NCBI RefSeq assembly: GCF_013912375.1
Contig: NZ_JACETV010000004.1
Location: forward strand, 186,001-250,000
Reading direction: 5' to 3'
From: Emticicia sp. BO119
GTDB lineage: Bacteria > Bacteroidota > Bacteroidia > Cytophagales > Spirosomataceae
DNA length: 64,000 nucleotides
In this document: positions 1 through 64,000 of the stretch, one piece after another
Layout of the letters: every line of letters starts with the position of its first letter
Position numbering within the stretch: position 1 is the stretch's first letter
Notes under the pieces: model-generated
Databases searched by the model: none
The model's input: only the letters and a program-made list of their open reading frames with translations
Told to the model about the DNA's origin: nothing
Made by a program: the position numbers and the translations under genes

Positions 1-259
1 TGGGTAGTTTTTTCTTCTCCTGTTTCTTTTGTGTAATAGCCAGTAGCTTTTTCTGCTCTTCTATTTTCATTTTCTGGTTGGCAAGAAAAATGATCTCCTG
101 TTTTTCGATCTTCTTAACCGTCTCCTGTAAAGCATCATTCACATTCCGGTCAAACTGCTCTTGTCTGACAGAAATAGCATTTTCAATCCAATACCATTGA
201 AAGGTGATTAAACCTATCATGGCAATAAGCATAAATATGATAATATTCCTGAAATTCAT
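1..259 (-). CDS. Sensor histidine kinase, N-terminal fragment (runs off the left edge)
   Basis: The reverse strand is open from an ATG at 257-259 to the window edge, giving about 86 residues. The protein starts with one hydrophobic segment (about residues 4-20). A motif QWYWIENAISVRQEQFD and a charged Lys/Glu/Gln-rich, probably coiled-coil stretch (KKIEKQEI, then KIEEQKKLL) follow. This transmembrane, short periplasmic, coiled-coil start is typical of Bacteroidetes sensor histidine kinases. The catalytic domains would lie outside the window, so the call rests on the N-terminus alone. Any long coiled-coil membrane protein is an alternative. Confidence 0.6.
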   Translation of the reverse strand, partial: MNFRNIIIFMLIAMIGLITFQWYWIENAISVRQEQFDRNVNDALQETVKKIEKQEIIFLANQKMKIEEQKKLLAITQKKQEKKKLP

Positions 260-414
260 CTTCTGATTTTCTTTACCTGAACAATCACTTTATTCTAAAA
301 CAAAGTTATTCCACGAAATTAACGCCAATCAAACAAAAATTTGTCTTATTTAACACTTTTTAACATCAAATATTATATTTAGGTTTACATTTTTAACTCA
401 TATTCCTACCTTAA

Positions 415-1260
415 ATGTTCTGGCCTTTAGTAACTGGCTTCCTGATAATACTGGTAATTCTATATATCTGGCTGTGGCAAAAAATTACCAGAGATAAACC
501 CCGGAACTACCCCACACTACAGAACCGACAAAAATTAAACTCTTCAAAGAAGATATTGGTTTGTTTTGGAGATAGTAATACTCATGGCAATGTTAGTTAT
601 AATTGGGTAAGTGATATTGAAACGGCTTTTCAGAATTTGCAGGTGCTAAATGCAGGAGTTAATTCAGACCTGACGTATTCGTTGTTACAACGAATAGACG
701 ATGTAATAGCCTGTCAGCCTGATTTTATTACGATCCTTGTCGGAACAAATGATGTGAGTGCAACTATAAGCCAGGAATTAGCAAATAGTTTTAAACAAAT
801 AAACCGTATCCCACAAGAGATGATGCCTGATTATGGGTCGTTCAAAAGTAATTATCAGGAAATTATTGATAGACTAAAAAAAGAGACTCACGCAAAAATT
901 GCGGTGATGTCTCTGCCCTTGATAAGCGAAGACCTGACCCACGAGGCAAATATAAAAGCAGATATCTATAGCGAATATATTAAAGCAATGGCGCAGACAC
1001 AACATTTGAGTTATCTGCCTTTGCGAGAAAAACTGAAAGATTATCTGCAGGCCAACCCTCAGCCATTGAAACATACATTTGACGAAACCCTCAAACTGCT
1101 GATATTCTCAATTATTAATCATTATATACTTGGCAAAGATTGGGATTATACGAGCAGGAAACATGGGTATCAGCTTACACCGGATAATATTCATCTCAAT
1201 TCGGTTTCAGGAGGAATAATTCGGGATTTGGTAAAAGAATTTATATCAGTAACCCAATAG
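415..1260 (+). CDS. SGNH/GDSL-family hydrolase, membrane-anchored
   Basis: This is a 281-residue protein with an N-terminal hydrophobic anchor (residues 3-21). An SGNH hydrolase fold follows: block I GDSNTHG with the nucleophile Ser at about 54, block II around NAGVNSD, block III GTNDV near 109, and the Asp/His pair in DNIHLN near 258. The family comprises esterases, lipases and acetylhydrolases acting on lipids or acylated glycans, and the substrate here cannot be told. The anchor suggests it acts at the membrane or in the periplasm. The flavin monooxygenase gene begins 29 bases downstream on the same strand, so co-transcription is plausible. Confidence 0.85.
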   Translation: MFWPLVTGFLIILVILYIWLWQKITRDKPRNYPTLQNRQKLNSSKKILVCFGDSNTHGNVSYNWVSDIETAFQNLQVLNAGVNSDLTYSLLQRIDDVIACQPDFITILVGTNDVSATISQELANSFKQINRIPQEMMPDYGSFKSNYQEIIDRLKKETHAKIAVMSLPLISEDLTHEANIKADIYSEYIKAMAQTQHLSYLPLREKLKDYLQANPQPLKHTFDETLKLLIFSIINHYILGKDWDYTSRKHGYQLTPDNIHLNSVSGGIIRDLVKEFISVTQ

Positions 1261-1288
1261 TTTTTAAAAGTCTATCACCCTATAATTT

Positions 1289-2584
1289 ATGAAGCAGGTT
1301 TGTATTATTGGCGCAGGTTCTTCCGGAATTGCTGCTGCTAAAACCATGAAAGAGAATGGTATTAGTTTCGATTGTTTTGAAAAAGGCTCGGATATTGGCG
1401 GAAACTGGCGTTTTAATAACGATAACGGTGTTTCATCTGCGTATCGTTCCTTGCACATCAACACTAACCGGATAGCAATGGCTTACACCGGTTTTCCAAT
1501 GCCTGATGATTATCCCATGTATCCGCACCATAGCCATATTATTAAATATTTTGAGAGTTACGTTGAGCATTTTGGCATTCGTGAATCTATTACATTCAAT
1601 ACCACAGTTACTGAGGTAAGTCAAAGCCCTGATGGTACTTATGTAGTTACACTTGATAACAGAGAAACAAGGAATTATAAATATATAATCGTTGCTAATG
1701 GTCATCATTGGAAACCCCGTATGCCAGATCCTGGATTTGAAGGTGCCTTTACCGGAGAAATCATACATTCTCACTATTATAAAGAATCAGAGCAAGTAAA
1801 GGATAAAGATGTACTGATTGTAGGTATCGGCAATTCTGCTGTAGATATAGCCGCTGAAGCAGCAAGATTGCACACAGGTAAAGTAGTGATTTCGACCCGG
1901 AGTGGAGCACATATTACGCCAAGCTGGCTTTTTAGCATGCCGTTTGATATGCTGGCCAATCCGTTCACGTCAAAATTACCTTTACCAGTGCAAAGGCTTA
2001 CTCTGAAACTGGTCTTGTGGCTGGCACGAGGTAAACAGGAAGACTTTGGTGTGCCTAAGCCCAAGCGGGCTTTACTAAGCGAACACCCGACTGTCTCACA
2101 AGATTTATTGCATTTGTCGGGTAGGGGTGCAATCAAGTTTAAACCTAATATCAGGAAGTTTCAGGAAAGGACAGTGTTTTTCGAAGATGGTAGCCAGCAG
2201 GATTTTGATATGGTGATTTATGCCACAGGATATAAAATATCATTCCCCTTCCTGAAACACTATATAGAATTTGATATAGAAAAAAACAACAATATCCAGC
2301 TTTATAAAAGGGTCATTCATCCTGATTTTCCGGGCATTTTCTTTATCGGACTTTTACAGCCTTTAGGCGCAATTATGCCGCTTGCTGAACTACAAACCAA
2401 ATGGATAGCTAAAATAATAAATGGAGATTGTAAATTGCCAACAAAAGAAGCAATGATATGTTCGATAGAAGAAGATGCTAAAAAGCTACGCAAACAATTT
2501 GATGAATCACCCCGGCATACTTTAGAGGTAGATTTCTTTGGGTACAAGAGTAGTATAGAAAAAGAAATGAAGAGGGCAAAATAA
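1289..2584 (+). CDS. Flavin-containing monooxygenase
   Basis: This 431-residue protein has an N-terminal FAD-binding GAGSSG motif (residues 8-13). The FMO signature FxGxxxHxxxY appears as FTGEIIHSHYY (about 153-163). A second dinucleotide motif, GIGNSAVD (about 178-185), would bind NADPH, and ATGYKISFPF near 311 is the usual FMO/BVMO ATGY element. Such enzymes use NADPH and O2 to oxygenate nucleophilic N or S atoms, or ketones; the substrate is unknown. There is no signal peptide, so it should be cytosolic. It sits 29 bases after the SGNH hydrolase and is probably in the same transcript. Length and motif order are normal. Confidence 0.9.
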   Translation: MKQVCIIGAGSSGIAAAKTMKENGISFDCFEKGSDIGGNWRFNNDNGVSSAYRSLHINTNRIAMAYTGFPMPDDYPMYPHHSHIIKYFESYVEHFGIRESITFNTTVTEVSQSPDGTYVVTLDNRETRNYKYIIVANGHHWKPRMPDPGFEGAFTGEIIHSHYYKESEQVKDKDVLIVGIGNSAVDIAAEAARLHTGKVVISTRSGAHITPSWLFSMPFDMLANPFTSKLPLPVQRLTLKLVLWLARGKQEDFGVPKPKRALLSEHPTVSQDLLHLSGRGAIKFKPNIRKFQERTVFFEDGSQQDFDMVIYATGYKISFPFLKHYIEFDIEKNNNIQLYKRVIHPDFPGIFFIGLLQPLGAIMPLAELQTKWIAKIINGDCKLPTKEAMICSIEEDAKKLRKQFDESPRHTLEVDFFGYKSSIEKEMKRAK

Positions 2585-2677
2585 ATAGTGAAAAATTGTA
2601 AGGAAAGAAATTGTCGTAATAAGTAAAGTAAGGAGAATAGGACGAGAAAAGTTTATCAATTAACGAGTTTTTCTCGT

Positions 2678-2998
2678 TTAGTTTTTAACCGCCATGATTT
2701 CTTTTAAAACAAAATATAAATCCTCAACCATCTTTTTAGCTGTTTTAAAATCAATTTTTTCATATAGAATATCAAAACCACTTCTCACCTGCTTACCGTC
2801 TCTAAAGATTGCATTTTCAGAAGTTAAAATGTTCATTATTCTATATTGCGCTTCTTGAGTATTTTCTAATTTAGGAATTAAAATTATTCGATGAATTGCG
2901 CCATAATGTTTTTTTAGGCGTTGCCTTAAATTGCCATTATCTGTTAATATTGTTGATATAATTTTATCACATTTACTAATAAAGTATGTTTCGTTCAT
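2678..2998 (-). CDS. Hypothetical protein, 106 aa
   Basis: I do not recognise this small soluble protein. It has no signal peptide or membrane segment, is rich in Lys, Ile and Asn, and is predicted mostly helical at the C-terminus (KTAKKMVEDLYFVLKEI). It is visibly AT-richer than its neighbours. It is divergently arranged against the small membrane protein at 3301 across a 302-base spacer. Codon structure and a clean ATG support a real gene, but nothing here shows its function. Confidence 0.55.
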   Translation of the reverse strand: MNETYFISKCDKIISTILTDNGNLRQRLKKHYGAIHRIILIPKLENTQEAQYRIMNILTSENAIFRDGKQVRSGFDILYEKIDFKTAKKMVEDLYFVLKEIMAVKN

Positions 2999-3300
2999 AA
3001 TTTCTGGGGATTTGAATTAAAAATCAGTACGCCTAAAAATTATTGTTTTAGACAAATATTAATTGCGATTAGTTTCTTTTATATGATTTAAAAATTGAGA
3101 TTTAAATAATAAATTCTATTTATTAATACGAATAGAGTTTGTCATCTCTTTTGCAAAATATTACTTTGGGCTTTAAATTTAACAGTATAATTCGTAGAGA
3201 GTAAAAATCAATATTAAAATTACTAAACGAATTTAAGATATATGTGCTAAACCTATATTATATAATTATTTTGTATTGATAAACTATAAAAACTAAAACA
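2999..3300. other. AT-rich divergent intergenic region
   Basis: This 302-base spacer between two divergent orphan genes is strongly AT-rich and holds no convincing open frame. It should carry both promoters, but I find no clear TTTG-N19-21-TAnnTTTG pair. A sequence close to a -7 element (TTATTTTG) occurs about 35 bases before the ATG at 3301. Otherwise I see nothing. Confidence 0.4.
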
Positions 3301-3591
3301 ATGATTCCAAAATCTTTACTTATTCTAATTCTTATAATTATTATGATTTGGGGTTTTCGTGATTATTTTATTTATCAAACCAAAAAAAGGAATGAAAAAC
3401 TCAAAGCGTTACAAGAGTCTTATGATAATGCACTTAAAACCTTAAAAGAATCTTATGAAGCTGCGCTTAAATCTGAAGACAAAGCAAAAGCATTAGAAGC
3501 TGGGCGTAAATATTACTCCTTTAAGAGAAATGGGGAGTTAACTATTTATGATGAGCAAGCAATTACAAATGATTTAATGACAATGAAGTAG
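3301..3591 (+). CDS. Small membrane-anchored coiled-coil protein, 96 aa
   Basis: The N-terminus is a single hydrophobic helix (residues 4-20, Ile/Leu-rich). A charged helical region follows, containing two near-identical heptad-like units, ESYDNALKTLK and ESYEAALKSED, which suggests a short coiled coil. The C-terminus is polar (NGELTIYDEQAIT). The likely topology is inner-membrane anchored with a cytosolic or periplasmic helical tail. No family is recognised. Composition is AT-rich like the divergent neighbour at 2678, so the two may have arrived together (inference). Confidence 0.6.
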   Translation: MIPKSLLILILIIIMIWGFRDYFIYQTKKRNEKLKALQESYDNALKTLKESYEAALKSEDKAKALEAGRKYYSFKRNGELTIYDEQAITNDLMTMK

Positions 3592-3722
3592 ATAAACAAT
3601 TGCATAGTTTTTCTGTAAATGCGTCATTTTGAGTTATCTCAAAATAGCTAACATAGAAAATGAAACTACTAATTTTGAGTAGCCACCATCAGATAGTAGC
3701 GTATTGAAATTACACAGCGTTT

Positions 3723-4799
3723 ATGCACAAAGATTTTATTATTCATCAACAACCATCCAATAAAATCAGGTTAGAAGAGAAAGAGTATCATTTTTTTAGT
3801 GGTACCTCTTATCTTGGGATGAATCAGGACCAAGAGTTTAAACAACTATTAATAGAGGGCCTGTATGAATACGGGATGTCGTTCGGAAGTTCCCGAAACG
3901 GGAATCTGCAATTAGCTATTTATGAAACTGCCGAAAATAAGATGGCAGCATGGGTAGGGGCAGAAAAGGCTCTCACGGTGTCTTCGGGTATGCTAGCAGG
4001 GCAATTAGTGGCTCAATACTTTAAAACACAGCAAGCAACATTTTTTTATGCTCCACAGAGCCATTCGGCGAACTTCCATGAACCTATTGTGCAATTGCCT
4101 GCCATGCGTTTTCAGGAGTGGGCAAAACAGATAGCAGGGCAAATCAAAGAAGCCAATGCGCAACATTCGGTAATTGTATGTAACTCAACCGATGGACTGC
4201 GAGCCACTGCTTATGAATTTGACTGGATAAATGATTTACCCGAAGACCGGGCTATTACTTTAATTATAGATGATTCTCATGGTTTAGGCATAACAGGGCA
4301 AAATGGTGCAGGGATTTTTCAGTCTGTTTTTGTCAAGCCTAATATACGATTTGTAGTAGTTTCTTCTTTGCATAAAGCAATGGGTATTCCGGGCGGGGTG
4401 GTTTTGGGCGATGAAATTATTATTGAAGCATTAAGACATACTGCTTTTTTTGCCTCTTGCTCACCAATAGCTCCGGCTTATTTATATGCTTATGTAAAAG
4501 GAGATGAGATATATCAAAGGAATTTCGAACGTCTGTTATCTAATGTTGAGCGGTTTTCTAAACAATTACAATCTGTAAAAGACGTATTTAATTCTCAACC
4601 AGCCTATCCTGTTTTTTATACACCACAGGATTCGCTATATGATTATCTGTTTAAGGAAGAGATTTTCATTTATAGCTTTGCTTATCCTATCAAAACCGGT
4701 AAGCCTAATACAAGAATTGTGATAAGTGCCTGGCATGATATTGAGCAGATAGATTTACTGGCAGCGAAGTGTAATGAGTTTGCTGAGAAATATATTTAA
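3723..4799 (+). CDS. PLP-dependent aminotransferase class I/II, AONS/KBL-like
   Basis: This 358-residue fold-type I PLP enzyme resembles 8-amino-7-oxononanoate synthase and 2-amino-3-ketobutyrate CoA ligase. Visible landmarks are the glycine-rich YEYGMSFGSSRNGN (near 48-61), the PLP-contacting IIDDSHGLG (181-189) and the Schiff-base Lys218 in SSLHKAMGIPGG. At 358 residues it is shorter than typical BioF/Kbl (about 385-400). No biotin or threonine-catabolism genes are near, so the substrate is uncertain; acyl-CoA plus amino acid condensation is the family reaction. Its stop codon overlaps the convergent pyrR stop region by four bases. Confidence 0.85.
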   Translation: MHKDFIIHQQPSNKIRLEEKEYHFFSGTSYLGMNQDQEFKQLLIEGLYEYGMSFGSSRNGNLQLAIYETAENKMAAWVGAEKALTVSSGMLAGQLVAQYFKTQQATFFYAPQSHSANFHEPIVQLPAMRFQEWAKQIAGQIKEANAQHSVIVCNSTDGLRATAYEFDWINDLPEDRAITLIIDDSHGLGITGQNGAGIFQSVFVKPNIRFVVVSSLHKAMGIPGGVVLGDEIIIEALRHTAFFASCSPIAPAYLYAYVKGDEIYQRNFERLLSNVERFSKQLQSVKDVFNSQPAYPVFYTPQDSLYDYLFKEEIFIYSFAYPIKTGKPNTRIVISAWHDIEQIDLLAAKCNEFAEKYI

Positions 4800-5329
4800 C
4801 CAATCAACCAGATTTTATCTTCGTTGTGGCCTTGTTCTTTCCATTCTACCAAAACACGCTGGCTATCAAGGGTGTTTACTTTCATACCGGTATAGTCAGG
4901 CTGAATAGGCAGGTCTCGCACATAACGACGATTAATCAGGCAAAGCAATTCTATCTTCTCGGGTCGTCCGAAAGCCTGCATGGCATCAATGGCTGCACGT
5001 ACCATACGGCCTGTGGCTAATACATCATCTATCAGAATTACCTTTTTGTTTTCAATTACAAAAGGAACTTTGGTTTCATTGGGTTTCAATGGGGTATCTC
5101 TTCTGCGAAAATCATCACGGTAGAATGTGGCGTCTAAGTATCCTAATTTAATAGAAAACCCTGTTTCATGTTGTAATTTCTGAGCAATGCGATCTGCTAA
5201 AAAAATACCACGAGGTTGTAAGCCTAAAATAACAGAGTTTGAGAAATCTTTATGGTTTTCAATCAGTTGCTGACATAAACGGTTAAGTGTAATGTCAAGA
5301 AGCGGATTAGCTAAAATAAGTCGTTTCAT
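4796..5329 (-). CDS. pyrR: PyrR-like phosphoribosyltransferase
   Basis: This 177-residue type I phosphoribosyltransferase has the PRPP-binding loop VILIDDVLATGR and a C-terminal block close to PyrR (RRYVRDLPIQPDYTGMKVNT). Family members are uracil phosphoribosyltransferases, and in Bacillota they also bind pyr mRNA to attenuate it. No pyr biosynthesis gene is adjacent and no PyrR-binding hairpin is seen here, so a pure salvage role is as likely as regulation. The gene is monocistronic and convergent with the PLP enzyme. Confidence 0.85.
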   Translation of the reverse strand: MKRLILANPLLDITLNRLCQQLIENHKDFSNSVILGLQPRGIFLADRIAQKLQHETGFSIKLGYLDATFYRDDFRRRDTPLKPNETKVPFVIENKKVILIDDVLATGRMVRAAIDAMQAFGRPEKIELLCLINRRYVRDLPIQPDYTGMKVNTLDSQRVLVEWKEQGHNEDKIWLIG

Positions 5330-5463
5330 ACAAAAAATGATAAATAATGTAACTCAACTGGTGTGATGGCTGTTGTAGCTAAAGATTCTCGTTAAATTTT
5401 CGGAACTTTGCCGACAAATTTATTGACTCATTCTCTTATTCACTAATTCATAGATTAAAAAAA

Positions 5464-6024
5464 ATGAAATATCTCATTGCCGGGCTCGGAAACATTGGTC
5501 CTGAATATGCTTTTACTCGCCACAATGTAGGTTTTATGGTACTCGACCGCCTTGCAGCACAAAATGACTTCTCTTTTAAAATGGAAAGACTTGCTTATAC
5601 TGCCGAATTTAAATACAAAGGTAAGCAGATACATTGCATTAAACCCACTACTTATATGAACCTGAGCGGCAATGCCGTGAACTACTGGTTGCAGGCGTTA
5701 AAGATACCTGTTGAAAATCTTCTGGTGATCTGTGATGACATTGCATTGCCTTTTGGTAAACTACGTCTGAAAACCAAGGGTTCGCACGGTGGGCAGAACG
5801 GGTTAAGAAATATTGAGGAAAAATTAGGTACACAAAATTATAATCGCTTACGCTTTGGGATAGGCAATAATTTCCATGCCGGAAGGCAGGTAAATTACGT
5901 TTTGGAGCCATTCAGCGAAGATGAAATGAGCCAGTTGGTCGCAAGATTAGACCGGGCAGACGACATAATTACCAGTTTTTGTAGCATTGGGGTAGAGCGA
6001 ACAATGAATTTTTTCAACGAATGA
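5464..6024 (+). CDS. pth: Peptidyl-tRNA hydrolase
   Basis: Pth cleaves the ester bond of peptidyl-tRNAs that drop off the ribosome, recycling tRNA. All family landmarks are present in this 186-residue protein. GLGNIGPEYAFTRHN contains Asn10 and the catalytic His20. KPTTYMNLSG contains Asn66, ICDDIALPFGKLRL contains Asp91, and GSHGGQNGLRNI contains Asn112. These correspond to E. coli N10, H20, N68, D93 and N114. It is cytosolic and of normal length. The start ATG follows an A-rich tract with no Shine-Dalgarno sequence, as is usual in this phylum. Confidence 0.97.
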   Translation: MKYLIAGLGNIGPEYAFTRHNVGFMVLDRLAAQNDFSFKMERLAYTAEFKYKGKQIHCIKPTTYMNLSGNAVNYWLQALKIPVENLLVICDDIALPFGKLRLKTKGSHGGQNGLRNIEEKLGTQNYNRLRFGIGNNFHAGRQVNYVLEPFSEDEMSQLVARLDRADDIITSFCSIGVERTMNFFNE

Positions 6025-6198
6025 TTGTACTTTTTAAAGAATTTTTGTGTTGACCAACTTTGGAATATTATATAAGTTGCACTTTTCTAAGACAAATAAT
6101 ATTCTATTTATTTGTAAAAAATAGTGGTAAAATTCTTTTTTTTGTTTCGTATAACAAATAAAATTAGAACAATATTCGGTGTTTGGGTCTGATACGCA

Positions 6199-6230
6199 TT
6201 TGGATTATATTAATTTTCGTTGTAGTTTTG
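6199..6230 (+). promoter_or_regulatory. Bacteroidetes-type promoter upstream of the small secreted protein
   Basis: TTTG at 6199-6202, a 20-base spacer, then TAGTTTTG at 6223-6230 match the Bacteroidetes sigma factor consensus TTTG-N19-21-TAnnTTTG. The predicted start site is near 6237, leaving a short leader before the ATG at 6266. Confidence 0.7.
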
Positions 6231-6265
6231 CATCATCATCCACGAAAGAAAAATAGAACAAAACA

Positions 6266-6727
6266 ATGAAAAATTCATTTAAATCCGTTATATTTGCAGT
6301 TACACTTGGGTCATTCTTGATTTCTGCAAATATTGTAAATGCAAATGACCGTGATTCAGCTAAGAGTGAAGTAATGTTGGTAAAAGGAGCTGAAGTAAAT
6401 TTCGCGAACTTCATGTCGAAAAAAGCGAAAAAATTTGTAAAGACCGAAGATTGGGTTATATTTGTAAATGTTGTGAAATTATATAATAACTCACCAGCCA
6501 GATTTATGGCAATGAGTTCATCACAAAAAGCAGAATTTAACGAAGCGGCAAACAACATAGAAACAAAAGTTGCAAAACTAAGAGGTGATGAGGCTAAAGC
6601 CTGGAGAAACAAAGTAGTAGCAACAACAAAAATTTTGAATGTGTTGTGGAATTACCAATCAAACGTTGAGCCAGTTGATCAGGAAAACGCAGTAAGTCCG
6701 GTTGTGACTGAAATGTTAGGTCGCTAA
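6266..6727 (+). CDS. Hypothetical secreted protein, 153 aa
   Basis: A signal peptide is clear: MKNSFK, a hydrophobic core, then an ANIVNA cleavage region around residue 26. The mature part is mainly helical, Ala/Lys/Asn-rich and without cysteine. I recognise no domain. It has its own promoter (6199-6230) and a strong terminator (6799-6837), so it is a single-gene transcript. A well-formed promoter plus signal peptide suggests a moderately expressed periplasmic or exported protein (inference). Confidence 0.7.
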   Translation: MKNSFKSVIFAVTLGSFLISANIVNANDRDSAKSEVMLVKGAEVNFANFMSKKAKKFVKTEDWVIFVNVVKLYNNSPARFMAMSSSQKAEFNEAANNIETKVAKLRGDEAKAWRNKVVATTKILNVLWNYQSNVEPVDQENAVSPVVTEMLGR

Positions 6728-6798
6728 AGCTCAACTTAGCAAAGAATAAAATATTAAGTTTTTCATAGTTTAATAGGTTAGGGTTGAATAGATGGACG

Positions 6799-6837
6799 CT
6801 TACCCCACTGCTTCTGGCGGTGGGGTTAAGTTTTTTT
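6799..6837 (+). terminator. Rho-independent terminator
   Basis: A stem of CTTACCCCAC against GTGGGGTTAAG (one bulged T) is followed by seven T residues at 6831-6837. It ends the transcript of the secreted protein gene at 6266. Confidence 0.85.
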
Positions 6838-6915
6838 ATGGGGGTTGTGTTGATCTCTTGGAACATCTGAACCCTTTATTTGTGTTATAATCAAAAACTT
6901 ATCTTTCTCTGCCCA

Positions 6916-7452
6916 ATGCGTATCGTATTACTCCTGTTTCTTTTTCTGGTTTCCTGCACCCAAAGCGAAAACAAAATCCAGTCAAAAACCTATTATGATC
7001 TTGTCGGATTAATAAATCAACAAATCAGCGATTTATCAGCTAAGAAGCCGTTGATTGAAAAAACAGTTCTATTGGCCGATAAGCAGGAGCGCATAGAAAC
7101 TAAAGATATTGACTGGAACAAAGAACTGGAGTTGTTTCTGCAAGCCGATTTGAATAAGCAATCGTATCAATCTGGCTATATTGTTGATATAAAGGATAAA
7201 AGAATAAGCTATCAATTAAAAGAAGGTGAAAAATTGCCTGTTACTTCGCTCATAATAGAATTTGATGAGAAAAACCTGCCGAAACATATAGAAAGCACGA
7301 TGCATACAAATAACTATCTGTATGAGTCAGATAAGAAACTGACGGCAGATTTGGTGAATAATCAATTGAAAACCTATAAAATTGAGGGTTATCAGGAGTT
7401 ATTTGTTGGAAGTAAGAAGGGCTTTAGTGTAGAAGGGAAAATAAAAGAGTAA
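6916..7452 (+). CDS. Hypothetical lipoprotein
   Basis: An in-frame upstream ATG exists at 6880. The ATG at 6916 is preferred because it places a lipoprotein signal directly at the N-terminus: MRIVLLLFLFLVSC, with lipobox LVSC and Cys14. The mature protein (about 165 residues) is Lys/Glu/Leu-rich with no recognised domain. It should be diacylglyceryl-modified by the Lgt encoded at 60068 and tethered to a membrane. The gene ends just before a bidirectional terminator shared with the convergent TPM gene. Confidence 0.65.
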   Translation: MRIVLLLFLFLVSCTQSENKIQSKTYYDLVGLINQQISDLSAKKPLIEKTVLLADKQERIETKDIDWNKELELFLQADLNKQSYQSGYIVDIKDKRISYQLKEGEKLPVTSLIIEFDEKNLPKHIESTMHTNNYLYESDKKLTADLVNNQLKTYKIEGYQELFVGSKKGFSVEGKIKE

Positions 7453-7473
7453 GGGTTGAAGAATCATGGATAT

Positions 7474-7513
7474 AAAAATAATCCCGGCCAGAACCTTGGC
7501 CGGGATTATTTTT
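7474..7513. terminator. Bidirectional terminator between convergent genes
   Basis: A 16-base perfect stem, AAAAATAATCCCGGCC (7474-7489) against its complement at 7498-7513, has an 8-base loop. T-runs exist on both strands, so it serves the lipoprotein (+) and the TPM operon (-). Confidence 0.9.
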
Positions 7514-7545
7514 TATGCTCTTTATTTTACTTAAAAGTATTAATT

Positions 7546-8304
7546 CTAATAATCTCCCCCGGCGCCACCGCCACCAAAACTTCCGCCCCCAAAGTCGAAG
7601 CCACCACCGCCGCTGCTTCCTCCACCAGACCAGCCACCTGAAGAACTTCCCCAACCAGTATAAGTTGTATATGGAATCCAGCCACCGCCTCCACGGTTTC
7701 TGTTATTACCACCCCCTTTATTGTTTTTACCGATGATGTAAAAAACGATAATCAGAATAATAATAAAGATAAGGATGCCTATAAAAGCTCCTCCGCCGTC
7801 TTCATCATCGGGGTCGGCTTTAAATTCGCCTTTGGCATAGCTGATAATCTTATCTACAGCCGCATCAAGTCCTTCATAATACTTCAATTCTTTGAAATTA
7901 GGTATTATATCCTGCTGAATGATACGTTTACTGTAAGCGTCTGTAATTGAGCCTTCCATGCCGTATCCTGTAGCAATGAATACCTTTCTGTCGCCTGGGG
8001 CCCAAAGAATAATAATACCATTGTTTTTGCCTTTTTCGCCTACTCCCCAGGTTCTACCTAATTTAAAGGCATATTCGCTTATGTCGTAGGGCTGAACGGT
8101 CTTAACAATTACAATAGCAATCTGAGTTGAGGTAGTATCATAATAAGCCTTTAGTTTTGATTCTAACTGATTAATCTCACTCTGGCTTAACAGACCTCCT
8201 ACAAAATCATTGACAAATCGCGGAGGGTTCGTTTTTGGCGGAATATCCTGTGCGAAAGCAATACTTTGCAGTAGCAATAAAAATATGAAAAGTTTTTTGA
8301 ACAT
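7546..8304 (-). CDS. TPM-domain protein with signal peptide, membrane segment and Gly-rich tail
   Basis: This 252-residue protein has a signal peptide (MKKLFIFLLLLQSIAFA-type start) and a TPM domain (about 30-160) with the landmarks FVNDFVGGLLS, TSTQIAIVIV and NNGIIILWAPGDRKVFIATGYGMEG. A transmembrane helix follows (about 173-192), then a Gly/Ser/Trp-rich tail ending GGGAGGDY. TPM proteins of the YgcG type are periplasmic-facing; some plant relatives act as phosphatases and in photosystem assembly, but the bacterial role is unresolved. It is the distal gene of a lemA-TPM-TPM set, 8 bases after the smaller TPM gene. Confidence 0.85.
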   Translation of the reverse strand: MFKKLFIFLLLLQSIAFAQDIPPKTNPPRFVNDFVGGLLSQSEINQLESKLKAYYDTTSTQIAIVIVKTVQPYDISEYAFKLGRTWGVGEKGKNNGIIILWAPGDRKVFIATGYGMEGSITDAYSKRIIQQDIIPNFKELKYYEGLDAAVDKIISYAKGEFKADPDDEDGGGAFIGILIFIIILIIVFYIIGKNNKGGGNNRNRGGGGWIPYTTYTGWGSSSGGWSGGGSSGGGGFDFGGGSFGGGGAGGDY

Positions 8305-8312
8305 TATATTGG

Positions 8313-8747
8313 CTAAGGTATAGGGTCTGTTGAAATATCATCAGAGATTTCGTTGATGTCGTCCTGATGATATGGAAAAAATTTCTTTAACTGATTACCG
8401 GCCTCTCGAATACCTGTTTGTAGGCCTCCTGCAAAGTCTTCTTGCAAAAAATATTGTCTCATACTGTCTCTGATACCCTCCCAGAAATTAACAGGAACTA
8501 CTTTATCAATTCCTTCATCACCTAATATCGCAAACTTATGGCTACCATACGCCAGATAAAATAAAACACCGTTTCTTTGAGCAGTTCTATCAAGCAAAAG
8601 GTATTGAAATACCTGCTTAGCACGCTCTATAGGGTCTTCTGTCGGGCAAGTTTCTTCTATATGAACCTTCACTTCTCCTGAAGTGTTCAACTCTGCATCT
8701 TTGATTGCTTTCACAATCCTTTCTTTGGCGGTCTCTGTCAGAAACAT
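8313..8747 (-). CDS. TPM-domain protein, cytosolic short form
   Basis: This is a 144-residue stand-alone TPM domain with no signal peptide. Landmarks are NTSGEVKVHIEE, QRNGVLFYLAYGSHKFAILGD and a terminal acidic tail. It is paired with the longer TPM protein downstream (gap 8 bases) and lemA upstream. The recurrent LemA plus two-TPM grouping is common in Bacteroidetes, and the two TPM proteins probably act together or on either side of the membrane (inference). Activity is unknown. Confidence 0.85.
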   Translation of the reverse strand: MFLTETAKERIVKAIKDAELNTSGEVKVHIEETCPTEDPIERAKQVFQYLLLDRTAQRNGVLFYLAYGSHKFAILGDEGIDKVVPVNFWEGIRDSMRQYFLQEDFAGGLQTGIREAGNQLKKFFPYHQDDINEISDDISTDPIP

Positions 8748-8783
8748 GGCTGTATGAGATAAGATTTTCTGAAAAAATAAATA

Positions 8784-8815
8784 GCACTTACAGAATATTT
8801 ATACCCTGTAAGTGC
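8784..8815 (-). terminator. Intra-operon hairpin after lemA
   Basis: GCACTTACAG (8784-8793) pairs perfectly with CTGTAAGTGC (8806-8815). On the minus strand the hairpin is followed by an interrupted T-run. It lies between lemA and the first TPM gene, so it may attenuate read-through and raise lemA over TPM expression (inference). Confidence 0.6.
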
Positions 8816-8834
8816 ATATAATATGCCTGAGAGA

Positions 8835-9416
8835 TTAGAACTTAACCGTTGGAGCCGACTGGGCAGCATCAGATGCCTGGAAGAAGCCTTTCTCGTTGAA
8901 TCCGAATATCTTGGCAAAAATAACCGTCGGGAAACTCAGCGCAGAGGCATTATAGGTTTGAACCGAAGCATTGAAATCGTTCCGGGCTACGCCAATCCGG
9001 TTTTCTGTGCCCTCTAACTGCGACTGTAACTCGAGAAAGTTCTGATTAGCCTTTAGCTGAGGATATTGCTCTACAGAAACCAATAAGCGGCTCAAAGCTC
9101 CACTTAACTGGTCTTGTGCAGCCTGAAATTTCTGAATATTTTCAGGAGTCAAGTTATCCGGGCTGATTTGCATCGATGTCGCTTTGGCACGCGCTTCAAT
9201 TACCTGCGTTAAGGTACTTTTTTCAAAGTCAGCCGCACCTTTTACTGTATTTACTAAGTTAGGAATCAAGTCAGAACGACGTTGATATTGCGTTTGTACA
9301 TTAGCCCATTTCCCTTTCACGTCCTGGTCTTTACCAACCAGACCGTTATAAGACGAACAACCATATACACAGAAAATCAATACAACGCCAATTATAATTA
9401 AGGTGCTTCTTTTCAT
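8835..9416 (-). CDS. lemA: LemA family protein
   Basis: This 193-residue LemA protein has a hydrophobic N-terminal signal/anchor ending in a lipobox-like CVYGC. The typical block YNGLVGKDQDVKGKWANVQTQYQRRSDLIPNL is present in pieces, followed by long amphipathic helices (VSVEQYPQLKANQNF) and the C-terminal FNEKGFFQASDAAQSAP. LemA proteins are membrane-attached helical proteins of unresolved function and often neighbour TPM genes, as here. It is the first gene of the transcript driven by the promoter at 9457-9486. Confidence 0.93.
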   Translation of the reverse strand: MKRSTLIIIGVVLIFCVYGCSSYNGLVGKDQDVKGKWANVQTQYQRRSDLIPNLVNTVKGAADFEKSTLTQVIEARAKATSMQISPDNLTPENIQKFQAAQDQLSGALSRLLVSVEQYPQLKANQNFLELQSQLEGTENRIGVARNDFNASVQTYNASALSFPTVIFAKIFGFNEKGFFQASDAAQSAPTVKF

Positions 9417-9456
9417 TTTTCAAAAGGGGTTTGTGTTTTAACTGATAATTTTTGCT

Positions 9457-9486
9457 CAAATGTAATAATTTGGAAATAATATCCAA
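9457..9486 (-). promoter_or_regulatory. Bacteroidetes-type promoter of the lemA-TPM-TPM operon
   Basis: On the minus strand, a TTG core (9484-9486), a 19-base spacer, then TACATTTG (9457-9464) fit TTTG-N19-21-TAnnTTTG. The start site would be near 9450, about 34 bases before the lemA ATG. Confidence 0.65.
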
Positions 9487-9517
9487 GAAATACATAAGTA
9501 TAAGTGGGTGAAAACCG

Positions 9518-10825
9518 CTATGAATGGACATTTTCGCCCAGCCATAATTTCACATACTCCTGTTTGGGGTCATAGAAGCCTGCTTGTTGTTCTATATCAA
9601 ATTTTCTACCTTCTTGCGGGTCGTTACCCACACCTGCTATGTAGTTCCAGTTACCCCAGTTAATACAAACATCATAATCAATCAGGGTACTTTCAAAATA
9701 GGCAGCTCCCCAGGTCCAGTCAATGCCTAAATCTTTAGCTAAATAACTGGCCACATTTTGTCGGCCCCGATTTGACATATAGCCTGTTAATTGAATTTCG
9801 CGCATATTGGCATCAATAAACGGCACGCCTGTTTCGCCTTTTACCCAGGTCTCAAAAGCAGGTTTATTGCGGCTCCACTGTTTCATCAGGTCGTTTTTGA
9901 TACCACTGGCCTTGAACATACGTGTACCACTTTTTAAAGCTACAAAATAGAAATAATCACGCCAGAGCAATTCGAAAATCAACCAATAAGTCGACTCATT
10001 CGCTATTCTCTCTGCTTCGTATTTTTTTACTTCTTCATATATTGTTCTTGGCGAGAGGCAGCCCAAACTCAGCCAGGGAGATAATTTAGAAGAATAGTCG
10101 GCTCCAATCAATCCATTTCTGGTCTCTTTATAGTTTTTGAGTAAATCTTTTTTCCAAAGATATTCATGAAGCCGTTTTAAGCCTTCGGTTTCACCACCCG
10201 TAAAGTCAAATACAGCACGTGTATCAGTTACAGGTGTCGACTCAAAGCCTAAATCCTGATAAGTGGGGATATTGCCCGGGTCAATACCTTGAACTTCGGA
10301 TAACTGTGCCGGAACATCAAATGTTTTTCTGACTCTGGTTGACTGTTCTATTTTCTTTTTAAAATCTGTAAAAATCTTAGGAAGAAAATTAATCTGAAAT
10401 GGCAAATCGCGGGCGTGGTATAGTGTAGCAGACCAGATAAGGTCAATATCAATATTAAGGGGTTTTAGCTGTTTGGAAAGAAGCGCCTCAATAGTAGTTT
10501 CGTCTTGCGTTACTTCTTTACTGGCAAACACCGCAGAAGCATCTAAATCGGTAGCTATCTGAGCAATTATATCCTCGGCATGGCCTACTCTTACAATTAA
10601 ATCAGAACCTTTCTCTCTCAGATTTTTCCTTAAATCCTCAACGGCCTCAATTAAAAATTTAGTTCTGAAAATTCCGGTTCTTTTAAATCCAAGGAAGTTC
10701 TTTTCAAAGTAACGTGTATCAAATACATAAACCGGAACCACATTACCTGCTTTTGAAGCTTCTAAAAAAGCCTCATTATCCCGTAATCTTAAATCGTTTC
10801 TAAACCAGAAAATTATATTTTGCAT
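9518..10825 (-). CDS. Cryptochrome/photolyase, DASH type
   Basis: The ATG at 10825 is chosen because the protein then begins MQNIIFWFRNDLRLRDNEAF, the standard photolyase N-terminus; an in-frame extension to 10936 has no homology-like features. The 435 residues comprise the N-terminal alpha/beta antenna domain and the C-terminal FAD domain. The DASH-type signature is the C-terminal block with CINWGNWNYIAGVGNDP and the following FDIEQQAGFYDP. Family members bind FAD and usually methenyltetrahydrofolate, and repair cyclobutane dimers in single-stranded DNA under blue light. No carotenoid or other photolyase genes are nearby. Confidence 0.92.
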   Translation of the reverse strand: MQNIIFWFRNDLRLRDNEAFLEASKAGNVVPVYVFDTRYFEKNFLGFKRTGIFRTKFLIEAVEDLRKNLREKGSDLIVRVGHAEDIIAQIATDLDASAVFASKEVTQDETTIEALLSKQLKPLNIDIDLIWSATLYHARDLPFQINFLPKIFTDFKKKIEQSTRVRKTFDVPAQLSEVQGIDPGNIPTYQDLGFESTPVTDTRAVFDFTGGETEGLKRLHEYLWKKDLLKNYKETRNGLIGADYSSKLSPWLSLGCLSPRTIYEEVKKYEAERIANESTYWLIFELLWRDYFYFVALKSGTRMFKASGIKNDLMKQWSRNKPAFETWVKGETGVPFIDANMREIQLTGYMSNRGRQNVASYLAKDLGIDWTWGAAYFESTLIDYDVCINWGNWNYIAGVGNDPQEGRKFDIEQQAGFYDPKQEYVKLWLGENVHS

Positions 10826-10973
10826 ACCTGTAATTAAGATAAATGATAGTGTGTTGAATGCTGTATGTCTGTTATTGAGCACACAACAAAGTTTCTGACA
10901 AATATTTGCGGTGCAAATATCCGTCGGTACTGACACTTTTCAAACCTTAATCAGCAGAAATAAAGAAGATGGC

Positions 10974-11786
10974 TTACAGACAAACAAACTCAAACGCAAT
11001 TTTACGGGCAGTTTTTACATTATCAGCATTAATCATGGTTTGGTCTGCGTTTGTTACGATACCACTTTTATCGTATTGGTAACTGGTTTGGGTAGTTTCG
11101 TTCAGTTTACCGTTATCGTCGTAAATCTTTACCATCGTAGGATTATTTTTTCCTAACGAAGCAAAGAAATTGTTTGCCAGGCCTATAAAGCCCATAGCCA
11201 TAGTACGATACCCGCTTGGCATATATTGTGGTTTGTCGTCATAACTTACACCTTCAAAAGTTAGCAATTCAGGATAACCATCTATCTGTGTATAAACTTT
11301 CGAGATGTTGTCTCCTGAATATTCGACTCTTGTTTTACCTTTTACAGTGCTTCCAAAAATATCAAATTCAGTATTGACCCCTACAATAAAGTCGCCGTCG
11401 TAGGTAAACTCATTGGTCATAAACTGATATTCTTTGATAGAAGTTTTAGACCTGCTTATTTTTCCGGCGGCATCATATTCAAAAACAACGGTATATTCAT
11501 CCGACGTTTTATCGGTTTCAATGACCATTTTTTCTATTTTGTTTTTGACGTTGTAGGTAAAAACAGAAGATACTTCACCATTTTCGCGGGTAACAATTCG
11601 TTTGATGCGCCCCAGAGTATATTCAAAAGAATATACAGGTGCACCTGTTCCGGAATTAACACTTCGGAGCGGACATTTTGTTAATTTCGATAAAACATCG
11701 GGATCAATATCGCCGTCTTCGACACGGGTACAGGAGGCTATAAGCCCAACAAGGGCTACAGCCAGAATAATGGCAAAACGTTTCAT
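10974..11786 (-). CDS. Hypothetical lipoprotein, 270 aa
   Basis: A lipoprotein signal is clear: MKRFAIILAVALVGLIASC with lipobox IASC and Cys19. The body consists of repeated short beta-hairpin-like units with the pattern Tyr-x-Tyr-Asp-x-x-Gly-x-Ile/Lys (FEYDAAGKISR, IYDDNGKLNET, YQYDKSGIVTN). These recall RHS/YD-like or DUF4595-type Bacteroidetes surface lipoproteins. No enzyme motif is visible. It is probably exposed on the outer membrane. It is monocistronic, and no terminator was identified before the convergent region at 10940. Confidence 0.7.
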   Translation of the reverse strand: MKRFAIILAVALVGLIASCTRVEDGDIDPDVLSKLTKCPLRSVNSGTGAPVYSFEYTLGRIKRIVTRENGEVSSVFTYNVKNKIEKMVIETDKTSDEYTVVFEYDAAGKISRSKTSIKEYQFMTNEFTYDGDFIVGVNTEFDIFGSTVKGKTRVEYSGDNISKVYTQIDGYPELLTFEGVSYDDKPQYMPSGYRTMAMGFIGLANNFFASLGKNNPTMVKIYDDNGKLNETTQTSYQYDKSGIVTNADQTMINADNVKTARKIAFEFVCL

Positions 11787-11863
11787 ACAATGTTATAATA
11801 AAGATTCTTTCAATAGCATTGTAAAATCAAGCAAAAAACGTGCCTGTTTTGAAGTGGAATGTC

Positions 11864-11892
11864 ATAAAAAAAGCCCCCGGAAAAGAGGGCTA
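11864..11892 (-). terminator. Terminator of the purQ-udk operon
   Basis: On the minus strand AGCCCTC, a short loop and GGGGGCT are followed by seven T residues (the A-run at 11866-11872 on the plus strand). It lies just after the udk stop codon. Confidence 0.75.
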
Positions 11893-11898
11893 AATGGC

Positions 11899-12510
11899 TT
11901 ATAATTTGGTCTTTAAGAAGGCTGTTAAGATAGCCAGACCTTTTTCGAAGTGAGTGTTGTTGTTTATGATAATGTCGGCATCATATTTGGTAGGCTCAAT
12001 AAATTTCTCATAGGTAGGTGCAACATGGTTTTCCCATCTATAAAGCACATCTCTGAGATCATATCCTCTCTCATCACCATCTCTGATGATCCGGCGCTTG
12101 ATTTTTACGTGTTCACGGGCATCAATAAATACCTTTAAATCGAGCAGACGGGATACTTCTGGTGAATGAAAAACAAAGATGCCTTCTACTACAATAATAG
12201 GAGCAGGCTTAAATGTAAGGATATTAGGAACAATAGCCGGATTATTAAACGTATATTCTTTTTGCTGAACTACTTTTCCGTTTTTCAGCTCTTCTACATG
12301 CCGGGCATATAATTCAAAATCTATTGCCTCAGGCAAGTCATAATTCTCAATATTATTGGCATCTTTAGGTACTAGTACCTTCGGACGGTAATAATTATCC
12401 TGAGAAATCAGGCAGGTTTCGTCAGGGGAAAAAGAACTTAATAACTGATTCAAAAAGTATGTTTTTCCTGACGCACTTCCGCCCGTAATACCAACAATAT
12501 ATGGTTTCAT
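11899..12510 (-). CDS. udk: Uridine kinase
   Basis: This 203-residue P-loop kinase starts at the Walker A motif GITGGSASGKT (residues 7-17). It contains the nucleoside-contacting YYRP/NYDLPEAIDF region, VVEGIFVFHSPEV (Walker B-like strand) and the lid arginines in KIKRRIIRDGDERGYD. The enzyme phosphorylates uridine and cytidine in pyrimidine salvage, using ATP or GTP. The start is 2 bases after the purQ stop, so translation is probably coupled. It is cytosolic. Confidence 0.92.
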   Translation of the reverse strand: MKPYIVGITGGSASGKTYFLNQLLSSFSPDETCLISQDNYYRPKVLVPKDANNIENYDLPEAIDFELYARHVEELKNGKVVQQKEYTFNNPAIVPNILTFKPAPIIVVEGIFVFHSPEVSRLLDLKVFIDAREHVKIKRRIIRDGDERGYDLRDVLYRWENHVAPTYEKFIEPTKYDADIIINNNTHFEKGLAILTAFLKTKL

Positions 12511-12512
12511 AC

Positions 12513-13199
12513 TTACGCTAATACTTGTATAACTTGTTCGAGGATAAATCGTCCGTCGATATTGCCTAAGGCTTCGTCAGAGGCACGTTCAGGGTGTGGC
12601 ATCATACCAAATACATTTTTTCCGGCATTACACACACCGGCAATGTTTTCAATACTACCATTATGATTGGCTTCAGGAACAATATTGCCATATTGGTCGC
12701 AATAACGGAACAATACCTGATCATTATCATTAATTTGCTTCAAAGTATCTTCATCGGCATAATAACGGCCATCACCATGAGCGATTGGTATTTTGTATGC
12801 CCTGTCTTCCAGTCCTGCTGTAAGCATGGCTGAATGACTTTGGGGTTTCAGGTAAATATTGCTACATATATATTTTCGCTCAATATTTCTTAACAAAGCA
12901 CCTGGTACTAATCCGGCTTCAGCTAAAATCTGAAAACCATTGCAGATGCCCATTACATAACCCCCTTTATTAGCATGAGCAATCACTTCATTCATAATGG
13001 GAGAAAAGCGGGCAATAGCACCCGAACGGAGGTAGTCTCCGTAAGAGAACCCACCTGGTAATATGATAAAATCACAACCTTGCAGGTCATGGTCTTTGTG
13101 CCAAAGTTTTACTATTTCTTGTCCGAGGTTATGACGGAATGCAAAAACGGTATCGTCTTCACAATTAGAACCAGGAAATACTACTACGCCGAATTTCAT
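12513..13199 (-). CDS. purQ: Phosphoribosylformylglycinamidine synthase subunit PurQ
   Basis: This is a 228-residue class I glutamine amidotransferase. The nucleophile Cys86 lies in YVMGICNGFQ, the PurQ-specific GGFSYGDYLRSGAIA precedes it, and the His/Glu pair appears in MMPHPERASD. It supplies ammonia to the PurL subunit for the fourth step of de novo IMP synthesis. The small two-subunit form implies separate purL and purS genes, which are not in the window. It forms a two-gene operon with udk. A TAATTTTG -7-like element lies at 13263-13270 on the same strand. Confidence 0.95.
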   Translation of the reverse strand: MKFGVVVFPGSNCEDDTVFAFRHNLGQEIVKLWHKDHDLQGCDFIILPGGFSYGDYLRSGAIARFSPIMNEVIAHANKGGYVMGICNGFQILAEAGLVPGALLRNIERKYICSNIYLKPQSHSAMLTAGLEDRAYKIPIAHGDGRYYADEDTLKQINDNDQVLFRYCDQYGNIVPEANHNGSIENIAGVCNAGKNVFGMMPHPERASDEALGNIDGRFILEQVIQVLA

Positions 13200-13344
13200 A
13201 AGCTACGAATCCCGAAGAAGCTGCAGGATTAATTTGAATTTGAATGATAAAGAAATTTTACGCAAAATTACGAAAAATCTATAGGATTTAGCCTAACATT
13301 TTTCAGAAATTGCTATCGGTTTCAGTCCTCAGCAATACTACTTA

Positions 13345-14490
13345 ATGAAAATGGTTAAAAAAATAACTCTCAGAATAGTAACAGGTATATTTTTAATAAT
13401 TATTACTTATGTTTTATGGGCTAATAAGGGTATTGGTTCAAAAGCACCACAGACCCTGAAAATAGATGTGGCAGAAGCCTATGGAGATTCAAGCAATAGA
13501 GGGAATATAGTTGGGATACAGGCATTTATGGAGCCGATTGACTATGCGTCGGAAGAAAATTTCAGTAAAAAAATAAAATTTTACTTAGATGAAGCCAAAA
13601 AGAAGAACTGGTTGATTCCTGCTAAAACGATTGTTGTATTTCCTGAATATTTTGGCACATGGCTGGTAGCTTTAGATGAAAAAGAAAGTATCTATCATAC
13701 CCCAAAAATTGAAGAGGGATTACAAAAAATAGTAGTGAGAAATATCGGTAAATTCTTACGAACCTATATCAGTAGCCCGGATTCAGTAAAGGATAAGGTG
13801 AAATACAGTGTCTTTGCGATGAAAGCACCTACAATTGCAAAGGTCTATCAGGAAGTCTTCTCTGCTTTAGCCAAAGAATATCAAATAACCATTGTAGGAG
13901 GCTCTGTTCTATTACCGGAGCCAGGGGTTGAGTATGGAGTATTAAAAACCGGAAAAGGGCAATTATATAATACGTCAGTTGTTTTTGAATTTGATGGGCA
14001 GATTAATTCAAAGTTGATAAAGAAAGCATTCCCAACAGCAGACGAATCAAGCTTTATTTGTCCGGTTGATGCTAAATCAATACCTGTATTCCAGACATCT
14101 ATTGGCCGGATGGGTGTGTTGATTTGTGCCGATGCCTGGTTTTCGGATGCCTACAAAACCCTGAAAACAAAAGATGTTGATTTTGTGATAACACCGTCTT
14201 ATTCTAATGGAGTTGGTTACTGGAACAAACCCTGGAGTGGCTATTCAGGCGCGGAAACACCCAAAGAAGCAAAGGCAGATATAGGTAAAATCACTTTAGG
14301 AGAGGCGTGGATAAAATATGCCATGGGCACACGCGCCAAAACCGAAGCTGGTGTCAACAAAGGCATGAATGTTTTTCTACAAGGCAACTTATGGGACTTA
14401 GGTGCCGATGGCTCAACCATTGTATTGAGCGATTCGGCACGTATTACACCCCATATCGGTAAATCAGCTTTGATTAATCTTTGGTTATAA
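13345..14490 (+). CDS. Membrane-anchored carbon-nitrogen hydrolase (nitrilase superfamily)
   Basis: This 381-residue protein has an N-terminal transmembrane helix (about 7-24) and then a nitrilase-fold domain. The catalytic triad candidates are Glu in VFPEYFGTWL, Lys in LIKKAFPTADE and Cys in GVLICADAWF. The superfamily hydrolyses amides or nitriles or transfers acyl groups. The closest subfamily and substrate are unclear; the anchor is unusual for ordinary omega-amidases and suggests an extracytoplasmic role. It is convergent with the DUF983 gene, leaving about 10 bases between stops. Confidence 0.8.
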   Translation: MKMVKKITLRIVTGIFLIIITYVLWANKGIGSKAPQTLKIDVAEAYGDSSNRGNIVGIQAFMEPIDYASEENFSKKIKFYLDEAKKKNWLIPAKTIVVFPEYFGTWLVALDEKESIYHTPKIEEGLQKIVVRNIGKFLRTYISSPDSVKDKVKYSVFAMKAPTIAKVYQEVFSALAKEYQITIVGGSVLLPEPGVEYGVLKTGKGQLYNTSVVFEFDGQINSKLIKKAFPTADESSFICPVDAKSIPVFQTSIGRMGVLICADAWFSDAYKTLKTKDVDFVITPSYSNGVGYWNKPWSGYSGAETPKEAKADIGKITLGEAWIKYAMGTRAKTEAGVNKGMNVFLQGNLWDLGADGSTIVLSDSARITPHIGKSALINLWL

Positions 14491-14500
14491 TGTGCGAAAA

Positions 14501-14881
14501 TCATTTTGCACCTGTTTTATTAGGTTCATATTTAATAAAAGCCTGCAACCAGATAGAACGTGATAAACGGTAGAGAAATGGAAACAATAGAAAAGTAAGG
14601 ACTACATACCCTATGATATACCACAACCAATACACCCGTCCCTCGAAAAACAAATAGTAGGCGACCGTGGCAATCACAAACAATGCAATGTTGAACATAT
14701 AACTTACATACATTGCACCATAGAAAAAGCCTATTTCTCTTTCATATTTCAAGCCGCAGTTTGGGCAATGTTTGTGCATGGCCGTCATTTTGCTCAGGTT
14801 ATATGGATTTTTGGTTTCAAAAACCTCTCCCTCATGACACCGAGGGCATTTCATTCGTAGGGTAGCTTCAAACTTGTTCAT
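14501..14881 (-). CDS. DUF983 family protein
   Basis: The 126-residue protein begins with two CxxC knuckles, CPRC (Cys12, Cys15) and CPNC (Cys39, Cys42), that probably bind one zinc. Two to three transmembrane helices follow (GAMYVSYMFNIALFVIATVAYY and a second pair). This matches the DUF983 family of small inner-membrane zinc proteins, whose function is not established. It is 5 bases downstream of the TauE/SafE permease and probably co-transcribed. Confidence 0.85.
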   Translation of the reverse strand: MNKFEATLRMKCPRCHEGEVFETKNPYNLSKMTAMHKHCPNCGLKYEREIGFFYGAMYVSYMFNIALFVIATVAYYLFFEGRVYWLWYIIGYVVLTFLLFPFLYRLSRSIWLQAFIKYEPNKTGAK

Positions 14882-14886
14882 TCTAT

Positions 14887-15681
14887 TTATTTTAAAAACG
14901 TTTCTTTAATAATAATCCAACAGCCCATTACCAGGATAAACCAACCAAAAGCCGGTTTTAGTTTCTCCCCATCTACTCTTTTTGATAAGTAGCCTCCAAC
15001 TAAGACGCCACTGATTGTACAAAAGATAAATTTTAAAAGAAAACTCCAGTCTAATACCACTCCGGCAGAAAAATCACCGATTGCTCCGAACAAGGAATTA
15101 ATAGTAATAATCAGCAATGAGGTTCCAACCGCTTCTTTCATAGGCAATTGCGCAAAAATAACTAAAGCAGGAATAATCATGAAACCACCTCCTGCACCCA
15201 CAAATCCAGTCAATGTTCCTACGATAAGACCTTCCAGGAATATAATCCAATAACTAACATGTGTTTTAATTAACTCTTTGGCTTCTTTGCGACTTTTAAT
15301 GACAGAATAGGATGCGCCAATCATCAATAAACCAAAAAGTAACATTACCATCAGGTTCTTGGTAAAGATAAAACTCTCCGATTGATAAATTGTATCAGGT
15401 ATGCGATGCATCACAAACTTTCGCATCACAAAAACCATAATAAAAGCAGGAAAGGAAAAGTAAAGCCCTTTGCGAATATCTACTAATCCTTTCCTTAAGT
15501 AATCAATAGAACCGACTAACGAGCTGATTCCGACAATAAAAAGCGAGTAGGTGGTAGCTAAAGTAGGGCTAATACCAATGATATAAACCAGCACCGTTAC
15601 TGTAAGAATAGAGCCTCCTGCACCAATCAACCCAAGGGTGATACCAATCAAAAAAGCCAAGCCAAAGCCTATTATTTCCAT
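14887..15681 (-). CDS. Sulfite exporter TauE/SafE family permease
   Basis: This 264-residue protein has about eight hydrophobic helices. The family repeat GxxxGxxGxGGG appears twice, as GITLGLIGAGGSILTV near the N-terminus and GTLTGFVGAGGGFMIIP in the middle. The family exports organosulfur compounds or anions across the inner membrane; the substrate is not inferable. A DUF983 gene follows directly. Confidence 0.9.
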   Translation of the reverse strand: MEIIGFGLAFLIGITLGLIGAGGSILTVTVLVYIIGISPTLATTYSLFIVGISSLVGSIDYLRKGLVDIRKGLYFSFPAFIMVFVMRKFVMHRIPDTIYQSESFIFTKNLMVMLLFGLLMIGASYSVIKSRKEAKELIKTHVSYWIIFLEGLIVGTLTGFVGAGGGFMIIPALVIFAQLPMKEAVGTSLLIITINSLFGAIGDFSAGVVLDWSFLLKFIFCTISGVLVGGYLSKRVDGEKLKPAFGWFILVMGCWIIIKETFLK

Positions 15682-15878
15682 AGATTTGAATGAGAGAACC
15701 TTTGTCTTTTTCGAAGATTCATCTTGTGAAAAAATGGTGCAATTTAAGGAAATGGAATGAAATTGCCGAAATAAGATTGTATTTTTCGAATATACACCAG
15801 TTTTAAGAGTATTATTTTTCAGATTAACTTAGAATAATCCTGAAACCTGATTATTTTTGTTAAAAACCTAAACAGGCA

Positions 15879-17495
15879 ATGTATAAAAAAATTACACTTC
15901 TTCTCAGCTTTGTTACTACTATCGTAGTCGCCCAGATTGAAAAGGCTCCTCCAAGAGCCGAGGGTGAGTATGCCAATCGTTTAATTATCAGAGGCGTCAC
16001 TTTAATTAATAGTACTGGTGCACCGCCTGTTGGCCCGGTTGATATTGTTGTAGAAAAAAACAAGATTGCCCAGATTCGTCAGGTAGGTTATCCGGGAGTA
16101 CCCATTGAAGAAGGCCGTCGGCCGAAACTGAATGCAGGCGATAAAGAATTAGATTGTACGGGTATGTATCTGATGCCCGGCTTTGTAGATATGCATGGCC
16201 ATATCGGGGGGAAATCGCAAGGCACTCCAGCTGAATATGTCTTTAAGCTGTGGTTAGCGCATGGAATTACCACTATCCGTGACCCATCGGCAGGGAATGG
16301 TTTGGAATGGACGCTTGACCAGAAAAAGAAAAGTGAAAAGAATGAAATAACAGCCCCCCGCATTAAAGCCTATACTGCTTTTGGTATGGGAAGTGATAAA
16401 CCTATTAATACACCCGAAGAGGCTCGCCAATGGGTAAGGGATAATGCGGCGAAGGGAGCAGACGGCATCAAGTTTTTTGGAGCATCACCTGACGTATTCA
16501 GAGCGGCGTTGGAGGAAAACAAAAAAATAGGTTTGCGTTCCGCTTGTCATCATGCCCAATTAGAAGTAGGCCGCATGAATGTGTTAGCTACAGCCAAGGC
16601 GGGCTTAACAAGTATGGAGCACTGGTATGGTTTACCGGAAGCTCTGTTTGATGAAAGAACCTTACAGAATTATCCGGCCGATTATAATTACAACAATGAG
16701 CAGAACCGCTTTGAGGAAGCCGGAAAACTCTGGAAGCAAGCAGCAGAACCTGGTTCAGCCAAATGGTATCAGGTAATGGATGAGTTAATAAAATTAGATT
16801 TTACCCTTGATCCAACCTTTAATATATATGAGGCTAATCGTGAATTAATGCTGGCACGTAGGGCGGAATGGCATGATGAATATACTCTGCCTTCGGTATG
16901 GCGTTTTTATGGGCCAAGCCGCCTTTCTCATGGCTCGTATTGGCTAAACTGGGGAACAGAGCAGGAAGTAGCCTGGAAAGAAAATTACCGCATCTGGATG
17001 CGCTTTGTAAATGAATATAAAAACAAAGGTGGTCGTGTAACAACAGGTTCAGATTCAGGCTTTATTTATCAGTTATATGGGTTTGCGTATATCAGAGAGT
17101 TGGAATTGCTACGTGAAGCAGGGTTTCATCCATTAGAGGTAATCAGAGCGGCTACTTTGAAAGGCGCAGAGGCTTTGGGTATGGCCGATCAGATTGGTTC
17201 GGTAGAAGTAGGTAAATTTGCGGATTTTGTCATTACAGAAGAGAACCCATTAGCTAACCTGAAAACCTTGTATGGGACTGGGGCTATAAGAGTTAATGAT
17301 AAAAATGAGGTTGTGAGAGTAGGGGGCGTAAAATATACCGTGAAAGATGGGGTGGTATATGATGCCAAAAAACTACTGGCCGATGTACGCAAAATTGTAG
17401 CAGATGCCAAAGCTAAAGAAAACTTTGAAATTACTCAACCCGGTATTCCTCAAAAAGGAGCTTCTAAAATACAGGGGTCAGATAAAAACCAATAA
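15879..17495 (+). CDS. Secreted amidohydrolase family protein
   Basis: This 538-residue protein has an N-terminal signal peptide (YKKITLLLSFVTTIVVAQ, cleavage near 19). The metal-dependent hydrolase fold follows, with the first metal site HxH in DMHGHIGG, further histidines in SACHHAQLE and SMEHWYG, and the catalytic Asp in TTGSDSGF. The C-terminal beta-sandwich strand VGKFADFVITEENPL is typical of imidazolonepropionase/prolidase-like amidohydrolases. It is probably a periplasmic peptidase or cyclic-amide hydrolase; the substrate is unknown. It is monocistronic, with a bidirectional terminator at 17501. A TATTTTTG -7-like box lies at 15852-15859. Confidence 0.87.
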   Translation: MYKKITLLLSFVTTIVVAQIEKAPPRAEGEYANRLIIRGVTLINSTGAPPVGPVDIVVEKNKIAQIRQVGYPGVPIEEGRRPKLNAGDKELDCTGMYLMPGFVDMHGHIGGKSQGTPAEYVFKLWLAHGITTIRDPSAGNGLEWTLDQKKKSEKNEITAPRIKAYTAFGMGSDKPINTPEEARQWVRDNAAKGADGIKFFGASPDVFRAALEENKKIGLRSACHHAQLEVGRMNVLATAKAGLTSMEHWYGLPEALFDERTLQNYPADYNYNNEQNRFEEAGKLWKQAAEPGSAKWYQVMDELIKLDFTLDPTFNIYEANRELMLARRAEWHDEYTLPSVWRFYGPSRLSHGSYWLNWGTEQEVAWKENYRIWMRFVNEYKNKGGRVTTGSDSGFIYQLYGFAYIRELELLREAGFHPLEVIRAATLKGAEALGMADQIGSVEVGKFADFVITEENPLANLKTLYGTGAIRVNDKNEVVRVGGVKYTVKDGVVYDAKKLLADVRKIVADAKAKENFEITQPGIPQKGASKIQGSDKNQ

Positions 17496-17500
17496 AATCA

Positions 17501-17535
17501 AAAAGGGCTTTCAGATTTCGCTGAAAGCCCTTTTT
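17501..17535. terminator. Bidirectional terminator
   Basis: AAAGGGCTTTCAG and CTGAAAGCCCTTT form a 13-bp stem with a 6-base loop and T-runs on both strands. It separates the amidohydrolase (+) from the glycosyltransferase (-). Confidence 0.92.
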
Positions 17536-17536
17536 G

Positions 17537-18271
17537 TTATTTCTTCATATAATCTCCACGAGAGAAATGCTTCTCAATCCAGCAGTACATCAGGATAAAA
17601 AAGTACCTGCTACCCATTTCTTTAATCTTTAATTTAGATTCTCCGTATTTACGGTTTGTCCAGCTGTTGGGTACTACAGCATAAGTATAGCCTCTCACAA
17701 TCGCTTTTAGCGGAAGCTCAACTGTTAAATTGAAGTGAGGAGACAAAAAAGGCTTGATGCCCTCAATCGTTTCTCTTTTATATAATTTAAAAGCATTAGT
17801 AGTATCGTTATACTTGATACCCATCATGTTTTTAATAATGAAATTGGCAATGCGGTTAATGAATTTCTTTAAGGGTGGGTAATCAATCACTTTGCCTCCT
17901 TTTATCCAACGGCTACCATACACGGCATCTACATTCTCACGCAGCATGGTTTGATAGTATTTCACTAAGTCTTCGGGGTCGTCTGACATATCAGCCATGA
18001 AAACTGCTACGCAATCACCCGAAAAACGTTCTAAGCCGTAGCGAACGGCGTATCCAAAGCCATTTGGCCCTTTATTGGTTTCAAAAACTAAGGTTGGAAT
18101 CTCTCTTGAAAGTTCGTACAATACATTCAGCGTCTGGTCTTTTGAATTATCATTCGTAACCCAGATTTCGTGTGGAATATCGTATTTTTTCAGCGTAGCA
18201 TATAAAGAGCGAAGTGTTTCAGGGATACTTTCTTGTTCGTTATAAGCAGGAATAACAACGCTTAGTTTCAT
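17537..18271 (-). CDS. Family 2 glycosyltransferase, dolichol-phosphate mannosyltransferase-like
   Basis: The ATG at 18271 is preferred because it gives MKLSVVIPAYNEQESIPETL, the canonical GT2 start; an in-frame ATG at 18301 adds ten residues. The GT-A fold shows WVTNDNSKDQT, then the metal-binding acidic motif VFMADMSDDPEDL, and DAVYGSRWIKGG. There is no C-terminal membrane segment, so it is the soluble DPM1-like type that transfers a sugar from a nucleotide donor to a polyprenyl phosphate. It is monocistronic. Confidence 0.88.
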   Translation of the reverse strand: MKLSVVIPAYNEQESIPETLRSLYATLKKYDIPHEIWVTNDNSKDQTLNVLYELSREIPTLVFETNKGPNGFGYAVRYGLERFSGDCVAVFMADMSDDPEDLVKYYQTMLRENVDAVYGSRWIKGGKVIDYPPLKKFINRIANFIIKNMMGIKYNDTTNAFKLYKRETIEGIKPFLSPHFNLTVELPLKAIVRGYTYAVVPNSWTNRKYGESKLKIKEMGSRYFFILMYCWIEKHFSRGDYMKK

Positions 18272-18450
18272 TATTTTTTCTTCGGATATAAAATGGGACA
18301 AGGTCTCTAACAGGTAAATGCCTTGAAGTATGGTTCAATTATTAGTACAATAAAACGCAAAGGTCTGAAAACTAAGGATAAAATCAAAATGAGGTTGAGA
18401 AATGGGGTAGAGAGAATGGCAATAAATTTATTTAAGTGCGATTTTATTAA

Positions 18451-18894
18451 CTATGTATCATAAGAACCATCCCATGGAGAAAAAAAAGCAATAGTACTGC
18501 TGGGCATTAATTCAATAGACTCATCTTCTTCATTTGGTATTAAACCAAAGATTTCACCATCAATTTCTACTTCGAAGGGTTTAACAATAATATCACAAAA
18601 CTCATATTGTCCTACGCTTTCAATCATCAACTCTAAAGCAGCATTTGTATCTTTATTTTCAGATGTTGTGCCGGCATACCAGTATTTAAAATCAATGAAA
18701 TTGCCTTTAGGGTCAAAAATGTATAAAACTACATACTCTTTTCTATACTTTTGCCAATCTTCATTAGGAGGGTAAGGTGCATTGAATACAAAAGTTTCGT
18801 ATCCAAAAAATTGGTTACCATTGTCATATCTTCCAATGTAATGAGTATGATAATCTTCTTCTCTGGCTATAGGTATTTTCTTAGGAATGGGCAT
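18451..18894 (-). CDS. Hypothetical protein, 147 aa
   Basis: This acidic soluble protein has no signal peptide. It begins MPIPKKIPIAREEDYHTHYIG and contains aromatic-rich beta segments (YVVLYIFDPKGNFIDFKYWYAG) plus an acidic C-terminal half. I cannot name the family. It is the last of three closely spaced minus-strand genes (18451-20081) in an AT-rich island, so it is likely co-transcribed with the two upstream genes. A role as a cytosolic partner or immunity protein of the upstream secreted product is speculative. Confidence 0.6.
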   Translation of the reverse strand: MPIPKKIPIAREEDYHTHYIGRYDNGNQFFGYETFVFNAPYPPNEDWQKYRKEYVVLYIFDPKGNFIDFKYWYAGTTSENKDTNAALELMIESVGQYEFCDIIVKPFEVEIDGEIFGLIPNEEDESIELMPSSTIAFFSPWDGSYDT

Positions 18895-18935
18895 ATCTTA
18901 AAAACGTTTAAAACTAAATCAAGCAATAATTTCCA

Positions 18936-19487
18936 TTATGGATTCTTCATTGATACGAAAACCGGGTGGGATAAAAGCCAGAATTGCGTATTTTTTTGAT
19001 CTATATCCCATGTTTTCCAAGTAGACGATTGTTTAAAGGTCTCTATATAGCTTTTAAGACCATCTAATAAATAAGGATATTGCTCAATATTTTCTTTCAT
19101 AACAAATTCACTAGGCGGTCTGTATTTTTTCGCATATATACTGCTAAAGGCAGTATTAAGTTTATTTTTTAAAATCTCAAATAAGCCTGCTTGTATATAA
19201 TAGGTGTTATGATTATTGATAATTTCGAAGTACTGTCCAGCTTTTAATACTATTTGTGCATTAATAATTTTATCCTTGTCCACTTTTTTTATCAATATTT
19301 CTCCCTTAAACCAGGTTGGCATTTGTATAAAATGAGTACCACCAAAAAGTAAGTCAATATTCTCATGTGAAACATATTCTCCATTTTCTTCTACTACTGT
19401 AGTACTCCTTATTAATAATACTTTATGGGATAAAGAAAAACCCATTACCTCGAAAAAATCGTTAGATTGGAAAAGTATATTGTCCAT
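18936..19487 (-). CDS. Hypothetical protein, 183 aa
   Basis: A soluble protein without signal peptide or membrane helix. It starts MDNILFQSNDFFEVMGFSLS and is rich in beta strands (LLFGGTHFIQMPTWFKGEILIKK), with a helical C-terminus. The family is not recognised. The start is 6 bases after the stop of the upstream secreted protein gene and the stop is 41 bases before the next gene, so a three-gene operon is likely. Confidence 0.6.
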   Translation of the reverse strand: MDNILFQSNDFFEVMGFSLSHKVLLIRSTTVVEENGEYVSHENIDLLFGGTHFIQMPTWFKGEILIKKVDKDKIINAQIVLKAGQYFEIINNHNTYYIQAGLFEILKNKLNTAFSSIYAKKYRPPSEFVMKENIEQYPYLLDGLKSYIETFKQSSTWKTWDIDQKNTQFWLLSHPVFVSMKNP

Positions 19488-19493
19488 TTTATC

Positions 19494-20081
19494 CTACTTT
19501 TTCTTCTTTTTAGGTTTACAAGTTTTACAGAAATCAGGCAATTCTTCTATCTCTTTTAAGACTTGTTGGTGTGCTTCTTCTATACGTACTTCTGATTGCC
19601 CTAAGCCTGTTAATTTCCCTATCTCAGCAATTCTTGCATTATACTCTATTTCTATTGGTTTATATGCTTCCTGAAAAAAGTTTACCTCTGATAAAAAACC
19701 TTTGCTTTCGTATAAATTTTTTCTGAATTTTCTTGCATATAGTTCAGTTAAATCAAAACTCAATTGAGCATATTTTACAAGCTTTTGAGCGAAATTACTG
19801 TCTGGAGCAATAAGTACAGAGGCACTTCTTGTAAATGTAGTAGCAACCTTTGAATTAAAATTTTTAGTCAACATAAATTCATATGTACTCATATGAAAAG
19901 AAAAGTCCATATGGGCGGCAAGTAAAATGCTATACTGATTTACATGGCCAATTTGTGTTGATTTAGATTGAAAATCAGAAATGGATACTTTGTAATCAGG
20001 AGACCATTCGATAACGTCTTGAGCAAATGTAAAAGACACAAAAAATAATTGAAGAAATAGACAAAAAAGGATAAACTTCAT
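19494..20081 (-). CDS. Hypothetical secreted protein, 195 aa
   Basis: The ATG at 20081 is chosen because it yields a clean signal peptide (MKFILFCLFLQLFFVSFTFA, cleavage before QDV); an in-frame ATG at 20141 adds 20 residues before it. The mature protein opens with WSPDYKVSISDFQSKS, reminiscent of DUF922-like Bacteroidetes exported proteins. It continues with helices and ends in a Lys-rich tail after a Cys pair (DFCKTCKPKKKKK). It is the first gene of the AT-rich three-gene block. Confidence 0.6.
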   Translation of the reverse strand: MKFILFCLFLQLFFVSFTFAQDVIEWSPDYKVSISDFQSKSTQIGHVNQYSILLAAHMDFSFHMSTYEFMLTKNFNSKVATTFTRSASVLIAPDSNFAQKLVKYAQLSFDLTELYARKFRKNLYESKGFLSEVNFFQEAYKPIEIEYNARIAEIGKLTGLGQSEVRIEEAHQQVLKEIEELPDFCKTCKPKKKKK

Positions 20082-20208
20082 GTTAAAGAAATAAATAAGA
20101 ATTATTTGAATCACAGTCAATTGTAAACTTATAAATATCATTTAGTTATACAATGTATTATATCTTTAAATTATTTTACTTTGATTCTTAGACCCACAAT
20201 CTCCTCAA

Positions 20209-21276
20209 TTGCTCCGCAAAATCATACATATTGATATGGATGCTTTCTACGCCTCGGTAGAGCAAAGAGATTTTGCCGATTTGCGAGGGAAGCCTATTGC
20301 GGTAGGGGGAAGCAGTGAACGTGGTGTAGTGGCTGCTGCCAGTTATGAAGCCCGGAAATTTGGTGTTCGTTCTGCCATGTCTTCCCGTATTGCCAAGCAG
20401 AAATGCCCGCAATTGATTTTTGTGAGACCACGGTTTGAAGTATATAAACAGGTATCCAACGAAATCAGAGAAATATTTCTGGAATATACCCCTTTAGTCG
20501 AGCCACTTTCTTTAGACGAGGCTTATTTAGATGTAACCGAAAACCTGAAAGGCATTGAAACCGCTACCCAGATTGCGCAGGAAATAAAAGAGCGTATCAA
20601 AGAAAAGACAGGCTTAACGGCATCGGCAGGCGTTTCAGTCAATAAGTTTTTAGCCAAAATAGCCTCAGATTATAAGAAACCTGATGGTTTGTTTGTGATA
20701 AAACCAGCACAAGCTGAAAAATTTGTGGAAGAGCTGGAAATCGAAAAATTTCATGGCATTGGCAGAGTAACGGCGGAGAAAATGCACAAAATGGGCATTT
20801 TTACAGGTAAAGACCTCAAAACCAAAAGTGTAGATTTTCTGACGAATCAGTTTGGTAAAGTAGGAAGATATTATTTTGAAATAGCCCAAGGGTTGGATAA
20901 CCGACAGGTAAGCCCGGATAGAATCAGGAAATCGATAGGGGTAGAGAATACTTTTGACAGAGATTTTACCGAACCTGACGACCTCTACAGGGAGATAGAC
21001 GATATTCTTGAACAAATCTGGCGGCGAATGGCGAGGATAAAAGCCTATGGGAAAACCATTACATTAAAGATAAAATTTGCAGATTTTGAAAGCATTACCC
21101 GTAGCCGAACTTCTCAATTGCCTATTCTTGAAGAGAAACTACTCGCAAAAATCTCTTATGAAATGCTTCATGCTTTGCTACCCATGCCTAAAGGTGTGCG
21201 TTTGTTGGGTATCTATTTATCTAATCTTGAATTTGAAGATGAGATGCTTGGCAGACAATTGACCTTGAGTTTCTGA
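20209..21276 (+). CDS. dinB: DNA polymerase IV (Y family)
   Basis: This 355-residue translesion polymerase carries the catalytic motifs HIDMDAFYASVEQRD (metal-binding Asp) and EPLSLDEAYLDVT (Asp/Glu pair), then the thumb helix-hairpin-helix around KFHGIGRVTAEKM and the little-finger domain. The C-terminus EFEDEMLGRQLTLSF may hold a sliding-clamp-binding motif (QLTLSF). The start is TTG at 20209: an in-frame TGA at 20182 excludes any upstream ATG, and the first internal ATG falls inside the catalytic IDMDAF motif. Confidence 0.93.
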   Translation: MLRKIIHIDMDAFYASVEQRDFADLRGKPIAVGGSSERGVVAAASYEARKFGVRSAMSSRIAKQKCPQLIFVRPRFEVYKQVSNEIREIFLEYTPLVEPLSLDEAYLDVTENLKGIETATQIAQEIKERIKEKTGLTASAGVSVNKFLAKIASDYKKPDGLFVIKPAQAEKFVEELEIEKFHGIGRVTAEKMHKMGIFTGKDLKTKSVDFLTNQFGKVGRYYFEIAQGLDNRQVSPDRIRKSIGVENTFDRDFTEPDDLYREIDDILEQIWRRMARIKAYGKTITLKIKFADFESITRSRTSQLPILEEKLLAKISYEMLHALLPMPKGVRLLGIYLSNLEFEDEMLGRQLTLSF

Positions 21277-21289
21277 ACTTTGAGTAATA

Positions 21290-21314
21290 AAAAAGCCCAT
21301 CTTTACAGATGAGC
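21290..21314 (-). terminator. Terminator of pyk
   Basis: On the minus strand GGCTCATCT and AGATGGGCT form a short stem (one G-U pair) followed by six T residues. It lies 25 bases after the pyk stop codon. Confidence 0.7.
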
Positions 21315-21339
21315 CTCTTATTTATGATTCAGATTAGTA

Positions 21340-22791
21340 TTACTCTACTTTGCTTAACTTTATTGTATTTGTACGGTTGTTCTCCTGCAAAGGCATACTT
21401 AAGGTATTTATAAATAAGTCTCCTGTTTCTAACTCACCTTTCTCGACTAAAAAATCACGAATATTACCTACTACTTGTTCTACAGTTCGGTCTTTCAGAT
21501 GATTGTATCTAAAAGCATTGATACAGGAATAAAGACTCAGTTGTGTTAAGAGTTTTTCGTTGCCTGTAAAAATAAAGGTATTGGCTTTAGGTCTGTGATG
21601 TGAGAGACGAACTGCAGTATAACCTGAAGAAGTAATACCAATAATGGCTTTCACATGTAAATCACGGGCCAATCTGCATCCGGTCATTACAACGTTATCA
21701 TTTTCTTTTTCGTCAGAAATATAATCGGGCTCAGTTACACGTGTATGGTGGCGATAATACAATTTTTTCTCATCAGCCTCTGCTTCTACTTTCAGAATTG
21801 TATTAACCATAGTCTGCACGGCTAATAGCGGATATTTACCCGAAGCACTTTCAGCACTTAACATTACTGCATCGGCACCATCTAAAACGGCATTGGCTAC
21901 ATCACCCACCTCTGCTCGTGTCGGGCGAGGGCTGTCAATCATGCTTTCAAGCATTTGGGTAGCTACAATCACAGGTTTAGCTGCCAGATTCGATTTTTCT
22001 ACCAGATGTTTCTGAATCATGGGTACGTCTTCTGATGGAACCTCAACCCCGAGGTCACCACGTGCCACCATAATTCCATCAGTTGCTTCAATAATCGAAT
22101 CCATATTAGTGACTGCTTCGGGTTTTTCGATTTTAGCTACTACCTTTGCCTCTCTGCCCTGTTCCTTAATATATTGCTGAATTTCTTTTATTTCTTCGGC
22201 AGTTCTTACAAATGACAACGCTATCCAGTCTACGTCATTTTTCAAACCAAACTTTAAATCTTCCCAGTCTTTTTCTGTAACCGATGGCTGAGAGATATTT
22301 GTATTAGGTAAGTTTACTCCTTTCTTTTGTTTCAACAGGCCTCCGTAAACTACTTCAGTAATTACATCCATGCCTTCAACACCTACTACTTTTACTTCCA
22401 GCTTACCGTCGTCCATTAAAATTCTTTCTCCCAATTGCACATCTCTATACATACCCTTATAAGGTGTGCTTACACGGTGTGCATTTCCTACTATATCTTC
22501 GTTTGTAAAAACTAATTTATCGCCTGCAAAAATTTCAACTCCATCATTTCCTTTCTCCATTAAACCAATTCTGATTTTCGGTCCTTGTAAATCCTGTAAG
22601 ATGGCACATTTAAAACCATGTTCGGCATTGATTTTGCGAATGCGGTCAATACGTATCTGATGGTCTTCGTGGGTTCCATGTGAAAAATTTAAACGGAAAA
22701 CATTTACACCAGTCTTAGCTAATGCTAATAACATTTCTTCACTTTCAGAAGCAGGTCCTACGGTAGCTACAATTTTGGTTTTTCTGTGCAT
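21340..22791 (-). CDS. pyk: Pyruvate kinase
   Basis: This 483-residue protein has all pyruvate kinase landmarks. The start is KTKIVATVGPASE, the substrate-binding loop is FRLNFSHG, and the active-site segment VAKIEKPEAV carries the catalytic Lys and metal-binding Glu. MVARGDLGVEVP and KPVIVATQMLESM follow, and then the C-terminal allosteric domain. It converts PEP plus ADP to pyruvate plus ATP. There is no extra PEP-utilizer domain. A TATTTTTG -7-like box is at 22829-22836 on the same strand. Confidence 0.97.
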   Translation of the reverse strand: MHRKTKIVATVGPASESEEMLLALAKTGVNVFRLNFSHGTHEDHQIRIDRIRKINAEHGFKCAILQDLQGPKIRIGLMEKGNDGVEIFAGDKLVFTNEDIVGNAHRVSTPYKGMYRDVQLGERILMDDGKLEVKVVGVEGMDVITEVVYGGLLKQKKGVNLPNTNISQPSVTEKDWEDLKFGLKNDVDWIALSFVRTAEEIKEIQQYIKEQGREAKVVAKIEKPEAVTNMDSIIEATDGIMVARGDLGVEVPSEDVPMIQKHLVEKSNLAAKPVIVATQMLESMIDSPRPTRAEVGDVANAVLDGADAVMLSAESASGKYPLLAVQTMVNTILKVEAEADEKKLYYRHHTRVTEPDYISDEKENDNVVMTGCRLARDLHVKAIIGITSSGYTAVRLSHHRPKANTFIFTGNEKLLTQLSLYSCINAFRYNHLKDRTVEQVVGNIRDFLVEKGELETGDLFINTLSMPLQENNRTNTIKLSKVE

Positions 22792-23111
22792 ATTTAAAAT
22801 AAAATATTTCTTCGCCTTGAGAATCTCGCAAAAATAATAACTATTTATGAGAATTACCGAATAAAGTATTTTGAAATCTATAATCAGGCTTTTGAAAAAA
22901 TAAAAAACACAATAGATAAGTGGCTAATAGTCAGCAAGTTATGGCTTTATTTAATTATAATAAAGAAAGGCTATAGTGGTTATTAAATCATAAAAATAGT
23001 CTTTAGTGCATCATGATTCGTATTAATAAATGAAAAAAAACGACTGAGCATTTTCATAACAGCAATAGGATTTTAGTAAGAATCTGCGTTTGCAAAAAAA
23101 TGTAGAGATTC
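22792..23111. other. AT-rich intergenic region upstream of pyk and the leu leader
   Basis: These 320 bases contain no plausible gene. Next to pyk there is a minus-strand TATTTTTG (22829-22836) that could be its -7 element, without a matching TTTG at 19-21 bases. The remainder is AT-rich with no repeat or hairpin I can support. Confidence 0.45.
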
Positions 23112-23142
23112 TTTGCCAGAAAAAAATATTCTACTAAATTTG
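23112..23142 (+). promoter_or_regulatory. Promoter of the leu leader-leuA transcript
   Basis: TTTG at 23112-23115, a spacer of exactly 19 bases, then TAAATTTG at 23135-23142 match the Bacteroidetes TTTG-N19-21-TAnnTTTG consensus. Transcription would begin near 23149, about 18 bases before the leader peptide start. Confidence 0.78.
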
Positions 23143-23166
23143 TGTCCTTGGAAAATTCAAAAACAA

Positions 23167-23223
23167 TTGAAACAAACCGCATTCGCAATTTCACTTCTCC
23201 TTCTGCTCAGCTTTACAGTGTGA
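23167..23223 (+). CDS. leuL: leu operon leader peptide (18 codons)
   Basis: An 18-codon frame reads MKQTAFAISLLLLLSFTV from a TTG start at 23167 to TGA at 23221-23223. Codons 10-14 (23194-23208) are five consecutive leucine codons: CTT CTC CTT CTG CTC. It sits between a consensus promoter and a terminator in front of leuA, exactly where an attenuation leader belongs. The Leu run resembles a signal peptide core, but the frame stops at once and the RNA structures around it argue for a control peptide. The start codon is the weakest part, because no ATG is available in this frame. Confidence 0.75.
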   Translation: MKQTAFAISLLLLLSFTV

Positions 23224-23285
23224 GAAACGGAGACTTTGTATAAATCAAAAGCCCTTTCTTACACTTGGTGAGAAAGGGCTTTTTT
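23217..23285 (+). promoter_or_regulatory. Transcription attenuator of leuA (antiterminator and terminator)
   Basis: The terminator is AGCCCTTTCT (23250-23259) paired with AGAAAGGGCT (23271-23280). It is extended by CAC/GTG at the tip and followed by a T-run to 23285. The competing antiterminator is AGTGTGAGAAA (23217-23227), which pairs over 11 bases with TTTCTTACACT (23255-23265), including one G-U, and uses the 5' half of the terminator. The leader stop codon (23221-23223) lies inside the antiterminator arm. A ribosome finishing the leader would therefore block antitermination, while one stalled on the Leu codons would free it. A weak protector pairing, TTCTC C (23196-23200) with GGAGA (23229-23233), is possible. 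Confidence 0.8.
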
Positions 23286-23330
23286 GCGAGTAAAAGAAGT
23301 AGTAAAAATAACTAAACACCTCATTGAGCA

Positions 23331-24482
23331 ATGAGCCAAAAGATTTATGTTTTCGACACCACCTTGCGAGATGGAGAACAAGTTCCCGGTTGCCAGTTAA
23401 CAACCGATGAAAAGGTAATGATTGCCAAACAACTCGAAAAACTGGGTGTCGATATTATTGAAGCAGGATTCCCTATTTCAAGCCCGGGTGATTTCAAATC
23501 AGTTGTGGAAGTATCAAAAGCCGTAACAGAGCCAACCGTTTGTGCCCTGTCAAGAGCTGTAAAAGGCGATATTGAAGCCGCTGCAGAAGCGCTGAAATTT
23601 GCCAAACGTCCACGTATTCATACCGGGATTGGTGCGTCAGATATCCACATCAAACATAAATTTAATAGTACCCGAGAACAGATTATTGAACAGGCTGTTT
23701 CTGCTGTAAAACATGCCAAAAAGTTTGTAGAAGATGTTGAATTTTATGCAGAAGACTCAGGTCGTGCGAATTTAGAATTTCTGGCAAAGCTGACTGATGA
23801 GGTTATTAAAGCAGGTGCAACAGTAGTAAACCTACCTGATACAACCGGGTATGTATTGCCTAATGAGATGTTTGAGCGTATTTCATACATTATGAATAAT
23901 GTACCGAATATTGATAAAGCTATTATATCGATGCACAATCATAATGATTTAGGATTGGCTACTGCCAATACTATTGCTGGTATTCAGGCTGGTGCAAGAC
24001 AGGTAGAAGTTACCATTAACGGAATTGGTGAGCGCGCCGGGAACACCTCTTTAGAAGAAGTGGCCATGATTCTGAAAGTACATAAACTGGGGTATCATAC
24101 CAATATTGAAAGTACGCTTTTGTCTCCTTTGAGTAATCTGGTTTCTCAAACCATGAGAATGCCTGTACAAGCCAATAAAGCGATAGTAGGCCGGAATGCT
24201 TTTGCTCACTCTTCTGGTATTCATCAGGATGGATTCTTAAAACATACCGAAAACTATGAAATTATTAATCCGCAGGAAGTAGGGGTCGATAAGTCATTGA
24301 TAGTATTAACAGCCAGAAGTGGCCGCCATGCTTTAAAGCACCGCCTTGAAATGTTAGGCTATAAATTAGAGAAACCTGAATTGGATTATATTTATAATCG
24401 TTTCCTTGAATTAGCAGACAGAATTAAAGAAGTAAATGATAAAGACTTAGTAGTATTAATGAAAGAAACTGTTTTTGTATAA
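23331..24482 (+). CDS. leuA: 2-isopropylmalate synthase, short form without regulatory domain
   Basis: This enzyme condenses acetyl-CoA with 2-oxoisovalerate, the first committed step of leucine synthesis. The 383 residues cover the TIM barrel and linker: [13 protein letters not shown] at the N-terminus, [14 protein letters not shown], the metal-binding [15 protein letters not shown], and [15 protein letters not shown]. The next domain reads [16 protein letters not shown]. The C-terminal leucine-binding regulatory domain (about 110-130 residues in classical LeuA of about 500 residues) is absent. A homocitrate or citramalate synthase is an alternative, but the leucine-rich leader upstream favours leuA. 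A terminator follows and no leuBCD are adjacent. Confidence 0.9.
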
Positions 24483-24504
24483 AGATAGTACGGCAAAATC
24501 TTGA

Positions 24505-24541
24505 AAAGGGCGTTTTTGAATCAATCATCAACGCCTTTTTT
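24505..24541 (+). terminator. Terminator of leuA
   Basis: GGGCGTTTTTGA and TCAACGCC form a hairpin (AAAGGGCGTT against AACGCCTTTT), followed by a run of six to seven T residues ending at 24541. Confidence 0.8.
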
Positions 24542-24591
24542 ATTTACTTTGCATAGATAAACGTTTAATCAAACCCACTTCATTGAAGCCT

Positions 24592-25635
24592 ATGTCTGAC
24601 CGTCGACATTTTTTGAATACTACTTTATTAGCAGGTTTGGGTCTGGCTAATATGAATTTCTCCTTTTCTGACACGAAAGCTAAAACCATAAAACCACCTG
24701 CGTTAAAAGCGGGCGATACTATTGGACTGGTTTGTCCTGCCTATTCGGCCTTTGTTAAAGAAGATGTACAGATAGCCATTGAGAGCTTAGAAGTACTTGG
24801 GTTTAAAGTAAAAAAAGGAGAGCATATATTTGACCGCTATGGGTATCTGGCAGGTTCTGACGAAGACCGTGCGGCAGATATTAACAAAATGTTTGCGGAT
24901 AAGAGCGTGAGTGGGATTATGGCTATGCATGGTGGATGGGGCTGCGCCAGAATATTGCCGCTTCTTGATTACAGAACCATTCAGCGGAACCCGAAAGTTT
25001 TTATTGGTTATAGTGATATAACCGCCCTTTTATTAGGAATTAATGCCAAAACCGGTCTCGTTACCTTTCATGGGCCAGTAGGCTCATCATCATGGAATAA
25101 TTTCTCTGTCGAAAACTTCAGGAATATGCTGATAGAGGGTAAAGCCATGCAAATGGCCAATCCGGTGAAGAAAGGAGATAATTTAGTACAGGTTGAAGAT
25201 AGAATTTATACAATCAATAAAGGCAAAGCTACGGGTGCGTTAATTGGCGGTAACCTGACTGTACTAAGTCATATCTTAGGCTCACCTTATGTGCCTGACT
25301 TTAAAGATAGTATTTTATTTTTGGAGGATGTCGGTGAAGACCTATACCGTGTTGACCGGATGATTACGCAATTGAAAATTGCAGGGATACTGAATCAACT
25401 TTCAGGTTTTGTATTTGGTAAATGTACTGATTGCCCACCTTCAAAAGGTGGCTATGGCTCATTGACCATGGAAGATATTTTTGAAGATCATATCAAACCG
25501 CTAAAAATCCCAGCCTTTTCGGGTGCGATGATAGGACATATTAAAGATAAATTTACCATTCCGGTTGGTCTGGAAGCAACTATTGATGCGGAAAAGGGTA
25601 GTATAACACTTAGTGAAGCGGCAGTTAATAAATAA
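24592..25635 (+). CDS. LD-carboxypeptidase, S66 family
   Basis: The ATG at 24592 is preferred over an in-frame TTG at 24583, giving 347 residues. The N-terminus (MSDRRHFLNTTLLAGLGLAN) has twin arginines and a hydrophobic stretch, so Tat or Sec export is likely. S66 landmarks are AMHGGWGCARILPLLDY, the nucleophile Ser141 in GYSDIT, Glu245 or Glu249 in LEDVGED, and His316 in MIGHIKDKF. Such enzymes remove the terminal D-Ala from the murein tetrapeptide during recycling, normally in the cytosol. An exported version would act on periplasmic muropeptides. Confidence 0.9.
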   Translation: MSDRRHFLNTTLLAGLGLANMNFSFSDTKAKTIKPPALKAGDTIGLVCPAYSAFVKEDVQIAIESLEVLGFKVKKGEHIFDRYGYLAGSDEDRAADINKMFADKSVSGIMAMHGGWGCARILPLLDYRTIQRNPKVFIGYSDITALLLGINAKTGLVTFHGPVGSSSWNNFSVENFRNMLIEGKAMQMANPVKKGDNLVQVEDRIYTINKGKATGALIGGNLTVLSHILGSPYVPDFKDSILFLEDVGEDLYRVDRMITQLKIAGILNQLSGFVFGKCTDCPPSKGGYGSLTMEDIFEDHIKPLKIPAFSGAMIGHIKDKFTIPVGLEATIDAEKGSITLSEAAVNK

Positions 25636-25657
25636 ACAGCCGCTTGAGCTGTTTTAA
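25634..25657 (+). terminator. Terminator overlapping the LD-carboxypeptidase stop
   Basis: AAACAGC (25634-25640), a 7-base loop and GCTGTTT are followed by T residues. The 5' arm begins within the stop codon. Confidence 0.65.
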
Positions 25658-25677
25658 AAAATACTTTAAACCCAGCA

Positions 25678-26187
25678 TTAATTTGCAGGTGGTGGCGTTC
25701 TCCTTTTAAGTTTGAGACTGTCTGCCGGATAATTAGCTTTCAGTGTGTCCATTTGCGCTTTAGCCCAGTCAATGATAGCTTTTCTGTCAGCATCACTCAG
25801 ATTGGCTTCTTTGTGTAATCCTAAAAATGTATAGGATTCTAAAGGCATTTCTTTTTCATCAATCATTTCTATGGTTTCTTCAAACTTGTGGTTTTGAACA
25901 GCAACTGGGAGAGATGTAAATGTTGAAAAATTAAGATGACGTTTGCCATCTTCAACATGATGATTCATCCACCAGGCAATGGGTTGTATCTGTGAATACC
26001 AAGGGTATAAAGTCTTATTGCTATGGCAGTCGTTACAAGCTACTTCCAATAAATGATTCACCTCAGTAGGAATCATATACTTAGTAGAAATATCATGCGT
26101 TTTGTCGTTAGACTCATTTTTTTCAGGTCGAATAAACTGAATCAGTATCAGAATGACCCCAAGCCCTAAAAGAATTTTCTTTAGCAT
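25678..26187 (-). CDS. Haem-binding domain protein (c-type haem), membrane-anchored
   Basis: This 169-residue protein has an N-terminal transmembrane segment (about 4-19). A haem-binding domain follows, with CNDCHSNKTLYPWYSQIQP, where Cys51, Cys54 and His55 form the CxxCH covalent haem site. WWMNHHVEDGKRHLNFS and a C-terminal helix complete the domain. It matches the Bacteroidetes Haem_bd family found in the periplasm; the electron-transfer partner is unknown. It is monocistronic. Confidence 0.88.
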   Translation of the reverse strand: MLKKILLGLGVILILIQFIRPEKNESNDKTHDISTKYMIPTEVNHLLEVACNDCHSNKTLYPWYSQIQPIAWWMNHHVEDGKRHLNFSTFTSLPVAVQNHKFEETIEMIDEKEMPLESYTFLGLHKEANLSDADRKAIIDWAKAQMDTLKANYPADSLKLKRRTPPPAN

Positions 26188-26314
26188 TGCATTATATAGA
26201 TTAGTGTTAAATTAATTTGATAATAATACAGCCAATAATATTCTGATAAATATAATAGATGGGAAAAGAGTATGCTTCAAAATCACATCTTTTTCTGAAA
26301 ACATTATGTAATAA

Positions 26315-26350
26315 AATAAAAAAACCTTTCAAGAAGACCTTGAAAGGTTT
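26315..26350 (-). terminator. Terminator of the M14 peptidase gene
   Basis: AAACCTTTCAAG and CTTGAAAGGTTT (26322-26350) form a 12-bp stem with a 5-base loop. On the minus strand it is followed by a T-rich run (A-rich 26314-26324 on the plus strand). Confidence 0.88.
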
Positions 26351-26372
26351 TATGAAGTGTTTTTAATTTCAA

Positions 26373-28904
26373 TTACTCTTCTCCACCAAATCTTCCGCCG
26401 CCAATGATATGGCCAAAGAAAAGACTATTCAGGAAGAGCTTATTTGTACCATACCAGAATGCCCTGAAATTAGGATTTTCAGACATTAATATTATTCTCC
26501 CTGTACCCAGATTCTGGGTAATAACCGCAGGAGAATTTTTGATTAAGGCTTCATTTTTAGGATGAACATATCCGGCTATCAGTGGATTATTTGTGAAAAT
26601 CAGCGGGGTATTATATGGATTTTTCGTATCTTCAAAGAAGATATTGTTATCCTTGAACAAAGCCAGTTTATCTTGTGTATAACCAAAGCAAATCGGATGA
26701 GTCGGGTCTATTTTTGCTTCAAAAATAGTACCTGCTGTTTCCATAGCACCGTTATATTTCTCTTGTAGCGAATAAGGCCTTTTTTCATTACTGTCATTGG
26801 TGGGTTTAGCTTTTATAGTTACAGAGACTATTTTCTTATTAGCAGTCCATTCTGCGCCTTCTGTCATGGCAACTAAAACACCCCCCCCCTGCACAAAGCG
26901 TTTGATTTTTTCGTCTGACAGGTTATTATAATTACCCCCTGCCAATACAATATGGGTATATTTATCTAAATTAACGCGATTGGCGGTTTCAATATCAGCG
27001 GCCGTAAGCGGAATATTGATTCTCTGGTCGAGCAAGTGCCATATTTCTCCGGCATCGTTGGCATTTACACCAGGCCCGGCTAACATTAATACTTTAGGTT
27101 GTTTTAACCGACGGAACTTCTCACTACCTAAATCAATGCCATTGGGTGTTAAACCTGTTGGGGTAGCATAAAAATCAACACCATCTCTCTCTGCAAGGGT
27201 TTTTAACAGTTCGATTGGGTCATTACCATTGCAAACTATCTGTATGGTGCCATAATCAAACTTCTGTTCTTTACCACCGATAAGGGCTGTAAGAGGCTCA
27301 ACGGCAACTTTTAAAGTATAACCTTTCTTAAGTAATTCATAGGCTGCCCGGGGAGCATAGTAGCTATTCCACTCAAAGAAATAGGCATATGTGCTATTCC
27401 CAATCACTTTTCCTTTCGGAAATTCATTCACACTTACTTTCTCGCCCAATGAAACAGCACCTTTGGCTTCTGCTGTTGGGGTATTCATACAATATTGTAA
27501 AGACCACGCCGAAATATCATAGAAAAGGCTATCTTCAAACTTGGTACGTTTCTCAAACATAGATTTTATAAGGCGGTGTTGCGGCTGATTCATAGGCACG
27601 GCATAAGAAGTATTTTTATCGAATGATTGGCCTTCAATCGTTTCATCTTTGCCTAATTTATACACATCAATCTGGTTTCTTTTCAGCATATTCACCATTT
27701 CCCATGTTTTAATGGCATCTTTGCCTCCACCAAAAACGTAGGCTTTTACAGCATCAGTAGAACTCTCTTTGTAAAAACTACGCATATGCTCCAGTAACTC
27801 TACACGCATGGCTCTGGCGGCTTTCAGCGTAGACATCGTAGCCGACACTTGATTACGGATAGTGAAGGGGAAGCTCAATAAGCCATTTGCTGTTTCCTGT
27901 AAATGCCCACGAGATGAGGCTTGTTCAAATAGAATACCAATTGAACCGTTGACATCTGGTAGAGTAGAACCTTTACCATAATAAAAATCATCGTAGTTTT
28001 CCTGTGTATAATAAGCCGAATTAATTTTGTCTAAACCCGCTGCATGGAATTTACCTATTTTAGCAGTTAATTCAATATTACGCTTTGGGGTAAGGGGGTG
28101 TGTACGGGCAGGAATACCGGGTTGGAAGAAAAAAGTAGAGGCGCTACCCATTTCGTGGTGGTCGGTTAAAATATTGGGTCTCCACTCATAAAACTTAACC
28201 AGCCGGCCTTTGCTTTCTGGCATTTGTTGGTAGAGCCAGTCACGGTTCAGGTCAAACCAGTAATGGTTGGTACGTCCACCTGGCCAGGTTTCGCCGAATT
28301 CACGGCTGTTTATATCGCTTACTAAATTTGTACTACGGTTTATGTTTACCCAGGTTGCAAAACGATTGCCCCCATCTGCATTAATACAGGGATCAATCAG
28401 GATAATCGCCTCATTCAATAAAGAATCTACGCTTGCTCCTTGTGCCGCCGCCAGATAATAGGCCGACATCAGGTTAGAATTTGTACCACTGGCCTCATTG
28501 CCATGCACCGAATAGCCCATCCATACTACAATCGGCATTTTCTTTATATCTAAACTGCCAGATTGTGAAGGATTCACTAATTTCTGATGATCTGCTTTTA
28601 TCTGCTCAATTTGTGCATGATTTTTTGGAGATGTTACAGTCAGCAATAAAAGCTCTCTATTTTCAAAGGTTTTTCCATAAACCTCTACTTTGAATCTGTC
28701 TGACAAACGGGCTAATTCTCTCATGTAGGCATATTGTTCGTAGGGGGTTACATGTTGCTCGCCTACCTGATAGCCTAAGAATTGTTTAGGGGTTGGGATT
28801 CTGGAATCATAAGTTACATTCTGGGGTAAGTAATAGCTATCAGTTACTTGTCCGAAAACATAAGAGTTTGCAAAGATGAAGAATAAGAGTAGTATTTTTT
28901 TCAT
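26373..28904 (-). CDS. Secreted M14-family zinc carboxypeptidase
   Basis: The ATG at 28904 is chosen because it begins a signal peptide (MKKILLLFFIFANSYVFGQ); an in-frame ATG at 28994 would overlap the upstream terminator. The 843 residues start with an M14 peptidase domain. Zinc ligands lie in MGYSVHGNEASG (His and Glu), followed by NADGGNRF, WFDLNRDW and TDHHEMGS. Further on are a glutamine-amidotransferase-like segment (KVLMLAGPGVNANDAGEIW) and a C-terminal beta region ending GRFGGEE. It is probably periplasmic or surface-located and degrades peptides. A nine-base G tract on the coding strand (plus-strand C run, 26881-26889) encodes Gly-Gly-Gly. Confidence 0.9.
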   Translation of the reverse strand: MKKILLLFFIFANSYVFGQVTDSYYLPQNVTYDSRIPTPKQFLGYQVGEQHVTPYEQYAYMRELARLSDRFKVEVYGKTFENRELLLLTVTSPKNHAQIEQIKADHQKLVNPSQSGSLDIKKMPIVVWMGYSVHGNEASGTNSNLMSAYYLAAAQGASVDSLLNEAIILIDPCINADGGNRFATWVNINRSTNLVSDINSREFGETWPGGRTNHYWFDLNRDWLYQQMPESKGRLVKFYEWRPNILTDHHEMGSASTFFFQPGIPARTHPLTPKRNIELTAKIGKFHAAGLDKINSAYYTQENYDDFYYGKGSTLPDVNGSIGILFEQASSRGHLQETANGLLSFPFTIRNQVSATMSTLKAARAMRVELLEHMRSFYKESSTDAVKAYVFGGGKDAIKTWEMVNMLKRNQIDVYKLGKDETIEGQSFDKNTSYAVPMNQPQHRLIKSMFEKRTKFEDSLFYDISAWSLQYCMNTPTAEAKGAVSLGEKVSVNEFPKGKVIGNSTYAYFFEWNSYYAPRAAYELLKKGYTLKVAVEPLTALIGGKEQKFDYGTIQIVCNGNDPIELLKTLAERDGVDFYATPTGLTPNGIDLGSEKFRRLKQPKVLMLAGPGVNANDAGEIWHLLDQRINIPLTAADIETANRVNLDKYTHIVLAGGNYNNLSDEKIKRFVQGGGVLVAMTEGAEWTANKKIVSVTIKAKPTNDSNEKRPYSLQEKYNGAMETAGTIFEAKIDPTHPICFGYTQDKLALFKDNNIFFEDTKNPYNTPLIFTNNPLIAGYVHPKNEALIKNSPAVITQNLGTGRIILMSENPNFRAFWYGTNKLFLNSLFFGHIIGGGRFGGEE

Positions 28905-28954
28905 GGGAGCAATGGGTAGTTTGTTTAGCAATAAAAGACTTTTCTGCCTAAAAA

Positions 28955-28985
28955 TACAAAAAGCCTCTGACACAGAGGCTTTTTG
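28955..28985. terminator. Terminator of the DksA-like gene
   Basis: AAAAAGCCTCTG, a 3-base loop and CAGAGGCTTTTT make a compact bidirectional hairpin. It lies between the DksA-like gene and the start of the M14 peptidase gene on the minus strand. Confidence 0.88.
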
Positions 28986-29089
28986 TATAGACAAAGAATC
29001 TACAAACCTTAAAAATCTGATTCAAAGAGAGCTATTTACACTCTTTGATTAATATTTTAAGGAAACTATGTAATACTATAATCGAAAAA

Positions 29090-29479
29090 TCAATTTGATG
29101 CTCTTAATTTGGCTTCAATGGTCTGCTGGGTATGAGGCACGGCTCTTAAACGTTCTTTGGGAATCAGCTTACCTGTATCTTTGCAAACACCGTAAGTGCC
29201 ATTTTTAATCCGGATTAATGCAGCTTCCAATTGTTGAGCAAACTTCTGTAAGCGTCCCGCCGATTGACTCAATTGTTCTTTTTCACTTACATCAGCACCG
29301 TCTTCCAATAATTTCGTGCTGCTCGATGTGTAATCAGTACCATTGTCATTTTTACGACTTAGCGTTTCCTTAATAAAGTTCAGCTCATTTCTGGTGGCTT
29401 CCAATTTGTTGGTAATAATTACCTCAAATTCCCTTAATTCTTCTTCTGAATAGCGGGTTTTTTCTTCAACTACGGCCAT
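29090..29479 (-). CDS. TraR/DksA family transcription factor with degenerate zinc finger
   Basis: The ATG at 29479 (MAVVEEKTRYSEEEL) gives 129 residues; an in-frame ATG at 29515 adds an unlikely hydrophobic leader. The N-terminal coiled-coil helices and the GTYGVCKDTGKLIPKERLRAVPH finger region are diagnostic. Only one of the four zinc-finger cysteines remains (CKDTG replaces CxxCG, and the second CxxC is IEAK). Such proteins enter the RNA polymerase secondary channel and modulate initiation, often with ppGpp. A consensus-like promoter lies at 29531-29561. Confidence 0.88.
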   Translation of the reverse strand: MAVVEEKTRYSEEELREFEVIITNKLEATRNELNFIKETLSRKNDNGTDYTSSSTKLLEDGADVSEKEQLSQSAGRLQKFAQQLEAALIRIKNGTYGVCKDTGKLIPKERLRAVPHTQQTIEAKLRASN

Positions 29480-29530
29480 AATCGTAATGCAGTAAATTGT
29501 TAAAATTGGGTACATGTTTCAAAAAACACC

Positions 29531-29561
29531 GCAAATATAAGGTTTTTAGCCCGCTTAAACA
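29531..29561 (-). promoter_or_regulatory. Promoter of the DksA-like gene
   Basis: On the minus strand a TTG (29559-29561), a 20-base spacer, then TATATTTG (29531-29538) match the Bacteroidetes consensus. The start site would be about 45 bases upstream of the ATG at 29479. Confidence 0.65.
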
Positions 29562-29744
29562 ACCGCTTGATTAAAATATTGGGAATCTTGCAAAAAAATT
29601 TATTTAAAGGCAACTATTTAAAAACAGTAAATTATTTGGTGAAGAGTAAAAATTCCAGTTCAGGAAATAAGTATATCACAAAAAATGAAGATAATGTTAA
29701 GTTTTTATGAAATTTCACAATTTTAAGAAATACTTTCTTTTTTC

Positions 29745-29752
29745 TAAGTTTG
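29745..29752 (+). promoter_or_regulatory. Candidate -7 element upstream of glutamate dehydrogenase
   Basis: TAAGTTTG followed by CACCC fits the Bacteroidetes TAnnTTTG element 38 bases before the ATG. The matching TTTG at 19-21 bases upstream is imperfect (TTTT/TTTA). The rest of the 311-base divergent spacer (29480-29790) holds only this and the DksA-like promoter. Confidence 0.5.
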
Positions 29753-29790
29753 CACCCTAAAAATAATCATCAACAATAGAAAATTCTGTT

Positions 29791-31068
29791 ATGAATTACA
29801 TAGAACCGGCTCCGATTAAGGATACAGAAAACCCTTTGGAGTCAATGATGTCGAGATTTGATGCTGCAGTAAAGATTTTAGGCATCAGCGAAGAAATGTA
29901 CTATATCCTGAAAGTTCCGGCACGTCAGGTAACAGTTGGGCTACCCGTCACAATGGATAACGGGCAAGTGAAGGTCTTTGAAGGCTATAGAGTGATTCAC
30001 TCAACTATTTTAGGGCCGAGCAAAGGAGGGATTCGTTTCGACCCTGCGGTAAATATTGATGAAGTACGTGCTTTGGCCGCATGGATGACCTGGAAGTGTG
30101 CGGTAGTGGATATACCTTACGGCGGAGCAAAGGGCGGAATTGCCTGTAATCCCCGTGAAATGTCAGCCGGTGAAATGGAACGTTTGATGCGTGCATACAC
30201 GCTTGCTATGTTGGATATATTTGGCCCTGATAAGGATATTCCGGCACCGGATATGGGTACGGGCCCAAGGGAAATGGCATGGCTGATGGACGAATACTCA
30301 AAGGCAAAAGGGATGACTGTAAATGCAGTTGTAACCGGAAAACCTTTGGTATTAGGTGGTTCTTTAGGGCGTACGGAGGCTACAGGACGTGGCGTAATGG
30401 TTTCAGCCCTTTCGGGTATGGAAAAATTGCGGTTGAATCCTTACAGAACAACGGCGGCTGTACAGGGCTTTGGAAACGTGGGGTCTCATGCAGCACAGCT
30501 ATTACAGGAGAAGGGTGTCAGTATTTGCGGCATCAGTGATATATCAGGGGCCTACTATAACTCAAAAGGTATTGATATTGAAAAAGCCATAGCTTATAGA
30601 AATGCCAATAAAGGCACTTTAGAGGGTTTCAGAGAGGCTGAACTGATAAGTAATGAGGATTTATTAGCTTTGAATGTTGATGTGTTGGTTCCGGCTGCTA
30701 AAGAAGATGTGATTACACATGAAAATGCAGCTCATATACAGGCAAAACTGATTGTGGAAGGAGCGAATGGCCCGACCTCTGCCAGTGCGGATGATATTAT
30801 CAATGAAAAAGGAATCATGGTAGTACCCGATATTCTGGCTAACGCAGGAGGGGTAACGGTTTCTTATTTTGAATGGGTACAAAACCGGATTGGATATAAA
30901 TGGGCATTAGACAGAATTAACCGCCGATGCGACCGTATGATGAAAGATGCTTTTGACAAGGTGTTCGAAACATCGCAAAAACACAAAGTTTCAATGCGTC
31001 TGGCAGCGTATATTGTAGCAATCGATAAAGTAGCCAGCACATACAAATTCCGTGGAGGGTATGGTTGA
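29791..31068 (+). CDS. gdhA: Glutamate dehydrogenase (Glu/Leu/Phe/Val family)
   Basis: This 425-residue protein interconverts glutamate and 2-oxoglutarate plus ammonia. Visible are the substrate-binding SKGGIRF, Lys102 in MTWKCAVVDIPYGGAKGG and catalytic Lys114, PDMGTGPREMAWLMDEYS, and the dinucleotide fold GFGNVGSHAAQLL. The length and the short N-terminus match the RocG/GudB-like hexameric class rather than the 450-residue NADP anabolic class. Coenzyme choice (NAD favoured) is inference. Terminator at 31104. Confidence 0.93.
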   Translation: MNYIEPAPIKDTENPLESMMSRFDAAVKILGISEEMYYILKVPARQVTVGLPVTMDNGQVKVFEGYRVIHSTILGPSKGGIRFDPAVNIDEVRALAAWMTWKCAVVDIPYGGAKGGIACNPREMSAGEMERLMRAYTLAMLDIFGPDKDIPAPDMGTGPREMAWLMDEYSKAKGMTVNAVVTGKPLVLGGSLGRTEATGRGVMVSALSGMEKLRLNPYRTTAAVQGFGNVGSHAAQLLQEKGVSICGISDISGAYYNSKGIDIEKAIAYRNANKGTLEGFREAELISNEDLLALNVDVLVPAAKEDVITHENAAHIQAKLIVEGANGPTSASADDIINEKGIMVVPDILANAGGVTVSYFEWVQNRIGYKWALDRINRRCDRMMKDAFDKVFETSQKHKVSMRLAAYIVAIDKVASTYKFRGGYG

Positions 31069-31103
31069 TAGAGGCTGAATCAAGAATTCTTAATTGATAT
31101 TTC

Positions 31104-31139
31104 AAAACCATTTGTCAAATAATCGGCAAATGGTTTTTT
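31104..31139 (+). terminator. Terminator of glutamate dehydrogenase
   Basis: AAAACCATTTG and CAAATGGTTTT form an 11-bp stem with a 12-base loop, ending in a six-T run. Confidence 0.85.
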
Positions 31140-31236
31140 GTTGATATGAGGTCTTATTTTTTACATATTCTTAATAAAGCATATACGATTAAGCTAAATT
31201 GAGTATTTTTGCCAAAATTTCAAAAAAACTAAAGAT

Positions 31237-31656
31237 ATGGCAAGTAACAGAACTTTCACAATGATTAAACCTCATGCAGTGGCGGATAATCATATTGGTG
31301 GAATTATAGCTATGATTGAAGCGGCTGGCTTTAGAATCGTGGCAATGAAAAAAACACAACTTACGCCAGCATTGGCAGGTAAGTTTTATGAAGTACATAA
31401 AGAAAGGGGTTTTTATGGTGAATTGTGTGAGATGATGTCTTCAGGACCAATCGTTCCAATGATTTTAGAAAAAGAAAACGCTGTAACTGATTTCCGTACA
31501 TTGATTGGTGCAACAAATCCGGCTAATGCAGCCGATGGTACTATACGCAAGATATATGCTAAATCAGTAGGAGAGAATGCGATTCATGGGTCAGACTCTG
31601 ATGAAAATGCAGCTATTGAAGGTTCGTTTTTCTTTGGTGTAACAGAGCAATATTAA
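31237..31656 (+). CDS. ndk: Nucleoside-diphosphate kinase
   Basis: This 139-residue enzyme exchanges the gamma phosphate between nucleoside di- and triphosphates. It starts with the ferredoxin-like strand [10 protein letters not shown] and contains the catalytic His117 in [16 protein letters not shown], the family signature. It is cytosolic and of typical length. A TATTTTTG -7-like box lies at 31204-31211, and it is closed by a strong bidirectional terminator. Confidence 0.97.
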
Positions 31657-31671
31657 TTGGTTTTTTATAAT

Positions 31672-31710
31672 AAATAAGCCCGGCTCAATTATTGAGCCGG
31701 GCTTATTTAT
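31672..31710. terminator. Bidirectional terminator between ndk and the YHS gene
   Basis: AATAAGCCCGGCTCAA pairs with TTGAGCCGGGCTTATT in a 16-bp perfect stem with a 2-4 base loop. It serves convergent genes; its right arm touches the stop codon of the YHS gene. Confidence 0.92.
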
Positions 31711-32159
31711 TATTCTTTGTCTTTCAGGTCTACCCAGTTTTCATTTGCCTTTTTTATTCGTTCTTCTTTATTTTCGCTCCATTTTTCTTTCACTTTTACA
31801 TTATAATTCAGATAAAGCTTGTTGTCTACAATTGTCCAGGCATCAGGCTGTGTTGGGGATTTGTGCCCTTCAGATAACCCATACGCACAATAACCACCAA
31901 ATTGTGGTGCATATTTTTCAGGGGTGGCCTTAAACTTATTAAGGTTCTCAGCAGAAGAAAAATACCAGGTTGCGTTATTCCATTGATACGAAAAATCTGT
32001 TTTACCTTTCACAGGTTTGCTCTCTGTAAAATAGGCTACTGCATCATAGCCCCTGATGGCACCCTCTGCATTACTAAATACTTCGGCTTTTTGGGCAAAC
32101 AACTGCAAAGATATAAGAATCATTGCCCACGAAATAAAAAATCTCCTTGTCATAATCAT
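31710..32159 (-). CDS. Secreted YHS-domain protein
   Basis: The N-terminus is a signal peptide (MTRRFFISWAMILISLQLFAQ). Two in-frame ATGs, at 32159 and 32153, are equally acceptable. The YHS domain reads GYDAVAYFTESKPVKG, YQWNNATWYFSS, FKATPEKYAPQFGGYCAYG. YHS domains are small, often metal-linked modules; in this secreted stand-alone form the function is unknown. The C-terminus is Lys/Glu-rich. It is monocistronic. Confidence 0.87.
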   Translation of the reverse strand: MIMTRRFFISWAMILISLQLFAQKAEVFSNAEGAIRGYDAVAYFTESKPVKGKTDFSYQWNNATWYFSSAENLNKFKATPEKYAPQFGGYCAYGLSEGHKSPTQPDAWTIVDNKLYLNYNVKVKEKWSENKEERIKKANENWVDLKDKE

Positions 32160-32229
32160 TTTGTTTTTTTTGACAAAGATGAGATATGCAGAAAAATTAT
32201 TTTGTCGGCTGGCTTACAGTTTAAAGCGA

Positions 32230-33216
32230 TTAGCCATCAATACCTTCATAGTGAATACCTGCTTTCTGGCGGATTTCGTCTAACAGACTCATTAATTTAA
32301 CACTCATTGAAAGAGGCATTTTTACACTTTCTTTTTTATTGTTTCTCAGGCAGTTATTTACTTCTTCAATTTCAAAATTATACCCTCTGCTTTCTCGCTC
32401 AAATGTAAAAGTTATGGGTTCTTTATCTGTTTCATATAGTGTGAGAGTTCTGCTTTCATGAAAGCGTTCAGGTAGATGTATGTAACCTTTTTCGCCATAA
32501 ATCAGGGCTTCTGTGCGTGTACGGGAGGCAAACGTCGCATTCATTAAAGCAGTTGCCTGCGGGTATTTGAATACAAAACTGGTGGTTTCATCAACACCTG
32601 TCTGACCAAATGTGCTAACCGCATGAATGTCGGTCGGATAATCTAATAATAAAAGGCTCAGATAGGCCGGATAAATACCAATATCTAATAAGGCTCCTCC
32701 TCCCAAAGCTGGGTTAAGTGTTCTTCTTTCGGGTGTAAAAGGTGCTACAAAGCCAAAATCGGCGTGGATTGTCTTTATTTTGCCTATTCTGTCTTCTGCA
32801 ATCAGTTCTTGTGTTTTCTGAATTACCGGAATAAACCTTGTCCACATGGCTTCCATCAGAAATGTATCATTTTCCCGAGCGGTATCAATCATTTTCTGTA
32901 CTTCTTTTATGTTCATGGCAAATGGCTTCTCACAAAGTACAGGTATTTTGTTTTTCAGGCATAGAATCGCGTTTTCGGCATGCGATGTATGGGGTGTTGC
33001 AATATAAACAACGTCTAAATCAGGGGTTTTAAAAATGGCTTCATACGAATCATAGTAATTAGACACATTGAATTTCCGGGCAAAGTCTTGCGCACGCTCT
33101 ATTGAAGTAGATGCAACTGCATGTAATTGAGTATGAGGCACATTCACTAAGTCAGTCGCAAATTTTTCTGCAATTTTACCCAGCCCTATAATACCCCATC
33201 TGATTGGTTTAGCCAT
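32230..33216 (-). CDS. Gfo/Idh/MocA family oxidoreductase
   Basis: This 328-residue dehydrogenase has a Rossmann start (RWGIIGLGKIAEKFA, glycine motif residues 10-15), the family hallmark CEKPF with the conserved Lys, and the C-terminal substrate domain (GGGALLDIGIYPAYL). The family oxidises or reduces sugars and related polyols with NAD(P); trans-1,2-dihydrobenzene-1,2-diol dehydrogenase-like members share this length. No signal peptide, so it is cytosolic. Substrate unknown. Confidence 0.9.
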   Translation of the reverse strand: MAKPIRWGIIGLGKIAEKFATDLVNVPHTQLHAVASTSIERAQDFARKFNVSNYYDSYEAIFKTPDLDVVYIATPHTSHAENAILCLKNKIPVLCEKPFAMNIKEVQKMIDTARENDTFLMEAMWTRFIPVIQKTQELIAEDRIGKIKTIHADFGFVAPFTPERRTLNPALGGGALLDIGIYPAYLSLLLLDYPTDIHAVSTFGQTGVDETTSFVFKYPQATALMNATFASRTRTEALIYGEKGYIHLPERFHESRTLTLYETDKEPITFTFERESRGYNFEIEEVNNCLRNNKKESVKMPLSMSVKLMSLLDEIRQKAGIHYEGIDG

Positions 33217-33312
33217 TTTTATAAAAATATATAATCAGATACTCAGGTATCTGACTGATGTACGAAATAGTAAGATTATTGGTTGAAACTTTAAATGTAG
33301 GAATAAAACGTC

Positions 33313-35193
33313 TTATTGAACAATCAATTTTTTAATGATTTTATTCTGCCCGTTATTCAATATAAGGAAATATATGCCGGCAGTAAGGTTTTGCTTGATA
33401 GAGACAATGCTTTGTGAGATATCCAAATATTCTGATTCAATAGCTATTGGTTTACCTGTGGCATCAAGTAAATAAGGGGTAGTATTCAATTGTCCGGCTG
33501 ATTTTATATAAAAAGAAGATCCTATGATAGGATTAGGATAAACATTTACAGCATCTGATAATTCTGATTCAGCAGATAACAAAGAAACAGTAGCAGATAC
33601 TGTTTTATAGATAAACTCCTTGTTTGCTTCATCATAGAATTTTAACCGATAATAATTTTTGCCAAAAACCGGCTTGGTATCAATTAATGAGTAAGATTTT
33701 ACGGTTGTTGTTGTTCCGGTGGCCGTTACCTGTCCAATAGAAGAGAAGCGTATCAAATCAAAACTTCTTTCAATGACAAAGTTTTTGGCTTTTGCTTCAT
33801 TGAGCGATGTCCAGGAAAGTTTTACATATTGCTCATTGGTGAGTGTGGCCGAAAAACTACCCAATGTTGCAGGTAAAGGAGTACCTGTTTTAACTAACCA
33901 GAAATCGGTATTGCCATTATTCTGTGTTAAATCTCCATCGACAGAATTAGCATTGGCAGCTACAATAAAGCCACCGTCAGCCGTTGGGTAAGCGCCGCGC
34001 GCAATCTCAATGTCTGCTCCACCTAATAAAAGATTCTCTTTCAGGCTACCGTTATTCTCATCAATTTGTGTAATCCAGACGTCTCCTACAGAGCCTTTCG
34101 GCTTTACATTACCGAAGGTAGAATTACTTTGGCCGAAAGCATAGATTTTGCCGTTAACGGATTGACGGATGGTGTAAAGTCCGTCTGAGTATAAGCCACC
34201 CACCTGTTTTTTCCATAGCAACATTCCAGTGTCAGATAATTTTAGAATAAAGCCGTCTTTTTCGCCTGAATTTTCTTCCAGATCGCCGTTTGTGGAATTA
34301 CTCTCTCCTACTATCAGAAATGACCCATCAGTTAATTGCAAGCCTGAAAAAGCCTCATCTAAGTTTGCGCCGCCTAAGCCTTTTTGCCATTGCAGCAAAC
34401 CATTAACACCGACCTTTACAATATAAATATCAATAAAGCCTTTACCAGCTCCAGGTATTTCATTATTACCGGCATCTGTTCCTCCTATCATCAGATAGCC
34501 TCCATCGGCACAGACAATTACCTCATTTACCCAATCGTTCTGGTTAGACCCATAGGTTTTTGACCATAAGGTTTCACCGTTTTCGGTAATCTTTGCCAAC
34601 CATACGTCTGTTTTAATAAGAGGGAGGATATTAGCTCCGATAATATAATTACCATCTGCGGCAGGTTTTATGGTGGGCTTTGAATAAGCATCAGCTTTTG
34701 TGAAAGCCAATTCGCCGATATTGTAGCCTCCGGCAAATACTTTCCGCCATATTGTACTGCCATCGGTCTTTAATTTCAATAAGAGTAAACCTCCGCGAGA
34801 ACCATTTCCTAATGCCTCACCGTCTGTAGAAGCGGTGGTGGCTAAAACCAGAATATTTTTGTCTTTAGTCTCAATAACATCGGTAGCAATATCATCTTTT
34901 GTGCCGCCAAAGGTTTTAGACCAGAGTATTTCTCCCCAGGTATTCACTTTCACTACCCAGATATCAGTACCGCCTAATCCGTTAAATGCTTTAGACGCAG
35001 GTACATCTCCATCGTTATTGCTATTAGTTGAGCCTACAATAATATAGCCACCGTCGGAGGTAGGGGTAGAAGCATAGGCATATTCATTGTTTTTTCCTCC
35101 CATACTCTTCTGCCATTGGAGAGCAGTTTGTGCAATGGTTCGTGGAGAATAAAACAAGCAAAAGTAGAGTAAGCCTATAAAACTCGGTTTCAT
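33313..35193 (-). CDS. T9SS-secreted repeat protein with C-terminal sorting domain
   Basis: This 626-residue protein has a signal peptide, then six or seven repeats of about 50-60 residues carrying DGGYIIVG, SNTNGD-like and WVVKV/WLVKT strands, consistent with a beta-propeller. A fibronectin-like segment follows (FSATLTNEQYVKLSWTSLNEAKAKNF in part). The C-terminal type A sorting domain shows VNVYPNPI, GIYFLIL and KIIKKLIVQ. The sorting domain directs export through the type IX system and attachment to the cell surface. Its role could be adhesion or binding; no catalytic motif is visible. Confidence 0.88.
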   Translation of the reverse strand: MKPSFIGLLYFCLFYSPRTIAQTALQWQKSMGGKNNEYAYASTPTSDGGYIIVGSTNSNNDGDVPASKAFNGLGGTDIWVVKVNTWGEILWSKTFGGTKDDIATDVIETKDKNILVLATTASTDGEALGNGSRGGLLLLKLKTDGSTIWRKVFAGGYNIGELAFTKADAYSKPTIKPAADGNYIIGANILPLIKTDVWLAKITENGETLWSKTYGSNQNDWVNEVIVCADGGYLMIGGTDAGNNEIPGAGKGFIDIYIVKVGVNGLLQWQKGLGGANLDEAFSGLQLTDGSFLIVGESNSTNGDLEENSGEKDGFILKLSDTGMLLWKKQVGGLYSDGLYTIRQSVNGKIYAFGQSNSTFGNVKPKGSVGDVWITQIDENNGSLKENLLLGGADIEIARGAYPTADGGFIVAANANSVDGDLTQNNGNTDFWLVKTGTPLPATLGSFSATLTNEQYVKLSWTSLNEAKAKNFVIERSFDLIRFSSIGQVTATGTTTTVKSYSLIDTKPVFGKNYYRLKFYDEANKEFIYKTVSATVSLLSAESELSDAVNVYPNPIIGSSFYIKSAGQLNTTPYLLDATGKPIAIESEYLDISQSIVSIKQNLTAGIYFLILNNGQNKIIKKLIVQ

Positions 35194-35260
35194 CTGATAA
35201 TCCTGATGGGTTAATGTTTAATTTGTGCAAACATCATACCATACAGGCACCAAAAACAAA

Positions 35261-35287
35261 ACGCCCTGACTACAAGAGCCAAGGCGT
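35261..35287 (-). terminator. Probable terminator of icd
   Basis: On the minus strand ACGCCTTG and CAGGGCGT form an imperfect stem, followed by TTTGTTTTTGG. It lies 30 bases after the icd stop. Confidence 0.55.
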
Positions 35288-35316
35288 ATAAAAGGGGCAC
35301 CGTAAGAAGAAAAGTC

Positions 35317-36546
35317 TTATTTACCTAATTTGATTTTCAGGTTTTGGTCTAATGCTTCCAAAAACTCTTCTGTATATAGGTAATGTTCGCCATGGCTTAC
35401 TTTATTGCCATGAATACAAACTGCTAAATCTTTCGTCATTTTGCCTGACTCAACCGTTTCAACGCATACCTGCTCTAAAGCCTGACAGAAGTCGATTAAC
35501 TCCTGATTACCATCTTTTTTACCACGGAATTCCAAGCCACGAGTCCATGCAAAGATAGAAGCAATCGGGTTAGTAGACGTTGGTTTACCTGCCTGGTGGT
35601 CACGGTAGTGGCGTGTTACTGTTCCGTGAGCTGCTTCTGCTTCCATTGTTTCGCCATCTGGGGTAACCAATACAGAAGTCATTAAACCTAATGAACCGAA
35701 ACCTTGTGCTACTGAGTCAGACTGTACGTCGCCATCGTAGTTTTTACAAGCCCATACAAACGAACCATTCCATTTCAAAGCAGAAGCTACCATGTCGTCA
35801 ATCAGTCGGTGTTCGTAAACGATTCCCGCTTCTTCAAATTTGGCTTTGTAATCTGCCTGGTAGATTTCTTCAAAAATATCTTTGAAACGACCATCATATT
35901 TTTTCAGAATGGTGTTTTTAGTAGATAAATATAAAGGCCATTTTTTGTTCAGGGCAACATTGAAGCAAGAGTGTGCAAAACCACGGATTGATTCATCTGT
36001 GTTATACATACCCATTGCTACCCCACCTCCTTTGAAATTATATACATCAAATTCTTTTACAGTTCCATCGGCTCCTTCAAATTTCATAGTTAATTTACCC
36101 GGGCCATCTACTACGAAATCAGTTGCACGGTATTGGTCACCGAAAGCATGACGGCCTACGATGATTGGGGATGTCCAGTTAGAAACTAAACGAGGCACAT
36201 TCTGACAAACGATTGGCTCACGGAAAACAGTACCGTCAAGAATATTACGGATAGTACCATTAGGTGATTTCCACATTTGTTTCAGATTAAACTCTGTTAC
36301 ACGTGCTTCGTCAGGAGTAATAGTAGCACATTTAATACCCACACCATATTCTTTGATCGCATTTGCTGCATCGACGGTAACCTGATCGTTGGTTTCATCA
36401 CGGTATTCAACGCCAAGGTCATAATATTTAATATCTACATCAACATAAGGTAGAATCAATTTATCTTTAATAAAACGCCAGATGATTCGGGTCATCTCAT
36501 CACCGTCTAACTCAACAACGGGGTTTGCTACTTTAATCTTATTCAT
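35317..36546 (-). CDS. icd: NADP-dependent isocitrate dehydrogenase, eukaryote-like homodimeric type
   Basis: This 409-residue enzyme converts isocitrate to 2-oxoglutarate in the TCA cycle. It carries [12 protein letters not shown] at the N-terminus, the substrate loop [19 protein letters not shown] and [13 protein letters not shown]. The metal-binding aspartates lie in [19 protein letters not shown], with [12 protein letters not shown] near the C-terminus. The order matches the subclass shared with mammalian IDH1/2, and not the E. coli Icd or the 740-residue monomeric class. Cytosolic, single-gene transcript. Confidence 0.95.
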
Positions 36547-36642
36547 GATTATTTGTTTAATTAATAAATGCGGTGTAAAGTTATAAACAGAATGTGAAAA
36601 AATTATTAATTAGGTCGAATTTTCTATTGAAAAGCATAAAAA

Positions 36643-36672
36643 AAGAGCCCCCAAACGGAAGCTCTTTTTAAC
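36643..36672 (-). terminator. Terminator of the TonB-dependent receptor gene
   Basis: AAAAAGAGC and GCTCTTTTT make a 9-bp stem around a 12-base loop, with a T-run on the minus strand. Confidence 0.8.
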
Positions 36673-36707
36673 TTAAACCAAAGAAAATTATGAAAATTAA
36701 TAAAATC

Positions 36708-39700
36708 TTATTTATTCAGAAGCTCATCAAAAGATAATGCTACATAGTACATTGAGCCTATAAGCGCACTACCATAAGCCTGAATATATGGTTTACCACC
36801 AATGTTTGTTCCTCCTAATTTAATAATAGACTTCATAGCCGGAAGCTTCATACTAACCTGTGCATCAAGGTTATTGATGGCCGGTACAGTAGTATTAGAG
36901 AAGAAAGTTGTTCCGGTAGTGGTAGGTTGATTAAAGCTGGCCTGCCACAAGAAAGCATTCTGATGTTTGAAATTGATGTTAAAACCGAATTTATCACCAC
37001 TACCAATTCTCTTACCAAAACCAAGATTGTAACGATAATCAGGAGTGTTGAAGCCTGCGTATTGTTGCTCGGCACTTGGTACAAATCTTTTCAGTTCATT
37101 ATTAGCTATATTGGCATTGATAAAGAAGCCTTTAGTTAAAGAATAGTTCAAGCCAAGAGCCCAGCCATTCACTTTAATTTTTTCGGAAGTATTTGCAGGT
37201 CTTGAATAGCCTAAACGGGTAGTTGCACTTGATACGCCAGACTCAATTGGTAAACCTGGACCCGCCGCAGCGGTAGGTACAACTACAGAAACACCACCGA
37301 TGAAGTTTCTATAGGTGCTGGTGTAGTAATAAGCATCAACAAAAAGTTTTTTGCCAATTAAGCCTTTATAACCAATCTCAACAGATTGAATACGCTCTGG
37401 TTGAAGCGTTTTTGCCGAATATTTAGGTAATGTTGCCAAAGCAAATGCTGGAGTAACTTGTTGAGTAACACCAGGCACATTGGCAACTAATACTTTTTGT
37501 AACTCAGCATTAAATGCTGCCTGGAAATTTGCAGCAATAGCACCCGGAAGTTGCGCGTCAATACCCGGTTGAAGGTTTTGCGCCAATGCGCCAGGCAGGG
37601 TTTGTGCCACGCCTGCCTGAATAGCTGCTGCTGCAGCTTCAGGCGGAATTTGTCCTGCCTGAACTGCCGCATTTACCTGTGCTGTAACTCCCGCAGTTAC
37701 TTGTTGCGTAATGGCAGCTGTAACTCCCGCAGTTACTTGTTGAAGAATAGCGGCGTTTACACCTGCCGTAATTGCGGGTGTTGCTTGTGCAGTAACCGCC
37801 TGTGTTGCATAAGCCTGTGCTTTAGCTACTACATCAGCAGTAATATATTTTAATGGGTTTGCCTGAAAGTCATTTAAAACAGCCAGAGAAATACCGTTGC
37901 TAAGGTTATATCTTGCATTAAATTCAGGTAAACCACCAATGAGTGTACCTGCAGGGGTTTTAAGGTCGATATATTGGTTTTGAGTAGTAGGAATTCTAAA
38001 GCCTGATTGATATGATAGTCGGATGTTATGGTCACCAAAAGAAGCTACCCCAGATACCCGAGGAGTGAATTGACCATCAAAGTTCTGGTTTTTATCATAC
38101 CTGATTGAGGCAGTAAGTTTGAAGTGATCGCCAAATAAACTTTTTGCAGCTTGTAAAAAAGCACCATATTCGTTGATATTGATGGTACCGTTTCTGCCAT
38201 CTTTTTGATCAGCAAACAGCGTTCCATTCGAGCGTAATTGATATACTCTGTAATTGGCTCCGGCCAAAAGGTCAATAAATTTAACCTGATTTTTGAAATT
38301 ATAAACGCCTTCAGTATGGTATAGATTGGTTTTATCTAAGAAAGCGCCACCTCCATCAACAATGGCTTTTTCCCTATATTTATCCAATAGGGCATCATAA
38401 GCAGCAGTTCCCGGTTGAGGCATACCCTGATCGGCGGCAGCACGAGCAGCCAAATGTGCCTGAGCCTCGGCTTGTCCGGCACTTCTTGCCTGCACAAATG
38501 CGCCCACATACGTACCAAACCATGTTTCATGAGGCTTAATTTCATTAAGCATATTAACAGCCGTTAATCCGGAAAAATAGGATTGACCCGAACGCTCCTG
38601 AGTTGTATAGGTTCTTAAGGTAAAATTATCACCTCTTAACTCTAATTTAGCCTGAGTCAGGTTAAAATTTCTTAAAGAATAGCGGCCTGTTCCTGTATAG
38701 GCGGTAGTTCCATATCCATAGTTTACCTGTCCTACCAACTCTACTTTCTCGTTAATTCTGTAATGCAATGCTACATTAGTTTTAAAACTCTTGGTATTAT
38801 AGTCAAGCATATCTCTTTCGAGGTAGCCAGTACGGCTGATATTCGTATTAGCAGGAATCAACCCGGCAGCTGCTGCAGGAAGTAAGCCTTTACCTATTAA
38901 GCCGGTTGCAACAGTAGTCATATTGGCCTGCACTTCATCACCATATACGTTCATCCCATCATAATCTGTATCTACACCAGCACCACGAGTACCATTTTCT
39001 AAACCACCCACGTTCAGGTTAGTATAATTGGTTGCTTCCCAGTCTTTAGCACCGATATAAGCCAGGTTTACTTTAAAGGCAAATTTATCATTAAATGCTT
39101 TAGCATAACGTAAAGACAAATCGTAGAAAGGAGTAGTAACTGTTTCTCTGTTAGAAGCGTTCATTACTCCGGTTTTTACAGTAGCACTTAAGCCCTGATA
39201 TAAGAATGGACTTTTACTGTTCATTAATATCAAACCGTTGATGGCATTAGGGCCGTATAGGGCAGATGCTGCGCCTGGTAATAGCTCTACGCTTTCAACG
39301 TCTAATTCAGGCATGCCTACTATATTATCAACAGGGAAATTTAGCCCTGGCGCCTGATTATCCATCCCATCAATCATCTGTACAGTACGGGGGTTTCCGG
39401 TTGCGCCGAATCCACGCATATTGATTGATTTGAATAATAAGCCCTGGGTTGTCATGTCTACACCTTTCATATTAGCAAGCGCATCATAGAAAGAAGGAGA
39501 AGTTGATTCGCGAATGGCACGAATATCCATTTTTTCAACGGCAACAGGCGATTTCATCACGGTCTCTTCCACCCGTGAGGCGGCTACTACTACTTCCTGA
39601 CCTAAGATGGCTTGTTCTTTCAGAGAAATGTTTATTGCAGCATTATTGCCCGAAACATTTACTTCCTGACTTTCATAACCCACCGACGTAATTAACAGCG

Positions 39701-39920
39701 TGAAAGGAGGGGGTGTTGAAGTGCTGAAAGAGAAATTTCCTTTAGTATCGGTAATAGTTCCGATTACTTTTCCTTTCACTTGTACACTTACTCCAATCAA
39801 TGGTTCTTTGGTAACGGCGTCTGTTATTGTACCGGAAACCTTGGTCTGAGCTAAGACCATTTGAGTGATAAAAAAGCAACAGATTCCGACCAACAATTTT
39901 TTTGCGGAAAGTTTGTACAT
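36708..39920 (-). CDS. TonB-dependent receptor with an Ala/Gln/Val/Thr-rich insertion
   Basis: The ATG at 39920 (MYKLSAKKLLVGICCFFITQ) gives a signal peptide; in-frame upstream ATGs at 39992 and 39968 do not. The 1070 residues comprise a CarboxypepD_reg-like domain (TKVSGTITDAVTKEPLIGVSV), a plug with VAVEKMDIRAIRES and NMRGFGATGNPRTVQMIDGMDNQAPG, and a C-terminal outer-membrane barrel. From about residue 690 to 830 lies a low-complexity stretch rich in QQVTAGVTA units. No SusD partner is adjacent. It is probably a non-glycan TBDT of unknown ligand. Confidence 0.93.
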   Translation of the reverse strand: MYKLSAKKLLVGICCFFITQMVLAQTKVSGTITDAVTKEPLIGVSVQVKGKVIGTITDTKGNFSFSTSTPPPFTLLITSVGYESQEVNVSGNNAAINISLKEQAILGQEVVVAASRVEETVMKSPVAVEKMDIRAIRESTSPSFYDALANMKGVDMTTQGLLFKSINMRGFGATGNPRTVQMIDGMDNQAPGLNFPVDNIVGMPELDVESVELLPGAASALYGPNAINGLILMNSKSPFLYQGLSATVKTGVMNASNRETVTTPFYDLSLRYAKAFNDKFAFKVNLAYIGAKDWEATNYTNLNVGGLENGTRGAGVDTDYDGMNVYGDEVQANMTTVATGLIGKGLLPAAAAGLIPANTNISRTGYLERDMLDYNTKSFKTNVALHYRINEKVELVGQVNYGYGTTAYTGTGRYSLRNFNLTQAKLELRGDNFTLRTYTTQERSGQSYFSGLTAVNMLNEIKPHETWFGTYVGAFVQARSAGQAEAQAHLAARAAADQGMPQPGTAAYDALLDKYREKAIVDGGGAFLDKTNLYHTEGVYNFKNQVKFIDLLAGANYRVYQLRSNGTLFADQKDGRNGTININEYGAFLQAAKSLFGDHFKLTASIRYDKNQNFDGQFTPRVSGVASFGDHNIRLSYQSGFRIPTTQNQYIDLKTPAGTLIGGLPEFNARYNLSNGISLAVLNDFQANPLKYITADVVAKAQAYATQAVTAQATPAITAGVNAAILQQVTAGVTAAITQQVTAGVTAQVNAAVQAGQIPPEAAAAAIQAGVAQTLPGALAQNLQPGIDAQLPGAIAANFQAAFNAELQKVLVANVPGVTQQVTPAFALATLPKYSAKTLQPERIQSVEIGYKGLIGKKLFVDAYYYTSTYRNFIGGVSVVVPTAAAGPGLPIESGVSSATTRLGYSRPANTSEKIKVNGWALGLNYSLTKGFFINANIANNELKRFVPSAEQQYAGFNTPDYRYNLGFGKRIGSGDKFGFNINFKHQNAFLWQASFNQPTTTGTTFFSNTTVPAINNLDAQVSMKLPAMKSIIKLGGTNIGGKPYIQAYGSALIGSMYYVALSFDELLNK
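37681..37742 (-). repeat. 26-bp direct repeats, 36-bp period, inside the TonB receptor gene
   Basis: GCTGTAACTCCCGCAGTTAC and the next TTGTTG occur at 37681-37706 and again, identically, at 37717-37742. The 36-base period is 12 codons. It encodes the QQVTAGVTA repeat of the receptor insertion and points to expansion by slippage or recombination. Confidence 0.85.
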
Positions 39921-40052
39921 GAGGGTATTGGTTAGTGGGTTAACAAAACGTAATTTTGTGTCAAACATAGAAAAGAAAACAATAATATGCAAGCATACTA
40001 TTGTTAGATTTTATAGAAATTTTACAATTTTACCAAAAAATAATCATATAAG

Positions 40053-41096
40053 ATGAGAAAAGTTTTTTTTTCATATTTATTTTTGTTTTTCACTTTGTCG
40101 GGGGTCTCTGTGCATGCCCAGAAGTACATAATTCTTAACTCCGGTTTTGATGCCACAAATGTGCCTCCAGTGCCAGATTATGCCCTAAAAGAGACTTGGG
40201 CGGCACTTCCGGATAAGGAAGATGCCGCGGATAAAATACCTTTGAACTCTAAGCTGAAAGATGGCCAGAAAGACGCCAGAGTCGATGTTTTTTTCTTGCA
40301 TCCGACTATTTATACTTACGCTCCCAAAAATCAGTATCTCTGGAATGCTGATGTACATGATGAAGAACTGAACACAATGGTTGATAATTCGACGATTCTG
40401 AATCAGGCGACTGCTTTCAATGGCTCAGGTAGGGTTTATGCTCCAAGATACCGACAGGCACACTACTATAGTTTTCTGACAAAAAATGCAGATGATAAGA
40501 AACAGGCATTAGATCTGGCCTATACTGATGTAAAATCAGCATTTGAGTATTATCTTCAACACTGGAATCAAGGCAGGCCAATCATTATCGCTTCGCACAG
40601 CCAGGGAACTGTTTTAGCCAAACGGCTGTTGAAAGAGTTTTTTGATGGCAAGCCTTTACAAAAGCAATTAGTAGAGGCATATCTGATAGGCATTGCTACA
40701 GCGCCCGATACCTTTGATAAAATTAAACCCAGCCAGTCGGCTGAAGAAACAGGTGGCTTTGTTTCATGGAATACTTTTGCCAGAGACTTTATTCCGCCTT
40801 ATTACAATGATGGTTTAGATAAAGCCATTTGCACTAACCCTCTTTCATGGAAACTGAATGAGGATTTTGTTTCAAAAAAAGAAAACAGAGGAGGAGTAGG
40901 CTTAAAATTTACCTTTGTGAAAGAAGCCGCAGATGCCCAGGTACATGAGGGGATTTTATGGATTAATAAACCTTATGTAAGAGGTCGGGCTTTTTTAAGA
41001 ACGAAGATATGGCATAGAGCAGATATAAACTTATTTTGGATGAATATCAGAGAAAACGTAGCTTTACGTACAGAAAGATACTTTAATCAACAATAA
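40053..41096 (+). CDS. DUF3089 family secreted protein (esterase-like)
   Basis: This 347-residue protein has a signal peptide (KVFFSYLFLFFTLSGVSVHAQ). The DUF3089 landmarks are VDVFFLHPTIYTYAPKNQ, APRYRQAHYYSF and the alpha/beta-hydrolase nucleophile elbow IIASHSQGTVLAKRLL (Ser in SHSQG). These proteins look like lipases or esterases, but the substrate is unknown. It is divergent from the TonB receptor, sharing a spacer of about 130 bases. No terminator was found before 41300. Confidence 0.88.
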   Translation: MRKVFFSYLFLFFTLSGVSVHAQKYIILNSGFDATNVPPVPDYALKETWAALPDKEDAADKIPLNSKLKDGQKDARVDVFFLHPTIYTYAPKNQYLWNADVHDEELNTMVDNSTILNQATAFNGSGRVYAPRYRQAHYYSFLTKNADDKKQALDLAYTDVKSAFEYYLQHWNQGRPIIIASHSQGTVLAKRLLKEFFDGKPLQKQLVEAYLIGIATAPDTFDKIKPSQSAEETGGFVSWNTFARDFIPPYYNDGLDKAICTNPLSWKLNEDFVSKKENRGGVGLKFTFVKEAADAQVHEGILWINKPYVRGRAFLRTKIWHRADINLFWMNIRENVALRTERYFNQQ

Positions 41097-41318
41097 AAAA
41101 ACATTTATTCACTTCATATAACAAATATCAATCTATTATTCATTAACATTTTCAATAATTATCCGGATACCAAATAGCTTTAAATCATTGGATTAAAATT
41201 TGCTTACTGAATTCTGATAATTCAACATTAATTAAAATTTTCGACTCATCGCACAGTACTTAAACCGCAGATGCTTAACAATCTGTGATAAGTGCATTTT
41301 AACATTGAAGCAGTATTA

Positions 41319-42386
41319 ATGAAAGATAATTACGTGATTATAATGGCAGGAGGCGTCGGAACAAGATTCTGGCCTTTTAGCCGTACTACCAATCCCAAAC
41401 AATTTCATGATGTTTTAGGAGTAGGTAAGACCATGATTCAGCAAACTGTTGAGCGTTTTGAAGGAATTTGTCCGCAGGAAAATATCTATATCGTTACAAG
41501 CGAAGAATACTACGATTTATGTAAGCAGCAATTACCGTATCTGTCAGACGATCAGATACTATTAGAGCCAAGCCGCAGAAATACAGCGCCTTGTATTGGC
41601 TATGCCTGCTATAAAATTGCTTCTAAAAACCCCAAAGCAAATATAGTAGTGGCGCCTGCCGATCATATTATTCTGAAAGAAGAAGAATTCAGAAAGAGAA
41701 TCAACATTGCGCTTCATTTTTCTGAAAAAAATGATGTATTAGTCACATTAGGTATTAAACCGACCCGCCCTGACACAGGCTATGGTTACATTCAGTTTAC
41801 GGAGTCGGAGGGTGATATTAAACGTGTACGGACTTTTACCGAAAAACCCAACTTAGAATGGGCTGTCAAGTTTATCGAGAGTGGCGAGTTTGTCTGGAAT
41901 GCAGGTATTTTTATCTGGAATGTACAAACCATAAAGAAAACCTTTGAAATGTTTTTGCCTGAAATGGCTGAGGCCTTCGAAGAAATCAAAAAGGAATTTT
42001 ATTCAGAACGCGAAGCAGAGGCACTCAAAAAGGCATATCCGCAATGTAAGAATATCTCGATTGATAATGGTGTGATGGAAAAAGCGGAAAATGTGTTCGT
42101 GGTGCTTTCTGATATTGGCTGGTCTGACTTAGGTACGTGGAAGTCATTGTATGATGTATCTGATAAGGATGAAAATCAGAATGTAATTGATGGCCAGACA
42201 CTATTATATGATACAAAAAACTGTATTATAAAAACCCCGGATGAAAGACTCGTGGTTATTAATGGTTTAAACGGGTACATTGTGGCCGAATACGATAACG
42301 TATTGATGATCTGTAAAAAAGAAGATGAGCAAAAGGTTAAAGAATTTGTAGCTGCCGCCGGAAATAAAGGGAAGGATTTTGTATAG
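41319..42386 (+). CDS. manC: Mannose-1-phosphate guanylyltransferase
   Basis: Starting at the ATG of MKDNYVIIMAGGVGTR, this 355-residue nucleotidyltransferase has the GDP-mannose pyrophosphorylase signature GGVGTRFWPFSRTTNPKQF, then EPSRRNTAPCIGYA, FTEKPNLEWAVKF and FVWNAGIF. It makes GDP-mannose from mannose-1-phosphate and GTP for surface glycans. The short form lacks the C-terminal isomerase domain of bifunctional enzymes. An in-frame GTG 27 bases upstream is a possible but less likely start. The next gene begins 8 bases later. Confidence 0.93.
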   Translation: MKDNYVIIMAGGVGTRFWPFSRTTNPKQFHDVLGVGKTMIQQTVERFEGICPQENIYIVTSEEYYDLCKQQLPYLSDDQILLEPSRRNTAPCIGYACYKIASKNPKANIVVAPADHIILKEEEFRKRINIALHFSEKNDVLVTLGIKPTRPDTGYGYIQFTESEGDIKRVRTFTEKPNLEWAVKFIESGEFVWNAGIFIWNVQTIKKTFEMFLPEMAEAFEEIKKEFYSEREAEALKKAYPQCKNISIDNGVMEKAENVFVVLSDIGWSDLGTWKSLYDVSDKDENQNVIDGQTLLYDTKNCIIKTPDERLVVINGLNGYIVAEYDNVLMICKKEDEQKVKEFVAAAGNKGKDFV

Positions 42387-42394
42387 ATTTGATT

Positions 42395-42967
42395 ATGAAA
42401 AAAAATAGTATCTGGATAATAGGGGTGTTTCTGACACAATTCGGGTGTTCAAACGTGCAACGTATGGATACAACCGAAGTAAAAGAAGAAATGGAAGGAC
42501 ATAAAATCAGGCGGATTTCTCCTGCCCGGATTATGGAACAAGTAGAGGTTTTAGGTAGTAAAATAACTATTATACTTACTAAGGATTTTGAAAAGCAGAT
42601 GAAGGATGCTTCACCGAATCGTACTGAGGAAATCTGCGCTTTGAAAAATATGCAGGTGATAGATTCTCTATCAAAAAAATATAAACTCACGATTCGCTTG
42701 TTAGGTCAACCAGATATCGGGAGTAATAATAGTTTATATCTTAAAGAGAAAGAAGTATTAGAGGCTTATGCCGATAATGCCATGCAAAAATTGCCTTTAA
42801 GCAACAATATACAGAGTATAGATGATTCACTTTTTGTTTATACTGCCCCTATTGGTGTTGACAAAGGCGTTGGGAAATTGTGTTTTAGTGATGATTCTGG
42901 TTTTGCTATCTGGAGTATTGTTCTGAAGAAAGCAGAAGTTATTAAAAGTATCGGGTCTGAAAAATAG
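42395..42967 (+). CDS. Hypothetical lipoprotein, 190 aa
   Basis: The ATG at 42395 gives MKKNSIWIIGVFLTQFGCSN, a lipoprotein signal with lipobox QFGC and Cys18; an in-frame TTG at 42389 is less likely. The body contains a Cys and helical pattern (EEICALKNMQVIDSLSKKYK, then NSLYLKEKEVLEAY) that loosely recalls Tll0287/DUF3365-type sensor domains, but the resemblance is weak. It is 8 bases after manC, so probably the same transcript; a functional link to mannose metabolism is not implied. Confidence 0.65.
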   Translation: MKKNSIWIIGVFLTQFGCSNVQRMDTTEVKEEMEGHKIRRISPARIMEQVEVLGSKITIILTKDFEKQMKDASPNRTEEICALKNMQVIDSLSKKYKLTIRLLGQPDIGSNNSLYLKEKEVLEAYADNAMQKLPLSNNIQSIDDSLFVYTAPIGVDKGVGKLCFSDDSGFAIWSIVLKKAEVIKSIGSEK

Positions 42968-42972
42968 AAAGA

Positions 42973-42998
42973 GAGCTACCAATCGTAAGTGGTAGCTC
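42973..42998. terminator. Bidirectional terminator
   Basis: GAGCTACCA and TGGTAGCTC form a 9-bp stem with an 8-base loop between convergent transcripts (lipoprotein gene and the second TonB receptor). T-runs are modest on both sides. Confidence 0.75.
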
Positions 42999-43042
42999 CT
43001 TTAACTAAAACAAAACTATAAAAAACCTAATTTTGAAAATCC

Positions 43043-45595
43043 TTAGTTGTTCATATTATTACTTTCTCCCGCTTTCACATCATCATTCTTCACCGATTTT
43101 GTTTTCTTCTGCTCAACCATTCTCATATTGCCAATTTTGTAGCTGAAAGTAAGGCGTACATTTTGATTGTAAATATTGTTGATATTGGTCTGACTGAACT
43201 GAGCGGTGTTCAATGTCGACTTCATTACTATTCCACCAAAGAAGTTTTCTGTAGCTAACCCAAGACTTCCTTTCTTATTTTTGAAATCTTTTCTGAAACC
43301 AACCGAGTACATATAGAAACTACCTTGTGTTCCTTGCAATTGCACTTGTCTGCCTCTGAAGAAACTAAAAGCCTGGATACCCCAACCGTTTTTAAGTTGT
43401 ATCTGTGACTGAAGGCGTCCACCAATTACTACTCCTGTATTGCTTGTCAAGAAAGATTGCCCGTCAGCACCCCGTACTTGTCCTTCCAGATAGTTATAAT
43501 ATACATCAATACCTCCGTTTACTGACCATTTTGGTGTGATAGTGAAATTACCAAATACATTAGAACCAAATACTTTTTGTGTACCGATATTCTGGAATGT
43601 GGTGATAATAGCACCTACCAAAGTATCAGAAGGAGAACTCAGACGAAGAATTGAATTATTTGTCTGACGACCAAACACCGATGCATTCAGATATACTTTC
43701 TTGATGCTTGAACTGGCACTTAATTCAAAATTATCAGTTATTTCAGGGCGTAGACTTGGATTACCAATGGTAATGTTTTGTGGATTCGCCAGATTGAAGT
43801 TCGGATTCAACTGTTGTAAACCCGGGCGTTGAATGCGTTTGTTATAGGCCGCTTTCAAAGTTGTATTTCCAAAAGTCTTCGATACGTTTACACTTGGTAC
43901 AAGGTTACCATAAGCCGGAATATTAATATCTTTTATCTGATCTTGTGCATCAATTGTGGTATATTCATAACGAGCTCCTGCTTTGATGGTATATTTATTC
44001 TTTGTAGAATAAGTATATGACATATAACCAGAAGCAATATTTTGTGAATAATCTAATAAACCTGCCGGATTTCTGGCATCAGAGGCAAAATCACCCGTTG
44101 CACCTGCAACCAAATAACTGAAATCACTATTTACCTGACGGAAAATACCCTTCACACCTACTTCAAACATCTGATTTGTTTTAATTGGTGTCTGGAAATC
44201 AGTTTGTAATGTAACCTCCTGATTCACATTTCCGTTGATATTTTTCTGACGGCTTGCTAACATTCCTGATTCATTTAGCAAATCTGCCAGGAAATTATTT
44301 TTAAGGTTACTTTTACTATATTGGGTTGAAACAGACCATTCTTGTGAAGGTTTGAAAGTACGTATATAATCTAAATTAATATCAACAGAGTTTGACAAGT
44401 CTTTGCTATCTACATTCCTAAACGAGGTCGAATTAAATACGTTGTTAGTATAAAGATTTGTGGTATAGTCCTGACTTCTTATAAAATTACGGGTACCAAA
44501 GTTAATGCCTGCGGTTAATGCCTGATTTTTAGAAATATCGTAATCAAACCCTAAGTTGTAACGACCAAACAAACCATTATCAAAAGCGTCAGCTGTTTGT
44601 TTGGTTAATACAGTATTGCCATTTACTAATGTGCTTTGATTTAAAGAAGTAGCTGCTTTATTATAAAAAGCACGGCCACCGCCACCCATGGTTACACCTA
44701 ATTTACCTTTGCGGATACTACCATTCAAACCTAAGTTAGAGCCACGAATACCCACACCTGCATCCACATTCAATGTCAAACCCTGAATCGTGCTTTTCTT
44801 AGTAATGATATTGATAATACCACCAGAGCCTTCTGCATCATATCTTGCCGATGGAGAGGTAATTACCTCTACAGATTTGATTAAGTCAGATGGGATCATC
44901 TTAAGTGCATCAGCAATGCTACTTGCAATGATAGTAGAGGGTTTGTTATTGATTAAAACCTTAATATTAGATGTTCCGCGTAATGATACGTTACCGTCTA
45001 AATCAACTGTTAATAGAGGTACTTTACGTAGTACATCAGCAGCATCTCCACCCTTCGAAGTAATATCTTTTTCTGCATTATAAACCAATCGGTCAACTTT
45101 CTCCTCAATCATTGATTTTTCGGCTGTCACAGTTACTTCATCTAATTGCTTGGTACTTGTAGATAGCTTGATTACACCTAAATCAACATCTTTACCTTTT
45201 TCAACTTTAATATTATCGATGGTTTTATCAGCATAACCAATAAAAGTTATCACTAATTTATATTCACCTGGGGCTATCCTTGATAGAGTAAACTTGCCCT
45301 TTTCATCTGCCATTGTTCCGTCTACTACCTTATTTTCTTTATTATACAGTGCAACACTTGCAAATTCAACAGCGGTTGTTACGGCCTCATCAATTACAAA
45401 GCCTGTAATCTTCGAGTTACCTCTTGGGGCATTGCCTTCAAGATTTAAAGTTGGTGTTTGTTGTTGATTGCCCGGACGTCCATTTCCATCTCCTCTCTGG
45501 CCACCTCTACCGCCAGGGCCACCTCCGGGGAATTGTGCCATTACTGTAGTACCAACCAGGGCAAGCAAACTTAGAATAGTGATAAACTTTTTCAT
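43043..45595 (-). CDS. TonB-dependent receptor family protein (OMP beta-barrel), Gly-rich N-terminus
   Basis: This 850-residue protein has a signal peptide (MKKFITILSLLALVGTTVMA) and an exposed Gly/Arg/Gln-rich segment just after cleavage (FPGGGPGGRGGQRG onward). A CarboxypepD_reg-like domain (KITGFVIDEAVTTAVEFASV) precedes the plug (DRLVYNAEKDITSKGGDAAD; ARYDAEGSGGIINIITKK) and a long barrel. The pattern fits the OMP_b-brl_3 branch of TonB-dependent receptors. The C-terminal tail is highly charged (MRMVEQKKTKSVKNDDVKAG). No SusD is adjacent, so the ligand is unknown. It is divergent from the lytS gene. Confidence 0.9.
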   Translation of the reverse strand: MKKFITILSLLALVGTTVMAQFPGGGPGGRGGQRGDGNGRPGNQQQTPTLNLEGNAPRGNSKITGFVIDEAVTTAVEFASVALYNKENKVVDGTMADEKGKFTLSRIAPGEYKLVITFIGYADKTIDNIKVEKGKDVDLGVIKLSTSTKQLDEVTVTAEKSMIEEKVDRLVYNAEKDITSKGGDAADVLRKVPLLTVDLDGNVSLRGTSNIKVLINNKPSTIIASSIADALKMIPSDLIKSVEVITSPSARYDAEGSGGIINIITKKSTIQGLTLNVDAGVGIRGSNLGLNGSIRKGKLGVTMGGGGRAFYNKAATSLNQSTLVNGNTVLTKQTADAFDNGLFGRYNLGFDYDISKNQALTAGINFGTRNFIRSQDYTTNLYTNNVFNSTSFRNVDSKDLSNSVDINLDYIRTFKPSQEWSVSTQYSKSNLKNNFLADLLNESGMLASRQKNINGNVNQEVTLQTDFQTPIKTNQMFEVGVKGIFRQVNSDFSYLVAGATGDFASDARNPAGLLDYSQNIASGYMSYTYSTKNKYTIKAGARYEYTTIDAQDQIKDINIPAYGNLVPSVNVSKTFGNTTLKAAYNKRIQRPGLQQLNPNFNLANPQNITIGNPSLRPEITDNFELSASSSIKKVYLNASVFGRQTNNSILRLSSPSDTLVGAIITTFQNIGTQKVFGSNVFGNFTITPKWSVNGGIDVYYNYLEGQVRGADGQSFLTSNTGVVIGGRLQSQIQLKNGWGIQAFSFFRGRQVQLQGTQGSFYMYSVGFRKDFKNKKGSLGLATENFFGGIVMKSTLNTAQFSQTNINNIYNQNVRLTFSYKIGNMRMVEQKKTKSVKNDDVKAGESNNMNN

Positions 45596-45946
45596 TGTAT
45601 TGATCTATTATATTTTGTTTTTTTCTATGTCAATGATTTAACGACACAAAATAAATGTATGTTTTTTGTACATTTTTGCAGAATAGATGAAATACACAAG
45701 AGAGAAGATGAAAGTAGAAACATAGCTTATATATACATGAAAACCCTTCAAAATAGCCCGAAATGCAGTTTTGATTGCGTGTTAGGGTTTTTTGTCGTCG
45801 AATTGAGAACTTTGGTCTGTTTGATGGTAATTGAATTATTTTAATATTATAGATTTGTTTGCGTTTTGTACTTTCGGTATTAATTAGCCTTACTAAGTTA
45901 TAAACTTTAAAAAGTGCAAAAAAATATAAAAACAATTTAACAATTA
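45596..45946. other. 351-bp divergent intergenic region
   Basis: It separates the second TonB receptor (-) from lytS (+). It contains a possible hairpin, AAAACCCT (45738-45745) with AGGGTTTT (45784-45791), with a 38-base loop and a T-run, preceded by a TACATTTTTG sequence at 45669-45678. This could be a small transcript or nothing. There is no gene I can support. Confidence 0.35.
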
Positions 45947-47002
45947 ATGACAATACTTAATAGAAAAATATCTGTTGAATACCTCTTTCGTCTGCTTTTT
46001 CATATATTGTTCTGGGGAGTATGGGTGGTATGGCCTATTATTAATGCATACTTAAATGACACCGAAAGAGACAGATGGTACTTAGGTCATATTGCCCCGT
46101 TGTCTATTACGCATGTTCCTCAGTTTTTTATTAATACTTTGATTTTAATGCCATTTTTTCTTCGGAAAAGAGGTGTCGGGTCTTATGTGTTTTCTGTCAT
46201 TATCCTGAGTTTCGCTTTTGTTATCATTCAGTATTTACTGAAACTTGGACTGTGGGATAATCCTGTCGATATGAGTGGGCATAGAATCAAACTTTTTGAG
46301 ATGAAGACCATGTTTCCTATTCTCTTTGTCAGTGCCATAAGTACCGTATATGGTCTTATTCTCTACATGGCCGATCAGGAGAAATTAAAAAGAGAGGAAA
46401 AACAGGAAAAACTTCAGGCCGAGCTGTCATTTCTACGCTCACAGATAAGCCCACATTTTATTTTTAATGTATTAAATAGCATAGTTTATCTCATTCGTAC
46501 TAAATCAAGTGCAGCAGAGCCGGTTACTATTCAGCTATCAGAACTCATGCGCTATATGTTATATGAGGCAGATGATGTACAGGTATCTTTAGATAAGGAA
46601 ATCAATTACCTGAATAACTATATAGAGTTGCAAAGGGTAAGATTTGAAGAAGATGTAGAAATAAATATGAAAGTAGAAGGCAATATAGGCTCACAGATTA
46701 TAGAGCCAATGTTACTGATTCCGTTTGTTGAAAATGCGTTCAAACATGGTGTAGGCATGATTGACACGCCTATAATTGATGTATTGGTAAGATGCGATGG
46801 TAATAACCTGTTTTATGAAGTAAAAAATAAAATAGCCCCTGAATTAGCAGAAGACAAAGACAATAGCTCAGGCATTGGTTTGAAGAATGTTAAACGCAGA
46901 TTAGAATTATTATATGCTGAGAAGCACAAATTAGAGATTAAAAAAGAGGATAATTGGTTTATTGTTTCTCTATTTTTACAACTAAAAACAATTGGCTTAT
47001 GA
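45947..47002 (+). CDS. LytS-type sensor histidine kinase
   Basis: This 351-residue membrane kinase has about four transmembrane helices (about 14-140). The His_kinase block QISPHFIFNVLNSIVYLIRTKS carries the phosphorylated His, and the ATPase N box ENAFKHGVG and G box SSGIGLKNVKRRLELLY follow. The family pairs with LytTR response regulators. The stop overlaps the ATG of the next gene (ATGA), so the pair is translationally coupled. The input signal is unknown. Confidence 0.93.
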   Translation: MTILNRKISVEYLFRLLFHILFWGVWVVWPIINAYLNDTERDRWYLGHIAPLSITHVPQFFINTLILMPFFLRKRGVGSYVFSVIILSFAFVIIQYLLKLGLWDNPVDMSGHRIKLFEMKTMFPILFVSAISTVYGLILYMADQEKLKREEKQEKLQAELSFLRSQISPHFIFNVLNSIVYLIRTKSSAAEPVTIQLSELMRYMLYEADDVQVSLDKEINYLNNYIELQRVRFEEDVEINMKVEGNIGSQIIEPMLLIPFVENAFKHGVGMIDTPIIDVLVRCDGNNLFYEVKNKIAPELAEDKDNSSGIGLKNVKRRLELLYAEKHKLEIKKEDNWFIVSLFLQLKTIGL

Positions 47003-47748
47003 CACTCAGATGTATTGCCGTTGATGACGAAAGTATGGGGCGCAAACTCCTGGAAGAGAATATCAGACAAATACCATTCCTGGAGTTGGTTCGTACCTGT
47101 AAAAATCCTTTTGAAGCAATGCAGGCTTTACAAGAGGAGAAAATCGACCTGATGTTTCTTGATATTCAGATGCCTGGTATGTTAGGTACTAAGTTTTTGC
47201 AGAGTTTAAGAGAAAAACCCCTTGTTATTTTTGTAACCGCTTATGCCAACTACGCTGTAGAAAGTTACGATTTGGATGTGGTAGATTATCTGATGAAGCC
47301 GGTAAGTTTAGAACGTTTCACTAAGGCTACTTATAAAGCCCTCGAAATATATACTAAAAATCATGTGGCAGCAACGTCGGCATCGGCTGTATCATCTGCT
47401 GAACATCTTCCAAAAGCCGACGAATTTCCGGATTTTTTCTTTATAAACGTCGAGTACTCGTTAGTCAAGATTATCATAAAAGACATTACCCATATAGAGG
47501 GTTTGAAAGACTATATCAAAATATTTCTTACAACTCAGACCAAACCAATTCTTACCAAATCTACTATGAAGGCAATTGAAGAAAAATTGCCGCCTAAACA
47601 ATTTATGCGTATTCATAAATCTTTTATCGTAAATACCGATAAAATAGAATCAATTAGAGGGCAGCGCATTAAAATTGGTACACACGATATTCCGGTAAGT
47701 GAATCAAGTATTGACGACTTATTGAAACTCTTAAATTATTCCAAATAA
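46999..47748 (+). CDS. LytTR-family response regulator
   Basis: The ATG at 46999 is used because it starts the receiver domain directly (MTLRCIAVDDES) and overlaps the kinase stop by four bases; an in-frame ATG lies at 46954 within lytS. The 249 residues comprise a receiver with phospho-acceptor Asp55 in DLMFLDIQMPG and Lys in DYLMKPVSL. An Ala/Ser linker leads to a LytTR DNA-binding domain (FMRIHKSFIVNTDKIESIRG). It probably regulates nearby or other surface genes; the dehydrogenase gene starts 22 bases later. Confidence 0.93.
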   Translation: MTLRCIAVDDESMGRKLLEENIRQIPFLELVRTCKNPFEAMQALQEEKIDLMFLDIQMPGMLGTKFLQSLREKPLVIFVTAYANYAVESYDLDVVDYLMKPVSLERFTKATYKALEIYTKNHVAATSASAVSSAEHLPKADEFPDFFFINVEYSLVKIIIKDITHIEGLKDYIKIFLTTQTKPILTKSTMKAIEEKLPPKQFMRIHKSFIVNTDKIESIRGQRIKIGTHDIPVSESSIDDLLKLLNYSK

Positions 47749-47770
47749 AACCCGTTCACCAGATTTTACT

Positions 47771-50584
47771 ATGATGAAGTACAAAAAGTTTACAAATCTA
47801 TTTGTAGGGGGGCTTTTTATTGCCCTTCAAAGCCTTGCTCAGGCACCTGAAGAAAACCGTTTTACTAAAATAGTTTTAGGCGAAAAATTGGACGAGCCTA
47901 TGGAAATGGCTTTATTGAAAGACGGTCGTGTTTTATTTGTTGAGCGTAAGGGTGCATTGAAACAATACAGCCCTGTTACTAAGGAAATCAAAACATTGGC
48001 TACGATTCCGGTTAATACCAAATATACTAATCGCCAGGGAGTAAAACGTGAGGCGGAAGAAGGTCTGATGGGATTGATACAAGACCCGAATTTTGAGAAG
48101 AACCACTGGATTTATATGTATTATGCCGACCCTGACGTAGCAAAACATGTGCTGGCTCGTTGGGAGTTAAAAGGTGAAGAATTAGTGGAAACTTCAAAGA
48201 AAATTCTTTTGGAAGTACCAACCCAGAGAGAAGAATGTTGTCATACAGGTGGTGGAATGGTTTTTGACAAAGCCGGGAATCTGTTTCTGACGGTTGGTAA
48301 TAATACCAGCAATAGTAATTCAGATGGATATGCCACGATTGACGAACGTCCGAATCAGGAAAACTGGGACGACCAACGTGGTGCAGCCAATACTAACGAT
48401 TTACGCGGGAAAATCCTGAGAATTAAACCTGAAGCGAATGGAACCTATTCAATCCCTAAAGGGAATCTTTTTCCGGAAGGTACCCCTAAAACCCGCCCGG
48501 AAATCTATACAATGGGTCATCGTAACCCCTGGAGACCAAGCATTGACAGCAAAACAGGTTATTTATACTGGGGAGAAGTAGGCCCGGATGCCTCCAAGGA
48601 TTCAGAGCGTGGCCCACGTGGGTATGATGAGTTTAATCAGGCCAAAGGTCCAGGCTTTTTTGGCTGGCCATACTTTATTGGCGATAGCAAGCCTTATACA
48701 GACTGGGATTTTGTAACCAATAAACCCAAACCGGACTCACAATTTGACCCTGCCAAACCTATTAATGATTCTCCGAATAACACAGGGTTAAGAGAATTAC
48801 CACCTGCACAGAAAGCCTTTATCTGGTATCCGTATGCTATCTCAGAAGAATTTCCGTTGGTCGGAAGCTCAGGTCGTAGTGCTACCGGCGGCCCTGTGTA
48901 CCGCCGCTCTGATTTTCCGAATGCCAAACGTCCGTTTCCAGATTATTATGAAGGCAAATGGCTGATTGTAGAGTTTATGCGTGGCTGGATTATGAGTATA
49001 ACAATGGATGAAAACGGTAATTATAAGTCAATGGAGCGTTTTATGCCTAATACTGATTTTGGTAGTGCCATTGATATAGACTTTGCCCCTGATGGAGATT
49101 TATATGTATTAGAATATGGTACTGCCTGGTTTAAAGGTAATGACAACGCACGCCTGGTAAAAGTAGAATACAACGCAGGTAATCGTAAGCCCGAAGTACA
49201 GATTGCCGCTGATAAGACAGGGGGGGCTATTCCGCTTAAAGTAAATTTATCTTCTGAAGGCAGTAAAGATGCAGATGGCGATGTACTGTCTTATGAATGG
49301 AAAGTAAGTAATAAGACGGCCGGAACAAGGGTATTTAAAACGGCTAACCCTATTGTAAGTTTTGATAAGGCAGGTGTTTATAAAGCTACGTTAACAGTAA
49401 CAGACTCTAAAGGTGCTAAAAACAGCCAGTCGTTAGATATTAAAGTAGGAAATGAGCCTCCGGTGGTGGCTTTTGATATTATGAAAGGTAATAAAACTTT
49501 CTACTTCCCGAATAAGCCAATAGAATATGATGTAAAAGTAGAAGACAAAGAAGATGGTAGCTTGAAGAATGGAAAAATCAAACCCGAACAGGTAGCCGTA
49601 AATATAGATTATATGCCTATCGGCTATGATAAAATTGAAGTTTCTCAAAACCACCGGGGGGCTGATGCAACGGCTTTTGCTTCAACCGGACAGCGTTTAA
49701 TTGAGGCCAGCGACTGCAAAGCCTGCCATGTGATTGATAAAAAATCAGTAGGGCCAAGTTATAATGATATTGCCAATAAGTACAGAGGGAATACCGCAAT
49801 GGTAGAAACATTGGCTAAAAAAGTAATTAATGGGGGAATGGGCGTTTGGGGCGAACACGCTATGAGTGCGCACCCGCAACTTTCACAAAGTGATGCTACC
49901 TCAATGGTTGAATACATTTTAAGCATAGGTGAGAAAAAAGATATAAAAACCTATCCTACCACAGGCAGTTATACAACAGCTATCCCTGCCGGGCAAAAAG
50001 AAAACGGTTCTTTTGTATTAAGGGCTTCTTATAAAGACAGGGGTACTAAACTCATGCCGGCTTTAGCTTCAGAACAGACGATTGTTTTAAGAAACTCTTT
50101 CTTAGACCCTGAATTAGCTAATAAAGCCAGAGGTACACAAAAAGTAATGACGCCTTCGAAATCATTCTTTATGGTAGGTAATGATTCTTATATTGGGTAT
50201 GATAAAATAGATTTCACTAATATAAGCCAGATTGACTTTTATGTACAGGCAACCACCCGTGTAGGAGCCGCAGGAGGGATAATAGAAATCCACCTTGACT
50301 CTCCTACTGGCCCATTGGCAGGTAAGACAGAAATGATTGCAGTAAAAGAACCAGCCCCGTTCCGCCCGCCGACACAAGGGCAGCAAGCGCAGGCAAATGA
50401 CCTTCCGGGTGTAAGACCAGAAATGGTGATGGCTGTAAGAAGAGGGGCAGTTATGGCCCCTGTAAAAATATCAGCAGAGGGTTTCCATGATGTATATTTT
50501 GTCTTTAAAAACGAAAAAGCATTAGCTACGCAAATTGTAATGCAATTAATGGGAATAGATTTTAAAAGTAATGGTAACTTGTAA
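47771..50584 (+). CDS. PQQ-type sugar dehydrogenase fused to PKD, cytochrome c and C-terminal CBM-like domain
   Basis: A 937-residue secreted multidomain protein: signal peptide (residues 1-24) and a glucose/sorbosone dehydrogenase propeller (about 28-465; REECCHTGGGMVFDKAGNLF, YTMGHRNPWRPS). A PKD domain (about 475-560; DGDVLSYEWKVSN) and a cytochrome c domain with CKACH at about 647-651 (ASDCKACHVIDKKSVGPSY) follow. The C-terminal region (about 730-930) resembles a family 6 carbohydrate-binding module. It likely oxidises a sugar in the periplasm or at the surface and passes electrons to its own haem. The next gene starts 33 bases later. Confidence 0.87.
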   Translation: MMKYKKFTNLFVGGLFIALQSLAQAPEENRFTKIVLGEKLDEPMEMALLKDGRVLFVERKGALKQYSPVTKEIKTLATIPVNTKYTNRQGVKREAEEGLMGLIQDPNFEKNHWIYMYYADPDVAKHVLARWELKGEELVETSKKILLEVPTQREECCHTGGGMVFDKAGNLFLTVGNNTSNSNSDGYATIDERPNQENWDDQRGAANTNDLRGKILRIKPEANGTYSIPKGNLFPEGTPKTRPEIYTMGHRNPWRPSIDSKTGYLYWGEVGPDASKDSERGPRGYDEFNQAKGPGFFGWPYFIGDSKPYTDWDFVTNKPKPDSQFDPAKPINDSPNNTGLRELPPAQKAFIWYPYAISEEFPLVGSSGRSATGGPVYRRSDFPNAKRPFPDYYEGKWLIVEFMRGWIMSITMDENGNYKSMERFMPNTDFGSAIDIDFAPDGDLYVLEYGTAWFKGNDNARLVKVEYNAGNRKPEVQIAADKTGGAIPLKVNLSSEGSKDADGDVLSYEWKVSNKTAGTRVFKTANPIVSFDKAGVYKATLTVTDSKGAKNSQSLDIKVGNEPPVVAFDIMKGNKTFYFPNKPIEYDVKVEDKEDGSLKNGKIKPEQVAVNIDYMPIGYDKIEVSQNHRGADATAFASTGQRLIEASDCKACHVIDKKSVGPSYNDIANKYRGNTAMVETLAKKVINGGMGVWGEHAMSAHPQLSQSDATSMVEYILSIGEKKDIKTYPTTGSYTTAIPAGQKENGSFVLRASYKDRGTKLMPALASEQTIVLRNSFLDPELANKARGTQKVMTPSKSFFMVGNDSYIGYDKIDFTNISQIDFYVQATTRVGAAGGIIEIHLDSPTGPLAGKTEMIAVKEPAPFRPPTQGQQAQANDLPGVRPEMVMAVRRGAVMAPVKISAEGFHDVYFVFKNEKALATQIVMQLMGIDFKSNGNL

Positions 50585-50617
50585 AATCATTTAAACTATT
50601 CAACCTACTTGTATATT

Positions 50618-52300
50618 ATGAAAATCCTGAAATTCAGAACAATCCTTTCAGGGGTTGTTCTTTTATCGTTCAATCTGGTTTTGTTCGGGCAGAAACTATC
50701 TTCTGGTCCACAGGTGCTGACTTTTCATTCAGATACCGACGACACAGAGCAACCTTATGGTTTATATCTACCTAAAAACTATAATCCAAAGAAAAAGTAT
50801 CCGCTTGTTGTGATGTTGCATGGAGCCGGCTCTAACCACCGTTTGGCTTTACGCCGGGTATTTGGTAAAAGTAATGCCGAAGGAGAGTCAGATGTAGAAG
50901 CAAGCCGTTATTTCCCTGAGTGGAAAGATGTTGAGTATATTGTAATAAGCTCTTTCGCCCGAGGTACTATGGGGTATCAGGGAGTAGTGGAAAAAGATGT
51001 AATGGATATGCTTGCAGATACTAAAAAGCGTTTTAATATTGATGAAAACCGCACGTATCTGACAGGCCTATCAATGGGTGGCGGTGGAACTATGTGGATT
51101 GGCCTGAGCCGTCCTGATATTTGGGCTGCTATTGCACCAGTTTGTCCGGCTCCTCCGGGCGGAACTTTAGAATTAGTGCCCAATGCCCTTAATTTTCCGG
51201 TGTATTTTTTTCAGGGAGACGCCGACCCTGCTGTGAAAGTAGATTCAACGCGTAAATGGGTTCAACGACTGAAAGACGCCGGAACACAGGTTGAATATAC
51301 CGAGTATCCGGGAGTGAAACATGATAGCTGGGTAAATGCCTATAAAGATGAGTTTATTTTTGATTGGTTTGCCAGGCATAAACGTAATCCAATGCCTGAG
51401 CGTGTACGCTTTGCTACCAGCCAGTATAAACATAATAAGGCTTACTGGGTAACTTTAGATGAATTGACACCGGGTATAACCGCTTTGATAGATGCTAAAT
51501 TTACAGGCAAGAATCATTTGGAAATTACTACTAAAGGCTTGAAAACCTTTACGCTTAATCTGACAGACCACCCAAGCTTCAAATCAAAATCACCTTTAGA
51601 ACTGGTGATTAACGGTCAGACAATTCGGGCAGATGCAGGTGCCATACTAACACTAACACAAAGTGGAGATGCCTGGGCAGTAAATGCGCTGAATACTCTA
51701 ACCTCTGCCAAAAAAACAGGAGCTGAAGGCCCGATGTCTGAGGCTATTGCCAGCCGCCACATATATGTTTATGGAACAGGTGGAAGTCCGTCACCTGATG
51801 AATTAGCCAAAAGACGTGCAGAGGCCCAAAAGGCTATGGAATGGTCTACTTATAGAGGCGATTTCTTAGGGAGAGTAATGGTTTTTCCGCGTTTATTAAG
51901 TGATAAAGAAGTTCGGGCAAGTGATATCGAAAGCTCTAATCTGATTCTGTTTGGTAACAAAGAAACCAATAGTCTGATTGAGAAATATAATGATAAGCTC
52001 CCTTTATCATTAAAAGCATCAGCAGATAGTTATGGGCTGGCCTATGTATTTCCTTTAGGAAACCATTACGTATTGGTAAATTCGGGTTTACCCTGGTGGA
52101 CATTATCAGATAATCCGAATGCTCCCACACGTCAGAACTCCCCCGCACCGATGAACATTTTAGGCAGATTTCAGGATTTTGTACTCTTCAAAGGAACTAT
52201 CAATACTGTAGTATCTGGCGGAAGGTTCAATAATGACTGGACACTACCAGCTGCAGAAGCTGATAAAATGAAAGCCTCTGGTGTGGTGGTTTTTAAATAG
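50618..52300 (+). CDS. Secreted prolyl-oligopeptidase/carboxylesterase-like hydrolase
   Basis: The ATG at 50618 is chosen (MKILKFRTILSGVVLLSFNL, signal peptide); an in-frame TTG lies at 50609. The 560 residues comprise an alpha/beta-hydrolase domain (about 40-260). Elements are PLVVMLHGAGSNHR (oxyanion), the nucleophile Ser152 in GLSMGGGGT, Asp in FQGDADPAVKVD and His in PGVKHDSW. A C-terminal beta-rich domain follows (about 270-560). It probably cleaves ester or peptide linkages on polysaccharide-associated substrates. It is cotranscribed with the dehydrogenase by position. Confidence 0.85.
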   Translation: MKILKFRTILSGVVLLSFNLVLFGQKLSSGPQVLTFHSDTDDTEQPYGLYLPKNYNPKKKYPLVVMLHGAGSNHRLALRRVFGKSNAEGESDVEASRYFPEWKDVEYIVISSFARGTMGYQGVVEKDVMDMLADTKKRFNIDENRTYLTGLSMGGGGTMWIGLSRPDIWAAIAPVCPAPPGGTLELVPNALNFPVYFFQGDADPAVKVDSTRKWVQRLKDAGTQVEYTEYPGVKHDSWVNAYKDEFIFDWFARHKRNPMPERVRFATSQYKHNKAYWVTLDELTPGITALIDAKFTGKNHLEITTKGLKTFTLNLTDHPSFKSKSPLELVINGQTIRADAGAILTLTQSGDAWAVNALNTLTSAKKTGAEGPMSEAIASRHIYVYGTGGSPSPDELAKRRAEAQKAMEWSTYRGDFLGRVMVFPRLLSDKEVRASDIESSNLILFGNKETNSLIEKYNDKLPLSLKASADSYGLAYVFPLGNHYVLVNSGLPWWTLSDNPNAPTRQNSPAPMNILGRFQDFVLFKGTINTVVSGGRFNNDWTLPAAEADKMKASGVVVFK

Positions 52301-52324
52301 TAGTACTCTTTTTTAATAGAGCAG

Positions 52325-52369
52325 ACGTGCTTTGTTCCGGATATAATTTTCCGGAACAAAGCACGTTTT
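52325..52369 (+). terminator. Strong terminator of the dehydrogenase-esterase operon
   Basis: ACGTGCTTTGTTCCGG (52325-52340) pairs perfectly with CCGGAACAAAGCACGT (52351-52366), a 16-bp stem with a 10-base loop ending in TTTT. Confidence 0.92.
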
Positions 52370-52399
52370 AGTTTAAATTACTTAAATTCTGGCATTAGA

Positions 52400-52432
52400 T
52401 TTGACTTATTAGGAGAAATTATAGTAGCTTTG
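52400..52432 (+). promoter_or_regulatory. Promoter of the small membrane protein gene at 52442
   Basis: TTTG (52400-52403), a 21-base spacer, and TAGCTTTG (52425-52432) match the Bacteroidetes consensus. The expected start site (about 52439) is only about 3 bases before the ATG, so the message may be leaderless or nearly so. Confidence 0.72.
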
Positions 52433-52441
52433 CAACCCTAA

Positions 52442-52816
52442 ATGAGAAAAAATACTTACATATCACGTTCTTTTGGGCTACTCATGTTTATGATGGTGGT
52501 TCTGACGAGTGTTTTAGGTAAACAGATTTACCATACACACTCCAATGAGGTACCTGTTGCAGCAGAGAAAATAAAATCCAAAAAGACCAATAAAGAAGAG
52601 CAGTCAAAAGAACAGACGGTTGTAAGTGAAGTATCTTTAGAGGTAGTTGTGCCGAGCCATGCTTTCGATTTTGGACACTACGATATCATTTTACCTGCTC
52701 CGCAAATTATTTATGTAATCGTTGAGACGTCTGTTAAAACTTTTACAAAACCACTTTACAGGCTATCGTATTTCGAAAAATTGTTTGAGCATTATATTGC
52801 TCCCAATGCACCGTAG
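52442..52816 (+). CDS. Hypothetical membrane-anchored protein, 124 aa
   Basis: This small protein has an N-terminal hydrophobic segment (about 10-27), then IYHTHSNEVPV, a charged Lys/Glu-rich linker, and a C-terminal half with LPAPQIIYVIVETSV and a tail of RLSYFEKLFEHYI. No family is recognised. It has its own promoter and lies 99 bases before secDF, so it could be carried on the secDF transcript. Function unknown. Confidence 0.65.
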   Translation: MRKNTYISRSFGLLMFMMVVLTSVLGKQIYHTHSNEVPVAAEKIKSKKTNKEEQSKEQTVVSEVSLEVVVPSHAFDFGHYDIILPAPQIIYVIVETSVKTFTKPLYRLSYFEKLFEHYIAPNAP

Positions 52817-52915
52817 TTTTCTGACCCTGTATGGGGTGTCTCCTTCTTTTCATTCATGAGTTCTTCATGAAATCGGTTAATCATTCAATTTTATTTTTTT
52901 AAATTATTCCCTATA

Positions 52916-55900
52916 ATGAACAACAGAGGTGGAATTATAGCACTTTTAGTGGCTTTTGTAACACTTAGTGCTTACTTTTTATTACGTACCTGGAAAGCAA
53001 ACGACATCAGAAATGATGCAGAAGCATTTGCTACTGATAAAAAAACAGGCAAAATAGATTTAGCCAAGAAACAAAGATACCTTGATTCTTTGTGGAAACA
53101 ACCTGTATTTTTAGGTACAACAACTGAAGACCTTACCAAACAGGAGTTAGGCTTGGGTCTTGACTTGCAAGGCGGTATGAGTGTGATTCTTGAGGTTTCT
53201 CCTGCCGAAATCGTTCGTTCTTTAGCCGGAGGCTCAAGAGACCCTAAAGTAGCTACTGCTATTGCCAACGCACAAAAAAGGGCAGTTACAAGCAGTGCAA
53301 ATTTTGTTGATTTATTTGCTGAAGAATTCAAAAAACTGGCTTCAGATGTAAAACTGGCAAAGGTTTTCTCCAATAGTTCTAACCGTGGTACACTTAGCCT
53401 GGAGTCTTCAGATAGTCAGGTCGTTAGCTATATTAAAAAAGAAGTTGATGGTGCTTTTGACCGTGCTTTCAGAATTATCCAGACACGTGTCGATAAATTC
53501 GGGGTTGCTAACCCTAACTTACAAAGATTGTCGGGTACAAACCGTATTCAGGTAGAGCTACCTGGTGTTGATAATCCTGACCGTGTACGTAAATTATTAT
53601 CAGGTGCAGCAAAATTAGAGTTCTGCGAAGTATATACCATGCAGGAAATTGCGCCTTCGTTCGATGGTCTGGCAGGTATTTTACTGCAAATGGATATTGA
53701 TGCCAAAAGTAAGGCAACAGCCACGAGCGGGACTAAAAAAGACACAACTGCTACTGCAACAACTGCCAGCACCGATACCTCTAAAAACAGTTTAAGTGCA
53801 CAGTTAGCAGGTGGTGGTGCAAAAGGCGATTCTACCAAAAAAGATTCTGCTTCTCTGGCACAGCGTCAGAACAATGCTTTCAGTAACTTGTTTATTCCAA
53901 CGGGTTATGGCGTGGCTGTTCGTACAAAAGATATAGCCCGTGTGAAAGAGGTAATGGATCGTTCAGATGTGCGTGCGTTGTTCCCGGCCAATGCAAGTTA
54001 TGTATTTGATATTAAGCCACGTGCAAACGGCACAAATGTGAATGAGGAAATTGTAGATATGTATTTCGTAAAAGATTTAGGCAAAGCTCCGTTAGAAGGT
54101 GATGTAGTAACAAATGCTAATCAGGATTATGACGAGCGTGGAAAACCGGCCGTAGAAATGCAGATGAATGCTGAAGGTGCAAGAAAATGGAAAGCATTAA
54201 CAGGAGCTAACATTGGCCGTCCGATTGCCATCATTCTTGATAATTATGTGTATTCTGCACCAAATGTAAATGGTGAAATTGGTGGTGGTCGTTCAAGTAT
54301 TGCTGGTAACTTTACAGTAGAAGAAGCACAAGATTTAGCGAACGTATTGAAAGCCGGTAAATTACCTGCGCCTACCAACATTATCTCTGAAGACGTTGTG
54401 GGTGCAACTGTAGGGTCAGAAGCAGCACGTGCGGGTATTATATCATCATTGATAGGTCTATTGGTAGTATTAGGCTTCGTATTAATTTATTATAACAAAG
54501 CCGGTGTAATTGCCGATATCGCCCTTATCGTTAACTTATTCCTGTTATTAGGAGTTATGGCTTCATTTGGTGCAACTCTGACACTACCGGGTATCGCTGG
54601 TATGGTATTATCAGTTGGGGTATCAGTTGATGCGAACGTACTGATTTATGAGCGTATCAAGGAAGAATTGGCTTTGGGCAAAACCTTTAAAGACGCAGTA
54701 AGAGATGGTTTCAAAAATGCGATGTCATCTATCATCGACTCAAACGTAACTACATTGATTACAGGGGTTGTCTTATTTGCTTTTGGTACAGGTCTAATTC
54801 TTGGTTTCGCTACTACACTCTTAATTGGTATCTTCACCTCTTTATTCTCTGCTATCTTTATTTCGAGATTATTGTTTGAATACTATATTGGTAAAGGGAA
54901 AAATATTTCGTTTACTACTAAGTGGTCTGAGAAATTATTCAAAGATTCTCAGTTCGATTTCGTATCAAAACGTAAATTATACTACACTATTTCAAGTGCC
55001 ATAATTATTGCTGGTATTGTTTCAATTTTCTTTAAAGGATTTGGTTTAGGGGTAGATTTCTTAGGTGGTCGTACTTATATTGCAAAGTTTGAGAAAACGG
55101 TGAATACTGAGGATATCGAAAGAGCTCTGAAACCAACTTTCGAAGGTCAGGCAATTGAGGTAAAAACTTTCGGAAATTTCGAACAGGTAAAAATTACTAC
55201 TCCTTACAAAATCGAGAATACCAATACAGATGTTGAAAAAGAATTGCAAGCCAGCGTAAATAAGGCTATTGCTAATGTAAACGGTAATTCAGGTAAGGTA
55301 GTAAGTTCGTCTAAAGTTGGACCAACCATTGCCAATGACGCAATCTGGGGTGCAGTGAAAGCAGTATTACTGTCGATAGCGTTAGTATTTGCCTATATCT
55401 ACATACGGTTCCGGAAACTCGCTTTCGGTTATGGCGCGTTGGTAGCGTTATCACATGACGTCCTGATTATCCTTGGGGTGTTCTCTATCCTGCGTGGTTT
55501 CTTGCCATTCTCGTTAGATGTTGACCAGGCTTTTGTTGGTGCGGTACTAACTATTATGGGGTATTCAATGAATGATACCGTTGTAGTATTCGACCGTGTA
55601 CGTGAGTACCTGTCTGAAAAGCGTGGTGTAAAAGAAGATATTCCAACGGTTATCAACAATGCCTTGAACAGCACTTTGAGCAGAACGGCAGTAACAGGTT
55701 TCTCTACTTTGTTAGTACTCCTTGTATTATTGATTTTTGGTGGTGAAACTATCCGTGGTTTCGTATTTGCAATGTTTATCGGGGTAATTGTAGGTACTTA
55801 CTCTTCGTTATTCGTAGCAACACCAATCGTTGTTGATGGTATGCAACGTGATATTAAGAAAGAAGAAGAAAAGCTGGCAGCTGCTCCGGTAGTAGTTGAA

Positions 55901-55924
55901 ACCAAGAAATCTAAAAAGGCTTAA
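52916..55924 (+). CDS. secDF: Protein translocase SecDF, fused
   Basis: SecDF uses the proton gradient to pull translocating proteins through SecYEG. The 1002-residue fusion has six TM helices for SecD and six for SecF. SecD shows GLGLDLQGGMSVIL (about 79-92), VDKFGVANPNLQRLSGTNRI and SVGVSVDANVLIYERIKEEL. SecF shows GLGVDFLGGRTY and MGYSMNDTVVVFDRVREYL. A low-complexity Ser/Thr/Lys/Gly linker (about 261-311) sits in the SecD periplasmic region. The C-terminus is Lys-rich (KKEEEKLAAAPVVVE). Normal for Bacteroidetes, where SecDF is a single gene. Confidence 0.96.
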   Translation: MNNRGGIIALLVAFVTLSAYFLLRTWKANDIRNDAEAFATDKKTGKIDLAKKQRYLDSLWKQPVFLGTTTEDLTKQELGLGLDLQGGMSVILEVSPAEIVRSLAGGSRDPKVATAIANAQKRAVTSSANFVDLFAEEFKKLASDVKLAKVFSNSSNRGTLSLESSDSQVVSYIKKEVDGAFDRAFRIIQTRVDKFGVANPNLQRLSGTNRIQVELPGVDNPDRVRKLLSGAAKLEFCEVYTMQEIAPSFDGLAGILLQMDIDAKSKATATSGTKKDTTATATTASTDTSKNSLSAQLAGGGAKGDSTKKDSASLAQRQNNAFSNLFIPTGYGVAVRTKDIARVKEVMDRSDVRALFPANASYVFDIKPRANGTNVNEEIVDMYFVKDLGKAPLEGDVVTNANQDYDERGKPAVEMQMNAEGARKWKALTGANIGRPIAIILDNYVYSAPNVNGEIGGGRSSIAGNFTVEEAQDLANVLKAGKLPAPTNIISEDVVGATVGSEAARAGIISSLIGLLVVLGFVLIYYNKAGVIADIALIVNLFLLLGVMASFGATLTLPGIAGMVLSVGVSVDANVLIYERIKEELALGKTFKDAVRDGFKNAMSSIIDSNVTTLITGVVLFAFGTGLILGFATTLLIGIFTSLFSAIFISRLLFEYYIGKGKNISFTTKWSEKLFKDSQFDFVSKRKLYYTISSAIIIAGIVSIFFKGFGLGVDFLGGRTYIAKFEKTVNTEDIERALKPTFEGQAIEVKTFGNFEQVKITTPYKIENTNTDVEKELQASVNKAIANVNGNSGKVVSSSKVGPTIANDAIWGAVKAVLLSIALVFAYIYIRFRKLAFGYGALVALSHDVLIILGVFSILRGFLPFSLDVDQAFVGAVLTIMGYSMNDTVVVFDRVREYLSEKRGVKEDIPTVINNALNSTLSRTAVTGFSTLLVLLVLLIFGGETIRGFVFAMFIGVIVGTYSSLFVATPIVVDGMQRDIKKEEEKLAAAPVVVETKKSKKA

Positions 55925-55926
55925 TT

Positions 55927-55974
55927 AATAACCTGCGTTTCGGGATGAAACTTTATCCCGAAACGCAGGTTATT
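55927..55974. terminator. 20-bp inverted repeat after secDF
   Basis: AATAACCTGCGTTTCGGGAT (55927-55946) pairs perfectly with 55955-55974 across an 8-base loop. The T-run is weak, so it may act as a terminator or an RNA-stabilising hairpin. Confidence 0.75.
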
Positions 55975-56151
55975 AGAATATTACGTCATCTAAGTATAAA
56001 TATATATAGGCAGTAATCAGGGGGAAGATAAAAACTATTCATCCGAACGAGAAAGCACCATTTACAGGCAAAAGAAATAAATTTAAACAGCTTTATTGTA
56101 ACCATTTCAGAGCTTTCAGGTTTTCATGCAAAAAAATAAAATCTTTTAATC

Positions 56152-57639
56152 ATGAAAAATTTCCTGGGAATCAAATATGGCTTACATAAAGGAATAATAA
56201 TTTTCATTTTATTAAGTAATTCTACGCTTATTTTTGGTCAGAGTTTATCTGATATCGACAAAAAGAAAATCAAAAATTTACTGATCCAGCAAGTTGACCA
56301 TAATAATGTAGCTTCTATTTCTATTGCTGTAATTAACAAAGGGAAAGTAATACTGGAGGAAAGTTATGGATATGCTAATAAAGAAAGAAAAATTGTAGCA
56401 ACTATCCATACACCCTATTATTTAGCTTCAGTTACCAAAAGCATAACTGCCACCGCAATTTTGCAATTGGCTGAAAAAGGTAAAATTTCTTTGCATGACC
56501 CGGTAAACAAATACCTGACCCACTACAAAGTAACGAGCAAATTTTGGAATATTGATTCGGTAACTATTCGCAAGACTTTAGGACATACTGCCGGGTTTAC
56601 TACTCATGACAGAGATTGCTATCCGGATAAAATGACTTGCCCAATTACAATGGCAACCACTTTTTCGAGATATGCCAATGTAATCTGGAAGCCTGGAAGT
56701 AAATTCGACTATTCAAATATCGGATACCAGGTATTGGGCGAGATTATAAAAGAACAGTCAAAAATGAGTTTGGCTAAATATTTTGAAAAAGAAATATTTA
56801 GTCCTTTAAAAATGAAAAACTCCTTTTTGGCCGAAACTGCAATTCCTGCCAATACCGCATTAAGATACAGAGGAGGCCCACCTTTCAGTGCGGCAGAATT
56901 AAAAATCTCAAATACTCCGGCAAGTTCATCTGCGTATAGTAGTGTTAACGATCTTACAAAATTTGCTCTTCTACACTTAGGTTATATAGATCGGGAAATA
57001 CTATCTTTAAAAACAATAAAACTAAAAGAAACAAGCCTGAATAATGATTTTGGCTGGTCTGTAAACCAGGATTATTTCGGTTTTAAAAGCTTTTATGCAC
57101 AGGGTGGAACGACCGATGCTCAGGCAAGTATAAGGCTGATTCCTACAGAAGGAATTGCAGTAATAGTCCTTGCCAACTCTGGGCATGCCGATTGTAATAC
57201 CATTACAAACAAGATATTATCCGTATTGAACAAGAATTTTGAAGAGAATTTTGAAAAACAAACCAAAACAACATCATCAACCTTAAATAATCCCGGAGAA
57301 TTATTCTCTGAAGATTTAAAAGGAGAGTGGGGTGGTGAAATCGAAACTTTTAATGGAAATGTGCCTGTAAAACTTTGTATTCAATGTAATAGTGAAAATA
57401 AAATTGAAATAGATAATGATATTAAAGTTACCAGCATCAATTATAAAAATGGCGTTGTTTCGTTTAATTTAATACATAAAATCCCCATTGATGAAGATAT
57501 GGGCAATGAGCCTTATTCATTAAGGTTTTATTTATCCCAAAAAGAAAACACCTTGTATGGCGTAGTATCTACTATGAATATTGATTATAACAATGCCCCC
57601 AGGCTTTCATATATTGTAAAACTAAAAAAGGCAGAATGA
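56152..57639 (+). CDS. Serine hydrolase, beta-lactamase class C-like (S12)
   Basis: This 495-residue protein has an N-terminal export signal (hydrophobic residues about 15-29, IFGQ). The penicillin-binding-protein fold has the nucleophile Ser93 and Lys96 in SVTKS and Tyr187-Ser188-Asn189 in FDYSNIGYQ. YAQGGTTDAQAS may stand in for the KTG-like box. An extra C-terminal beta domain follows (about 380-495). Such proteins include DD-peptidases, esterases and D-aminopeptidases; genuine beta-lactamase activity is unlikely to be the main role. It is AT-richer than average. No adjacent regulator. Confidence 0.85.
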   Translation: MKNFLGIKYGLHKGIIIFILLSNSTLIFGQSLSDIDKKKIKNLLIQQVDHNNVASISIAVINKGKVILEESYGYANKERKIVATIHTPYYLASVTKSITATAILQLAEKGKISLHDPVNKYLTHYKVTSKFWNIDSVTIRKTLGHTAGFTTHDRDCYPDKMTCPITMATTFSRYANVIWKPGSKFDYSNIGYQVLGEIIKEQSKMSLAKYFEKEIFSPLKMKNSFLAETAIPANTALRYRGGPPFSAAELKISNTPASSSAYSSVNDLTKFALLHLGYIDREILSLKTIKLKETSLNNDFGWSVNQDYFGFKSFYAQGGTTDAQASIRLIPTEGIAVIVLANSGHADCNTITNKILSVLNKNFEENFEKQTKTTSSTLNNPGELFSEDLKGEWGGEIETFNGNVPVKLCIQCNSENKIEIDNDIKVTSINYKNGVVSFNLIHKIPIDEDMGNEPYSLRFYLSQKENTLYGVVSTMNIDYNNAPRLSYIVKLKKAE

Positions 57640-57807
57640 TTAAATATAGCCCGGGAGTAATAGTAAATTCCTTCTGCATTAAATGCTATTTCAGTGAGAA
57701 TTGAACTAAATATTGAAAGAATCGAATACTTTCATTTTCAGGCTTAACCGAATTCAAGTTAAAGATTTTTTTTGTTTATAAAATCCTGTGAAAGAAGGCT
57801 TTACACC

Positions 57808-58689
57808 TTATATACTCTCTGCAATCTCTATCAATTGATTAATGTGCGTTATAATCCTGGTATCTGGTCTGGTCTCTATACCCTGTCCGATTACCTGAAA
57901 ACCAGTCAGAAGAATCTTAATATCTGGAAACCTTTTTTCCAGTTTATTGACATATTTCTGTGTTTCGTCCTGAGCAGGGCATGAAGTAATGGCAGCAAAC
58001 ATATAGTCAGGTTGTTGTGTTTCACATACGTAAACAAGTTCATCGAAAGGCAAGGTCTGCCCCAGATATATGACTTTGTTGTTGCGTGCTCTTATTACAT
58101 AATTAGCAAATAGTAACGAAAGCTCATGTAGCTCTCCTTCTGGTAGATATAAAACAAACTTTTTAGCATAGGGATTTGCCCGTATTACCTGCCCATCAAT
58201 GGCTACAATTAGTTTCTGGCGAATCAGGTTTGAGATAAAATGCTCTTGTGCCGGGCCAATAGAGCCTGTCACCCATAAAACACCAATTCTGTTTAAAAAA
58301 GGGTAAATGATATTAATCATCATTTCCTCAAAACCGAATTTCAGCGCATTTGTAGCCATAATCTTTTCAAATTTCTCTTCATCGAGATCAATCATGGCAA
58401 TCGTCAGGGCATGAATCTGGTCAGGATAATTCTGTTGTTTGTCAGTTATACTGACAACTTCTTTTGATAGTTTTTCTGTAGAGAGTTTGGCAATTTCAGA
58501 AATCTTATATTCGTGTTCTTTCAGAAGGGCAATATTCAGCACTAATTTTAAGTCCTGATCGTCATAAACGCGGATATTAGTATCTGTTCTTTTAGGAGTA
58601 ATAATATTATAACGTTGCTCCCAGATTCTGAGGGTATGTGCCTTAATGCCTGATAACTGCTCTAAATCTCGTATGGAGTAATTACTCAT
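57808..58689 (-). CDS. MerR-family regulator with B12-binding domain (CarH/LitR-like)
   Basis: This 293-residue protein has an N-terminal MerR HTH (YSIRDLEQLSGIKAHTLRIWEQRY). A four-helix bundle carries the adenosylcobalamin signature W-x9-EH (Trp139, Glu149-His150). A Rossmann cobalamin domain follows, where His188 in GELHELSL would be the lower axial ligand. The usual E/DxHxxG motif ends in Ser191 instead of Gly. CarH-type proteins repress until light cleaves AdoCbl. Nearby genes give no target. It may use B12, or the motif change may reduce binding. Confidence 0.88.
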   Translation of the reverse strand: MSNYSIRDLEQLSGIKAHTLRIWEQRYNIITPKRTDTNIRVYDDQDLKLVLNIALLKEHEYKISEIAKLSTEKLSKEVVSITDKQQNYPDQIHALTIAMIDLDEEKFEKIMATNALKFGFEEMMINIIYPFLNRIGVLWVTGSIGPAQEHFISNLIRQKLIVAIDGQVIRANPYAKKFVLYLPEGELHELSLLFANYVIRARNNKVIYLGQTLPFDELVYVCETQQPDYMFAAITSCPAQDETQKYVNKLEKRFPDIKILLTGFQVIGQGIETRPDTRIITHINQLIEIAESI

Positions 58690-58866
58690 TATTTTTTTAG
58701 GTTTTCGCTTGAAAGGTGGTGCATAAATAAAGGTGATGTTTTTTGAGGGAACTCAACACAGTATTTGTTATAGTATAGATATAACTTAAACAAGTAGAAT
58801 TTGTTTAAAAATTAATAAACAGATATTTATGTTTAAGCAACTTTAAAGATAATGAATAAAATTGAG

Positions 58867-58874
58867 TAATTTTG
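58867..58874 (+). promoter_or_regulatory. Candidate -7 element of prfB
   Basis: TAATTTTG followed by CACCC matches the Bacteroidetes -7 TAnnTTTG element about 60 bases before the prfB ATG. The upstream TTTG partner is imperfect (TTTA at 21 bases). Confidence 0.5.
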
Positions 58875-58934
58875 CACCCTGATTTTGAAAAATGATAAAT
58901 CCATCAGATAGTTAAATAATCTTTAAACAATAAT

Positions 58935-60009
58935 ATGACTACCGAACAATTGAAGGAGTTAAAAGCCAGAGTAGCGGCTTTAAGGGGGTATCTTTGACTA
59001 CGATAGTAAGAAAGAACAATTAGATGACCTCGAAAACCAGACGGCTCAACCTGAGTTCTGGACAGATGCCGAAAAGGCTGAAAGTGTAATGAAACAAGTA
59101 CGTGCCCTCAAAGGTTGGACAACCGGCTACGAAAAGGCAGAAAGTGCCATCGGAGACCTTGAAACTTTATTTGAGTTTTATACATTAGGAGAGGCTACCG
59201 AAGAAGAAGTAGACGAAGAAGGAAAGAAATTTGATGAAATACTGGCAGAACTGGAATTGAAAAAAATGCTTTCGAATGAGGAAGACCAGTTTAGTGCCAT
59301 ATTGGAAATAAACGCAGGCGCAGGTGGAACAGAAAGCCAGGACTGGACAAGTATGCTCATGCGTATGTATATGATGTGGGCTAACAAAAAAGGCTACAAA
59401 GTATCCGAATTAGACTATCAGGATGGTGATACCGCCGGAGTAAAATCTGTTTCATTGCAGATTGAAGGCCCGATGGCTTATGGATTCCTGAAATCAGAAA
59501 ATGGCGTGCATCGTTTGGTGAGAGTATCGCCTTTTGATTCTAATGCCCGTCGCCATACTTCCTTTGCCTCAGTGTATGCTTATCCATTAGTAGATGATAC
59601 AATTGAGATTGAAGTAAAAGATGCAGATATTGAAATTCAGACTTCCCGTTCTGGTGGTGCAGGTGGACAAAACGTGAACAAGGTTGAAACCAAAGTGCAA
59701 TTGACTCATAAACCAACAGGTATTATGATTACCTGCCAGATAGAACGTAGCCAGCATGCCAACCGTGAACATGCCATGCAGATGCTGAAATCGAAACTAT
59801 ACCAGTTAGAAGTCGAAAAACGTAATGCAGCCAAAGCAGAAACCGAAGCAGGGAAAATGAAAATTGAGTGGGGTTCGCAGATTCGTAGTTATGTCTTAGA
59901 CGATCGTCGGGTAAAAGACCATCGCACCAATATTCAGACATCAAATACTGAAGCTGTTTTAAACGGAGAAATTGATGAGTTTATCAAGGGCTATTTAATG
60001 GCCAGCTAA
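58935..60009 (+). CDS. prfB: Peptide chain release factor 2 with programmed +1 frameshift
   Basis: RF2 ends translation at UGA and UAA. The gene starts at ATG 58935, reads 20 codons to an in-frame TGA at 58995-58997, and continues in the +1 frame from GAC 58996 to TAA at 60007-60009, giving 357 residues. The +1 frame shows [11 protein letters not shown], the RF2 codon-recognition tripeptide Ser-Pro-Phe (198-200) and catalytic GGQ (243-245). The ATG at 59089 is not the true start: residues 21-51 align with RF2. A 25-bp terminator hairpin follows. Confidence 0.95.
58983..58998 (+). promoter_or_regulatory. Programmed +1 frameshift site in prfB
   Basis: AGGGGG (58983-58988, internal Shine-Dalgarno-like), then TAT, then the slippery CTT TGA C at 58992-58998. 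The same order is found in E. coli prfB. Slow UGA decoding when RF2 is low favours slippage from CUU to UUU, so RF2 controls its own level. Confidence 0.93.
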
Positions 60010-60020
60010 AAGTATAAAGC

Positions 60021-60073
60021 AAGTAAAGAAAAGATGCCCGTGAGACTGTCTCACGGGCATCTTTTCTTTACTT
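60021..60073. terminator. 25-bp perfect inverted repeat terminator between prfB and lgt
   Basis: The arms at 60021-60045 and 60049-60073 are exactly complementary with a 3-base loop. The core is AAGATGCCCGTGAGA. The right arm overlaps the last Lys codon and stop codon of lgt. T-runs exist on both strands, so it terminates both convergent genes. Confidence 0.93.
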
Positions 60074-60964
60074 GGATTTAACGGCTTTACCTGTTTCAAA
60101 TGTATGTGTCGAATAATACTCTGCATCTTTTTTGCCTTTGGTAAAAGCATAATAGAGAATACCGATACCCAGTAAGACCGCCGGAATACTCAGAATCTGT
60201 CCCATATTCAAAACCATACTATTTTCAAATTCTTCCTGATTTTCTTTCAGGAATTCATAGAAAAATCTTAATGTAAATACCCATATTAGGAATATACCTA
60301 ATAATAAGCCATGCGGCATTTTTTCTTTCATCCGGTTCCATAAATAAAATAATAGTCCACAAAGAATAAGGCATGAAAGCGCTTCATATAATTGCGCCGG
60401 ATGGCGGGTAAATGCTTCGGGAGTCATTTTCATAGAACCATCAGGGTTCAGGCTAAATGTGTTGAATCTGAAAGCCCAGGGTACATTGCTTGGTTTGCCT
60501 AAAATCTCGTGGTTCATCAGGTTTCCTAATCGGATAAACGCCCCACCTAAAGCTACAGTTATAACCACTCTGTCTGTAACCCACAAAAAAGGCTGATCTT
60601 TGTGTTTGCGCCCATAGATAAATAAAGCAGTTAAAATACCAATTGTGGCTCCATGACTGGCCAGACCATTATACGGTGGCACAATCATATCTATCAGGAA
60701 CTTACCCGGGTTTTGTTTGAAACTATCAAATTCGTAGAAGAAATAATGACCGAACCGAGCCCCTATCACTGTGGCAATAATCATTACAAATAAAAGTGCA
60801 TCAAGGTCTTTTTCTGGTTTATGTTCTTTTTTAAAAATATGAGACATAATCTGGTAGCCAATCAGGAAGCCCGAAGCAAATAATAATCCGTACCAACGCA
60901 GTTCAAATCCGCCAAGTTTTGTAATAATTGGATTGACATTCCAGGGAATTTCTAAAAATATCAT
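60068..60964 (-). CDS. lgt: Prolipoprotein diacylglyceryl transferase
   Basis: Lgt transfers a diacylglyceryl group from phosphatidylglycerol to the lipobox Cys of prolipoproteins, such as the lipoproteins at 6916 and 10974. The 298-residue protein has about seven TM helices, an early conserved RWYGLLFASGF, the HGATIGILTALFIYG region and the signature GGAFIRLGNLMNHEILGKPS. PVQF-like HPAQLYEAL and the last helices are present. A TAATTTTG -7-like box lies at 60988-60995 on the minus strand. Confidence 0.95.
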   Translation of the reverse strand: MIFLEIPWNVNPIITKLGGFELRWYGLLFASGFLIGYQIMSHIFKKEHKPEKDLDALLFVMIIATVIGARFGHYFFYEFDSFKQNPGKFLIDMIVPPYNGLASHGATIGILTALFIYGRKHKDQPFLWVTDRVVITVALGGAFIRLGNLMNHEILGKPSNVPWAFRFNTFSLNPDGSMKMTPEAFTRHPAQLYEALSCLILCGLLFYLWNRMKEKMPHGLLLGIFLIWVFTLRFFYEFLKENQEEFENSMVLNMGQILSIPAVLLGIGILYYAFTKGKKDAEYYSTHTFETGKAVKSK

Positions 60965-61180
60965 GTTGTAGGGGTTTGATTTTTTCTCAAAATTATAAGT
61001 TTTATCCGATACATGGTTGTAAAATTCGTAAATTGCACCAGAAACTTCTGCAAACTATCTGTTGTTATACTACATATCCTTTTAATAGGGCAAAATTTCT
61101 TTGTACTAACAATATTTTAATAATTTCATTACTCTTTGGCAATTAAACGATTAGTATCGTTTTAAATTTTTTACTCATTT

Positions 61181-62149
61181 ATGAAAATAAATATCGGAAT
61201 CATTGGGGGAGCAGGTTATACAGGCGGAGAATTACTAAGAATTTTATTAAATCACCCGAATACAAATATAGCTTTTGTTAATTCGAAGAGTCAGGCAGGG
61301 AAACCGGTATATGCTACTCATGGCGATTTATTAGGAGAAACAGACCTGAAGTTTGCCGATGAACAGGATTTCAGTAAAGCAGATGTGCTATTTCTTTGTT
61401 CTGGCCATAACGAATCAAAGAAATTCTTAGCCGAAAATAGTATTTCTGAAAATGTAAAAATAGTTGACCTTAGCACTGATTTCCGTGACGAAAGTAATGG
61501 ATTTACCTATGGTTTGCCAGAGTTGCAAAGAGAAAAAATTAAAACTGCCAGTAAAATTGCTAATCCTGGTTGTTTTGCTACAAGTATTGAATTAGCAGTA
61601 TTGCCTTTGGCTAATGCAGGCGTTTTGAAAGAAGATGTGCACGTAAGCGCGATTACAGGTAGCACAGGAGCAGGGCAATCATTATCAGCCACTACTCATT
61701 TTAGCTGGCGAAATAACAATATTTCTATCTATAAAGCATTTACCCATCAGCATTTAAAAGAAATCAACCAAAGCATTAAGTCTTTGCAGGCTGATTTCGG
61801 GAAAGCCATCAATTTCATTCCTTATCGTGGAAACTTTACAAGAGGCATTATGGCGAATATTTATACCAAGTTTGATGGCACGATAGCAGAAGCGCAGGAA
61901 TTGTATCAGCAATACTATGCTGCTCACCCGTTCACTTATATAAGTGATGAGTCAGAGATAGATTTAAAGCAGGTAGTTAATACAAATAAATGTATTTTAC
62001 ATCTTGAAAAGCATGGTGATAACCTGTTAATCAGCAGTATCATTGATAACCTCACCAAAGGAGCCTCAGGACAGGCGGTACAGAATATGAACCTGATTTT
62101 TGGCTTAGATGAAACCGCAGGGTTGAAATTGAAACCGGTTGGGTTTTAA
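61181..62149 (+). CDS. argC: N-acetyl-gamma-glutamyl-phosphate reductase
   Basis: ArgC reduces N-acetylglutamyl-phosphate to the semialdehyde in arginine synthesis. The 322 residues have the NADP-binding start IGIIGGAGYTGGELLR, DLSTDFRD, the catalytic Cys131 in IANPGCFATSIELAVLPL and TGSTGAGQSLS. In this phylum the later enzymes often use N-succinyl intermediates, so the true substrate may be the succinyl derivative (inference). No other arg genes are in the window. Terminator at 62155. Confidence 0.94.
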   Translation: MKINIGIIGGAGYTGGELLRILLNHPNTNIAFVNSKSQAGKPVYATHGDLLGETDLKFADEQDFSKADVLFLCSGHNESKKFLAENSISENVKIVDLSTDFRDESNGFTYGLPELQREKIKTASKIANPGCFATSIELAVLPLANAGVLKEDVHVSAITGSTGAGQSLSATTHFSWRNNNISIYKAFTHQHLKEINQSIKSLQADFGKAINFIPYRGNFTRGIMANIYTKFDGTIAEAQELYQQYYAAHPFTYISDESEIDLKQVVNTNKCILHLEKHGDNLLISSIIDNLTKGASGQAVQNMNLIFGLDETAGLKLKPVGF

Positions 62150-62154
62150 TATAA

Positions 62155-62186
62155 ACAAAACAGGGTTCGTTCTAACCCTGTTTTGT
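62155..62186. terminator. Bidirectional terminator between argC and kdsC
   Basis: ACAAAACAGGGTT and AACCCTGTTTTGT form a 13-bp stem with a 6-base loop and T-runs on both sides, separating convergent genes. Confidence 0.9.
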
Positions 62187-62187
62187 T

Positions 62188-62709
62188 TTAAAATATCTTC
62201 ATCCATTTCCCTTGTTCTTTCATTACCATTTCTATCACCTCTCTTACGGCCCCTTTCCCTCCGTCTTTTGTTGTACGATATAAAGCCACCTCCTGGATTT
62301 CGTCTACCGCATCCGCAGGGCAAATTGAAAGCACATTTCTATGCTTCATAATCTCCCAATCAGGCAAATCATCTCCCATATAGATGGTTTGATCGGCTGT
62401 TAAATTATTATCTATTAAATATTGGTCGAAAACAGACAATTTCTGGTCAGTTCGTATTCCTAAAAAAATATCTTTGATGCCTAATGGTGAAAGTCGTTCT
62501 TTTACGCTTTCCTCTTTTCCCCCCGAAATGATAGCAATATGATAGCCCGATCTTACAGCTTTTCCCATCGCATAGCCATCTTTTACATTAAAAGTACGGG
62601 CTAATTCGCCTCCTCGGAGGGCAAGTACGGTTGAGTCTGTTAATACACCGTCTATATCAAAAATAAAGGTAGTGATTTTACGAAGCTTGGATTTTAATTT
62701 TAGGTTCAT
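62188..62709 (-). CDS. kdsC: KDO-8-phosphate phosphatase-like HAD enzyme
   Basis: This 173-residue HAD phosphatase of the KdsC/YrbI type shows the nucleophile motif FDIDGVLTDSTV (two catalytic Asp), a Ser/Thr motif in IAIISGGKEESV, and the Mg-binding GDDLPDWEIM. It has no cap domain. It removes phosphate from KDO-8-P in LPS core synthesis. A sialic-acid or related ulosonate pathway is an alternative. It starts 12 bases from the palindromic repeat at 62721. Confidence 0.9.
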   Translation of the reverse strand: MNLKLKSKLRKITTFIFDIDGVLTDSTVLALRGGELARTFNVKDGYAMGKAVRSGYHIAIISGGKEESVKERLSPLGIKDIFLGIRTDQKLSVFDQYLIDNNLTADQTIYMGDDLPDWEIMKHRNVLSICPADAVDEIQEVALYRTTKDGGKGAVREVIEMVMKEQGKWMKIF

Positions 62710-62720
62710 GAAAAATTATA

Positions 62721-62898
62721 GTGATTATAAGAGTCTCTTTAAAAATTGGATTTCGACCTACAAAGGTATCTTTTTCAGATATACTGCGTTATATTTTTTC
62801 ACCGTAGCTGCCGGCTACGTCTACAAAATATACCTTGCCTATCTAAAAAATATACTCTTTTCGGTCAGAAAGACAAAATTTAAACAGACTCTAATCAC
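62721..62898. repeat. 178-bp imperfect inverted repeat (MITE/REP-like)
   Basis: The ends GTGATTATAAGAGTCTCTTTAAA (split: GTGATTA, TAA, GAGTCT) and the right-end complement GTGATTAGAGTCTGTTTAAA match except for a 3-base indel and one substitution. The two arms then stay alignable, with mismatches, to an apex at CGTAGC-TGCCG-GCTACG (62803-62819). This is a near full-length palindrome lying between kdsC (-) and pbpC (+). Its plus strand reads as a spurious hydrophobic frame. No transposase is encoded; it resembles a mobile, non-autonomous repeat. Confidence 0.7.
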
Positions 62899-62949
62899 AA
62901 TATTCGTGTAAATTCGTTTAATTCATGTTAAATTCTAAAAAATAAATTC

Positions 62950-64000
62950 GTGTTTAAGTCTCTCTCTCAAAAACTTTTCCATTTCTTCCTCAAAAGCATT
63001 TATGGAAAAATAGTGATTGTATTACTGGGAGTAATGATTTTACTGAACCTGATTTTTCCGCTAAAAATAAACACAAAATACTCAACTCTGATTACATCTT
63101 CTGATGGCACATTGTTGCACGCCTTTCTAAGCCCTGACGATAAATGGCGTATGTATGTAGAGCTGAAAGAAATCACCCCAACCCTTCGTAAAGCCATTAT
63201 TACCAAAGAAGATAAATACTTCTATTATCATTTCGGTGTAAATCCTATTGCTATTATCAGGGCATTCTATAACAATGTTACAAAGGGCAGGCGAACTTCA
63301 GGTGCAAGCACCATTACCATGCAGGTTGTTCGTATGCTATATCCGAATAAAAGAACTTATTGGAATAAACTATCTGAAATAACTCGGGCTGTACAACTGG
63401 AGGTATTTTACTCAAAAGAAGAGATTCTGCAAATGTATCTCAATCTGGTGCCTTATGGGTCTAATATTGAGGGTATTAAATCAGCCTCTTATTTATATTT
63501 TCAGAAATCGCCTGATAGATTAAGTCTGGCAGAGGTAACTACGCTGGCTATTATACCTAATCGCCCAACAAGCCTGCAATTAGGCACAAAAAATCCTCTG
63601 ATTGTGCAAGAACGGAATAAATGGTTAGAGCGATTCAGAAGTGAAAAAGCCTTTGAGAATCAGTCGATTAATGACGCAATTAAAGAACCTCTTCATGTAA
63701 GCCGACACGAAGCGCCTAAGATGGTGCCACATTTAGCTTTAAGGCTCAAAAAGCAATATCCTGATGAGCCAACCATCAGGACCTATATTAAACAACCTGT
63801 ACAGGCAAAAGTAGAACAGATTGTTGGGAATTATGCCAATAGAGTTCGGGCGATGAATATTCATAATGCCGCGATTTTGATTATCAATAATGAAACCATG
63901 CAGGTAGAGAGTTATGTAGGTTCGGCAGATTTTTATAATAAAACTGATGGGGGGCAGGTAGATGGCATACAGGCCATTCGTTCACCAGGTAGCGCATTAA
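62950..64000 (+). CDS. pbpC: Penicillin-binding protein 1C, N-terminal part (runs off the right edge)
   Basis: The frame is open from a GTG at 62950 to the window end; no ATG is available upstream because a TAA lies at 62929-62931, and the first ATG (codon 29) would remove part of the membrane anchor. After a TM helix (about 20-37) the GT51 transglycosylase shows ITKEDKYFYYHFGVNP, SGASTITMQVVRM, and SKEEILQMYLNLVPYGSNIEG. The transpeptidase domain begins near the end: RSPGSAL contains the start of the SxxK motif. It builds peptidoglycan in the periplasm. PbpC rather than 1A/1B is chosen by order and spacing of motifs. Confidence 0.88.
   Translation, partial: MFKSLSQKLFHFFLKSIYGKIVIVLLGVMILLNLIFPLKINTKYSTLITSSDGTLLHAFLSPDDKWRMYVELKEITPTLRKAIITKEDKYFYYHFGVNPIAIIRAFYNNVTKGRRTSGASTITMQVVRMLYPNKRTYWNKLSEITRAVQLEVFYSKEEILQMYLNLVPYGSNIEGIKSASYLYFQKSPDRLSLAEVTTLAIIPNRPTSLQLGTKNPLIVQERNKWLERFRSEKAFENQSINDAIKEPLHVSRHEAPKMVPHLALRLKKQYPDEPTIRTYIKQPVQAKVEQIVGNYANRVRAMNIHNAAILIINNETMQVESYVGSADFYNKTDGGQVDGIQAIRSPGSAL

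Follow-up and report, generated by a model that had tools for sequence, protein, structure and literature searches.

The leuA gene of Emticicia sp. BO119 is preceded by an element that is very probably a ribosome-mediated transcription attenuator sensing charged tRNA-Leu. This ribosome-mediated reading follows from the anatomy of the leader, its conservation in relatives, the covariation of its stems and a leader composition that matches the gene downstream; from these features we infer translation of the leader, stalling of the ribosome when leucine is scarce and a resulting change in read-through. The region holds the parts by which an attenuator is recognized: a short ORF carrying codons for the amino acid of the pathway, a terminator between this leader and the gene, and an antiterminator that excludes the terminator. 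A sequence-only reading had proposed a leucine attenuator in front of leuA, and the follow-up described here confirms the observation and supports the interpretation.

The mechanism is an old and known class, and attenuators of Bacteroidota have already been recorded; the leuA leader is a further example, and it belongs to a conserved leu/ilv set in the Spirosomataceae. Such control is thinly documented in Bacteroidota, and the set provides a concrete group of leader-peptide attenuators in this phylum. It makes three questions testable, namely how closely ribosomes follow RNA polymerase in Bacteroidota, whether sensitivity to tRNA charging governs the choice of control codons, and which compound an orphan EamA transporter carries.

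Anatomy of the leuA leader and its predicted switch

The window is the whole stretch of DNA analysed, 64,000 nucleotides in length (G000:C23:186001-250000), and lies in the organism's own genome, G000, a 6.57 Mb assembly. The features of the leuA leader are collected in Table 1. Far upstream of them, a tandem repeat with a period of 33 and 1.9 copies occupies window positions 3409-3471.

Table 1. Positions, within the window, of the features that make up the leuA leader region
Feature	Position	Strand	Basis
Bacteroidota-type promoter: TTTG 23112-23115, N19, TAAATTTG 23135-23142	23112..23142	+	sequence; box in relatives
Leader peptide ORF LKQTAFAISLLLLLSFTV, 18 codons; TTG 23167-23169, stop TGA 23221-23223	23167..23223	+	sequence; frame conserved
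Five Leu control codons in a row, CTT CTC CTT CTG CTC	23194..23208	+	sequence
Candidate 1:2 (anti-antiterminator) hairpin, 23196-23212 with 23217-23233	23196..23233	+	predicted fold
Antiterminator 5' arm AGTGTGAGAAA, overlapping the leader stop codon	23217..23227	+	fold, duplex energy, covariation
Antiterminator 3' arm TTTCTTACACT, lying in the 5' arm and loop of the terminator, so that the two stems exclude each other	23255..23265	+	fold, covariation
Intrinsic terminator: 14 contiguous pairs 23249-23262/23268-23281, 5-nt loop 23263-23267, T-run 23280-23285	23249..23285	+	fold, covariation
leuA, 2-isopropylmalate synthase, 383 aa, regulated gene	23331..24482	+	NCBIfam NF002086 equivalog

All parts of the sequence-only reading are found in the DNA where it had placed them. 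This holds for the promoter, with its TTTG and 19-nt spacer, whose name rests on the Bacteroidota promoter consensus, for the 18-codon leader with its five consecutive CTN codons, for the 11-pair antiterminator, which includes one G-U pair, and for the position of the leader stop codon inside the antiterminator arm. CTN codons form a minority of the leucine codons in 13 genes of the window (192 of 439), where TTA alone accounts for 159. An exclusive terminator ending in a T-run exists as well, but the 10 pairs ascribed to it were too few, the stem having 14.

Both alternative structures are more stable than expected by chance. Folded alone, the 43-nt terminator stretch reaches a z of -5.8 and the antiterminator stretch a z of -4.4, in each case with none of 200 shuffled sequences equalling it, and the duplex formed by the window's arm with the terminator is better than that of all 300 shuffles. 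A generic promoter/terminator scan reported 0 terminators in the region, which is a miss of its stem/tail rule. The prediction of the 1:2 hairpin is identical in 9/9 folded Emticicia sequences.

No Shine-Dalgarno sequence is seen for the Emticicia leuA leader, and Bacteroidota are said to make little use of such sites. The TTG start had been named as the weak point of the proposal; the window leader does start with TTG, but the 11 Emticicia genomes and G035 all share this codon and its frame. ATG is the start in the other 53 leuA leaders (the script picks ATG where both ATG and TTG exist). The initiator residue of the peptide is probably Met.

The downstream gene is identified as leuA, its product scoring 594.7 bits against NCBIfam NF002086 (cut-off 532) and showing 97% and 96% identity to its closest named relatives, those of Emticicia agri and Emticicia sp. 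C21. Since Pfam matches only the HMGL-like and HCS_D2 domains and no separate C-terminal domain, transcriptional control may matter more for this LeuA than feedback inhibition does. The protein is a short form (383 aa), and the NCBIfam match ends at position 384 of 516.

In the mechanism predicted from these features, transcription would start just past 23142 and a ribosome would initiate the leader at the TTG at 23167. With plentiful leucyl-tRNA, the ribosome would reach the stop codon within the antiterminator arm and mask the arm, so that the 14-pair terminator would form and transcription would end before leuA. With scarce leucyl-tRNA, it would stall at the five CTN codons, the arm would be free to base-pair with the terminator's 5' half, and RNA polymerase would continue into leuA. 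Given that a ribosome covers about 12 nt downstream (PMC4833913, partial text), the arm would be fully hidden when the ribosome stands at the stop codon, fully exposed when it stands at the first Leu codon, and hidden over 4 of its 11 bases when it stands at the fifth.

Two mutually exclusive stems could by themselves serve any sensor, and it is leader translation, the inferred part of the scheme, that ties them to the ribosome. A terminator/antiterminator switch under the control of a T-box, a riboswitch or an RNA-binding protein, with the ORF being incidental, is nevertheless very improbable. Of all Rfam families, among them the T-boxes and riboswitches, none scores up to its cut-off in the window or gives E <= 1 in the Emticicia leuA (L001) or ilvD (L196) leaders; this covers the T-box model itself. 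The amino-acid content of the leader ORFs, moreover, shifts with the downstream gene while the stop codon stays beside the arm, which fits a translating ribosome.

Conservation, covariation and distribution

The same layout upstream of leuA is common to 11/11 Emticicia genomes, and the Leu run is retained, with synonymous changes, in Emticicia relatives. The stems were aligned and tested on 24 distinct upstream regions that show the layout. In 22 of these 24 leaders, TAnnTTTG lies no more than 80 nt 5' of the leader's start codon, each time with a TTG or TTTG farther 5' at similar spacing. Relative to the first base of the leader stop codon, the best antiterminator arm begins at a position from -4 to +9 nt in all 24. 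The outcome that the sequence-only reading had named as speaking against it, no conservation of the Leu run or stems in relatives, was not observed: the run and both stems are conserved, with covariation.

The covariation support is strong for the terminator and weaker, that is modest, for the antiterminator. For the terminator, 95.2% of the cells are paired, changes on both sides occur at 9 of the 14 pairs, and 0/500 shuffles score as high on any measure. For the antiterminator, 83.7% of the cells are paired, 9 cells are changed on both sides and the covariation score is 0.178 against 0.132. Of five measures, four exceed all 500 shuffles, which ignore the relatedness of the sequences. The fifth, the number of pairs changed on both sides (4/12), is matched by 154/500 shuffles, and sliding the arm by -3 or +1 columns, two of the six slid positions, yields 5 such pairs, above the 4 of the true register. 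The energy of the arm duplex has a mean z of -2.8 over the 24 leaders; three of them are weak or negative, namely L006, where the duplex is weak, and L028 and L108, where shuffles do as well. The best arm found in L108 pairs mainly 5' of the terminator, and two other leaders (L015 and L102) contain just two Leu codons each.

The -7 box ends 4 nt 5' of the leader ATG in L024, L102 and L108, which belong to the genera of G011 and G157-G160. Given this spacing, transcripts in these genera may be nearly leaderless.

A covariance model, R1, was built from the 24 leaders, with no ilvD leader in training, and used to search 222 Spirosomataceae genomes. At the threshold relied on (E <= 9.4e-7), all 89 listed matches were examined; 65 lie before leuA, those of all 11 Emticicia genomes among them, 23 before ilvD and 1 has no assigned gene. 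Setting aside 23 training sequences, all of them leuA leaders that match by construction, leaves 66 matches (42 leuA, 23 ilvD and 1 unassigned). At E <= 0.001, matches occur in 142/222 genomes, and an order-wide search finds them in 123/292 genomes of Cytophagales; both tallies overstate the number of true elements, because matches near 35-47 bits include plain terminators. The element is therefore common, not universal, in Spirosomataceae, and it is dispensable, since 80/222 genomes of the family have no match to the model at E <= 0.001. Scanning and reading by eye found no leuA leader in six relatives that do possess leuA (L012, L013, L014, L019, L020 and L026); used alone, the scan overlooked three leaders that do exist, in L022, L025 and L029.

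Twelve loci were read in other Cytophagales families. Leaders rich in Ile, Val and Leu, followed by terminators, precede branched-chain aminotransferase genes in L293, L296, L298 and L299, where the naming of the enzyme rests on a score over the NCBIfam cut-off in L298, a score just under it in L299 and resemblance in L293 and L296. Ile/Val/Leu leaders stand before ilvD in L295 and L297, and a Leu leader before leuA in L279, a part of the R1 training set. A leader-like ORF lies at a contig end in L286, and another, in L292, is followed by a WD-repeat-like ORF, not by a branched-chain gene. The R1 matches in L294, L301 and L303 are plain terminators and were rejected.

At the class level, IlvD is matched in 41/148 genomes, and 29 upstream regions were scanned. 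A leader together with a terminator was found in one region, L278, which belongs to the same order, and in 0/26 ilvD-upstream regions from outside the order; an I/L/V-rich ORF without a terminator occurs in L258, L260, L261, L266, L269 and L272.

Leader composition and leucine codon choice

The case for the ribosome as the putative sensor is made most strongly by the way in which the leaders match their pathways. The 65 leuA leaders contain on average 4.42 L, 1.62 I and 0.51 V, with at least 2 Leu in each of them (4.19 L, 1.67 I and 0.45 V in the untrained ones), and the ilvD leaders 3.35 L, 4.09 I and 3.22 V. In all 15 genomes that have both kinds of leader among the 89 matches, the I+V content is higher in the ilvD leader than in the leuA leader.

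Leaders of this design occur at least three times in the window's own genome, before leuA, ilvD and the trp genes. Its ilvD leader, MSPNKVIIVPIILLLNK, is accompanied by an antiterminator and a terminator, with stems identified by eye, and runs from about 558213 of G000:C12 downwards to ilvD at 558054 (L196). The trp leader, on the minus strand of G000:C23 near 447987 (L234/L342), contains a Trp-Trp-Trp run; a terminator, an ORF of 115 codons and trpE come after it, and a Trp-Trp-Trp run upstream of trpE is present in 11/11 Emticicia genomes (L227-L237). R1 has 5 matches in G000 at E <= 0.001, three of which were examined. The match at G000:C1:1232768 (L159) was rejected as a terminator without a leader, the next ORF being 768 nt off. 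A script found no his leader with at least 3 His before hisG, a weak negative since its guess of the gene start was wrong at several loci, and reading the thrA upstream regions of three Emticicia genomes revealed no thr leader. In G000:C1 (L339), a terminator-like hairpin and T-run soon follow a promoter-like TATATTTG, with no visible leader, ahead of the gene for aspartokinase-homoserine dehydrogenase; L340 and L341, the Emticicia regions read for comparison, showed no such hairpin.

With a Lys followed by a hydrophobic Leu run, the leader also resembles a signal sequence, so that the ORF could in principle encode a functional, signal-peptide-like hydrophobic small protein unrelated to the terminator. 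This explanation is more improbable still than an alternative sensor, because little besides Leu is common to the leaders of other genera, the leader frame ends at the antiterminator, and the ilvD and trp counterparts carry Ile/Val or Trp in place of Leu.

The leucine codons of the leaders are also distinctive. CTN codons make up 263/287 of the Leu codons in the 65 leuA leaders (162/176 in the untrained leaders), as against 983/1799 in the leuA genes themselves (64 genes from these loci), and TTA and TTG together 24/287 as against 816/1799. CTA is enriched as well (45/287 in leaders vs 70/1799 in the genes), and CTT and CTC are favoured. Theory developed for Escherichia coli designates CUA as the best Leu control codon and UUG and UUA as poorer ones (PMC1183508, partial text). 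The avoidance of TTA and TTG in the leaders fits the prediction of selective charging for UUG and UUA; the dominant codons are CTT and CTC, not CTA.

Within the attenuator reading, the CTN bias might instead arise because the leader base-pairs with the antiterminator arm in the 1:2 hairpin, and not from sensitivity to tRNA charging. Native leaders do fold better than versions with their Leu codons redrawn at the frequency of the window genes (mean z -1.16, with z negative in 23/24), but the effect is small in most leaders, and CTA is enriched too, although it is expected to pair less with the purine-rich arm than CTC or CTT. Pairing in place of charging sensitivity is the less likely cause of the bias, but it may explain part of it.

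Known leaders and a possible branched-chain regulon

The leu attenuator of E. coli and Salmonella lies before leuA and comprises a Leu-rich leader peptide with consecutive CUN codons and mutually exclusive antiterminator and terminator stems. The Emticicia element shares the Leu-rich leader, the CUN run, the exclusive stems and the position upstream of leuA, but differs in its TTG start, the lack of a visible Shine-Dalgarno sequence, its Bacteroidota promoter, its use of CTT and CTC over CTA, and a LeuA with no match to a separate C-terminal domain. Rfam's Leu_leader (RF00512) finds nothing in the window at its gathering score and nothing in L001 at E <= 1. Bacteroid-trp (RF01692), described as a trp attenuator, likewise has no match at E <= 1 in the Emticicia trp (L342 and L227), leu (L001) and ilvD (L196) leaders. 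Two other Rfam hits below cut-off are taken as chance, McaS in L163 and Phe_leader in L293; the latter lies on the leader's own stretch and may reflect a remote resemblance. No leu or ilv attenuator in Cytophagales is described in the titles and abstracts found in the open-access literature, and Vitreschak et al. 2004 reportedly mentions Bacteroidetes/Chlorobi.

The leu leader of Salmonella uses CUA control codons (PMC1183508, partial text). Bacteroid-trp is also listed as a cis-regulatory motif of Bacteroidetes (PMC2864571, partial text). It concerns tryptophan, against leucine in the Emticicia leader. In Flavobacterium psychrophilum, strong clues of leader-peptide attenuation upstream of amino-acid operons have been reported, in the same phylum and of the same mechanism class, but in a flavobacterium, not a cytophagal species, and with no operon or amino acid named in the partial text (PMC9723704). 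A fully formed attenuator in this organism had been called notable by the sequence-only reading; the element is real, but clues to attenuation in a bacteroidete (PMC9723704, partial text) and the listing of Bacteroid-trp (PMC2864571, partial text) came before. The ilvD attenuator of Staphylococcus aureus, supported by mutants and reporters, likewise combines a branched-chain-rich leader peptide, rich in Leu and Ile, with a conserved terminator, but belongs to the Firmicutes, has an antiterminator that sequesters the U-tail and is combined with CodY (PMC5794164, partial text). The LEU element of Actinobacteria also places an ORF with Leu codons before leuA, but acts through a pseudoknot and pairing with the Shine-Dalgarno box and not through a terminator (PMC1262725, partial text).

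Regulation of this kind may extend to transport. In three genera, at L163 (G011), L172 (G015) and L345 (G020), a leader containing Leu and Ile and a terminator lie upstream of an EamA/DMT transporter gene (Pfam EamA), which suggests that this protein may be an amino-acid transporter of the branched-chain regulon; the layout was not seen at the more distant EamA homologues read, that of the window genome included. A broader picture, which we advance tentatively and consider a little nearer to doubtful than to probable, would be a home-grown branched-chain attenuation regulon of Cytophagales, comprising leuA, ilvD, ilvE in other families and the EamA/DMT transporter, independent of the proteobacterial leaders, avoiding TTA and TTG as selective charging predicts, initiated without Shine-Dalgarno sites and nearly leaderless in some genera. 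If it is true, the leaders would predict a branched-chain amino acid as the substrate of the transporter, and transcription and translation would have to be tightly coupled early in Bacteroidota transcripts.

A 16-bp palindrome near TAGCGAAWWTTCGCTA occurs 5' of ilvD, in Emticicia as well, and 5' of leuA in many genera other than Emticicia. It is likewise found before genes that NCBIfam names as gltB, a POT peptide transporter, malate synthase and pckA (L160-L175, L196-L215 and, in part, L015-L030). It was rejected as a part of the attenuator, the Emticicia leuA leader having no clear copy. The palindrome resembles an Lrp-like operator and is possibly one. With up to 2 mismatches in 17 genomes, its counts are similar to those of a reversed control in most (11 vs 9 in the window's own genome, and 13 vs 2 in G011), and in a few places two palindromes lie 109-242 bp apart.
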